36,199 bases of DNA from Acidimicrobiales bacterium. GTDB taxonomy: Bacteria; Actinomycetota; Acidimicrobiia; Acidimicrobiales; VFJN01. The DNA lies in NCBI GenBank assembly GCA_035316325.1, contig DATHJB010000002.1:1-36199 (forward strand), in the 5' to 3' direction. Below the pieces are notes generated by a model, which did not search any database, was not told the origin of the DNA, and was given only the letters and a program-made list of their open reading frames with translations. Below, piece by piece: positions 1 through 36,199 of this stretch (the stretch's first letter is position 1; each line of letters begins with the position of its first letter). Both the position numbers and the translations under genes were made by a program.

Positions 1-58
1 TCGAACCCACGCGCTTCGGCTTAAAAGGCCGCTGCTCTGCCAGCTGAGCTACACCCCC
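1..58 (-). tRNA. tRNA-Lys(UUU), 3' end cut off by window edge
   Basis: Read on the minus strand, this begins with a GGGGGTG acceptor strand, then TA and a GCTC...GAGC D arm. The anticodon arm has loop CTTTTAA, giving anticodon UUU, and the T arm breaks off at GTGGGTTCGA at position 1. The closing pair of the anticodon stem is a G-A mismatch. The rest of the T arm and the 3' acceptor strand lie outside the window, so pairing of the acceptor stem cannot be checked. Confidence 0.93.
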
Positions 59-76
59 CGGAAGGGTCGGCCGTCC

Positions 77-82
77 ATGGTA
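77..82 (-). promoter_or_regulatory. possible -10 box for tRNA-Lys
   Basis: TACCAT on the minus strand lies 18 nt before the tRNA 5' end, about right for a start point roughly ten bases upstream of the mature tRNA. No convincing -35 is visible. Confidence 0.3.
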
Positions 83-203
83 GGAGGCGGTTCCACGAAC
101 GAACGACCACGCCTGGGTGAACCCGGCGTGACCACCCACCAGGTGTCGCACAGCGCGCTACGAGTCTTAACAAGAACGCGTGGTAAGGCTCGTTACCTCA
201 GAG

Positions 204-209
204 TAGGGT
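204..209 (+). promoter_or_regulatory. possible -10 box (TAGGGT) for the LPXTG gene
   Basis: TAGGGT fits the TANNNT consensus and would give a leader of about 70 nt before the ATG at 286. An in-frame ATG at 226 is nearer but would put extra polar residues before the signal peptide. Confidence 0.35.
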
Positions 210-285
210 GCCGGTCGCTGAGGTCATGGGGCCGGACAGGCCCATCTGTTGGGCGGCCCATGGGGCAGAAGGGAAGCAGGGGGAT

Positions 286-828
286 ATGAAGCGGCTTGTT
301 GTACTGGCTGTTGCGGTGATCGGCCTTGCGGCAGCATCGCCGGCGGCAGCGACCGAATACCCACCCGGTGACGACCTGATCACCGTCAGCGACGCCACCC
401 CGTGCCCCGGGCAGGCCTTCACGGTCGAGGCCTCCACGTTCGTGCCGGGCACCACCGTCACGGTCACGTTGCTGCCCGATGCCGTGCTCGGCACCCCGGT
501 GGCCGACGAGAACGGCGTCGTGACGCTCGACGTCACGCTGTCCGCCACCCAGGCGCTGGGCGAGGCGACCATCGAGGCCGAGGGCGCCGGTGAGGGCGAC
601 GTGCTGGTCCTGACCTCCACGGTCGACGTGGTGTCCTGCGACGAGGTGGCTCCGACCACCACTCCCCCGGTCACCACGCCGGGCGGTGGCGGCGGTGGCG
701 ACCTGCCCAACACCGGCTCCGACTCGACGATGACGCTGCTCAAGGTCGGCGGTGGGCTCGCCGCCATCGGTGGCGTGCTCGTGGCGCTGGCGGCCAGCCG
801 CCGTCGCCGCGGCGCCCCGGCCGTCTGA
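286..828 (+). CDS. LPXTG-anchored surface protein with signal peptide
   Basis: Small secreted protein of 180 aa, predicted to be covalently attached to peptidoglycan by a class-A-like sortase. Visible parts: a signal peptide (MKRLVVLAVAVIG..., probable cleavage after ASPAAA near residue 22), an extracellular beta-rich region of about 100 aa, a Thr/Pro/Gly linker (TTTPPVTTPGGGGGG), the sorting motif LPNTG at residues 140-144, a hydrophobic stretch and a C-terminal SRRRR anchor. The ATG at 286 is chosen because it starts a standard signal peptide and follows a G-rich ribosome binding site (GGAAGCAGGGGG); in-frame starts at 208 and 226 would bury it. Ligand or role is unknown, and no sortase gene is in the window. 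A strong hairpin terminator follows the stop codon. Confidence 0.85.
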   Translation: MKRLVVLAVAVIGLAAASPAAATEYPPGDDLITVSDATPCPGQAFTVEASTFVPGTTVTVTLLPDAVLGTPVADENGVVTLDVTLSATQALGEATIEAEGAGEGDVLVLTSTVDVVSCDEVAPTTTPPVTTPGGGGGGDLPNTGSDSTMTLLKVGGGLAAIGGVLVALAASRRRRGAPAV

Positions 829-850
829 TCCATCGTCTCGAACGACAACG

Positions 851-890
851 CAAGAGGCCCGGCACACCTACGGGGGTGCCGGGCCTCTTG
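851..890. terminator. bidirectional intrinsic terminator
   Basis: Perfect 15-bp stem CAAGAGGCCCGGCAC / GTGCCGGGCCTCTTG (851-865 with 876-890) and a 10-nt loop, followed by a TTTT run at 894-897 on the plus strand. It lies between two convergent genes and can serve both. Confidence 0.85.
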
Positions 891-916
891 GCGTTTTCGA
901 CCTCCGCTCGGCCGGG

Positions 917-2563
917 TCAGCCGGTGACCTGCTCCTTCGCCCAGCGGTAGTCGGCCTTCCCGGCGGGGCTGCGCTCGATGTGGTCGAGGAACAGCACGTC
1001 CTTCGGCAGCTTGTAGCGGGCGATGGAGCGGCCGGCGTGGTCGACGATGTCCTCGGCCGTCGCGGTGGCGCCGTCGGACAGCGTGACCAGCGCCACGACC
1101 TCCTGGCCCCAGCGCTCGCTGGGCCGGCCGACCACCACCACGTCGTGCACTGCCGCGTGGCCGGCGATCGCCCGCTCGACCTCCTCGGCGAAGATCTTCT
1201 CGCCGCCCGAGTTGATGGTGACCGAGTCGCGCCCGAGCAGCTCGACCTCGCCGCTCTCCAGGTGGCGCGCCCGGTCGCCCGGCACCGCGTAGCGGACGCC
1301 GTCGATCACCGGGAAGGTGCGGCCGGTCTTCTCGGCGTCGCGGAAGTAGCCGAGGGGGACCCAGCCCTCCTGCGCCAGCCAGCCCAGGCCCTCGTGGCCG
1401 GGGCCGAGGAGCTTGGTGAGGTCCTCGCTGACCACGACCGTGCCCGGCCCGGGGTTGAAGCGCCCGGTCGACACCGCACCGGCGGCCGACAGGTGGCTCA
1501 TCTGCGCCCCCGTCTCCGACGACCCCACGGAGTCCGACACGAACACGTTCGGCATCTGCGCCAGCAGGCGCTCCTTGATGGTCGGCGTGAGCGCGGCCCC
1601 GCCGTTGCCGACGGCGACGATCGAGCTGGTGTCGTAGTCGCCCCGCTCGAGCTCCTCCACCAGGGGGCGGGCGACGGCGTCGCCGACCGTGGTGACGGTG
1701 GTGGCGCGCTCGCGCTCGACCGTGCGCCACACGTCGACCGGGTCGAGCCGCCGGGTGTTCTCCTGGAAGACGATGGTGTTGCCGCCGTTGAGCCCGATGA
1801 ACGTGGCCCACTGCGCGGCGCCGTGCATGAGCGGCGGCAGCGGCATGAACTTGAGCGGCGACTCCAGCCCCGTGGCGGTGGCGGCGATCTCCTCGTACGA
1901 CTCGACCGGCTGCCAGGTGAACAGGTTCCGACCGCCCATGCACGACATGAACACGTCGTGCTGGCGCCACAGCACGCCCTTGGGCATGCCCGTGGTGCCG
2001 CCGGTGTAGAGGATGTAGAGGTCGTCGGGCGAGGGCTCGACGCCGGCCAGGTCGGGCTCGGTGGCGGCGATCACGCTCTCGTAGTCGACGGCGCCGGGGA
2101 GCAGCTCGTTGCCGGACTCGTCGGCCACCTGGACCAGCACGTCGAGGCCCGGGACCTTGTCGCGCACGGCGGCCAGGACCGGGGCGAAGGTGGCGTGGTA
2201 CACGAGGCCGCGGCAGCGGGCGTTGTCGAGCAGGTAGAGCAGCTCGTCGGTGACGTAGCGGTAGTTGACGTTGAACGGGCCGACCCGCGACTGGAAGGTC
2301 GCCAGCATCGTCTCGAGGTACTCGTTGCCGTTGTAGAGGTAGATGCCGACGTGGTCCTGGCCCGACTCGTGACCGGCGAGCTCGGCGCGCTCGGTGTGGA
2401 CGCCCAGGCCGCGGGAGCGCAGGTAGGTCGCCAGGCGGCGCGAGCGGTCGGCCAGGTCGGCGAAGCTCCAGCGCCGGTCGCTCCAGACCAGGGCGTCGCG
2501 GTCCGGCACGGCCGCAGCGACGGTGTCGAAGACCTTCGCCAGGTTGAACTGCGTATCGCCCAT
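917..2563 (-). CDS. acyl-CoA synthetase (AMP-forming, FadD family)
   Basis: Adenylates a carboxylic acid with ATP and transfers the acyl group to CoA; member of the ANL superfamily, 548 aa. The P-loop-like motif TGGTTGMPKG lies at residues 187-196, preceded by LYILY. The C-terminal catalytic lysine is in PAGKADYRWAK (about K536), and the GNGGAAL and SDSVGSSETG segments match the acyl-AMP pocket. The form LYILYTGGTTGMPKGVLWRQ resembles actinobacterial steroid or branched-chain FadD enzymes such as FadD19, but the substrate cannot be read from sequence. ATG 2563 follows a strong Shine-Dalgarno (GAGGGGGA); an upstream in-frame start would run through the operator. A 17-bp palindrome sits 22 nt before the start. 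Confidence 0.92.
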   Translation of the reverse strand: MGDTQFNLAKVFDTVAAAVPDRDALVWSDRRWSFADLADRSRRLATYLRSRGLGVHTERAELAGHESGQDHVGIYLYNGNEYLETMLATFQSRVGPFNVNYRYVTDELLYLLDNARCRGLVYHATFAPVLAAVRDKVPGLDVLVQVADESGNELLPGAVDYESVIAATEPDLAGVEPSPDDLYILYTGGTTGMPKGVLWRQHDVFMSCMGGRNLFTWQPVESYEEIAATATGLESPLKFMPLPPLMHGAAQWATFIGLNGGNTIVFQENTRRLDPVDVWRTVERERATTVTTVGDAVARPLVEELERGDYDTSSIVAVGNGGAALTPTIKERLLAQMPNVFVSDSVGSSETGAQMSHLSAAGAVSTGRFNPGPGTVVVSEDLTKLLGPGHEGLGWLAQEGWVPLGYFRDAEKTGRTFPVIDGVRYAVPGDRARHLESGEVELLGRDSVTINSGGEKIFAEEVERAIAGHAAVHDVVVVGRPSERWGQEVVALVTLSDGATATAEDIVDHAGRSIARYKLPKDVLFLDHIERSPAGKADYRWAKEQVTG

Positions 2564-2585
2564 CGGCGTTCCCCCTCGTACGAAA

Positions 2586-2602
2586 TCTGATGGAGCGTCA
2601 GA
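2586..2602. promoter_or_regulatory. palindromic operator, TetR-type
   Basis: TCTGATGGAGCGTCAGA is an interrupted palindrome (half-sites TCTGA...TCAGA, with G and C also symmetric inside). It lies 22-39 nt upstream of the acyl-CoA synthetase ATG, where a repressor would block the promoter. The form resembles TetR-family operators before fatty-acid or steroid degradation genes. No regulator gene is adjacent. Confidence 0.5.
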
Positions 2603-2639
2603 AACCGTAGTCGTCAGGGCGACATGGCCACGAGCGCGG

Positions 2640-2673
2640 CGAAGGGCCCCGGCGCGAAGCACGGGGCCCTTCG
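2640..2673. terminator. strong hairpin, probable terminator
   Basis: Perfect 12-bp stem CGAAGGGCCCCG / CGGGGCCCTTCG with a 10-nt loop, directly downstream of the minus-strand DUF2510 gene. There is no T run, which is common for terminators in GC-rich actinobacteria. Confidence 0.6.
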
Positions 2674-2691
2674 GCAGAACAACGTACCCGG

Positions 2692-3591
2692 CTAGCGGTT
2701 ACCGCCCACGGGTTGCGGTAGGAACTGCCCGGCTATCACCCCGCCGTAACCGATGACGCCGAGGATGGCGCCGATCGCGGGGCTGAGGTCGAACCCGTCA
2801 CCGCTGGCCAGCATCGCCAGCACGTGCCAGACGAGGAACAGGCCGGCAGCTCCGGCGGCGATGATCGAAGCCTGCGGGATCTTGGCCAGAGCCGGCAGCT
2901 TCGCGGCTGCGGCGACCGCACCGACGACCACCACCACGGCGAGCAGGCGGCCGAAGCCGGCGTACGACTTGAGCGCCCCGGGGGCGCCCTCCTCGTTGAA
3001 GTCGCCGAGGGGGGCCGACTCGCTGGTCGTGCCACCGAACTCGCCCAGGTCGACCGACGCCTTGAGGAAGTCGAGGGCGAACATCGAGGCGAGCACCAGC
3101 AGGGCGCCGATGCCGGCGACGATGAGGCCGATCGTGGGCGAGAAGCTGGCGCCCGAGCCGTAGGCGGGCGCCTGCTGGCCGTAGGCGTAGCCAGGCTGGC
3201 CGTAGCCCGGCTGCTGCGGCTGCTGGCCGTAGCCCTGCTGCCCGTAGCCCTGCTGCGGTGGCGGCTGCTGCTGGCCGTAGCCCTGCTGGCCGTAGCCCTG
3301 GCCCGACGGCGTCTGGCCGTAGTTCTGGGGGGCGTAGTTCTCGCCCGACGACTGCGCCTGGCCGTAGCCGGCGTCGGCCTGGCCGTAGCCCTGGCCCGAG
3401 GTCTGCTGCTGGCCGTAGCCGGCCTGCTGCTGAGCGCCGTAGCCAGCGGCCTGCGGCTGCTGGTTGGTCGGATCGGTGCTGCGGTTGCCGGCGGCGTCGA
3501 CCACGTGCTCGGACCACTGGGTGCCGTCGTGGTACCTCTGCGAGAACCGGCCGGACGGGTCCGCGTACCAGCCGGGGGTGACCTGAGACAT
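2692..3591 (-). CDS. DUF2510 membrane protein with YGQ-repeat region
   Basis: 299 aa, function unknown. Residues 6-35 (GWYADPSG...[12 protein letters not shown]) are a DUF2510 domain, a short W/Y-rich module common at the N terminus of actinobacterial membrane proteins. Residues about 45-150 are a low-complexity tract of imperfect YGQQ, GYGQ and QPQQ repeats with almost no charged or aliphatic residues. Four hydrophobic segments follow (near 152-175, 210-228, 235-257 and 272-293), separated by an acidic loop. The ATG at 3591 has an AGGAG ribosome binding site nine bases upstream. The repeat tract is likely disordered and could mediate self-association; that is inference from composition only. 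Confidence 0.8.
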
Positions 3592-3741
3592 CGCGAGCTG
3601 CTCCTGTTTCCGTAAAGAGTCCGCCGAGTGTGAGCGACCCTAGCCCCCAACACGGCGTAGTCGATAGGTCACGTTCTCGCAGGTGCGCGCGGCGGTCACC
3701 CCCACACTCACTGCACGGGGTGGACCCTCGAGCGGCAACCG

Positions 3742-3747
3742 TAGGCT
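3742..3747 (+). promoter_or_regulatory. -10 box TAGGCT, probable leaderless start
   Basis: TAGGCT ends 9 nt before the ATG at 3757. There is no Shine-Dalgarno sequence between them, so the transcript is probably leaderless or nearly so. Confidence 0.5.
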
Positions 3748-3756
3748 CCCCAGCCG

Positions 3757-4725
3757 ATGCCGCAGTACCTGCCCATGAAGGCGACCACCGCGCGGTTGCC
3801 GGAGGGCGCCGACTGGACCTATGAGCTCAAGTGGGACGGCATGCGCGCGCTGTCGGAGGTGCGCGGCGGGGAGCTGCGCATCTGGTCGTCGAACGCCAAG
3901 GACGCGACCGTGTCGTACCCGGAGCTGGCCGTGCTCGCCGACGCGTTCCCCCTCGACGTGGTGCTCGACGGCGAGATCGTGGCGCTCGACGAGGCGGGGC
4001 ACCCCAGCTTCGGGCGCCTCCAGAACCGCATGCACATCACGTCGCCGGCCGAAGCCGCCCGCCGGGCCGCCGACGTGCCGGTCGAGCTGGTGCTGTTCGA
4101 CGTGCTGCAGGTGGGCGACCGACCCACGATCGGGCTCCCGCTCAGCGACCGGCGCACGGTGCTGCGGTCCCTGGCCGACGACCTCCCGCCCGGCGTGCAG
4201 GTGGCGGGGGTGTTCGACGACGGCCCGGGCCTGCTCGCCGCCGCCGCCCACCAGGGGCTCGAAGGGGTGATCGCCAAGCGGGCCGGCTCGGTGTACCGGC
4301 CGGGGAAGCGCACGGCCGACTGGGTGAAGGTGAAGGTGCAGCGGCGCCAGGAGCTGGTGGTCGGCGGTTGGGCCGAGGGCCAGGGCGAGCGCGCCGGCAC
4401 CTTCGGGGCTCTGCTGGTCGGCTACCACGACACGTCGGTGCCGGAGCGGCCCCTGCGCTACGCCGGCCGTGTCGGCACCGGCTTCACCGGGGCGACGCTG
4501 GCCGAGCTGCGCACGACGCTGGCCGAGCTGGCCACCGACCAGTGCCCGTTCACGCCGTCCCCGCCGCACCTGCGCTCCCGTGACGCCCACTGGGTGCGGC
4601 CGGAGCTGGTGGCCGAGATCGGCTTCGGGAACTGGACCGACGAGGGGCTGCTGCGCCACCCCGTGTACCTGGGGTTGCGCAACGACGTCGACCCCGAACG
4701 GGTCGTGCGCGAGCCGTCGCCGTGA
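3757..4725 (+). CDS. ATP-dependent DNA ligase, LigD-type ligase domain only
   Basis: 322 aa, seals DNA nicks through a covalent enzyme-AMP. The nucleotidyl motif I is YELKWDGMR with K25 as the adenylated lysine. Further motifs are DGEIVALD (motif III region), EGVIAKR (motif IV) and WVKVKVQ (motif V). The OB-fold region follows (ELVVGGW..., GALLVGY, YAGRVGTGF), ending with the usual RPELVAEIGF and GLRND segments. This matches the C-terminal ligase part of LigD, but there is no polymerase or phosphoesterase domain and no ku gene nearby. It may act in non-homologous end joining together with separately encoded parts, or in another repair route as proposed for LigC. A start at M7 (3775) is possible. 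Confidence 0.9.
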   Translation: MPQYLPMKATTARLPEGADWTYELKWDGMRALSEVRGGELRIWSSNAKDATVSYPELAVLADAFPLDVVLDGEIVALDEAGHPSFGRLQNRMHITSPAEAARRAADVPVELVLFDVLQVGDRPTIGLPLSDRRTVLRSLADDLPPGVQVAGVFDDGPGLLAAAAHQGLEGVIAKRAGSVYRPGKRTADWVKVKVQRRQELVVGGWAEGQGERAGTFGALLVGYHDTSVPERPLRYAGRVGTGFTGATLAELRTTLAELATDQCPFTPSPPHLRSRDAHWVRPELVAEIGFGNWTDEGLLRHPVYLGLRNDVDPERVVREPSP

Positions 4726-4787
4726 CGGCGGGCAGGGCCGCCGCCGCTACGCAACCACCCCGCTTCCGACACGGGCGGTGGGCGCCG

Positions 4788-4793
4788 TAGGCT
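4788..4793 (+). promoter_or_regulatory. -10 box TAGGCT, probable near-leaderless start
   Basis: TAGGCT ends 10 nt before the GTG at 4804 and shares the same GTAGGCTCC string as the box before 3757. Confidence 0.45.
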
Positions 4794-4803
4794 CCGATGC
4801 TGC

Positions 4804-5181
4804 GTGGAGCGCAATGACGGGGACTCCGTTCGGTTGACCGTGCCGGCGACGTCGGCGGCTGTGCGCATCGCCCGCGTCGGCGCGGCGGGGCTCGGCACCC
4901 GGTTGGGCTTCACGTTCAGCGAGGTGGAGGAGCTGCGCCTGGCGGTGGGCGAGGCGGCCGCCCAGCTGTGCGACGCCGGGCCCGAGTCGAGCCTGGTCGT
5001 CTCCTACGACATCGAGCCGAACGGCCTCCGGGTGACGCTCGCGCTCGACGGCGGCGCGGTCGTCCCGGCGTTCTCCGACCTGGCGGCCACCGTGCTCGAC
5101 ACCGTGGTCGACGAGTGGTCGCTCGACCCCGGCAAGTCGTCGGTCACCCTGCGCAAGGCCCCGGCCGACCACGACGACTAG
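4804..5181 (+). CDS. RsbW/SpoIIAB-like ATP-binding regulatory protein
   Basis: 125 aa, compact HATPase_c_2-type domain as in anti-sigma factor kinases. The N-terminal strand VRLTVPATSAAVRIARVGAAGLG and the helix FSEVEELRLAVGEAAAQLCDA match the start of the Bergerat fold; the C-terminal strand pair and DEWSLDPG..SVTLRK close it. In the N-box helix, active kinases have an Asn after EA..., but here it reads EAAAQL, so Mg-ATP binding or kinase activity may be reduced. No sigma factor or anti-anti-sigma gene is adjacent, so its partner is unknown. Start GTG 4804 is chosen for the -10 box just upstream. Confidence 0.7.
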   Translation: MERNDGDSVRLTVPATSAAVRIARVGAAGLGTRLGFTFSEVEELRLAVGEAAAQLCDAGPESSLVVSYDIEPNGLRVTLALDGGAVVPAFSDLAATVLDTVVDEWSLDPGKSSVTLRKAPADHDD

Positions 5182-5193
5182 CGGCGTCCCGGT

Positions 5194-5649
5194 TCAGCGA
5201 CCGGTGTGGCCGAAGCCGCCGGTGCCGCGCTGCGACGGCGGCAGCGTCTCGACCACCGTGAACTCGGCCTGCTCCACCCGCTGGATCACCAGCTGGGCGA
5301 TGCGGTCGCCCCGGCCGACCTCGTAGTCGGCGTCCGGGTCGGTGTTGACGAGCAGCACCTTCAGCTCGTCGCGGTAGCCGCTGTCGATCAGGCCTGGGGA
5401 GTTCAGGCAGGTGACGCCGTGGCGCAGCGCCAGCCCGCTGCGGGGCTGCACGAACCCGGCGTACCCCTCCGGCAGCGCGAGGGCCACACCGGTCGGCACG
5501 AGCGCCCGGCCCCCACCCCGCCGCAACCGCACGCCCTCCCTGGCGACCAGGTCGGCCCCGGCGTCGCCCTCCCGCGCGTACCCGGGCAACGGCAGTTCGG
5601 GATCGAGCACCAGCAACGGAACGGTCAGCACCCCGTGGTTCGTCAGCAC
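5194..5649 (-). CDS. dut: dUTP diphosphatase
   Basis: 151 aa, hydrolyses dUTP to dUMP and pyrophosphate, keeping uracil out of DNA and supplying dTMP synthesis; active as a homotrimer. All five dUTPase motifs are visible: GDAGADL (28-34), PRSGLALRHGV (69-79), GLIDSGYRDELKV (86-98), GRGDRIAQLVI (112-122) and the P-loop-like RGTGGFGHTG (141-150). The catalytic Asp is in GLIDSGY (D89). Start GTG 5649 gives a normal-length protein; a CACAAT box lies 6 nt upstream. It is divergent from orn with only 50 nt between them, and convergent with the RsbW-like gene. Confidence 0.96.
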   Translation of the reverse strand: MLTNHGVLTVPLLVLDPELPLPGYAREGDAGADLVAREGVRLRRGGGRALVPTGVALALPEGYAGFVQPRSGLALRHGVTCLNSPGLIDSGYRDELKVLLVNTDPDADYEVGRGDRIAQLVIQRVEQAEFTVVETLPPSQRGTGGFGHTGR

Positions 5650-5655
5650 CCCGCC

Positions 5656-5661
5656 ATTGTG
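5656..5661 (-). promoter_or_regulatory. possible -10 box CACAAT of dut
   Basis: CACAAT on the minus strand ends 6 nt before the dut GTG; no Shine-Dalgarno sequence is present. Confidence 0.35.
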
Positions 5662-5687
5662 GTGCCGTGAGAACGCACGACTTGGAA

Positions 5688-5693
5688 TAGGGT
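5688..5693 (+). promoter_or_regulatory. -10 box TAGGGT, leaderless start of orn
   Basis: TAGGGT is followed by exactly 6 nt and then the GTG at 5700, so transcription should begin at or beside the start codon. Confidence 0.55.
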
Positions 5694-5699
5694 CCCTAT

Positions 5700-6251
5700 G
5701 TGCTCGTGTGGATGGATCTCGAGATGACCGGGCTGGAACCCGCGAGGCACGTGATCGTGGAGATCGCCACGTTGGTCACCGACGACGAGCTCCAGATCGT
5801 CGCCAGCGGGCCCGACCTGGTGATCCACCAGCCGGCCGAGGCGCTCGCCGCCATGGAGCCGGTGGTGCGGGACATGCACACCCGCAGCGGGCTGCTCGAG
5901 GCGATCACCGCGTCGACGGTCACGCTGGAGGCCGCCGGCAAGGCCACCCTCGACTTCATCCGGACCCACGTGCCCGAGCCGCGCACGGTGCCGCTGTGCG
6001 GCAACTCCATCGGCACCGACCGCCGCTTCCTGGCCAGCTACCTGCCCGACATCGAGAACCACCTGCACTACAGGTCGGTCGACGTGTCGACGATCAAGGA
6101 GCTGGCCCGGCGCTGGTACCCCTCGGTGATCGACTCGGTACCCAAGAAGGCGACCACGCACCGGGCCCTCGACGACATCCTCGAGAGCGTCTCGGAGCTG
6201 CGCTTCTACCGGGAGAAGCTGTTCGTCCCGGTGACTGCACCACAAGTTTGA
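5700..6251 (+). CDS. orn: oligoribonuclease
   Basis: 183 aa, DEDDh 3'-5' exoribonuclease that degrades RNA fragments of two to five nucleotides, including pGpG, at the end of mRNA decay. Catalytic residues are visible as D6 and E8 (VWMDLEMTGL), D107 (CGNSIGTDRRFL), H154 and D159 (HRALDDILES). The length matches the E. coli enzyme. The start codon is GTG, at 6 nt from a TAGGGT box and without a ribosome binding site. The C-terminal part has the usual VDVSTIKELARRWYP and FYREKLFVP segments. Confidence 0.96.
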   Translation: MLVWMDLEMTGLEPARHVIVEIATLVTDDELQIVASGPDLVIHQPAEALAAMEPVVRDMHTRSGLLEAITASTVTLEAAGKATLDFIRTHVPEPRTVPLCGNSIGTDRRFLASYLPDIENHLHYRSVDVSTIKELARRWYPSVIDSVPKKATTHRALDDILESVSELRFYREKLFVPVTAPQV

Positions 6252-6262
6252 GGAAACACCTC

Positions 6263-6302
6263 TAATATTCCTTTGACGCAGTTGCCGCCCGTGTGGTGGC
6301 AT
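6263..6302 (+). promoter_or_regulatory. whiB7 promoter with AT-rich activator box
   Basis: A -35 TTGACG (6273-6278) and a weak -10 TGGCAT (6297-6302) are 18 nt apart. Immediately upstream of the -35 lies TAATATTCC (6263-6271), a rare AT-rich run in this genome. WhiB7 and WblC are known to bind AT-rich DNA next to the -35 with their AT-hook and activate with the primary sigma factor, including at their own promoter. The placement fits autoactivation. Confidence 0.55.
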
Positions 6303-6346
6303 CGCCTGCGAATGGCTGGATGACCCCCGAGGATGGAATCAGGACG

Positions 6347-6592
6347 ATGACTCGCAGCACCCTTCAACCGAGCCTCACGGCCGGTGCTGCGCGTCCTGGG
6401 ACCGACCGGGAGCGCGTAGCCCCCGCCCTGACGTTTGGTACGTCCCACGCCGGTTCCGGCGCGTTCGACTGCATTACGTCGATCGGCGCCGACCAGGCGT
6501 GGATGCAGGTGTGGAACCTCGACGCCAAGCCGGCGTACCCGGTCGCCCACACCGACCGAACCACTCCACGGCCTTTGGAGCGCTCACCCTGA
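6347..6592 (+). CDS. upstream ORF in the whiB7 leader (attenuator leader peptide)
   Basis: Candidate leader ORF of 81 codons starting at ATG 6347 after GAGGATGGAATCAGGACG; an in-frame ATG at 6320 would add nine codons. The peptide (MTRSTLQPSL...) has no family resemblance I recognise. What matters is position: its TGA (6590-6592) falls in the apical loop of an antiterminator hairpin, so a ribosome finishing it would cover the hairpin's 5' arm. Upstream ORFs that control whiB7/wblC by this logic are known in Streptomyces and mycobacteria. The start and real length are uncertain, the codon bias is weak for this genome, and only the stop position is strongly suggested by the structure. Confidence 0.5.
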   Translation: MTRSTLQPSLTAGAARPGTDRERVAPALTFGTSHAGSGAFDCITSIGADQAWMQVWNLDAKPAYPVAHTDRTTPRPLERSP

Positions 6593-6627
6593 GAAGGGAA
6601 AGAGCGCAAGGAACCTCCGAAGGCCGT
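6568..6627 (+). promoter_or_regulatory. antiterminator hairpin of the whiB7 leader
   Basis: ACGGCCTTTGGAG (6568-6580) pairs fully with CTCCGAAGGCCGT (6615-6627), 13 bp with one G-U. Inside it, CGCTC (6581-6585) pairs with GAGCG (6602-6606), and CCCT (6587-6590) pairs with AGGG (6595-6598) around a GAGA tetraloop. The 3' arm uses bases 6620-6627, which are also the 5' arm of the terminator, so the two structures exclude each other. Confidence 0.7.
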
Positions 6628-6649
6628 CGGGACAACCCGGCGGCCTTTT
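6620..6649 (+). terminator. intrinsic terminator in the whiB7 leader (attenuator)
   Basis: AAGGCCGTCGGG (6620-6631) pairs with CCCGGCGGCCTT (6636-6647), 12 bp with one G-U and an ACAA loop. It is followed by TT at 6648-6649 and a T-rich CTGATTCTT. It lies before the whiB7 start and in the same direction, so it should stop transcription unless the antiterminator forms. Confidence 0.75.
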
Positions 6650-6723
6650 CTGATTCTTGGACCCGATTCCGCATGCGCACCGAAACCTCACAGAAAAACG
6701 GAACCCAGCGAGGGGGAAGGGCA

Positions 6724-7164
6724 ATGATCGCCCAGCTCACCAGACCCAACGACGAACGAGACGAAGCACCCGACAGTCCCACCGGCGACGAGCTGGACTG
6801 GGCCGACGAGAACCCCATCTCGCCCGAGCTCGCCGCCACCGAGCACGGCTGGTGGGCCCATGCCCGCTGCAACGACGGCGGGGGTCAGCTCAACGAGCTG
6901 TTCTTCAGCGACGAGCTGCAGGACATCGCTCGGGCCAAGCACATCTGCGCCACGTGCCCGGCCCTGATCCCCTGCCTCGAGGGCGCCCTGGAGCGGCGTG
7001 AGCCGTGGGGCGTCTGGGGTGGTCAGCTCTTCCTCAACGGGAAGATCCTGGCCAGCAAGCGGCGTCGGGGTCGGCCCCCGAAGCACGCCCGCCCCGAGGA
7101 CCAGCTCCCGGACATCCCCATCCCGGAGCACCTGCAGGACGTGGCGGTGGTCCGCATCGCCTAG
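6724..7164 (+). CDS. whiB7: WhiB7/WblC-type transcription activator
   Basis: 146 aa iron-sulfur regulator. The four cluster-binding cysteines are C49, C75, C78 and C84 (C...CATCPALIPC). The sigma-binding loop is EPWGVWGG (93-100), and a C-terminal AT-hook RRRGRPPK lies at 113-120. The AT-hook is the hallmark of the WhiB7/WblC subfamily, which works with the primary sigma factor to switch on intrinsic antibiotic-resistance genes when translation is inhibited. About 45 acidic residues precede the first cysteine and an acidic tail of about 25 follows the AT-hook, so it is longer than mycobacterial WhiB7. Start ATG 6724 has a strong AGGGGGAAGGG ribosome binding site. A start at 6673 is possible but lacks one. 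The gene stands alone behind an attenuated leader. Confidence 0.88.
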   Translation: MIAQLTRPNDERDEAPDSPTGDELDWADENPISPELAATEHGWWAHARCNDGGGQLNELFFSDELQDIARAKHICATCPALIPCLEGALERREPWGVWGGQLFLNGKILASKRRRGRPPKHARPEDQLPDIPIPEHLQDVAVVRIA

Positions 7165-7183
7165 CGGAACCGCCACTCAGGTC

Positions 7184-7229
7184 GCGGGCCGATGGTGCAG
7201 CCCCTCCCCCCTGCGCACCATCGGCCCGC
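7184..7229. terminator. 15-bp hairpin with C-rich loop after whiB7
   Basis: GCGGGCCGATGGTGC (7184-7198) pairs perfectly with GCACCATCGGCCCGC (7215-7229). The 16-nt loop contains CCCCTCCCCCC. No T run follows. Most simply this is the whiB7 terminator; the loop could also pair with G-rich ribosome binding sites. Confidence 0.65.
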
Positions 7230-7289
7230 CAGGCCGGTAGCCATCAGGCCGATCGGCGCGGGGAGAGCCGTCACCAGGCGCAACTGCCA

Positions 7290-7335
7290 CCGGCCGAGGC
7301 TCTAAATCGGCCGGAGGCGGCGGCGTCAGCCGCCT
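7290..7335. terminator. two adjacent hairpins between convergent genes
   Basis: CCGGCCGA / TCGGCCGG (7290-7297 with 7307-7314) is directly followed by AGGCGGC / GCCGCCT (7315-7321 with 7329-7335). They lie just past the stop codon of the minus-strand RemA-like gene, and the second would be met first by its transcript. Confidence 0.45.
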
Positions 7336-7346
7336 TGCCGCAGGCA

Positions 7347-7688
7347 CTAGGAAGCGGGTCCGGTGGTTGCGTCGAGCAGCCGCCGGGCCCTCCGGCCCAG
7401 GTCGCCGAGGTCGACCCGGCCGGCCTCGGCCGCCTTGGCCAGGCGCTCCGCCAGGTCGAGGGCGTCGTCCAGGATGGGGACCTGGGCCGCGGCGTCCTGG
7501 CCCATGTCGTGGAGGATCGTGCGCTCGGTGCGGGAGGCGACGATCGGCTCGGTGATCCCCTCGACCCACACCCGGGTGCGTCGCCCGTCGCCGCGCTCAC
7601 CGCCCCGGAGCGGCTCCAGGGCGTAGATGCGGTCGACCCGGGCGAACTTGCCGAATCCGAGGGAGACCATGCGGGGCTCGGCGGCCAT
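7347..7688 (-). CDS. RemA/DUF370-like protein with C-terminal extension
   Basis: 113 aa. Residues about 7-57 (MVSLGFGKFARVDRIYALEP...GRRTRVWVEGITEPIVASRTERTIL) follow the RemA/DUF370 pattern: the GFG...R turn, a hydrophobic strand, and the GRRTR segment that in RemA lines the DNA-binding surface of a ring-shaped oligomer. In Bacillus RemA activates biofilm matrix and osmoprotectant genes. About 45 predominantly helical residues follow (DDALDLAERLAKAAEAGRVDLGDLGRRARRLL), absent from the compact Bacillus protein. A GATACT box lies 6 nt before ATG 7688; an internal ATG at 7670 is the alternative start. The usual gmk/rpoZ neighbours are missing, so its targets are unknown. Confidence 0.7.
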   Translation of the reverse strand: MAAEPRMVSLGFGKFARVDRIYALEPLRGGERGDGRRTRVWVEGITEPIVASRTERTILHDMGQDAAAQVPILDDALDLAERLAKAAEAGRVDLGDLGRRARRLLDATTGPAS

Positions 7689-7694
7689 GCAGGA

Positions 7695-7700
7695 AGTATC
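7695..7700 (-). promoter_or_regulatory. -10 box GATACT of the RemA-like gene
   Basis: GATACT on the minus strand, one base from TATACT, ends 6 nt before the ATG; no Shine-Dalgarno sequence follows. Confidence 0.45.
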
Positions 7701-7741
7701 CCCGCACGAACGACCGTTCCCACGTTCCGACGTGAGATCGT

Positions 7742-7761
7742 CACGCTCCCGCGTGAGCGTG
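7742..7761 (-). terminator. hairpin after the TauD-like gene
   Basis: CACGCTC (7742-7748) pairs with GAGCGTG (7755-7761) around a 6-nt loop, four bases past the stop codon of the minus-strand dioxygenase operon. There is no clear T run. Confidence 0.5.
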
Positions 7762-7765
7762 GGCG

Positions 7766-8647
7766 TCAGCGGGGTTCGTCGCCCCGGAGGGTCACCCGCT
7801 GGATCACCCGGTGCTCGTCGCCGAAGTCGCCGACGACCGCGTGCTGCGTGGCCCGGTTGTCCCAGAAGCCGATGTCGCCCTGGCTCCAGTGGTAGCGCAC
7901 CGTGTGCTCCGGCTTCACCGCGTGGGTGTAGAGGAAGGCGAGCAGCGCGTCGCTCTCGGCCCGGTCGAGCTCCTTGATGTGCGACGTGAAGCCGGGGTTC
8001 ACGAACAGGGTCTTGGCGCCGGTCTCCGGGTGCGTGCGCACGACCGGGTGCTCGACCGGCTCCAGCTTCAGCAGCTTCTCGCCCTCCCAGCGGCCCTCGC
8101 CCACGAGGTCGAGGATGCCCTTGAACTGGTCGCGGCCGTCGTGCACCGCGGTGAGTGTCTCGAGGAAGGCCTGCAGCGCCGGGCTGAGCGACGCGTACGC
8201 CGCCTGCTGGTCGGAGAACAGGGTGTCGCCGCCCGCCTCCGGCACCACGACGGCCCGCAGGATCGACCCGAGCGGCGGCCGCGGCACGAAGGTGACGTCG
8301 GTGTGCCAGGCGATGCCCCGGTAGCGGGTGCTGACGTCGCCGTAGGTGGAGTAGAGGTCGCGGGCCGCGGTGTAGTCGATCTGGAACACCTCGGGGTGGC
8401 CGTCGAGGCCCGGGATGACCGGGTGCCCCTCGGTCGGCTCGCCGAAGCGGGAGGCGAACGCCAGGTGCTCGGCCGGCTCCAGGTGCTGCTCGGGGAAGAA
8501 CACCACCTTGCGCTCGAGCCACACCCGGCGGACGGCGGCGACGGTCGCGTCGTCGAGGTGGCGCACGTCGAGACCGCGGATGACCGCGCCGATCGTGCCG
8601 GACAGCGGGACGACGTCGAGCTCGACGTCGATCTCGGTGATGGTCAC
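7766..8647 (-). CDS. TauD/TfdA-family 2-oxoglutarate dioxygenase
   Basis: 293 aa, Fe(II)- and 2-oxoglutarate-dependent oxygenase. The iron ligands are H115 and D117 in WHTDVTF and H269 in TQHAVVGDF; the 2-oxoglutarate arginine is R284 in RVIQRVTLRG. Together with the transporter genes upstream, the likely job is oxidative release of sulfite from taurine or an alkanesulfonate when sulfate is scarce. The family also includes enzymes for phenoxyacids, sulfate esters and phosphonates, so the substrate is open. Start GTG 8647 has a GGGAGGG ribosome binding site and overlaps the stop codon of the transporter ATPase (GTGA), showing coupled translation as the last gene of the operon. Confidence 0.88.
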   Translation of the reverse strand: MTITEIDVELDVVPLSGTIGAVIRGLDVRHLDDATVAAVRRVWLERKVVFFPEQHLEPAEHLAFASRFGEPTEGHPVIPGLDGHPEVFQIDYTAARDLYSTYGDVSTRYRGIAWHTDVTFVPRPPLGSILRAVVVPEAGGDTLFSDQQAAYASLSPALQAFLETLTAVHDGRDQFKGILDLVGEGRWEGEKLLKLEPVEHPVVRTHPETGAKTLFVNPGFTSHIKELDRAESDALLAFLYTHAVKPEHTVRYHWSQGDIGFWDNRATQHAVVGDFGDEHRVIQRVTLRGDEPR

Positions 8648-9363
8648 AGGTTCCCTCCCAGGGGTGATGGCTCTTCGACTCCGAGCTCGGTGAGCAGGCG
8701 CGCCCGCAGGACGACGAACCGGTCGTCGCTGCGGAGGCGGGGCGTGGGCACGTCGACGGGCACGTCGAGCGAGATGTGGCCGTCGGTGAGGACGAGCACC
8801 CGGTCGGCCAGCAGGATCGCCTCGTCGACGTCGTGGGTCACCAGCAGCACCGCCGGGCGGTGCCGGGCGCACAGCTCCTGCACCAGCGCGTGCATGCGCA
8901 GGCGGGTCAGGGCATCGAGCGCCCCGAAGGGCTCGTCGAGCAGCAGCAGGTCGGGGGCCCGCACCAGCGCCCGGGCCAGCGCGGCCCGCTGCCCCTCGCC
9001 GCCCGACAGCGTCTTGGGCCAGTCGTGCTCGTGGCCGGACAGCCCGACCTCGGCGATCGCGGCGCGCCCGCGGGCCTCGGCGTCGTCGCCCCGCAGCCCG
9101 AGCACGACGTTGCCGAGCACCGACATCCATGGGAGCAGTCGGGCGTCCTGGAAGCCGACGGCCCGTCGCACCGGCACGTGGGCGTCGCCCGCGGCCCCGC
9201 TGTCGAGCCCCGCGAGGATCCGCAGCAGCGTGGTCTTGCCCGACCCGCTCCGGCCCAGCAGCGCCACGAACTCGCCCGTGGCGATCTCGAGGTCGATGCC
9301 GCGCAGCACCGCCCGGTCGCCGAAGTCGCGGCGCAGCGCGTGGGTCAGCGTCCCGGTTGCCAC
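8644..9363 (-). CDS. ABC transporter ATPase, nitrate/sulfonate/taurine type
   Basis: 239 aa, energises uptake of an oxyanion such as a sulfonate. Walker A is GRSGSGKTT (37-45), the Q-loop is FQDARLLPW, the signature is LSGGEGQ (119-125), Walker B is LLLLDEPFGALD (139-150) and the switch histidine is in VTHDVDEA. The QDARLLPW form is typical of SsuB and TauB. It starts at GTG 9363 inside the 3' end of the permease gene (19-bp overlap) and its stop overlaps the dioxygenase start, so it is the third gene of a tight operon. Confidence 0.9.
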   Translation of the reverse strand: MATGTLTHALRRDFGDRAVLRGIDLEIATGEFVALLGRSGSGKTTLLRILAGLDSGAAGDAHVPVRRAVGFQDARLLPWMSVLGNVVLGLRGDDAEARGRAAIAEVGLSGHEHDWPKTLSGGEGQRAALARALVRAPDLLLLDEPFGALDALTRLRMHALVQELCARHRPAVLLVTHDVDEAILLADRVLVLTDGHISLDVPVDVPTPRLRSDDRFVVLRARLLTELGVEEPSPLGGNL

Positions 9364-10226
9364 CGCAGGAGCCTTCCTTCCAGGGCGCGGACGACGGCGT
9401 CCGACACCAGGCCGAGCACGGCGTAGACCACCAGGCAGACCACGATGACGTCGGTCTGGAAGAACGTCTGGGCCCGCACCATCAGGTAGCCGATGCCGCT
9501 GCTGGCGTTGATCTGCTCGGCGAACACCAGCAGCAGCCAGGCGACGCCGGTCGCCATCCGCAGGCCGACCAGGAAGCCGGCCCGGGCGCCGGGCAGCACC
9601 ACCCGGCGGAGGCGGTCGAAGCGGCCGAGGCCGAGGACGGTCGCCAGCTCCAGGTGCCCCGGGTCGATCGCCCGCACCGCGGCGCTGGTGTTGACGTAGA
9701 TCGGGAAGGCGACGCCCAGCACGATCATGGTGATCTTCGTGGTCTCGCCGACGCCCAGCCACACGATCAGCAGCGGCTGGAGGCCGAGGATCGGCACGAA
9801 GCGCAGCATCTGCATGTTGGCGTCGACCACGTCGTCGCCGACCCGGGACAGCCCGGCCACGAGCGCCAGCGCCGTGCCCAGCGGGATGCCGAGGCCCAGG
9901 CCCCAGCCGACCCGCTGCAGCGACGCCCACAGTGCCTCGGCGAGGGTGCCGTCGCGGGCCAGGTCCCAGCCGACGGTCAGCACCGCGGACGGCGCCGCCA
10001 GGATGTCGGGCCGCAGCCACCCGGCCGCGGCCGCCAGCTCCCACAGGGCCAGCAGCAACGCCACGCCGGCCAGCCGCTCGACGCCCTTGGGGAGCCGTCG
10101 ACGTCGGGCGTCCACCTCCCCGGCGGGGCGGGTGGGCAGGCGGATCAGCTCGGGGGCGGCGGGATGCAGGTCGACGAGGTCGGCCACCTCCACCACGTCG
10201 GTCTCGGGCGAGCGGAGGTCGGTCAT
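9345..10226 (-). CDS. ABC transporter permease, SsuC/TauC type
   Basis: 293 aa inner-membrane permease of the BPD_transp_1 family. After an N-terminal cytoplasmic stretch of about 50 residues it has about six membrane segments. The ATPase-coupling EAA loop is seen around LELATVLGLGRFDRLRRVVLPGARAGFLVGLRMATGVAW, which matches the sulfonate/nitrate/taurine group. ATG 10226 overlaps the stop codon of the substrate-binding protein (ATGA). The N-terminal extension before the first membrane segment is longer than usual. Confidence 0.9.
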   Translation of the reverse strand: MTDLRSPETDVVEVADLVDLHPAAPELIRLPTRPAGEVDARRRRLPKGVERLAGVALLLALWELAAAAGWLRPDILAAPSAVLTVGWDLARDGTLAEALWASLQRVGWGLGLGIPLGTALALVAGLSRVGDDVVDANMQMLRFVPILGLQPLLIVWLGVGETTKITMIVLGVAFPIYVNTSAAVRAIDPGHLELATVLGLGRFDRLRRVVLPGARAGFLVGLRMATGVAWLLLVFAEQINASSGIGYLMVRAQTFFQTDVIVVCLVVYAVLGLVSDAVVRALEGRLLRWQPGR

Positions 10227-11287
10227 CCGGACTGGGCCTCCTCGACGAGGTCGCGGAAGCGGACGTCGAACTCGGCGGACACGTCGACCGCCTCGGGGAC
10301 CTGGCCGGCGGCGACGAACAGGTCGGCGAGCGCCTGCTGCTGGTCCTCGATGTCGCCGGGGAGCTCGATGAAGGAGCCGACGCCCTGGGCCTCCACGATC
10401 TCGGCGGCCCGCTCCGGCGTGAGGCCGTACTGGTCGACGTACACCGCCTGCGCCACCCCGTCGGGGTTCGCCCGCAGGTAGGTGAAGGCCCGCACCAGCC
10501 GGGCCGTGTAGTCGGCGAGCGCCGCGGTCTTGGCGTCGTCGGCGAGCGTGGCGGCGCTGGCGATGAGGAACGACGACCGGTCGGTGATCTCGTCGGCGCT
10601 GTCGACCACCGGGGCCGTCGGGTTGGACGCCAGGTAGACGCTGGTGAGGGGCTCCACCGAGATGGCGGAGTCGGCGGAGCCGCCCGACAGCGCCGAGCCG
10701 ACCTGGGTGAGGGGCACGTCGACGGTGGTCACGTCGGCCGGGTCGACGCCGGCCGCGTCGAGTGCCTGCAGCAGCGCCGCCTCGGCCGCGGTGCCCCGCT
10801 GGTAGGCGACGCTCCTGCCCGCCAGGTCCTCCCAGCCCTGGATCTCCTCCTCGCCGGGTGCGGTGACCAGCCGGTAGGAGCCGTTCTCGCTGGCCCATCC
10901 GGCCACGGCGACGATGTCCTGCCCCTGGGCCTGGGCGAAGATCAGCGGCGTGCTGCCGACGAAGCCGGTGTCGACGGCCCCGCCCTGGAACGCCTGCAGC
11001 ATCGGCGGCCCGCCCACGAACGACGAGTACTCGACCTCGTAGCCGAGGTCCTGGTCCTCCCCCGCCAGCGACAGGATGGTCTGGAGGTACTCGAGCTGGT
11101 CGCCGACGCGCAGCGTGGTGCCGGCGGGGATCGACTCGGGCACCGCGACCTGTTCGACGTCGGTGGCGGCGTCGGACGGCGTGTCGTCCTCGGGCCGCGT
11201 CGACGCCTCGTCGCTGCAGGCCGTCGCCAGCAACGACGCCGCCGTCAGGATCGCCCCCAGGAGCCCCAGCGTGGATCTGTTCCGCAC
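10223..11287 (-). CDS. substrate-binding lipoprotein of sulfonate/nitrate/taurine ABC transporter
   Basis: 354 aa, NMT1/THI5-like binding protein that delivers substrate to the permease. It begins with a lipoprotein signal (STLGLLGAILTAASLLATAC, modification at the Cys), then a Thr/Asp-rich linker. Typical segments are GTTLRVGDQLEYLQTILSLAG, VDTGFVGSTPLIFAQAQGQDIVAVAG and GRSVAYQRGTAAEAALLQAL. It is the first gene of the four-gene operon. Start GTG 11287 is chosen because it begins the signal peptide; a GGGAAAGGGCGGGG stretch upstream could act as ribosome binding site. A tandem 9-bp repeat lies 24 nt before the start. Confidence 0.88.
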   Translation of the reverse strand: MRNRSTLGLLGAILTAASLLATACSDEASTRPEDDTPSDAATDVEQVAVPESIPAGTTLRVGDQLEYLQTILSLAGEDQDLGYEVEYSSFVGGPPMLQAFQGGAVDTGFVGSTPLIFAQAQGQDIVAVAGWASENGSYRLVTAPGEEEIQGWEDLAGRSVAYQRGTAAEAALLQALDAAGVDPADVTTVDVPLTQVGSALSGGSADSAISVEPLTSVYLASNPTAPVVDSADEITDRSSFLIASAATLADDAKTAALADYTARLVRAFTYLRANPDGVAQAVYVDQYGLTPERAAEIVEAQGVGSFIELPGDIEDQQQALADLFVAAGQVPEAVDVSAEFDVRFRDLVEEAQSG

Positions 11288-11310
11288 ACCCCGCCCTTTC
11301 CCTAAAAGAT

Positions 11311-11328
11311 GATCAACTCGATCAACTT
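11311..11328. repeat. tandem 9-bp direct repeat before the sulfonate-type operon
   Basis: GATCAACTC followed at once by GATCAACTT. It is AT-rich relative to its surroundings and sits just upstream of the binding-protein gene, where a regulator could bind two sites on adjacent turns. No regulator gene is adjacent. Confidence 0.45.
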
Positions 11329-11352
11329 TACAGGGAACACGGGAAGCTGCAA

Positions 11353-12831
11353 CTACTCCTCGGCTTGCGACCGCTGGAGGCTGGTTTGGTGGAGGCCGTA
11401 CCAGACGTCGACGGTGTCGAGGCCGGCGGGCACCGCGACGAGCGTGAAGCTCCACTCGCCCGAGGTCGCGGCCTCCGAGCCGGGCAGCGGTTCAGGGACG
11501 GTGACGGGGAGGGCAGGGCTCGGCCGCGACACCACGGGCGTCACGCCGCTCGACACCGCAGCGGCGTACCAGGTGTCGCCCACCACGAACCCGGTGGACA
11601 AAGAGCTGCCGAAGGCGACGTCCGCCGGGCAGATGCGGGTGCCGCCGGCAGGTTGCAGGCACAGGATGGCCATCGCGCTGGTGCCGCGCACCTCCAGGCG
11701 GGCGTCGCCCAGCTCGGCCGAGGCGACGAGATCCTGCCCACCGACCCGGTCCCGGACGGCCTCGCGCAGCTGCGTGAGCTCGCCGGCCGCGACGGCCTCC
11801 ACGCTGTCGGCGACCCGCACCAGCGTGGCCCGGTCGACGGCGGTGGCGTTGGCGTCGACCCAGAGCCTCCGGCCGTCGGGCCAGTCGCGCCGCACGGTCC
11901 CGTAGCGGGGGTCGTACGACTCGAGGACACCGTCCTCACCGCGGTCCGCGTGGAGCCAGGTCCGCAGGTAGCTCGACGAGATGCCGCCCCCGGTGGCCGT
12001 CGTCGTGTGCACCTCCAGCTGCCGACCCTCCCCGGGGGCGAGGCTCAGAGCAGCGTCGAGGTAGAGGAACCGGGCGCTCAGCACCGTGCCCCCGGCGGGC
12101 GCCGGCGAGGTCTCGCCGAGGAGGTCCAGGTCACCACTCGACTGAGGCGCGAACCCGACCAGCCGATCGTCCGACCGCCACGTCAGCCCGTCGAGGAACG
12201 CGACGGTCTCCTCCAGGCCGATCCCGACGAACGACGCGCTGACGTTGACGTCGTCCTCGTACCAGCTGAGCGTCGACGTGGTGTCGGGGAACTCCTTCGC
12301 CGGCATCAGGTCAGCCTGGATGCCGCGCACGGTGGTGGGGCTCGCGCCGACAGGCAAGCCACCCTCGCCGTACTGGATCCACACGTGCACGGCACCGTCG
12401 GCCGTGCCCCCGCCCCGGCCGAAGAGCTGTTCGAGGCCGATCCCGGCCGAATCCGAGGGCGACTGCTCCCAGGTCACGGCCCACAGGGTGAGGTCGTCGG
12501 GCGACCACGACGGTGCGAGCACCCCGTCCACGCCCGACTCCGCCTCCGTCGTCGTCGTCGAGGCCGCGGTGGAGGTCGTCCCGCCGTCGTCGGACCCCCG
12601 TCGGAGCGCGACGACCGCCGCGGCACCGAGCACCGCCACGACCGCGACGGCGGCGATGCCGAGGACCAGCCGGCCGCGCGACCGCGGGGTGAGCGACAGC
12701 GGCATCGCCTCGGCGGCACGGGTCACCGGGCGATCGGCGTCGAACGGGCCGGGACGCACTGTGACCTGGTCGGCCTTGGCCCGGAGGGTGGACCGGACAC
12801 GTGTCGCCATGGGCTCTCTGCGGGGGCTCAT
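11353..12831 (-). CDS. single-pass membrane protein coupled to an ECF sigma factor
   Basis: 492 aa, no family recognised. A basic N-terminal cytoplasmic part of about 52 residues (RVRSTLRAKADQV...) is followed by one membrane segment (about 53-76), a Ser/Thr linker (TTSTAASTTTTEAES) and a 390-residue extracytoplasmic domain rich in beta-like stretches. That domain has two cysteines close together (ILCLQPAGGTRIC). The start ATG overlaps the stop codon of the sigma gene (ATGA). The topology fits an anti-sigma or co-sensing role: cytoplasmic tail near the sigma factor, large outside sensor. I see no zinc-binding HxxxCxxC anti-sigma motif in the tail, so this remains inference from position and topology. 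Confidence 0.75.
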   Translation of the reverse strand: MSPRREPMATRVRSTLRAKADQVTVRPGPFDADRPVTRAAEAMPLSLTPRSRGRLVLGIAAVAVVAVLGAAAVVALRRGSDDGGTTSTAASTTTTEAESGVDGVLAPSWSPDDLTLWAVTWEQSPSDSAGIGLEQLFGRGGGTADGAVHVWIQYGEGGLPVGASPTTVRGIQADLMPAKEFPDTTSTLSWYEDDVNVSASFVGIGLEETVAFLDGLTWRSDDRLVGFAPQSSGDLDLLGETSPAPAGGTVLSARFLYLDAALSLAPGEGRQLEVHTTTATGGGISSSYLRTWLHADRGEDGVLESYDPRYGTVRRDWPDGRRLWVDANATAVDRATLVRVADSVEAVAAGELTQLREAVRDRVGGQDLVASAELGDARLEVRGTSAMAILCLQPAGGTRICPADVAFGSSLSTGFVVGDTWYAAAVSSGVTPVVSRPSPALPVTVPEPLPGSEAATSGEWSFTLVAVPAGLDTVDVWYGLHQTSLQRSQAEE

Positions 12832-13307
12832 CGACTCACCTCACGTCGTAGGTCGGCCAGCGCCCGGCGGGTGCGGCTGCGGACGGTCGCGGCGGAGCAA
12901 CCGAGGAGCTCGGCGATGGCGCGGTGCGACAGGTCCTCGTAGAACCGCAGGACGAGGACGGTCTGCCGCTCCTGCCGGAGCCGCCCGATCGCCGTCCAGG
13001 TCTCGTCCAGCTCGGGCTCCCCAAGGGCGCCGGGGTCGAACGTCCCGGCCAGCCGGCGCCGCTCCAGGTCCTGCCGGCGCTGCCACGTGATCGCCATCCG
13101 CACCACCGCCGTGCGCAGCCAGCCGGCCGGGGTCACCACCGCGTCGAAGTACTCGTAGAGGCGCACGAAAGCGTCCTGCGTCAGCTCCTCGGCGACCTCA
13201 CGGGAGCGCACCAGCAGGTACGCGAGCCGGGTGACCGCCTCGTACTCCTCCTCGTAGACGACCTCGAACGAGACCTCGGGCACCGGTGCCCGCCTGTCGA
13301 GCAGCAT
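12828..13307 (-). CDS. ECF RNA polymerase sigma factor (SigE-like group)
   Basis: 159 aa alternative sigma factor. Region 2 spans about residues 17-78 (EEEYEAVTRLAYLLVRSREVAEELTQDAF...WLRTAVVRMAI), which binds the -10 element and core polymerase. Region 4 spans about 102-156 (TAIGRLRQERQTVLVLRFYEDLSHRAIAELLGCSAATVRSRTRRAL), with the helix-turn-helix for the -35. It resembles the actinobacterial SigE-type family often annotated as SigE70-like. ATG 13307 is preceded by AAGGGGG at good spacing. It is divergent from the thiol-redox genes and coupled to the downstream membrane protein. Its target promoters are unknown. Confidence 0.9.
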   Translation of the reverse strand: MLLDRRAPVPEVSFEVVYEEEYEAVTRLAYLLVRSREVAEELTQDAFVRLYEYFDAVVTPAGWLRTAVVRMAITWQRRQDLERRRLAGTFDPGALGEPELDETWTAIGRLRQERQTVLVLRFYEDLSHRAIAELLGCSAATVRSRTRRALADLRREVSR

Positions 13308-13401
13308 CAGCGCCCCCTTGCTCCCGACGTCGCCATCATCATGAAAGACGACGAGCTCGGGTGTTGCGTGCCCAGATTCCTGTCGGCCGGGGCCGGGTCG
13401 G

Positions 13402-13407
13402 TACCGT
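13402..13407 (+). promoter_or_regulatory. -10 box TACCGT, leaderless start of tlpA-like gene
   Basis: TACCGT is followed by CGGGGG and then the ATG at 13414. The six Gs-rich bases could also act as a very close ribosome binding site. Confidence 0.45.
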
Positions 13408-13413
13408 CGGGGG

Positions 13414-13938
13414 ATGGTGTCCCGCCGGGTCCCCCGTCCGGTGTTGGTGGGCGCTACCGTGCTGGTGGTCGCCGCGGTGGTCGCGCTCGTGGCGTTCCGG
13501 GGCGAGGCCGACGACGGCCCGTCGCCCGACGAGGTGCGCGCCGTCGAGCTGGGCGCGCTCGGCGACGGCGCCCCTGTCCGGCTGGGCGACCTGCTCACCG
13601 ACGGACCGGTGGTGGTCAACTTCTTCGCCGAGTGGTGCCAGCCGTGCCGACAGGAGATGCCCGCCTTCGAGCGCGTCCACCAGGAGCGGGGCGACGACGT
13701 GACCATCGTCGGCGTCTCGATCGACCACCAGGCCCGCCGCGGGCTGGAGGTGGTCGACGAGACCGGTGTCACCTACCCGACGTACGCCGACCCGACCGGC
13801 GAGGTGCTCGCGCTGTTCGAGGGCACCCAGATGCCGACCACCGTGTTCGTCAACCCCGACGGCTCGGTCGCCGCCACCCACATGAGGGAGCTCGAAGCGG
13901 ACGACCTGCGGGCCGAGATCGACGAGCTGCTGGCGTGA
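13414..13938 (+). CDS. TlpA-like membrane-anchored thioredoxin
   Basis: 174 aa. An N-terminal membrane anchor (about 9-28, VPRPVLVGATVLVVAAVVALVAF) exposes a thioredoxin-like domain outside the membrane. The redox site is WCQPC (C75 and C78), preceded by VVVNFFAEW, with the cis-proline loop at QMPTTVFVNPDG. This is the TlpA/ResA type, which reduces disulfides in apocytochrome c, copper-binding oxidase subunits or other exported proteins. It is translationally coupled (GTGA) to the CcdA-like gene that would feed it electrons. Given the caa3 oxidase further along, a role in CuA or heme c maturation is plausible but not shown. Confidence 0.88.
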   Translation: MVSRRVPRPVLVGATVLVVAAVVALVAFRGEADDGPSPDEVRAVELGALGDGAPVRLGDLLTDGPVVVNFFAEWCQPCRQEMPAFERVHQERGDDVTIVGVSIDHQARRGLEVVDETGVTYPTYADPTGEVLALFEGTQMPTTVFVNPDGSVAATHMRELEADDLRAEIDELLA

Positions 13939-14831
13939 TCGCCTCGCTCGGCCCCGAGGGCTCCTTCGCCTGGTACCTGACGATCGGCATGGTGGCCACG
14001 GTGAACCCGTGCGGGTTCGCCATGCTGCCCGCCTACCTGTCGTACTTCATGGGCCTCGACAGCTCCGCCGACGACGCGCTGCACGACGCCGGCCTGCGCC
14101 GGGCGGCCCGTGTCGCCCTCGCCGTGTCGGCCGGCTTCCTGGCGGTGTTCGCCGTGGCAGGGACGCTGGTGAAGGCGTCGTCGCTGCCGGTCTACGAGTA
14201 CGCGCCCTGGATCTCGGTGGTGATCGGCGTGAGCCTGGTCGCCCTCGGCGTCGCCATGCTCGCGGGCTGGGAGCCGACGCTCCGCTGGCTACCGGCACCG
14301 GGGGGCGGCACACGCAACGGCCAGCGGGAGCGCACCGTGCGGGCCATGTTCGTGTTCGGCGTGTCCTACGCCGTGGCCTCGATCGGCTGCACGCTGCCCA
14401 CGTTCCTTGTCGCCGTGTCGGGGACGATGGAGCGCGAGTCGTTCGTCGACGGGGTGGTGGTGTTCGGCATCTACGCCCTGGGCATGGGCCTGGTGCTCAC
14501 CGCGCTCACGGTGTCGATGGCGCTGGCCCGCACGTCGGTGCTGCGGCTGCTGCGCTCCGCCCAGCCCTACATCCACTCGATCTCGGCGGCGCTGGTGACG
14601 CTCGCCGGCGTGTACGTCGCCTACTTCGGGATCCTCGAGGTGCGCACCGACCGGGCCGACGGGCCGAACGTGCCGTCGTCGGGCGTGGTCGACGTGGTCA
14701 CCGGCTGGTCGCAGGACGTCGCCGAGACGATCCGCTCGATCGGCGCCGTGGAGATCGGCGTCGCCGTCGCGGCCCTGCTGGGCCTCGGTCTCGCCTGGAC
14801 CGCACGGCCCAGGCGAGACACGGAGCCCTGA
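13935..14831 (+). CDS. ccdA: CcdA/DsbD-type transmembrane thiol-disulfide transporter
   Basis: 298 aa integral membrane protein that passes reducing equivalents from cytoplasmic thioredoxin across the membrane to the TlpA-like partner. The two redox cysteines are C26 in VNPCGFAMLPAYLSYF and C152 in SIGCTLPTFL, each at the start of a membrane segment in the first and second repeat of the DsbD core. Between the repeats is a cytoplasmic loop of about 20 residues (PAPGGGTRNGQRERT), and the C terminus adds a further membrane segment after an extracellular linker, so it is longer than a minimal CcdA. Start GTG 13935 overlaps the TGA of the thioredoxin gene. The gene is convergent with the compatible-solute operon, 10 nt apart. 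Confidence 0.9.
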   Translation: MIASLGPEGSFAWYLTIGMVATVNPCGFAMLPAYLSYFMGLDSSADDALHDAGLRRAARVALAVSAGFLAVFAVAGTLVKASSLPVYEYAPWISVVIGVSLVALGVAMLAGWEPTLRWLPAPGGGTRNGQRERTVRAMFVFGVSYAVASIGCTLPTFLVAVSGTMERESFVDGVVVFGIYALGMGLVLTALTVSMALARTSVLRLLRSAQPYIHSISAALVTLAGVYVAYFGILEVRTDRADGPNVPSSGVVDVVTGWSQDVAETIRSIGAVEIGVAVAALLGLGLAWTARPRRDTEP

Positions 14832-14841
14832 CGACGTCTCG

Positions 14842-15783
14842 TCAGTTCAGGTTGTGGTCGGACAGCCAGTCGGCGGCGATGTCCGCGGCGTCTTCCTTGT
14901 CGATGTCGTAGCGCTTGTTGAGGTCGGTGAGATCCGTGGTGGTCAGCTCGGCCGACACGCTGTCGAGCAGGGCGGCCAGGTCCGCGCCGTAGGCGTCGGA
15001 CAGCTCCTGGGTCGCCACCGGCAGCACGTTGTCGGCGGCGAGCATCTGCTTGTCGTCCTCCAGGAGGACCCAGCCCTCGTCCGCGATGCGCCCGTCGGTG
15101 GAGAACAGCAGCGCCACGTCGATGGCGCCCTCCTCCAGCGACGTCGGGATCACGCCCGTGTCGAGCGGCGTGAAGTTGGGCGTCAGGTCGAGGCCGTAGA
15201 CCTCCTGCAGGCCCGGGATGCAGAAGGCGTTCTCCTCGCAGTCCTGCGGCGCGCCGAGCGACAGGTCCTGGCCCTTCTCGGCCAGGTCGGACAGCGTCTC
15301 GATCCCCAGCTCGTCGGAGGTCTCCTGGGTGATCACGAACGCGTTGGTGTTGACGGCGTCCGACGGCTCGAACGCCACCAGCGCGGGGTCGTTGTCCTCC
15401 AGGAACGGCGTCAGCAGGTCGAACGTCGCCGCGGCATCGCTGGTGGCGACACCCGGCTCTCCACCAGCCTGCTCGTTGAGGAACTCGACCTCCGATGCCA
15501 GGTAGTCGGGTGCCAGGTTCACGTCGCCGCTCTCGAACGCGGCGAAGAGCAGGTCACGGAACCCGCCCAGCGACTGGGTGTCGGCCTGGAAGCCGTCGGC
15601 CTCGAGGGCCTGCTTGTAGATCTCGGCGAGGATGGCCGACTCGCCGAAGTCCTGGGCGCCGATCTGCACGGTCGGGCCCTCCCGATCGGCCGTGGCCGTG
15701 TCGTCGTCGTCGCCACACGCCGTGGCCACCAGGCCGAGCGCGAGCACGACGATGGCGGCGACCACCTTGCGCTGTCGTTTCAT
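14842..15783 (-). CDS. glycine betaine/choline-type substrate-binding lipoprotein (OpuAC/OpuCC family)
   Basis: 313 aa binding protein of an OpuC/OsmU-type transporter. It begins with a lipoprotein signal (KVVAAIVVLALGLVATAC), followed by an acidic linker and the OpuAC fold: VQIGAQDFGESAILAEIYKQALEADGF, LGGFRDLLFAAFESGDVNLAPDYL, and the C-terminal PVATQELSDAYGADLAALLDSVS...TTTDLTDLN. A cysteine pair in QDCEENAFCIPGLQ is likely a disulfide, as in related ProX/OsmF proteins. It is the last gene of its operon, and its ATG overlaps the stop codon of the second permease. The substrate could be glycine betaine, choline, carnitine or proline betaine. Confidence 0.92.
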   Translation of the reverse strand: MKRQRKVVAAIVVLALGLVATACGDDDDTATADREGPTVQIGAQDFGESAILAEIYKQALEADGFQADTQSLGGFRDLLFAAFESGDVNLAPDYLASEVEFLNEQAGGEPGVATSDAAATFDLLTPFLEDNDPALVAFEPSDAVNTNAFVITQETSDELGIETLSDLAEKGQDLSLGAPQDCEENAFCIPGLQEVYGLDLTPNFTPLDTGVIPTSLEEGAIDVALLFSTDGRIADEGWVLLEDDKQMLAADNVLPVATQELSDAYGADLAALLDSVSAELTTTDLTDLNKRYDIDKEDAADIAADWLSDHNLN

Positions 15784-16502
15784 GGGGTCTGTCCCTCCAC
15801 TTCTGGGTTGTCGAAAGAGCTCGGGCTGGCCCTCCGCCACGGCATCAGCCACCGCTGGGCCTGGGCGAAGAACCCGTCGGTCAGCAACGCCACCGCCGCG
15901 ACCAGGATCGCCGCGGCCAGCAGCGGGCCCTTGTCGGACCGGGTGAACCCGGCGACGATCGGCGAGCCCAGGCAGCGGAAGCCGACCAGGGAGCCCAGCG
16001 TCGCGGTGGCGATGATCTGGACGGCGGAGATGCGCAGGCCGGTGAGGATCAGCGGCATCGCCACCGGCACCTCCACCTTCCGGACCAGCTCACCCGGCTG
16101 CATGCCCATCCCCTGTGCCGCCTCGAGGGCGTCGTCCGGCACGTCGCGGATGCCGGTGTAGGTGTTGGTGAAGATCGGGGGCACGGCCAGCAGCACCAGG
16201 GCCACCAGCGTCGGCCAGAAGCCGAGGCCGAAGCCCCAGCGCAGCGAGAACGGCAGCAGCAGGGCGATCACCGCGAACGACGGCACGGCCCGGCCGATGT
16301 TCACGATCGACACCGCCAGCAGCGCGCCCCGCTTGACGTGACCCAGCACGATCGCCGGCGGCAGCGCCACGACCACGGCGATCGCCAGCGACGCGAACGA
16401 CAGCTGCAGGTGGGCCCACAGCAGCGACGGCAGGCCGTTGCGCCCGTGCCAGGCCGCGTCGGTGCCCAGGTAGTCCCACATCTGGCGCCAGGTCTCACCC
16501 AC
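15780..16502 (-). CDS. OpuC-type ABC permease 2
   Basis: 240 aa, BPD_transp_1 permease with about six membrane segments. The coupling loop is DDALEAAQGMGMQPGELVRKVEVPVAMPLILTGLRISAVQIIATATL, the typical form in OpuCB/OpuCD proteins (EAAxGMG). It starts with a short extracytoplasmic segment and GTG 16502, which lies 8 nt inside the preceding permease gene; its stop overlaps the binding-protein start. It should pair with the product of the gene upstream as a heterodimer. Confidence 0.9.
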   Translation of the reverse strand: MGETWRQMWDYLGTDAAWHGRNGLPSLLWAHLQLSFASLAIAVVVALPPAIVLGHVKRGALLAVSIVNIGRAVPSFAVIALLLPFSLRWGFGLGFWPTLVALVLLAVPPIFTNTYTGIRDVPDDALEAAQGMGMQPGELVRKVEVPVAMPLILTGLRISAVQIIATATLGSLVGFRCLGSPIVAGFTRSDKGPLLAAAILVAAVALLTDGFFAQAQRWLMPWRRASPSSFDNPEVEGQTP

Positions 16503-17247
16503 GGGCGCCCTCCCGGCTCACACCGGCGACCGACACGGCGCCGAGGGCGGGACGGCCGGGGTCGATCGGCACGACGCGCCGCGCCTTGCGGGCCCACGGC
16601 GTCGTCAGCCACTCGACCAGCACGAACAGCACGTCGAAGACGATCGCCAGCGCGACCGACAGCACGGTGCCCACCACCACCGGCGTGGAGAAGTCGCGGC
16701 TCAGGCCGTCGTTGATCAGGTCGCCGAAGCCGCCCTTGCCCACCAGCGCGGCGACCGTCACCAGGCCGACCGTGGTCACGGTGGCGATGCGCAGGCCGGC
16801 GACGATGGCGGGCACGGCCAGCGGCAGGTCGATGCGCAGCACCCGGCGCCAGCGCTCGTAGCCCATGCCGTCGGCCGCCTCCCGCACGTGCGCGGGCACG
16901 CCGTCGATGCCGGCGACGATGTTCCGCAGCAGGATCAGCAGCGTGTAGCCGACCAGGGCGATCTGGGCGGGCACGATGCCGAGGCCGGTGATCGGCACGA
17001 GGATGCCGAACAGCGCCAGGCTCGGGATCGAGTAGAGCACCGCACAGAACCCGGCCAGCGGGCCGTAGGTCCAGTGCCAGCGGGTGGCCAGCAGCGCCAT
17101 GCCCATGGCCAGCACGAAGCCGAGGCCCACCGCGAGGACGGTGAGCTGGACGTGCTCGACCGCGGCCTCGCGGATCTCGTCGAGGTGGTCCCCGACCCAG
17201 CTCCAGCGCACCAGCGGCTCGTCGGCCGCGAGCAGCACGGGGGTCAC
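16495..17247 (-). CDS. OpuC-type ABC permease 1
   Basis: 250 aa BPD_transp_1 permease. The coupling loop is AHVREAADGMGYERWRRVLRIDLPLAVPAIVAGLRIATVTTVGLVTVAALVG, and LYSIPSLALFGILVPITGLG is the characteristic OpuC membrane segment. Start GTG 17247 overlaps the TGA of the ATPase gene (GTGA). A C-terminal tail of about 30 residues beyond the last membrane segment is not seen in the partner permease. Confidence 0.9.
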   Translation of the reverse strand: MTPVLLAADEPLVRWSWVGDHLDEIREAAVEHVQLTVLAVGLGFVLAMGMALLATRWHWTYGPLAGFCAVLYSIPSLALFGILVPITGLGIVPAQIALVGYTLLILLRNIVAGIDGVPAHVREAADGMGYERWRRVLRIDLPLAVPAIVAGLRIATVTTVGLVTVAALVGKGGFGDLINDGLSRDFSTPVVVGTVLSVALAIVFDVLFVLVEWLTTPWARKARRVVPIDPGRPALGAVSVAGVSREGARG

Positions 17248-18359
17248 CCGGTGATGCCCTCGGCCAGGTCGTCGACGGTGAGCATCCCCCGGTAGCGCTC
17301 GTCGTCCTCCACCACGACGGCGACCCGGGTCCGCGACGTGACGATGCCGTCGAGCGCGGCCTTGAGCGACGTGCCCGGCGGGAACACCGCCAGGAACGGC
17401 CTGGCCTCCACGGCGCCGACCGTCGGGTCGCCGTTGAGGTCGGCCGCACCGACCCAGCCGAGCAGCTTCCCGGCGTCGCGCACGCCCACCCAGTCGACGT
17501 TGTTCGCCGCCATCACCGCCCGGGCCCGGTCCGGCGTGGCGTCCAGGTCGACCACCGGCCCCTCCCGCAGCGCCACGTCGTCGACGGTCAGCAGCGAGAG
17601 GCGCTTGAGGCCGCGGTCGTCGCCCAGGAAGTCGGCGACGAACTCGTTCGCCGGCTTGCGCAACAGCTCCTCGGGCGTGCCGACCTGCGCCAGGATGCCG
17701 CCCATGTTCAGGATCACGACGCGGTCGGCCAGCTTGATGGCCTCGTCGATGTCGTGGGTGACGAACACGATGGTCTTGTGGACGGTCCGCTGGATGTGCA
17801 GCAGCTCGTCCTGCAGACGGGCGCGCACGATCGGGTCGACCGCCGAGTAGGGCTCGTCCATCAGCAGGATCGGCGGGTCGGCCGCCAGCGCCCGGGCCAC
17901 GCCCACCCGCTGCTGCTGGCCGCCCGACAGCGCCGCCGGGTAGCGGCGCAGCAGGCCGCGGTCGAGGTCGAGCAGGCCCGCCAGCTCGTCGACCCGGGCG
18001 TCGATGCGATCGCGCTTCCAGCCCAGCAGCTCGGGGACGGTGGCGATGTTGTCGGCGACGCTGCGGTGCGGGAACAGGCCCGCCTGCTGGATCACGTAGC
18101 CGATCCCGCGGCGCAGCTCGTGGGCCGGCAGCGTGCGGGCGTCGACGCCGTGGATCCACACGGTGCCGCCGGTGGGCTCGACGAGCCGGTTGATCATCTT
18201 CAGCGTCGTGGTCTTGCCACAGCCGGAGGGGCCGACCAGCGCCACCAGCTCGCCGGTGGGGATCGACAGATCGAGCCGGTCGACTGCCGGTCTCGCCGCA
18301 CCCGGGTACTCCTTCGAGAGCTGCTCGAGGCGAATGGCGACGTCTGGCGTGGCCGACAT
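17244..18359 (-). CDS. OpuCA-type ABC ATPase with CBS-like domain
   Basis: 371 aa ATPase of a quaternary-amine (compatible solute) importer. Walker A is GPSGCGKT (43-50), the Q-loop is VIQQAGLFPHRSV, the signature is LSGGQQQ (144-150), Walker B is ILLMDEP (164-170), and the switch histidine is H202 in THDIDEA. The FVADFLGDDRGLKRLSLL junction is typical of ProV/OpuCA. The C-terminal 110 residues form a CBS pair (TPDRARAVMAANNVDWVGVRD... and TSLKAALDGIVTSRTRVAVVVEDDERYRGMLTVDDL), which in OpuA senses ionic strength or cyclic di-AMP. It is the first gene of the operon, with a TAGGGT box 7 nt before the ATG. Confidence 0.93.
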   Translation of the reverse strand: MSATPDVAIRLEQLSKEYPGAARPAVDRLDLSIPTGELVALVGPSGCGKTTTLKMINRLVEPTGGTVWIHGVDARTLPAHELRRGIGYVIQQAGLFPHRSVADNIATVPELLGWKRDRIDARVDELAGLLDLDRGLLRRYPAALSGGQQQRVGVARALAADPPILLMDEPYSAVDPIVRARLQDELLHIQRTVHKTIVFVTHDIDEAIKLADRVVILNMGGILAQVGTPEELLRKPANEFVADFLGDDRGLKRLSLLTVDDVALREGPVVDLDATPDRARAVMAANNVDWVGVRDAGKLLGWVGAADLNGDPTVGAVEARPFLAVFPPGTSLKAALDGIVTSRTRVAVVVEDDERYRGMLTVDDLAEGITG

Positions 18360-18366
18360 CGCTGGG

Positions 18367-18372
18367 ACCCTA
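18367..18372 (-). promoter_or_regulatory. -10 box TAGGGT, leaderless start of the OpuC-type operon
   Basis: TAGGGT on the minus strand ends 7 nt before the ATG at 18359. It overlaps the stop codon of the upstream transporter gene, so the operon can be transcribed separately from it. Confidence 0.5.
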
Positions 18373-20817
18373 CCCTCGCGTCACTCCGGTGCGGTCCAGT
18401 TCCCGACCCTGACCCTCGGAAATGCCGGCTATTCCGTGGGAAACCCAGCCGCGGCGGTCGGCCCAGACCAGCATCGGCGGCAGGATCACCAGAGCGCTCA
18501 GCAACGCCACGGTCACGTTCATGGCCACGACGATGCCGAAGTCGCGCAGCAGCGGCAGCGACGAGAAGGAGATCACCGCCACGCCGGCGATGGCCGTGCA
18601 CGCCGAGACGATGAACGCCCGGCCGGTGTGCTCGGCGGTCACGTCGACGGCCTCCCGAGGGGCCAGGCCGCGGCGGCGCTCCTCCAGGTAGCGCAGCAGG
18701 ATCAGCGACGTGAACTCGGTGCAGGCGGCGACGACGAGCGGGCCGCCGACCGCGGTCATCGGGCTGAGCTGCAGGTCGAACACCCACGCCACCAGCGACG
18801 CCGTGCCCACCGCGATCAGCACCGGCACCAGCGACAGCAGCGACCGCACGATGCTCTTGAGCCGCACCGCCAGGAAGATGCCGACGAAGCCGATCGCCAG
18901 GTAGGTGAGCAGGATGCGGTTGGACTCCAGGTTGTGGAGGAGGCCGACGCCCACCACCGCCAAGCCGGAGGGGGTGGCCTCGACGCCGGCCGGCGGGTCG
19001 ATCTGGGCGCGGATCTCGTCCACGTACACCGCGGTGTCCTCCAGCGACCCTGCCGCGGTGCGGAAGATGAGGTTGAGGGCGCCGTCGTCGGGGCGGGCCG
19101 TGGCCTTCTGGATGTCCTCGGGGGCGACGGCGTAGGCGGCGGCCACGTCGTCGCCGGTGGGCGCCAGCGTCGACGCACCCGGGATGTCGAGCAGGAAGCT
19201 CACGGTCGTCACCACCGACGAGGCGGTGAGCAGCTCGTCGGGCCGGTTGGTCAGCTCCTCGCGGGCGAAGCCGTCGACGAACGCCACGGTCTCGTCGTCG
19301 AACGCGTCGTCGGACTGGACGAAGATGCCCAGCTCCGACGACGAGCCCGTCTCCGACTTGAGCGTGTCGATCTTGCGGATCACGTCGCTGTCCTGGTTGA
19401 CCCAGCGCTCCGGGTCGGTCTGCAGGCTCAGGTCGTTCTCCACCGCCATGCCGCCGGCGAAGATCACCACGCTCGCCACCACCAGCCACAGCCCGATCCG
19501 GGAGGGCAGGCTTCCCAGCCACAGCACCAGGCGACCGAGCGGGCCCTCGGTGAAGTCGCGCCCCTTCGTCGGCGACCGGTACTCGCGGATGCCGAGGATC
19601 GAGAGCGGCATGATGATCGAGCAGAAGCAGATGGCGGCGATGCCGACCGCCAGCAGCAGGCCGAAGTCGCGGATCATCGGCACCTTGGCGAACTGCAGCG
19701 CCAGGAACGCGAACACCGCGTCGAACGTGACCACCAGCAGCGCGGGCCCGAGGTTGCGGGCCGTCTCCTGGATCGGGTGGTCCGCCCGGGCGACGATCAC
19801 CTCCTCCTCGATCCGGGAGTGCATCTGGATCGCGTAGTCGATGCCCACGCCGAGCATCACCGGCAGCCCGGCGATGGTGACCACCGACAGCGGGATGCCC
19901 AGGTAGCCCGCCAGCCCGAAGGCCCACACCACGCCCACGAGGATCACCCCGAGGGGCAGCAGCCGCCAGCGCACGTCGAACAGCACCAGCAGGATCAGCA
20001 CCATGATCGCCACCGCGATCGCGCCCAGCAGCAGCATGCCGCCGCGCAGGTAGTCGTTGAGCTGCTTCAGCAGCTCGGCGGCGCCGGTGGTGAGGACCGT
20101 GGCGTTCTGCATGTCCGCATCGGTGGCGTCGATCACGGCCTCGGCGGCGCGGCCCTCGTCTTCGAGCGAGGCGTTCCCGGTGAGCCGGCTGACCATCTGG
20201 GCGTGGCCTTCGTCGGGGAAGAACGGCAGCAGCGACTTGCGGACGTCCCCCTGGTTGTCGTGCAGGAGGAAGTCGACCCACTGGGGGTTGTCGAGCGTGT
20301 GCTCGCCCGCGACGGCGTTGATGCGCTGGAGCGTGGCGAGCCCGTCGGCGGTGCGGATCTGGGCCTTGGCGGGATCGGTCTCGCGGCCGGCGGCGCCCAG
20401 CAGGATCCCGCCGGCGACGCTGTCGGCCGGGTTGCCCGAGTCGCTCTGCACCAGGTTGTCGGTGAACTCGAGGGCGGTGAGGGGGCTCACCACGTCGAGG
20501 ACGCCGCCGATGCCGCGCAGCTCCTTCTCCTGGGCGCGGAGGCGGGTGAGGTTGTCGGGCGTGAACAGGTCGAGCACCTGCTTGCCCTCGTCCATCGTGT
20601 AGAGCGTGACCATCGCCTGGCCACCGAACAGGCCCTGGTAGCGGACGTTGTCCTTGTAGACCTGCTCGTCCTTGTCGAGGTACGAGTCCTGGCCGGTGGC
20701 GAAGTCGAGGCGGGTGACCCCGAAGCCGAGCACCAGCGTGACGATGAGCCCGACCAGCGACACGACACCCGCGTGCTTGCCGAGGTTGAGGCCCAGCCAG
20801 GCCCAGAGACGCTGCAT
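18370..20817 (-). CDS. RND-superfamily (MMPL/HpnN-like) transporter
   Basis: 815 aa membrane transporter with the two-fold RND layout: an N-terminal membrane helix (17-38), a large outside loop, a block of about five helices (near 258-420), a second anchor helix and loop, and a second helix block (near 630-795). Characteristic segments are GLPVMLGVGIDYAIQMHSRIEEE (helix 4 with the Gly-Asp-Tyr of the proton relay) and LVVAACTEFTSLILLRYLEERRRG. In the second repeat the Asp is replaced by TEFT, so the relay is asymmetric. Related proteins export lipids, hopanoids or hydrophobic compounds; the substrate here is unknown. It overlaps no partner gene and has its own -10 box. Confidence 0.88.
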   Translation of the reverse strand: MQRLWAWLGLNLGKHAGVVSLVGLIVTLVLGFGVTRLDFATGQDSYLDKDEQVYKDNVRYQGLFGGQAMVTLYTMDEGKQVLDLFTPDNLTRLRAQEKELRGIGGVLDVVSPLTALEFTDNLVQSDSGNPADSVAGGILLGAAGRETDPAKAQIRTADGLATLQRINAVAGEHTLDNPQWVDFLLHDNQGDVRKSLLPFFPDEGHAQMVSRLTGNASLEDEGRAAEAVIDATDADMQNATVLTTGAAELLKQLNDYLRGGMLLLGAIAVAIMVLILLVLFDVRWRLLPLGVILVGVVWAFGLAGYLGIPLSVVTIAGLPVMLGVGIDYAIQMHSRIEEEVIVARADHPIQETARNLGPALLVVTFDAVFAFLALQFAKVPMIRDFGLLLAVGIAAICFCSIIMPLSILGIREYRSPTKGRDFTEGPLGRLVLWLGSLPSRIGLWLVVASVVIFAGGMAVENDLSLQTDPERWVNQDSDVIRKIDTLKSETGSSSELGIFVQSDDAFDDETVAFVDGFAREELTNRPDELLTASSVVTTVSFLLDIPGASTLAPTGDDVAAAYAVAPEDIQKATARPDDGALNLIFRTAAGSLEDTAVYVDEIRAQIDPPAGVEATPSGLAVVGVGLLHNLESNRILLTYLAIGFVGIFLAVRLKSIVRSLLSLVPVLIAVGTASLVAWVFDLQLSPMTAVGGPLVVAACTEFTSLILLRYLEERRRGLAPREAVDVTAEHTGRAFIVSACTAIAGVAVISFSSLPLLRDFGIVVAMNVTVALLSALVILPPMLVWADRRGWVSHGIAGISEGQGRELDRTGVTRG

Positions 20818-20825
20818 CTCTGGCG

Positions 20826-20831
20826 AAGCTA
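20826..20831 (-). promoter_or_regulatory. possible -10 box TAGCTT of the RND gene
   Basis: TAGCTT on the minus strand ends 8 nt before the ATG at 20817, in the 18-nt gap after serS. Confidence 0.35.
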
Positions 20832-20835
20832 CCGG

Positions 20836-22143
20836 TCAGTTGGCCGGTAGCTGCTCGATGCCTCCGAGATACGGGCGCAGCGCGTCGACCACCGCGATCC
20901 TGCCGTCGGCCTGGCGGTGGGTCTCCAGGTAGGCGGCCACCGTGCGGGGCCAACCCATCGCCGAGCCGTTCACCGTGTGGCACACCTCGTTCGACTTCGC
21001 CTTGCCGTCGGGGCCGGCCACCGGGCGGTAGCGGATGTTGGCGCGGCGGGCCTGGTAGTCGCCGAACCACGACACCGACGACACCTCGAGCCACATGTCG
21101 ACGCCGGGCGCGTAGGCCTCGATGTCCCAGGTGCGGCGGGCCGAGTTGCCCAGGTCGCCGGTGCAGAGGTCGAGCACCCGGTAGGCCAGGCCCAGCGCCT
21201 GCAGGACCGCCTCGCTGCGGGCGAGCACGTCGTCCTGACAGGCGATGGCCGCCGGTTCGTCGGCGGCGAGGGCCAGCAGCTCGACCTTGTCGAACTCGTG
21301 GGTGCGGAGCAGGCCGCGGGTGTCCTTGCCGGCCGACCCGGCCTCGCGCCGGAAGCACGACGTGTGGGCCGTGTACCGCAGCGGGAGGGCGGCGCCGTCG
21401 AGCACCTCGTCGCGGTGCAGCGACGTGAGCGGCACCTCGGCGGTGGGGATGGCCCACAGGTCGTCGCGCTCGACGTGGTAGGCGTCGTCGTCGAACTTGG
21501 GGAGGTGGCCGGTCGAGATCATCGTCTCGGTGCGCACCAGCGTGGGCGGACGGATCTCCTCGTAGGCGTCGGCGTTGCGGTCGAGGCTGAACTGGATCAT
21601 GGCCCGCAGCAGACGGGCGCCCCAGCCCCGGTACATCACGAACATCGAGCCCGAGATCTTGGTGGCCCGCTCGATGTCGAGGATGCCCAGCTCGGTGCCG
21701 ATGTCCCAGTGGGGGACGCGCTGGTGCGCGGCGTAGGCGGCGGGGTCGTAGCCCTCGGTGCGGAGGACGACGTTGTCGGCCTCGGTGGCGCCGTCGGGGG
21801 CGGCGTCGCTGGGGAGGTTGGGGACGCGGAGCAGCAGCTGGCGGATCTCGTCGGCGAGGCGGTCGGCCTCGGCGGCCAGCGCCTTCTCCTGCTGGCCGAG
21901 CTCACGGCTCTCGGCCATCTTCGCCTCGGCCTCGGCGGTCTGGCCCTGGCCGCGGAGGCGCCCGACGTCCTTCGACACCGTCTTCACCTGCGCCCGCACG
22001 TCGTCGCGCTGCGCCGCCACCCGCCGCTGCTCGCCGTCGATCCCGACGATCCGGTCGATCGCCTCGGAGACGCCGGGGCCACGACGGTCGAGGGCGGTCT
22101 TGACCGCCTCGCTCTCCGAGCGGATCCGGCGTAGATCGAGCAT
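20836..22143 (-). CDS. serS: seryl-tRNA synthetase
   Basis: 435 aa class II synthetase that charges tRNA-Ser. Residues 1-110 form the N-terminal antiparallel coiled coil (LDLRRIRSESEAVKTALDRR...VSKDVGRLRGQGQTAEAEAKMAE) that grips the long variable arm. The catalytic domain has motif 2 in TSCFRREAGSAGKDTRGLLRTHEFDKVE, the serine-binding segment LGNSARRTWDIEAYAPG with WLEVSSVSWFGDYQARR, and motif 3 in NGSAMGWPRTVAAYLE. Length is normal. The ATG at 22143 is chosen for the LDLRRIR start typical of the family; a TACGCT box lies 6 nt upstream. Confidence 0.97.
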   Translation of the reverse strand: MLDLRRIRSESEAVKTALDRRGPGVSEAIDRIVGIDGEQRRVAAQRDDVRAQVKTVSKDVGRLRGQGQTAEAEAKMAESRELGQQEKALAAEADRLADEIRQLLLRVPNLPSDAAPDGATEADNVVLRTEGYDPAAYAAHQRVPHWDIGTELGILDIERATKISGSMFVMYRGWGARLLRAMIQFSLDRNADAYEEIRPPTLVRTETMISTGHLPKFDDDAYHVERDDLWAIPTAEVPLTSLHRDEVLDGAALPLRYTAHTSCFRREAGSAGKDTRGLLRTHEFDKVELLALAADEPAAIACQDDVLARSEAVLQALGLAYRVLDLCTGDLGNSARRTWDIEAYAPGVDMWLEVSSVSWFGDYQARRANIRYRPVAGPDGKAKSNEVCHTVNGSAMGWPRTVAAYLETHRQADGRIAVVDALRPYLGGIEQLPAN

Positions 22144-22149
22144 CGGCCG

Positions 22150-22155
22150 AGCGTA
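22150..22155 (-). promoter_or_regulatory. -10 box TACGCT, leaderless start of serS
   Basis: TACGCT on the minus strand is followed by 6 nt and the ATG; no Shine-Dalgarno sequence is present. Confidence 0.5.
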
Positions 22156-22318
22156 CCGGTGTCGTCTCCGCCGCTTCGACAGGGTTCCCGGCAGCCAGGG
22201 CGTGTCCTGTGGATCATGGCGCACGTCGTGCCGAGCCCCGAGGGCTGGGCCGTGGAGTCCTACCGGGCCAGCACCTGCTGACCCACCCCGGGTCGACCTC
22301 GAGTCCGGGTTGAGCTCT

Positions 22319-22324
22319 TACGGT
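22319..22324 (+). promoter_or_regulatory. -10 box TACGGT, leaderless start of SnoaL-like gene
   Basis: TACGGT is followed by GAGTGG and the ATG at 22331. Confidence 0.5.
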
Positions 22325-22330
22325 GAGTGG

Positions 22331-22759
22331 ATGGACGACGAGACCGACACCCGAGGGGCCGACATCCGGGGCATCGAGGCTCTGGTCGAGGACTACCGGG
22401 TGGGCTTCGCCACCCTCGACGCCGAGCGGCTCCTGGGGATCTGGGACCTGGACTACGACGTCGTCTACAGCCCCGTCGAGCTGATGCAGCCGGTCCGGGG
22501 TGCGCGGGGGCTCGACCGCTACTTCCGGGACGTCACCCAGGTGTTCGGTCGGGTGGTCGGCATGGACGTCGGCGACCTGACGATCGACGTGCTCGGCGAC
22601 GTGGCGTACGCCTTCTTCACCTTCCGGTTCGCCGCCGAGCGGCCCGACGGCACCGACTTCGCCGTCGTGGGCCGCAACACCCTCGTCGCCCACCGCGTCG
22701 GCGCCGCCTGGAAGGGCATCCACTGGCACGAATCCCTCACCCCTCCCACCGACCCCTGA
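22331..22759 (+). CDS. SnoaL-like / NTF2-fold protein
   Basis: 142 aa. The pattern fits a small cone-shaped NTF2 fold as in SnoaL, DUF4440 or ketosteroid isomerase proteins: helix IEALVEDYRVGFATLDAERLLGIWDLDYDVVYSPVEL, then RGLDRYFRDVTQVFG, and strands DLTIDVLGDVAYAFFTFRFAAE, RNTLVAHRVGAAWKGIHWHES. These include enzymes and dimeric binding proteins, so no reaction can be assigned. The next genes are an exporter pair 45 nt downstream with its own -10 box, so a link is uncertain. Confidence 0.75.
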   Translation: MDDETDTRGADIRGIEALVEDYRVGFATLDAERLLGIWDLDYDVVYSPVELMQPVRGARGLDRYFRDVTQVFGRVVGMDVGDLTIDVLGDVAYAFFTFRFAAERPDGTDFAVVGRNTLVAHRVGAAWKGIHWHESLTPPTDP

Positions 22760-22789
22760 CCGGTCGCCGGGGGTCGGCGGCGAGGGTTG

Positions 22790-22795
22790 TAGCGT
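22790..22795 (+). promoter_or_regulatory. possible -10 box TAGCGT before the ABC exporter
   Basis: TAGCGT ends 9 nt before the ATG at 22805; CGGAG between them could be a weak ribosome binding site. Confidence 0.4.
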
Positions 22796-22804
22796 CGGAG
22801 CGCC

Positions 22805-23719
22805 ATGGCCGCCATCGATGTCGAGGGGCTCGTCGTCCGGTACGGGGACGTGGTGGCGGTGGACGAGCTGACGTTCGCAGCGGAGGCGGGGCAGGTCACC
22901 TGCATCCTGGGGCGCAACGGGGCCGGGAAGACCTCGACGATCGAAGCGCTGGAAGGGTTGCGGCGGCCGGCGGCCGGACGGCTCTCCGTGGTGGGCCTCG
23001 ACCCCCGGCGGGACCGGGCGAGCCTCACCGCCCGCATGGGCGTGATGCTGCAGGACGGCGGCATCCACCCGGCGGCGCGGGTGGGCGAGCTGGCCCGCCA
23101 CGCCGCGGCGCTGTACCCGACCCCGGTCGACCCCGACGGGCTGCTGCGCCGGCTGGAGCTGACGCCGCTGGCCCGGCGGACCTTCCGGCAGCTGTCGGGC
23201 GGCGAGCAGCGGCGCCTGGCCCTGGCGCTGGCGCTGATGGGGCGGCCCCAGGTGGTGTTCCTCGACGAGCCGACCGCGGGCGTCGACCCGGCGGGCCGCC
23301 AGCAGATCCGGGCCATCGTCGACGAGCTGCGGGGCAACGGCGTGACCGTGCTGCTGTCGACCCATGACCTCGACGAGGCCGAGCGCATGGCCGACCGGGT
23401 GGTGATCGTCGACCACGGACGCCTGCTGGCCGCGGGAACGTTGGAGGAGCTGCAGGTCGCCGCCGGCAACCAGGACGACGAGGTGCGGTTCCGGGCCCCC
23501 GCCGATCTCGACGTCGAGGCCCTCTCGACCCACCTCGACGGCATCCCGGTGACCGAGACCCGCCCCAACGAGTACCGGGTGGCCGCGGCGGCATCACCGC
23601 AGCTCGTCGCCCGGCTGACCGCCTGGCTGGCCGACCACGACGTCGCCCTGTCCGACCTCCAGACCGGCCGCCACTCCCTGGAGGACGTCTTCGTGCGGCT
23701 GACCGAGGACCCGAAGTGA
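22805..23719 (+). CDS. ABC-2-type exporter ATPase
   Basis: 304 aa ATPase of the DrrA/CcmA-like group. Walker A is GRNGAGKT (36-43), the Q-loop is VMLQDGGIHPAARV, the signature is LSGGEQ (130-135), Walker B is VVFLDEP (150-156), and the switch histidine is in STHDLDEAERMADRV. About 75 residues follow the ATPase core, as in drug and polysaccharide export ATPases (C-terminal LEDVFVRLTEDPK). It is coupled by a GTGA overlap to the membrane partner. Substrate unknown; members export antibiotics, lipids or lipid-linked glycans. Confidence 0.92.
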   Translation: MAAIDVEGLVVRYGDVVAVDELTFAAEAGQVTCILGRNGAGKTSTIEALEGLRRPAAGRLSVVGLDPRRDRASLTARMGVMLQDGGIHPAARVGELARHAAALYPTPVDPDGLLRRLELTPLARRTFRQLSGGEQRRLALALALMGRPQVVFLDEPTAGVDPAGRQQIRAIVDELRGNGVTVLLSTHDLDEAERMADRVVIVDHGRLLAAGTLEELQVAAGNQDDEVRFRAPADLDVEALSTHLDGIPVTETRPNEYRVAAAASPQLVARLTAWLADHDVALSDLQTGRHSLEDVFVRLTEDPK

Positions 23720-24444
23720 GGGCCCTCCTCGCCCAGCTGCGCCTCGAGCTGGCGCTCAGCCTGCGCAACGGGGAGTCGCTGCTGCTGACCCTGGGGATCC
23801 CGGTCGGCATCCTGGTGTTCTTCTCGGTGGTCGACGTGCTGCCCATCGACGGCGACGCGGTCGACTTCCTGGCGCCCGGGGTGCTGGCGATGGCGGTGCT
23901 GTCGACCGCCTTCGCCAACCTCGCCATCGCCACCGGCTTCGACCGCTCGTACGGCGTCCTCAAGCGCCTGGGCACCACGCCGCTGGGCCGGCCCCGCCTG
24001 GTCGCCGCCAAGGTGCTGGCGTCGCTGGCGATCCTCGGCGTGCAGGTGGTGGTGATCGTGGTGGCCGCGGTGGCGCTGGGCTGGCGGCCGGAGCTGTCGC
24101 CGCTCCCCGCTCTGGCCGCGGTGGTGCTCGCCACCGTCGCGTTCGTCGGCCTGGCGCTGCTGCTGGCCGGGCGGCTCCCGGCGCTGGTGAACCTGGCCGT
24201 CGCCAACGCCTCGTTCGTGGCGCTGCTGCTGTTCTCCGGGATGGTCTTCCCGTTGAGCGAGCTGCCCGGTGGCCTCCGGGGCGTCGCCCGGGCCCTGCCC
24301 TCCACGGCGCTGGCCGAGGCCCTGCACGGCGCCCTCACCGACGGGGTCGACGTGCCCGGCCGGGTGTGGCCGGTGCTGGTGGTGTGGGCCGTCGCCGCAT
24401 CCGCCCTGGCCGCCGCCTACTTCCGCTGGGAGCCCGACCGCTAG
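23716..24444 (+). CDS. ABC-2-type exporter permease
   Basis: 242 aa membrane partner of the ATPase just upstream, with about six membrane segments. ABC-2 features include FLAPGVLAMAVLSTAFANLAIATGFDRSYGVLKRLGTTPLGRPRLVAAKVLA (the coupling loop region) and the FSGMVFPLSELPGGLRGVARALPSTALAEALHGAL segment near the C terminus. Start GTG 23716 overlaps the stop codon of the ATPase gene. Confidence 0.9.
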   Translation: MRALLAQLRLELALSLRNGESLLLTLGIPVGILVFFSVVDVLPIDGDAVDFLAPGVLAMAVLSTAFANLAIATGFDRSYGVLKRLGTTPLGRPRLVAAKVLASLAILGVQVVVIVVAAVALGWRPELSPLPALAAVVLATVAFVGLALLLAGRLPALVNLAVANASFVALLLFSGMVFPLSELPGGLRGVARALPSTALAEALHGALTDGVDVPGRVWPVLVVWAVAASALAAAYFRWEPDR

Positions 24445-24466
24445 CCGGATCAGTCAGGCCGGGTGC

Positions 24467-24472
24467 GAGAAT
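24467..24472 (+). promoter_or_regulatory. possible -10 box GAGAAT before the bPH2 pair
   Basis: GAGAAT, preceded by TGC as in an extended -10, ends 6 nt before the GTG at 24479 in a 34-nt gap. Confidence 0.35.
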
Positions 24473-24478
24473 GCCCGG

Positions 24479-24940
24479 GTGACCGACGGTGTGGGCAGCC
24501 CCCTCGACCCCCGGGCGCGGGGCTTGTGGGCCGGGATGGCCGGCGCCACGGCCGCGGTCCTCGGCGTGGCCGCGACGATCGCCCTCCTGGTGCTCGGCGG
24601 TCCCTGGTGGCTCGCCCTGCTGGCGACCGCCGTGGTCGTGCCGGTCGCGGTCGTGGTGGCCCGCCTCGAGTGGGCCAGCTGGCGCTGGCACGACGGGCCG
24701 CTGGCGCTCGAGCTGCGCCACGGCGTGGTCTTCACCGAGGCCACCTACATCCCGTACCGGCGGATCCAGCAGATCGACCTGGAGCGCGGACCGCTCGACC
24801 GGACCTTCGGGCTCACCCAGCTGGTGGTGCACACCGCGTCGGCGACCACCGACGCCCACATCCCCGGGCTGCACGCCGACGACGCCGCCCGCCTCCGCCA
24901 GCACCTCCTGGAACGGGCCGGTGTCGACGACACCGTCTGA
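24479..24940 (+). CDS. bPH2 (DUF304) membrane protein, small subunit (YdbS-like)
   Basis: 153 aa. Two membrane helices (about 15-58, GLWAGMAGATAAVLGVAATIALLVL and WWLALLATAVVVPVAVVVARL) are followed by one bacterial PH-like domain: WHDGPLALELRHGVVFTEATYIPYRRIQQIDLERGPLDRTFGLTQLVVHTAS. The YIPYRRIQQID...RTFGLTQL core is the DUF304 signature. It forms a conserved pair with the next gene, as in Bacillus YdbS-YdbT. These are thought to act at the membrane but have no settled function. Confidence 0.85.
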   Translation: MTDGVGSPLDPRARGLWAGMAGATAAVLGVAATIALLVLGGPWWLALLATAVVVPVAVVVARLEWASWRWHDGPLALELRHGVVFTEATYIPYRRIQQIDLERGPLDRTFGLTQLVVHTASATTDAHIPGLHADDAARLRQHLLERAGVDDTV

Positions 24941-26426
24941 CCCCCCGGCACCCCCGGCGCCATCCGCCCTGCCGACGGGCTACGCGCAGGAAGCGCCGCC
25001 GCCCCTGGGGACGGCCCGCCGCACCAGCCCCCTCACCGTCGGCATCGAGCTGGCGGCGCTGGTCGGGTCGGTCCTGTTCGAGCTGCTGACCCGCCGGCTG
25101 GGCCCCGAGACGCCGAGCAGCCCGTTCGACCCCGGCATGGCCACGATCCCGCTGCTGCTGCTCGGTCCCCGGGTGCTGCGCTGGTGGTTCCGCACCTACA
25201 CGCTGACCGACACCCACATGGAGCTGAACGAGGGCGTCCTCCAGCGCCGCCACCGGGTGGTCCCGTACAGCCGGGTGCAGCAGGTGGACCTGCGCCGGCA
25301 CCTGCTGGCCCAGATGTTCGGCCTCGGGGCGCTGCACATCGAGACCGCGGGCGAGGGCGGGGCGAGCGCGGTGTCGCTGTCGCTCCTCCGGATGGACGAC
25401 GCCGCCTCGGTGCGGCGCTTCGTGCTCGACCGCCGCGACCACACGTCCGGTGCCGGCGCGTCGATCGACGGCGACGGCGGCGGCGAACGGGCGCCCGTGC
25501 TCACCTACGAGCTGGCCCGCATGTCGGTGAGTGACCTGCTGCTCTCCGCCCTCACCCAGGGGCCCGGCATGCTGACGACGCTGCTCCTGGCCGCTGCCTT
25601 CCCGTGGCTGCTGGGGGCGGCCGTCAGCGAAGAGCCGACCCTGGCCGGGGCGGTGGTCGCCGTCGGGCTGGGCCTGGGGCTCGTGGCGACGGTGGTCCAC
25701 GCCGTCGGCCGGCTGCTGGGCGACTGGGGCTGGGTCCTGACCCACCGGGGCGACGACCTGCACCTGCGCGCCGGCTCGTTCAGCGTGCGCGAGCAGTCGG
25801 TGCCGCGGCGGCGGGTGCAGCGGGTGACGATCGTCGACAACCCGCTCCGCCGGATGTTCGGCTTCACCTCGGTGGTGCTGCACACGGCCGTGCCGGCGGG
25901 CACGCAGCAGGGCGTGTCGCCCCTGGTGGAGGTGCCGCTGCTGCGGCGCGGCCAGGTGGACGACTTCCTGGTGCGGGTGATGGGCCCGGACTGGACGGTG
26001 CCCGCCCTGGAGCCCCGACGTCCCGCGGCGGCGCGGCGCAGCGTGATGCGACGGCTTCTCCTGTTGCTGCCCGGCGCGGTGGGCCCGGGCCTGGTGTTCG
26101 GCGGCGTCGCCTGGGTGACCGTGGTCGTGGCACTGGGCGCCGTGCCCTGGGGCCGGGCCGCGCACCGGAGGGCGGGCCACGCCGTGGCCGGAGGGCGGGT
26201 GGCGCTGGCCGCCGGCGTGCTCACCCACCGGGTCGACCTGGTGCCGCTCGACCGCATCCAGAGCGCCCGCACCCGCTCGTCGCCGGCCCAGCGCCGGTTG
26301 GACCTGGCCACGTTCCACGTCGACGTCGCCGGCTCGACGTGGGTGGGCTCCCTCACCCGCTCCCCGAGCCTGTTCGACATGGACGCGGCCACCGCCGCCG
26401 AGCTCCGTCGCACCCTGCCGACATGA
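24921..26426 (+). CDS. bPH2 (DUF304) membrane protein, large subunit (YdbT-like)
   Basis: 501 aa with three DUF304 PH-like domains alternating with membrane helix pairs. Domain cores: VVPYSRVQQVDLRRHLLAQMFGLGALHI (about residues 113-140), QSVPRRRVQRVTIVDNPLRRMFGFTSVVLH (about 293-322), and LVPLDRIQSARTRSSPAQRRLDLATFHV (about 440-467). Membrane pairs precede each. A Pro-rich N-terminal segment leads in. It starts within the preceding gene (20-bp overlap, GTG 24921) without a ribosome binding site, so translation is probably coupled. The exact start is the least certain part. Likely forms a complex with the small bPH2 protein. Confidence 0.82.
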   Translation: MSTTPSDPPAPPAPSALPTGYAQEAPPPLGTARRTSPLTVGIELAALVGSVLFELLTRRLGPETPSSPFDPGMATIPLLLLGPRVLRWWFRTYTLTDTHMELNEGVLQRRHRVVPYSRVQQVDLRRHLLAQMFGLGALHIETAGEGGASAVSLSLLRMDDAASVRRFVLDRRDHTSGAGASIDGDGGGERAPVLTYELARMSVSDLLLSALTQGPGMLTTLLLAAAFPWLLGAAVSEEPTLAGAVVAVGLGLGLVATVVHAVGRLLGDWGWVLTHRGDDLHLRAGSFSVREQSVPRRRVQRVTIVDNPLRRMFGFTSVVLHTAVPAGTQQGVSPLVEVPLLRRGQVDDFLVRVMGPDWTVPALEPRRPAAARRSVMRRLLLLLPGAVGPGLVFGGVAWVTVVVALGAVPWGRAAHRRAGHAVAGGRVALAAGVLTHRVDLVPLDRIQSARTRSSPAQRRLDLATFHVDVAGSTWVGSLTRSPSLFDMDAATAAELRRTLPT

Positions 26427-27118
26427 CCGACGGCTGGGGCCCGGACGACGCGCCGCGCCTCCACCCGCTGACCTACCCGGGCCGCTGGCCGGAGCACTCC
26501 GTCCTCCTGACCCACGCGTCGCACCACCGCCTCGACCCCGCGTCGCTCGACGAGGCACTCGCCGACCGGACGCCGGTCCTCGCCGTCGGGTCGAACGCCT
26601 CGCCGGCTCAGCTCCGGTACAAGTACGCCGACGCCGACCCGCCGTGGGAGATGCCGCTGGTCCTTGCCGACGTCGAGGGCCTGGCCCCGGGCTTCACCGC
26701 CCTGGTCACCTCGGCCGGCTACGTGCCGGCGACGCCCGTCCTCGGCTCCCACCTGCGGTCACGGCTGTTCGTGCAGTGGCTCGACGACCCGCAGCTCGCC
26801 CTGCTCGACGCGACCGAGCCCGGCTACCGGCGCACGCCCGTCGACGCTCGCATCACGCTGCCGTCGGGCCGGGTGCTCGACGACTGCGACGCCTACGTCG
26901 CCGACCGCGGTGTCCTGGTCGACGCCGAGGGCGCACCGCGCTGGCTGTGCGACCAGCGCAGCCTGCTGACACAGCTCCTCCGCGAGTCGGAGCGCCTGCG
27001 GGCGGTCATGGGCGACACGCCCGACGAGTGGATCGAGCGGAGCCGCCGGCGCGAGGCCCGCCGCGCCGCCGACGAGATCCTGGTGGCCGAGGGCTGGGTG
27101 CGGAACGGCCCTCTCTAG
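26423..27118 (+). CDS. protein with gamma-glutamylcyclotransferase-like motifs
   Basis: 231 aa. The core VLAVGSNASPAQLRYKYAD resembles the YGSN glycine-rich loop of the GGCT/AIG2 fold, followed by LFVQWLDDPQLALLDATEPGYRRTPVDARITLPSGRVLDDCDAYVADRG, the pattern of strands around a YxR segment in that family. About 45 residues precede the fold and a helical tail (RSRRREARRAADEILVAEGW) follows. The usual YGSN tyrosine is replaced by Val (VGSN), so activity toward gamma-glutamyl substrates is uncertain. ATG 26423 overlaps the stop codon of the bPH2 gene (ATGA). Its stop TAG shares the CTAG palindrome with the stop of the convergent oxidase subunit gene. Confidence 0.7.
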   Translation: MTDGWGPDDAPRLHPLTYPGRWPEHSVLLTHASHHRLDPASLDEALADRTPVLAVGSNASPAQLRYKYADADPPWEMPLVLADVEGLAPGFTALVTSAGYVPATPVLGSHLRSRLFVQWLDDPQLALLDATEPGYRRTPVDARITLPSGRVLDDCDAYVADRGVLVDAEGAPRWLCDQRSLLTQLLRESERLRAVMGDTPDEWIERSRRREARRAADEILVAEGWVRNGPL

Positions 27119-27480
27119 GCGTCGGCGAAGAGCTGCATCGACGTCATCGCCGCCATGAAGACGCCGACCGCCAGCAGCAGCCCGAACACGAAGATCCGTC
27201 GGAAGATCGGGTTGTCGTACTTCAGGTGCATGAAGTAGGCGCACACGATCGCGAACTTGAGGATCATCATCGGGAACAGCGTGGCGATGAGCACGCCGGT
27301 GCCGGCGTCGTCGAAGAAGTCGTCGAAGACGTAGGTGCCCACCTCGAGCGCGGTGATGATCGCCAGGATGATGGCGATCACGATGTAGTTGCGGTCGCTC
27401 GGGTGGGCGTGCTCGTGCGTCTCGTGGTGGGGCTCGACCGGCGTTCCGGTGTGGGTGTGCAGGTCGGTGCTGGCGCTCAT
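27115..27480 (-). CDS. cytochrome c oxidase subunit IV-type protein
   Basis: 121 aa membrane subunit with three helices (about 31-52, 62-83 and 90-113) in the prokaryotic COX4 pattern: RNYIVIAIILAIITALEVGTYV, VLIATLFPMMILKFAIVCAYFMHLKYD and FRRIFVFGLLLAVGVFMAAMTS. The KFAIVCAYFMHLKYD segment is the family hallmark. The N terminus is unusually histidine-rich (eight His within the first 26 residues). It is the last gene of the oxidase operon, with GGAGG 8 nt before the ATG and 13 nt after ctaE. Confidence 0.9.
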   Translation of the reverse strand: MSASTDLHTHTGTPVEPHHETHEHAHPSDRNYIVIAIILAIITALEVGTYVFDDFFDDAGTGVLIATLFPMMILKFAIVCAYFMHLKYDNPIFRRIFVFGLLLAVGVFMAAMTSMQLFADA

Positions 27481-27493
27481 CTGTTCGCCTCCG

Positions 27494-28111
27494 TCACGGG
27501 ATCAGGTAGACGATCGTGAAGATCAGGATCCACACGATGTCGACGAAGTGCCAATACAAGCCGAAGATCTCGACGGTCTCGGCTTTGTCGGGCCCGAGGT
27601 TGCCCCGCAGCGACATCACCACCAGCGACATCAGGAACATGATGCCGATGCTGACGTGCACACCGTGGAAGCCGGTGAGGGTGTAGAAGGCCGAGCCGAA
27701 GAGGTTGGTGGTGAAGCCCAGGCCCTCGTTCTGGAAGGCCGTGAACTCGTAGACCTGGCCGCCGATGAACGTGGCGCCCAGCAGCGCGGTGGTGGTCAGG
27801 AAGCCCCGGCAGCGACGGACGTCGCCCCGGTGGATCGCCCCGACGGCCAGCGCCATCGTCAGCGAGCTCATCAGCAGCACGAAGCTCGACACCGACGTGA
27901 ACGGGATGTCGTACACGTTGGACGGGTCGCGCAGCTCCATCGGCCCGCTGATGCTGCGGTGCCGCAGCAGCAGGTAGGTGGAGATCAGGGCCCCGAACAG
28001 CAGGCAGTCGGAGCCGAGGAACACCCACATGGCCAGCTTCTCGTTGGAGATGCCGGTCGACGTGGCGTGCGCGTCATGCGTGTCGTGCGTGTCGACGGCG
28101 ACGTCACTCAT
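27494..28111 (-). CDS. ctaE: cytochrome c oxidase subunit III
   Basis: 205 aa, five predicted membrane helices, the short form of subunit III. Family segments: NEKLAMWVFLGSDCLLFGALISTYLL (with D where many have the conserved Glu), GFLTTTALLGATFIGGQVYEFTAF, LTGFHGVHVSIGIMFLMSLVVMS with the HGxHV motif, and GLYWHFVDIVWILIFTIVYLIP. The N-terminal tail DTHDTHDAH carries three His. A GGAGGAAGGG ribosome binding site precedes ATG 28111, which lies inside the 3' end of ctaD by 8 nt. Confidence 0.95.
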   Translation of the reverse strand: MSDVAVDTHDTHDAHATSTGISNEKLAMWVFLGSDCLLFGALISTYLLLRHRSISGPMELRDPSNVYDIPFTSVSSFVLLMSSLTMALAVGAIHRGDVRRCRGFLTTTALLGATFIGGQVYEFTAFQNEGLGFTTNLFGSAFYTLTGFHGVHVSIGIMFLMSLVVMSLRGNLGPDKAETVEIFGLYWHFVDIVWILIFTIVYLIP

Positions 28112-30137
28112 CGTTGATCCCTTCCTCCGAGCCGGCCGTGACAGCCGCAGGCTCGTCGTCGCCAGGCTCGTCGTCGCTGTGGTCGTCGTCGTCGCCGTGG
28201 TCGTCGTGCCCGTGCGCCGCTTCCGGGTCGTCGGCGGGCTCCAGGCCCCAGGCGAAGGCCGCCAGCAGGACCACCGCGCCGCCCAGGATGGCAAAGCCGA
28301 GGTGGAACATCAGGCCGTAGCCGATGAGCGGCAGGCCGGCAGCCATCACGATGGGCCAGTACGACGGCGACGGCAGGTGCACGTCGGTGGCGTCGCCCTT
28401 CTGGGCGACCTCCTCCGAGCTCTTCACCCGCACGACCTTGCCGGTCTCGTCCTCGGCGTACTTGCGGTGCCAGAACTCGTCGAGGTGCGACACGGTGGGC
28501 GAGGCGTCGAAGTTGTGGGCCGGGGTGGGCGACGCCGTCATCCACTCGAGGCTCCGGGCGTCCCACGGGTCGGGCCCGGGGTTCACCGGATCGGCCTTGT
28601 GCTTCCGCCAGCTCTTGACGATGTTGGCGAAGAACACCAGGAACGCCACGGCGATGATGAACGCGCCGACGGTCGCAACCTGGTTCCAGAACTCGAAGCC
28701 GTAGCCCTCCTTGTAGGAGTGCTGGCGGCGGGGCATGCCCTGCAGGCCCAGGATGTGCATGGGGCCGAACGTCAGGTTGAACCCGATCAGCGTCAGCCAG
28801 AAGTGGAACTTGCCCCACTTGTCGTCGAGCAGCCAGCCGAACACCTTGGGCCACCAGAAGTAGAAGCCACCCAGGAAGGCGAACAGCGCGCCGCCGAAGA
28901 TCACGTAGTGGAAGTGGGCGACGATGTAATAGGTGTCGGTCTGTTGGGTGTCGGCCGGGGCGACGGCGTGCGTCACGCCCGACAGGCCGCCGATGGTGAA
29001 CATCGTGACCAGGCCGATGGCGAACAGCATCGGCGTGGAGAAGCGGATCTTGCCGCCCCACATGGTCGCCAGCCAGTTGAGGATCTTCACGCCGGTCGGC
29101 ACGGCGATGAACATCGTCGACATCGAGAACGCGGCCACCGAGATCGGCCCCATGCCGGAGGCGAACATGTGGTGGGCCCACACGCCCCAGCCCATGAAGC
29201 CGATGGCGATGCCCGAGAACACCATGAACGGATAGCCGAAGATCGGCTTGCGGGAGAACACCGGGATGATCTCCGACACCACGCCGAACGCCGGCAGCAC
29301 CAGGATGTAGACCTCCGGGTGCCCGAAGATCCAGAACAGGTGCTCCCACAACAGCGGGTCCGCGCCCGCGGCCACGTTGAAGAAGTTGGCGTCGAACGTG
29401 CGGTCGAGCGTCAGCAGCACCAGCGCCACCGAGATGACCGGGATCGCGAACACCAGCAGCAGCTGGGTCACGAACGACATCCACGTGAACACCGGCATCT
29501 TCATCAGCGACATACCGGGCGCCCGCAGGTTGAGCACGGTGACGATCAGGTTGATCGCACCGACCAGCGAGGCGATGCCGGTGATCTGCAGGCCGAGGGC
29601 GTAGAAGTCCATGCCGTGGCCCGGTGAGAACGTGACGCTGGTGTTGGGGGCGTAGGCGAACCAACCCCCGTCGGCACCGCCGCCCAGGAACCACGACGTG
29701 TTGAGGAAGAGCCCGCCGAACAGGAACGTCCAGAAGCTGAAGGCGTTCAGCCGAGGGAACGCCACGTCCCGCGCCCCGATCTGCAGGGGCATCAGGTAGT
29801 TCATGAACGCCGCACCCAGCGGCATGACGACGAGGAAGATCATCGTCACGCCGTGCATGGTGAACACCTGGTTGTACAGGTCGGCGGAGTAGAGCTTGCT
29901 GTCCGGAGCGGTGAGCTGCACCCGGATCATCAGCGCCTCGAGCCCGCCCAGCATGAGGAACACCAGGGCCGCGGCCCCGTACATGATGCCGATCCGCTTG
30001 TGATCGACGGAGGTGAGCCAGCTCTTCCAACCGGTGGTGGCCGTCGGCCGGGTGAACACGCCCATGGGGCGCTCGGTCACCTGCGGGCCGGAGGGAAGCT
30101 GCAGGGCGGGGGTTGCGGGTCGTTCGACGATCGCCAT
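28104..30137 (-). CDS. ctaD: cytochrome c oxidase subunit I with C-terminal extension
   Basis: 677 aa, the catalytic subunit of an aa3/caa3 oxidase. All metal ligands are present: H95 and H410 for heme a, H408 for heme a3, H273, H322 and H323 for CuB, and Y277 for the His-Tyr crosslink (GHPEVY). E275 (D-channel glutamate) and K351 (K-channel lysine in TGVKILNWL) are also intact. After the usual end (PWDARSLEWMTASPTPAHNFD) about 120 more residues add two hydrophobic segments (SYWPIVMAAGLPLIGYGLMF and FAILGGAVVLLAAFAWGL), like the small CtaF/subunit IV of actinobacteria, and an Asp/His tail. AGGAG precedes the ATG. Confidence 0.97.
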   Translation of the reverse strand: MAIVERPATPALQLPSGPQVTERPMGVFTRPTATTGWKSWLTSVDHKRIGIMYGAAALVFLMLGGLEALMIRVQLTAPDSKLYSADLYNQVFTMHGVTMIFLVVMPLGAAFMNYLMPLQIGARDVAFPRLNAFSFWTFLFGGLFLNTSWFLGGGADGGWFAYAPNTSVTFSPGHGMDFYALGLQITGIASLVGAINLIVTVLNLRAPGMSLMKMPVFTWMSFVTQLLLVFAIPVISVALVLLTLDRTFDANFFNVAAGADPLLWEHLFWIFGHPEVYILVLPAFGVVSEIIPVFSRKPIFGYPFMVFSGIAIGFMGWGVWAHHMFASGMGPISVAAFSMSTMFIAVPTGVKILNWLATMWGGKIRFSTPMLFAIGLVTMFTIGGLSGVTHAVAPADTQQTDTYYIVAHFHYVIFGGALFAFLGGFYFWWPKVFGWLLDDKWGKFHFWLTLIGFNLTFGPMHILGLQGMPRRQHSYKEGYGFEFWNQVATVGAFIIAVAFLVFFANIVKSWRKHKADPVNPGPDPWDARSLEWMTASPTPAHNFDASPTVSHLDEFWHRKYAEDETGKVVRVKSSEEVAQKGDATDVHLPSPSYWPIVMAAGLPLIGYGLMFHLGFAILGGAVVLLAAFAWGLEPADDPEAAHGHDDHGDDDDHSDDEPGDDEPAAVTAGSEEGINDE

Positions 30138-30147
30138 CGCAATGCTC

Positions 30148-31299
30148 CTAGTCGAGCGTCTCGAAGAAGGCGACCAGCTGGTCGATCTGTTCTTCGGTCA
30201 GGTTCAGGTCGGGCATGCCGCGGCCGACGTCGGTGGTCTCGGGGTCGGCCGGCGCCATCGGCTTCTCCTCCGGCGGGTTGCGGAGCCAGGCCTCGAGGTC
30301 TTCCTTGTTCATCGTCCCGCCGATCTCGTCCCACTGGACGACGCCGGCCGGGTCGTCGGTCTCCCACAGGTCGAAGATCGCCCCGGCGAAGGCGCCGCGG
30401 GTGGCGAAGTGGGTGAGGTCGGGAGCGGGGCCCGAGACGAGGTCGTTGCCGCTGCCGGCCTCCTCGAACTCGTCGTCGTTGATGCCCCGGGCCAGGTGGC
30501 AGCGCGAGCAGGTGCCGGTGAACAGCTCGGCTCCGGCAGCCGCGTCGGGGTCGGTGGGCACCTGGGCGTCTTCGACCTGGTTGGCCACCCAGGCGTCGTA
30601 GTCGACCTGGTCGAGGGCGACGAGGCGCTGGCGCATGTAGGCGTGGGACAGGCCGCAGTACTCGGTGCACTGGCCGACGAACGTGCCGGCGTCGTCGGAC
30701 TCGACGGTCAGCTGGTGGGTGCGGCCCGGCACCGCGTCCTTCTTCCCGTTGAGCTTGGGGATCCAGAAGGAGTGGATGACGTCGCGCGACTTGATCTCCA
30801 GCTTCACCGCGGTGCCGGCCGGGATGACCAGGTCGTTGGCGGTGACGAAGTCGACCTCGTCGTCGGCGTCGGTGTCGTACTGGTACTCCCACCACCACTG
30901 CTGGCCGACCACCGTGACCGACATGGTGGCCTCGTCGGCGGCGGCGTCGACGTCGAACAGCGTGGCGACGGTGGCCACCCCGACGACGGCCAGGAGCACC
31001 GCGGGGGCGATCGTCCAGGCGATCTCCAGCTTGAAGTTGCCGTGGGTCTGCGGCGGCAGCGCCTCGGGGTCGTCGTCCTTGCGCAGGCGGAACTTCCGCA
31101 CCAGCAGCACCGTGCCGACCTCGACCAGCACGAACACGACGCCGGCGATGATGAACACCGGGTTCACGAGGTTGTCGATCGTGCGGGCGATGGGCCCCTC
31201 GGGCTCCAGCGTGTCCTGTGGCGCGTCCGACGCGCAGGCACTGAGCAGCAGCGCGAGCGACGCGAACGGCGTCGTGCGGAGGATCTTCCGGAGGGTCAT
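30148..31299 (-). CDS. ctaC: cytochrome c oxidase subunit II with fused cytochrome c (caa3 type)
   Basis: 383 aa lipoprotein that accepts electrons and passes them to subunit I. The N terminus has a lipobox (LLLSAC, C22). Two membrane helices follow (near 47-66 and 95-115). The cupredoxin domain has a complete CuA site: H176, C211, E213, C215, H219 and M222 (CTEYCGLSHAYM), and the aromatic patch QQWWWEYQY. A class I cytochrome c domain follows with CSRCH (264-268) and a probable distal ligand M362 in GRGMPDL. The ATG overlaps the stop codon of the preceding membrane-protein gene (ATGA), 10 nt before ctaD. Confidence 0.97.
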   Translation of the reverse strand: MTLRKILRTTPFASLALLLSACASDAPQDTLEPEGPIARTIDNLVNPVFIIAGVVFVLVEVGTVLLVRKFRLRKDDDPEALPPQTHGNFKLEIAWTIAPAVLLAVVGVATVATLFDVDAAADEATMSVTVVGQQWWWEYQYDTDADDEVDFVTANDLVIPAGTAVKLEIKSRDVIHSFWIPKLNGKKDAVPGRTHQLTVESDDAGTFVGQCTEYCGLSHAYMRQRLVALDQVDYDAWVANQVEDAQVPTDPDAAAGAELFTGTCSRCHLARGINDDEFEEAGSGNDLVSGPAPDLTHFATRGAFAGAIFDLWETDDPAGVVQWDEIGGTMNKEDLEAWLRNPPEEKPMAPADPETTDVGRGMPDLNLTEEQIDQLVAFFETLD

Positions 31300-32072
31300 C
31301 CGTGCTCGCCTTCTACTTCCTCTTCCGAGCCGATCTTGTGGAACTCTCGCTCGCCCGCCACCCCGGCGGCGACCCCCAGGCCGATGACGCCCACGGCGAC
31401 CACGAGCACCACTCCGACGACGACGTTGGCACTGAGCTTCGGGCGAGCGGCCAGCACCCAGCCGAGCACCAGCACGACCGTCGCCAGGACGCCGGCCCCG
31501 ATCACCGCGACGTCCTGCGACGCCGCCAGGAAGAACCGGGAGAACGCGATCACCACCACGGCGACGGCCAGCACGCCGCCCACCGGGAACTCGATGGGGT
31601 TCATGAGCCGGTTGCGGATGCGGCGGTTGGTGGCCGGGTCGCCGGTGGCGTGGTCGGCCCAGGTCTGCACCGTCCACTCGACCAGCACGATCCCCAGCAC
31701 GATCACCCCGAAGACGACCAGCAGCGCCTCCCACACCAGGCCGACCACCAGCAGGCCGACGCCGAAGGCGGCGATGGCCGGCCAGTAGCTCACCCCGGCG
31801 GGCCGCGTGGTGGGCACCGTGTCGAGGTGCACCAGCTCGGCCTGCGCCTGGGGGTCGGCGTCGCGCCAGGCGGCGACGACCAGGCCCTGGGTGATGCTCA
31901 GCAGGCCGGCGGTCACGAGGACGCCGTAGCCGAGGAGGTCGCCGACGCTGCCCTTGTAGCCGACGGTCACGGGCCCCAGCCCGACGCCGCCGGTGGACCA
32001 GCCGTAGGCCGCGGCCAGAGCGAGCGTGACGACGCCCAGGCCGAGGAACCACTTGGTACCGGTGGTGATCAT
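31296..32072 (-). CDS. CtaF/subunit IV-like multi-helix membrane protein in the oxidase operon
   Basis: 258 aa, about six to eight hydrophobic helices. The middle segment SYWPAIAAFGVGLLVVGLVWEALLVVFGVIVLGIVLVEW closely parallels the C-terminal extension of CtaD (SYWPIVMAAGLPLIGYG...) and resembles the actinobacterial CtaF subunit. The rest matches no family I recognise: two helices before it, a conserved-looking cytoplasmic loop (NRRIRNRLMNPIEFP), and two or three helices after it. It lies between a subunit III-like gene and ctaC and is coupled to ctaC by a 4-bp overlap. Most likely it is a structural subunit of either the working oxidase or the degenerate module. Confidence 0.65.
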   Translation of the reverse strand: MITTGTKWFLGLGVVTLALAAAYGWSTGGVGLGPVTVGYKGSVGDLLGYGVLVTAGLLSITQGLVVAAWRDADPQAQAELVHLDTVPTTRPAGVSYWPAIAAFGVGLLVVGLVWEALLVVFGVIVLGIVLVEWTVQTWADHATGDPATNRRIRNRLMNPIEFPVGGVLAVAVVVIAFSRFFLAASQDVAVIGAGVLATVVLVLGWVLAARPKLSANVVVGVVLVVAVGVIGLGVAAGVAGEREFHKIGSEEEVEGEHG

Positions 32073-32084
32073 GAGTGCGGGGCC

Positions 32085-32732
32085 CTACTTCGTGATGTAG
32101 ATCGCGTACCAGACCACCGCGTAGACCGCGACGGCGACGTACCAGAACAGTGCGGCGGCCTCGACGCCCTCGGAGGCGCGGCCGGTGAGCTGCCCTCCCA
32201 ACGAGCGGAAGCCCATGACCAGCAGGTACAGCATCCCCGCCACCACCATGGCGACGTGGAGCCCGGTGATCACGTAGATCAGCACGGCCTGCGGGGTCTC
32301 GCCGATCACCAGCTGCGACTGCTGCCACAGGTAGGCGGTGTCGGTGATGAAGGCGGCACCGAAGACGAGGGTCACGGCGATGGCCAGCCAGGCGTGCACC
32401 CGGTCGTCGTTGCGCAGCGCGTACACCGCCCACGCCGCGGTGACCAGCGACATCAGCAGCGAGACCATCCCCATGTTGCCGGGGGTGAGCGGCATGACCG
32501 TGTCGTCGGGCAGCCAGCTGCCCTCGGAGGCCAGGCTCTGCGCCCGCACCTCGGCGTAGAGCGCCACGAGCGAGCACAGGCCGGCCGCGGCGGCACCGGC
32601 GGCGAGGGCCGTGCCGACGAGCAGCACCCGGGGACGGGGCGGCTCCGGCGCGGGTGCGGCGGTGAAGACCTCGAGAGCGGGGTCGCCGGTGCCGACGGTC
32701 CCGGTCCCGGTCGTGGCGATCGTGTCGGCCAT
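32085..32732 (-). CDS. subunit III-like protein (second, divergent copy)
   Basis: 215 aa, about five helices. The pattern follows heme-copper oxidase subunit III: LLMSLVTAAWAVYAL, AWLAIAVTLVFGAAFITDTAYLWQQSQLVI, AVLIYVITGLHVAMVVAGMLYLLVMGFR and AALFWYVAVAVYAVVWYAIYI align with the corresponding ctaE helices. In the HGxHV motif of ctaE, the second His is lost (GLHVAMV), and the WHFVD of the last helix becomes WYVAV. The start overlaps the stop of the degenerate subunit I gene by one base (TGATG), so both are translated together. Confidence 0.75.
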   Translation of the reverse strand: MADTIATTGTGTVGTGDPALEVFTAAPAPEPPRPRVLLVGTALAAGAAAAGLCSLVALYAEVRAQSLASEGSWLPDDTVMPLTPGNMGMVSLLMSLVTAAWAVYALRNDDRVHAWLAIAVTLVFGAAFITDTAYLWQQSQLVIGETPQAVLIYVITGLHVAMVVAGMLYLLVMGFRSLGGQLTGRASEGVEAAALFWYVAVAVYAVVWYAIYITK

Positions 32733-34384
32733 CAGGCGGACGCCTCCGTGGTGTCACGCAGCGCGGCGTGGCGAGCGTCGTACAGCGGGGCCTCGGAGGT
32801 GATCTCCGGCAGGCTCGGGAAGTTCCCGACCGGCGGGGGCGACGAGGTGGCCCACTCGAGCGTGTGCCCGTTCCACGGGTCGTCGCCCGGGCCCGTGCCC
32901 CGACCGACCCGGGCGCCGAGCACGGCGAGGATGCCGAGCAGGGCGCCCACCACCACGACCACCCCGCCGATGGCGGAGACCAGGTTCAGCGTCTCGACCG
33001 TGCCCACCTCGTCGATGCCCGAGGTGTCGAAGGCCAGCAGGCGCTGCTGGTCGAGGAGGCCGGCGACGGCGTAGGGCACGGCCAGCACCAGGGTGCCGAT
33101 CAGCAGGAGCGTGGCGACGAGCCGGGCCGTCGCCTCCGACAGCAGGTTGCCGTAGAGCTTGGGCGCCCAGAAGACGAGGCCACCGAACCCGGCGGTCAGG
33201 GCCGCCAGCAGCACCGCGTAGGTCTGGGCGGTCATCCAGGTGCTGCCCACCAGGTCGAGCGCGTCGATCGAGGTGGCAGCGCCGGCCGCGACGCCGACCA
33301 GCAGCAGGAGGCCCGACGCCAGGGCGAACAGCAGCGGGCTGGCGACCTTCACCTTGCCGGCCGCGAGCGTGGAGCTCCACAGGCCCAGGAGGGCGAGCAC
33401 CGGGAGGACGATGGCCCAGCTCACGACGATCCAGGGCCCGTCGTGGAGCCAGGGCGTGAGGTCGGCGTCGTCGGCAGCGAAGGTGTCGATCCCGGCCTGG
33501 GCCCAGGCACCGAAGCTCAGCGCACCGAACAGCCCGACGAGGAACATCGCGGCCGAGTGCCGCTTGAGGCGACGCTGGGCGAACACCGGGACGATGTCGG
33601 CGATGATGCCGAGCGCCGGGATGGCGAAGGCGTAGACCGCCGGCTGCCAGAACACCCAGAGGATCTGGTTGTAGAGGCCGTCGGCGCCGCCCATGAAGCC
33701 GGAGCCGTAGACCAGGTCGACGTAGGCCAGCACCAGCAGCCCGGCGAGCACCGGCAGGGTCAGCAGCCAGATGGTGGTGGCGACCAGCATCGACCAGGAG
33801 AACAGCGGCGCGCGGCGCAGGCTCATCCCGGGCGCCCGCAGCGCGACCACGGTGGTGGCCACCGACACGCTGGCGGTGCAGAGCGCCAGGAGCACGGCGA
33901 CCAGCGAGGCGACGAACAGCGCCACCCCGTCGGCCTCTCCCCCGAAGGGGCCGCCGTTGACGGCGTAGGAGGTCAGCACCAGGCCCCCGCCCACCAGGAA
34001 CACCCAGTAGGAGGCGGCGGCCGCCCGGGGGAACGCCACCGTCGAGGCGCCGAGCTGGAGCGGCACCACCGCCAGGGCGATGCCGAGCAGCAGCGGCAGC
34101 ACCACGAGGAACAGGCCGCTGATGCTGTGCAGCGTGTACACCTGCGCCAGCGTGTCGGCGCTGAGGACGTTGTCGGGCTTGTCGACGTCGACCTGCTCGA
34201 AGCCCACCAGCACGCCGGTCACCCCGGCGACGAGCAGGAAGAGCAGCGAGGTGCCGATGTAGAGCTTGCCGATCGACCGGGGGTCACCCGACCCGACCAG
34301 CGCGGCGAGCCCGGTCGGTGACACGGGCTCGGTGTCGACTGCGGCGACGTCGAGGACGTCGCGAGGAGCTTCGGTCACGGTCAT
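32732..34384 (-). CDS. subunit I homologue lacking nearly all heme and copper ligands
   Basis: 550 aa, about twelve or more helices, clearly homologous to CtaD along its length: LQVYTLHS-type helix II, FPRAAAASYWVFLVGG, LRAPGMSL, VYAFAIPALGIIADIVPVFAQ, and the C-terminal DPWNGHTLEWATSSPPPVGNF. Aligned to the ctaD of this window, the helix II heme a ligand is kept (H86), but H273 of ctaD is Q247, E275 is A249, H322-H323 are Q296-A297, H408 is Q387, H410 is Y389 and the K-channel K351 is L. Y251 remains. The frame is intact, with normal codon use and tight coupling to the next gene, so this is a maintained protein and not a decaying pseudogene. It cannot reduce oxygen; it may be a structural or regulatory subunit. 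It is the first gene of the seven-gene oxidase operon. Confidence 0.85.
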   Translation of the reverse strand: MTVTEAPRDVLDVAAVDTEPVSPTGLAALVGSGDPRSIGKLYIGTSLLFLLVAGVTGVLVGFEQVDVDKPDNVLSADTLAQVYTLHSISGLFLVVLPLLLGIALAVVPLQLGASTVAFPRAAAASYWVFLVGGGLVLTSYAVNGGPFGGEADGVALFVASLVAVLLALCTASVSVATTVVALRAPGMSLRRAPLFSWSMLVATTIWLLTLPVLAGLLVLAYVDLVYGSGFMGGADGLYNQILWVFWQPAVYAFAIPALGIIADIVPVFAQRRLKRHSAAMFLVGLFGALSFGAWAQAGIDTFAADDADLTPWLHDGPWIVVSWAIVLPVLALLGLWSSTLAAGKVKVASPLLFALASGLLLLVGVAAGAATSIDALDLVGSTWMTAQTYAVLLAALTAGFGGLVFWAPKLYGNLLSEATARLVATLLLIGTLVLAVPYAVAGLLDQQRLLAFDTSGIDEVGTVETLNLVSAIGGVVVVVGALLGILAVLGARVGRGTGPGDDPWNGHTLEWATSSPPPVGNFPSLPEITSEAPLYDARHAALRDTTEASA

Positions 34385-34420
34385 GAACGCACCACGGGCA
34401 GGGAACTGGTTCGGCTCGGG

Positions 34421-34426
34421 AATCTA
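34421..34426 (-). promoter_or_regulatory. possible -10 box TAGATT of the oxidase operon
   Basis: TAGATT on the minus strand lies 36 nt before the ATG at 34384, giving a leader of about 30 nt. No good -35 or Shine-Dalgarno sequence is visible. The 87-nt gap is also the end of ctaB, so read-through from ctaB is possible. Confidence 0.35.
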
Positions 34427-34471
34427 GTCACATGGAATCTCCGGCCACGAAATTGCTGACTGGTGGTCATT

Positions 34472-35377
34472 TCAGAGCAGTTGGTCCACGGCCATCGCGC
34501 CGAACAGCAGGGTGAGGTAGGTGATCGACCAGCCGAACACGCGCATGGCGAACGCCGGGTCGCCGCCCCGCAGCAGGCGGGCCGCGAACCAGGTGAACAC
34601 GGCACCGAGCACGAGAGCGGAGCCGAGGTAGAGGTTCCCCATGTCGGCGACCGGGGCGAACAGCACGGTCACGCCCACCAGGAGCAGCGTGTACACGAGG
34701 ATCCGGTTGGCGGTGGTCCGGAAGCTGGCCACCACCGGCAGCATCGGCACGTCGACCTTGGCGTAGTCCTCGCGGTACTTGATGGCCAGCGCCCAGAAGT
34801 GCGGCGGCGTCCAGATGAAGATGACGGCGAACAGGATCACCGGCGGCCAGTCGAGGCTGTTGGTGACCGCCGCCCAGCCGATCAGCACGGGCGCGGCGCC
34901 GGCGGCTCCACCGATCACGATGTTGTGGCTCGACGTGCGCTTCAACCACAGCGTGTACACGAACACGTAGAAGAGGCAGGCGCTGAGGGCGAGCACCGCG
35001 GACAGCAGGTTCACCGTCGTCCACAGGAACACGAAGGCGACGGCCTCGATGGCGACGGCGAAGGTGAGCGCGTTGCCGGGCGACACCGCGCCGCTGGCGA
35101 TCGGCCGCTTCTTGGTGCGGTCCATCACCTTGTCGATGTCGCGGTCGACGTACATGTTGATGGCGTTGGCGCCGCCCGCGGCGAGCGTGCCCCCGATCAC
35201 GGTGGCGACCATCAGCCACGGCGACGGCAGTCCCCGCTCGGCCACGATCATCGTCGGCACGGTCGTGACCAGGAGGAGCTCGATGATGCGGGGCTTGGTC
35301 AGCGCCACGTAGGAGCCGAGCGTGTGACGCCACGACGGTGTAGCGAGGGGGGAGCTGGCAAGCTCGGTCACGGACAC
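34472..35377 (-). CDS. ctaB: protoheme IX farnesyltransferase (heme O synthase)
   Basis: 301 aa UbiA-family membrane enzyme that adds farnesyl to heme b, giving heme O, the precursor of heme a. The prenyl-diphosphate binding motifs are NMYVDRDIDKVMDRTKKRP (NxxxDxxxD type) and YTLWLKRTSSHNIVIGGAAGAAPVLIGW. The catalytic-side loop FIWTPPHFWALAIKYREDYAKVDVPMLPVV is the typical heme O synthase signature. About nine helices are predicted. Start GTG 35377 is chosen because a TAGGCT box lies 8 nt upstream; GTG 35371 is a near alternative. It lies upstream of the oxidase operon and is divergent from ctaA. Confidence 0.96.
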   Translation of the reverse strand: MSVTELASSPLATPSWRHTLGSYVALTKPRIIELLLVTTVPTMIVAERGLPSPWLMVATVIGGTLAAGGANAINMYVDRDIDKVMDRTKKRPIASGAVSPGNALTFAVAIEAVAFVFLWTTVNLLSAVLALSACLFYVFVYTLWLKRTSSHNIVIGGAAGAAPVLIGWAAVTNSLDWPPVILFAVIFIWTPPHFWALAIKYREDYAKVDVPMLPVVASFRTTANRILVYTLLLVGVTVLFAPVADMGNLYLGSALVLGAVFTWFAARLLRGGDPAFAMRVFGWSITYLTLLFGAMAVDQLL

Positions 35378-35385
35378 TTCGGCGC

Positions 35386-35391
35386 AGCCTA
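35386..35391 (-). promoter_or_regulatory. -10 box TAGGCT, leaderless start of ctaB
   Basis: TAGGCT on the minus strand is followed by 8 nt and the GTG of ctaB; no ribosome binding site lies between. It sits in the 39-nt gap shared with ctaA. Confidence 0.5.
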
Positions 35392-35416
35392 GGACCGCCC
35401 GTTTCCGCCAGGCCAG

Positions 35417-36199
35417 GTGGGTCCGCGTAACGTTCCGAACATCACCCCTTCGACCTATCGCCGCATCACGTTGGTGACCTTGGCGTCGCTGGTCTTCATC
35501 ATGGTGACCGGTGCCGCCGTGCGTCTCACCGGCTCCGGGCTCGGCTGCTCGACGTGGCCGTCGTGCGAGCCCGACAGCTTCACGCCACGCTCCGCGTCCG
35601 ACGGTGCCGGCATGGTCGAGTTCGCCAACCGGCTCGTCACCGGGGCCGTCGGCCTGTTCACGGTGGCCGCCGTGGTGGGGGCGCACCGCCGTCGCCCCCG
35701 GCGTGACGACCTGTTCCGCTGGTCGCTGGGCCTCCCCGTGTGGGTGTTCGCCAACGCCCTGGTGGGCGCGGCGGTCGTGTGGCTCCACCTGTCGCCCAAG
35801 ACGGTGATGGTCCACTTCCTGCTGTCGTTGGGCGCGGTGTGGAACGCCCTGGTCCTGCACCACAAGGCCGGTGAGGACGTCGAGCCTGGGACCTCGCCCG
35901 GGGCCGAGGTGGCGCGTCGGCCGTTGGCCGTGCCGTCGCTGCGGCGGGGCTGCGACGCGCTGCTGGCCGTCGCATCCGTGGTGGTGGTGACCGGGACGAT
36001 CGTCACCGGGTCGGGCCCCCACGCCGGCGACGACGACGCCAACCGGCTCGGCTTCGACCTCGAGTCGGTGGTCCGCATCCACGGCATCGCGGTGCTGGTG
36101 TTCCTGGGGCTCACCCTGTGGCTGGTCCGCCGGGCCCGCCACGGCGACGCCGAGCCGTCGGTCACCCGGCGGCTCGAGTGGCTGGTCGGCGTGATCGTG
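35417..36199 (+). CDS. ctaA: heme A synthase, C terminus beyond the window
   Basis: 261 codons in frame to the window edge; the family is usually about 300 aa, so perhaps 40-50 residues are missing. CtaA oxidises heme O to heme A in the membrane. Seen here: RLTGSGLGCSTWPSCEPDSF with the redox cysteine pair C44 and C50 in the first extracytoplasmic loop, VEFANRLVTG in helix 2 (Asn where Bacillus-type enzymes have His, as I recall for actinobacterial forms), VMVHFLLSLGAVWNALVLHH with the conserved His in helix 4, and VVVVTGTIVTGSGPHAGDDDANRLGFD with VVRIHGIAVLVFL in the second half. Start GTG 35417 is uncertain, since no clear ribosome binding site is visible. Confidence 0.92.
   Translation, partial: MGPRNVPNITPSTYRRITLVTLASLVFIMVTGAAVRLTGSGLGCSTWPSCEPDSFTPRSASDGAGMVEFANRLVTGAVGLFTVAAVVGAHRRRPRRDDLFRWSLGLPVWVFANALVGAAVVWLHLSPKTVMVHFLLSLGAVWNALVLHHKAGEDVEPGTSPGAEVARRPLAVPSLRRGCDALLAVASVVVVTGTIVTGSGPHAGDDDANRLGFDLESVVRIHGIAVLVFLGLTLWLVRRARHGDAEPSVTRRLEWLVGVIV

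Follow-up and report, generated by a model that had tools for sequence, protein, structure and literature searches.

The whiB7 locus and its promoter

The window (the whole stretch of 36,199 nucleotides analyzed here) carries a gene for a WhiB7/WblC-type Fe-S transcription factor, preceded by a promoter, a leader open reading frame (uORF) and two overlapping hairpins (Table 1). The gene product matches the Pfam Whib family at 54.5 bits, and its closest solved structure is WhiB7 of Mycobacterium tuberculosis (E 1.7e-16), with other WhiB proteins at 1e-6 or weaker. Its translation contains ARC..CATC.....C, EPWGVWGGQ and RRRGRPPK, and it combines the features by which WhiB7/WblC proteins are recognized, namely, a WhiB domain with four cysteines, a GVWGG turn and a C-terminal RGRP AT-hook (here RGRPPK). 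No NCBIfam model matched this product. A first-pass annotation of the DNA had placed a WhiB7-type gene behind the leader and had tentatively assigned the source to Acidimicrobiia. Both assignments were borne out, the former by the Pfam and structure matches and the latter by the relatives of the source genome, which are Acidimicrobiales and Acidimicrobiia MAGs. In some Acidimicrobiales genomes, whiB7-like genes number two or three, with one pair separated by about 1 kb (loci L112, G012:C1:679970-681195, and L111, G204:C1:4345976-4347332). Elsewhere in the window, a tRNA gene is truncated by the edge (positions 1 to 58, minus strand; Rfam, 41.5 bits), and a very strong terminator-like hairpin (score 24) lies at position 888 on the minus strand, outside the attenuator.

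Table 1. Features of the whiB7 leader region (positions in the window)
Feature	Position	Strand	Basis or remark
WhiB7-type promoter element: AT-rich AATATT (6264-6269), 3 nt, -35 TTGACG (6273-6278)	6264-6278	+	Consensus of relatives
Probable -10 hexamer TGGCAT, 18-nt spacer	6297-6302	+	About 93% of aligned promoters have TNNNNT after a 17- or 18-nt spacer
Leader ORF (uORF), 81 codons plus TGA	6347-6592	+	ATG 6347, TGA 6590-6592
Antiterminator 5' arm, ACGGCCTTTGGAG; also encodes RPLE of the leader	6568-6580	+	Sequence, energies, covariation
Antiterminator inner hairpin (6581-6585/6602-6606 and 6587-6590/6595-6598) with the leader stop 6590-6592	6581-6606	+	Folds
Antiterminator 3' arm, CTCCGAAGGCCGT	6615-6627	+	Energies, covariation
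Intrinsic terminator, GAAGGCCGTCGGG(ACAA)CCCGGCGGCCTTT (6619-6648), with U-rich tail	6619-6659	+	Folds, covariation
whiB7, WhiB7/WblC-type Fe-S transcription factor	6724-7164	+	Pfam PF02467; WhiB7 is the best match among solved structures

The promoter emerged from comparison with relatives, in which 73 of 78 leaders have TTGAC no more than 170 nt ahead of their start (6.7 expected), as part of a consensus WAAWT-CNN-TTGAC. This consensus resembles the published WblC box, GAAAWY, which lies 3 nt upstream of the -35 hexamer (PMC7157823). Judged by sequence, a WhiB7-responsive promoter thus appears to stand upstream of the uORF, with a predicted transcription start near 6309. A scan of positions 6180 to 6760 for the sigma-70 consensus found no site, the TGGCAT hexamer being too weak for the generic consensus. 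Tandem TTGAC boxes, 20 nt apart, precede one leader in L072 and in L095.

Two alternative hairpins

We picked the leader start at 6347 by comparison with relatives; an alternative ATG lies at 6320. The antiterminator pairs over 13 bp, with one G-U, and has an extension (6564-6566 with 6629-6631); sequence and energies confirmed both this stem and its two inner stems as first described. The terminator had been placed at 6620-6631/6636-6647 and is indeed present, but its stem is one pair longer at the base (6619-6631/6636-6648, 13 bp) and is followed by TTTTCTGATTCTT. Likewise, the claim that the two hairpins share bases and cannot coexist held, with the shared stretch running over 6619-6627 rather than 6620-6627, and the structures are predicted to be mutually exclusive. 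The leader stop codon, said to sit in the apical part of the antiterminator, does so in the window and in all 78 relatives whose leaders we analyzed, where it is held in a closed inner hairpin.

Comparing folds and energies, a check suggested at the outset, confirmed the pairs of both structures and gave z = -4.4 for positions 6560 to 6660 (0 of 200 shuffles as good). A terminator of equal strength appeared in 1 of 1,000 dinucleotide shuffles of the leader, and an antiterminator as good in 0 of 1,000 when the real terminator was kept and the upstream sequence was shuffled. In minimum-energy folds of the growing RNA, ends between about 6624 and 6645 give the antiterminator and ends at 6648 or beyond give the terminator, while blocking 6576-6604, the footprint of a ribosome at the stop codon, restores the terminator. 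Sequence, folds and the covariation described below therefore agree on a uORF that ends inside an antiterminator excluding an intrinsic terminator. A further hairpin, at 6540-6558, was considered as a pause signal and set aside; it is present in the window's fold, and the region is not conserved in the alignment of 55 relatives. Rfam, searched with the leader region at the gathering score and at E up to 1, returned no family.

Conservation and covariation in Acidimicrobiia

About 80 nonduplicate Acidimicrobiia loci share this layout upstream of whiB7: a long open frame, a stop codon 24 to 35 nt before the terminator and GGCC-rich arms. We measured covariation in 55 Acidimicrobiia with a sequence-based MAFFT alignment (A1). 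In the terminator, 95.8% of cells were paired, 8 pairs had changed on both sides, and the covariation score was 0.275, versus 0.168 when shuffled. The antiterminator was 72.9% paired, versus 27 to 47% when slid, and contained 54 double-change cells versus 26 in shuffled alignments, and 0 of 500 shuffles reached its score; the covariation of 6568-6580 with 6615-6627, whose absence would have told against the first-pass annotation, is thus present. In one clade (L071, L072, L092 and L101), the entire antiterminator arm has turned into CTCCCAGCGG, and its partner has changed along with it. RNAalifold, given the MAFFT alignment, picks up the terminator only, since the alternative hairpins have bases in common and alignment by sequence does not bring the inner stems into register; we hence counted the antiterminator as a named structure. 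When RNA that stops at the terminator 5' arm is folded, the minimum-energy structure pairs this arm with leader sequence preceding the stop codon in all 78 leaders. With the leader sequence shuffled, the arm was still sequestered in 73% of folds, so that in GC-rich RNA folding by itself says little.

A covariance model found one strong site per genome, adjoining whiB7. Of the first 60 relatives, 45 have whiB7, and the model matched in 44 of these; it matched in none of the other 15. In the one whiB7 genome lacking a match (G056:C1:2194338-2194631), the leader may have diverged or be missing. None of the eight other WhiB genes of the source genome has such an attenuator. One locus in the set, L040 (PKRH01000025.1), is titled Thermoanaerobacterales, probably in error, since it appears to be identical to a contig of a genome assigned to the same family as the window.

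The hairpins could be real and whiB7 transcription nevertheless start downstream of the terminator, or the terminator could close the oligoribonuclease gene (5700-6251) that precedes whiB7 and ends about 370 nt upstream of the terminator. However, a conserved WhiB7-type promoter lies between the oligoribonuclease gene and the leader, the antiterminator and the placement of the stop codon accompany the terminator, and the attenuator occurs only with whiB7. Since the conserved promoter is at 6264-6302, a start downstream of 6650, named beforehand as an observation that would refute attenuation, is also unsupported, and the sigma-70 scan offered no site for one. We give this explanation hardly any credence and conclude that 6264-6659 is very probably a ribosome-controlled transcription attenuator of whiB7.

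An excess of complete amino acid inventories

The first-pass annotation took the leader ORF as generic. What appears to carry the information, however, is the set of amino acids that this frame encodes. The window's leader peptide, MTRSTLQPSLTAGAARPGTDRERVAPALTFGTSHAGSGAFDCITSIGADQAWMQVWNLDAKPAYPVAHTDRTTPRPLERSP, has 81 residues and contains all 20 amino acids, the last of them (Tyr) at codon 64 (6536-6538). This is weak evidence by itself, because about 6% of the 81-residue segments of the source genome are also complete. Across Acidimicrobiia, however, 49 of 78 leaders contain all 20.

In an ordinary whiB7 attenuator, any open frame translated to its stop would suffice, and a full inventory could be a by-product of even composition in a peptide under weak constraint. 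uORF attenuation of whiB7 is a published mechanism (PMC11550727; PMC13393426), residue identity drifts nearly freely, and mycobacterial leaders work without a full inventory, all of which would suit this explanation. Yet permutations that keep the pooled residue composition yield 8.4 complete leaders, with a maximum of 17 in 5,000 permutations, and matched segments of real proteins (from GC3-filtered genes) yield 3.6 of 78, with a maximum of 10; among small probable proteins, 8 of 96 have all 20. Read in its five remaining frames, this DNA averages 14.3 to 17.7 distinct residues, and codon-position shuffles average 17.5, versus 19.4 for the leaders. The 78 leaders form 29 groups without detectable similarity between them; when each similarity cluster is represented by a single leader, 15 of 29 are complete against 2.6 expected (z 7.8). 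The excess persists (z 8.1, one leader per cluster) without the final 10 codons, a region in which the antiterminator arm would be masked by the stalled ribosome.

The counts of rare residues are also far more even than random. Of the 78 leaders, 51 have exactly one Cys, 48 exactly one Trp and 56 exactly one Tyr (variance/mean, 0.30 to 0.39), and the contexts and positions of these residues differ among leaders. The Trp column is fixed within clusters, so part of the Trp regularity is inheritance. At least one residue, mostly Cys, is absent from 29 of 78 leaders, a sizeable minority missing one or two; in one clade, Cys is wholly absent from five of seven leaders (L046, L050, L053, L061 and L064), with most other residues kept. 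Given the permutation results, the under-dispersed counts and z values near 8 in one-per-cluster sets, we regard a mere by-product as unlikely.

Two other forms of codon sampling were considered and rejected. Sampling of isoacceptors finds no strong signal beyond the amino acids themselves (36.4 distinct codons per leader versus 36.1 by synonymous shuffling). A single-amino-acid attenuator of the trp/his type does not fit a leader in which all 20 residues are present and Cys, Trp and Tyr occur about once each; Ala, at about 16% in window-type leaders, is only 1.4-fold over a background of raw long ORFs that is contaminated by false frames.

Peptide or list

Alternatively, the leader might encode a conserved functional or arrest peptide whose fixed residues produce an apparent inventory. 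The fixed Trp columns within clusters would fit such a peptide, as would an RPxE-like motif that is widespread at the leader C terminus. This motif, however, falls on the antiterminator 5' arm and is accounted for by RNA pairing, and the leader body has no conserved motif, in keeping with the 29 dissimilar groups and the differing contexts of Cys, Trp and Tyr. In the closest relatives, moreover, dN in the leader body is near dS (0.06/0.05 for L016/L020; 0.31/0.29 for L050/L053), although more distant pairs are partly constrained (dN/dS of about 0.3 to 0.6); these counts are rough, the pairs being short and partly very divergent. Close sister leaders have Cys and Tyr in different columns, and in the group of L012, L016, L019 and L020, Cys lies at three different columns or is absent. 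Given that dN is near dS and that the Cys column shifts, residue order appears from these comparisons to be free while the inventory is kept. A conserved or arrest peptide is therefore very unlikely, and the sequence evidence suggests that selection has probably made the window's leader a checklist of the full amino acid set.

The attenuator in other Actinomycetota

The same uORF, antiterminator and terminator arrangement recurs in Streptomyces-like and mycobacterial genomes, labels that we inferred from protein sequence. This agrees with the first-pass annotation, which had recognized a logic known from these two groups and had suggested deep conservation; the comparison points to one design in Acidimicrobiia, Streptomyces-like and mycobacterial genomes. 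The terminators read AGGGCCGCGGAACCC... in Streptomyces-like and GGCCACGGACCC... in mycobacterial genomes and have a GGCC(G/A)C core in common with those of Acidimicrobiia. The proposal that the Acidimicrobiia sequence is different thus holds for the leader body, which is unrelated, but not for the terminator core.

All 20 amino acids are present in 12 of 14 Streptomyces-like leaders, and 39 of 94 Actinomycetia leaders are complete versus 7.5 by chance (one per cluster, z 4.7). Ten mycobacterial-family leaders consist of 32% Ala, none is complete, and several residues are missing, from which it follows that the full inventory is not essential for the switch. Their composition fits the alanine response of mycobacterial whiB7 mentioned in PMC10727445, where Poulton 2024 is cited for it. 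We consider it likely that the whiB7 leaders of Acidimicrobiia, Streptomyces-like and other Actinomycetota have been selected to include each of the 20 amino acids ahead of the antiterminator, in free order, as a universal aminoacyl-tRNA checklist that mycobacteria have narrowed to alanine.

Discussion

We observed the sequence features of an attenuator, which covary and are restricted to whiB7, together with structures that exclude each other in silico and a statistical excess of complete inventories. We quite confidently read the locus as a ribosome-controlled whiB7 attenuator in which the leader ORF works as a roll call of the 20 amino acids. Ribosome coupling, stalling, termination, induction and autoactivation would then play out in this organism as follows. 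Transcription would start near 6309 from the WhiB7-responsive promoter, and a ribosome would translate the 81-codon leader behind RNA polymerase. With all aminoacyl-tRNAs present and elongation free, the ribosome would pass the end of the inventory at codon 64 and reach the stop codon at 6590, where it would cover the antiterminator, so that the terminator could form and end transcription. If any aminoacyl-tRNA were missing or an antibiotic blocked elongation, the ribosome would stall upstream of 6564, the antiterminator would form first, and the polymerase would continue into whiB7. Even a ribosome stalled at codon 64, with a footprint of about 10 to 12 nt beyond the A site, should leave 6564 onward free. 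WhiB7 would then amplify its own promoter.

Several points weigh against the checklist reading: a minority of leaders are incomplete, one clade mostly does without Cys, and a leader with only one codon for an amino acid should not react when that amino acid is mildly short (PMC1183508). The last of these implies that the sensor would answer to real stalls rather than to small dips.

whiB7 is induced by amino acid starvation and by many ribosome inhibitors (PMC12121999; PMC11550727), and according to PMC12121999, antibiotic-induced stalling within the whiB7 uORF has not been tested. If the checklist reading is true, it explains how one short uORF answers to starvation and to many unrelated inhibitors, since the leader would sample all of translation and not one drug or one tRNA. 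In Streptomyces, depletion of any single amino acid should then turn wblC on through that residue's codon. Intrinsic antibiotic resistance would be linked to amino acid homeostasis in an old, mostly uncultured class. As far as we have found, this would also be the first demonstration that selection can act on an attenuator leader for a complete amino acid inventory and not for repeats or peptide sequence. The attenuator of whiB7 is itself very probably a phylum-wide RNA switch, set by a ribosome as it reads through a short leader peptide.

Comparison with known systems

A uORF attenuator of whiB7/wblC in Streptomyces and mycobacteria is reportedly the subject of work by Lee et al. in 2022, Burian and Thompson in 2018 and Dinan et al. 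in 2014. The switch described here belongs to the published whiB7/wblC kind (PMC4128351; PMC10727445; PMC11550727; PMC13393426): it has in common with it the WhiB7 gene, a leader of about 400 nt, a uORF stop codon about 30 nt before an intrinsic terminator, an antiterminator overlapping the end of the uORF, a WhiB7-type promoter box and the GGCC(G/A)C terminator core. It differs in its host, a member of Acidimicrobiia, and in a leader body unrelated in sequence. The new part is the leader inventory, of which we found no mention in the accessible literature. All 20 amino acids are common to Acidimicrobiia and Streptomyces-like leaders and absent as a set from mycobacterial ones. The alanine-responsive mycobacterial whiB7 uORF (Poulton et al. 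2024) combines the same gene and switch with amino acid supply read through leader codons; the ten mycobacterial-family leaders compared here have 32% Ala and no complete inventory, whereas in the present case all residues are represented and Ala makes up about 16%.

As in trp/his-type attenuators, the position of a ribosome in the leader peptide would select the antiterminator or the terminator; those leaders, however, repeat the codons of one amino acid, whereas here each rare residue occurs about once and none dominates. Finally, uORF-based sensing of several ribosome inhibitors is also known from toiL (PMC12121999) and from ARE ABC-F leaders (PMC12421871), which rely on short uORFs with defined stall sites, in contrast to a long leader that would sample all amino acids.
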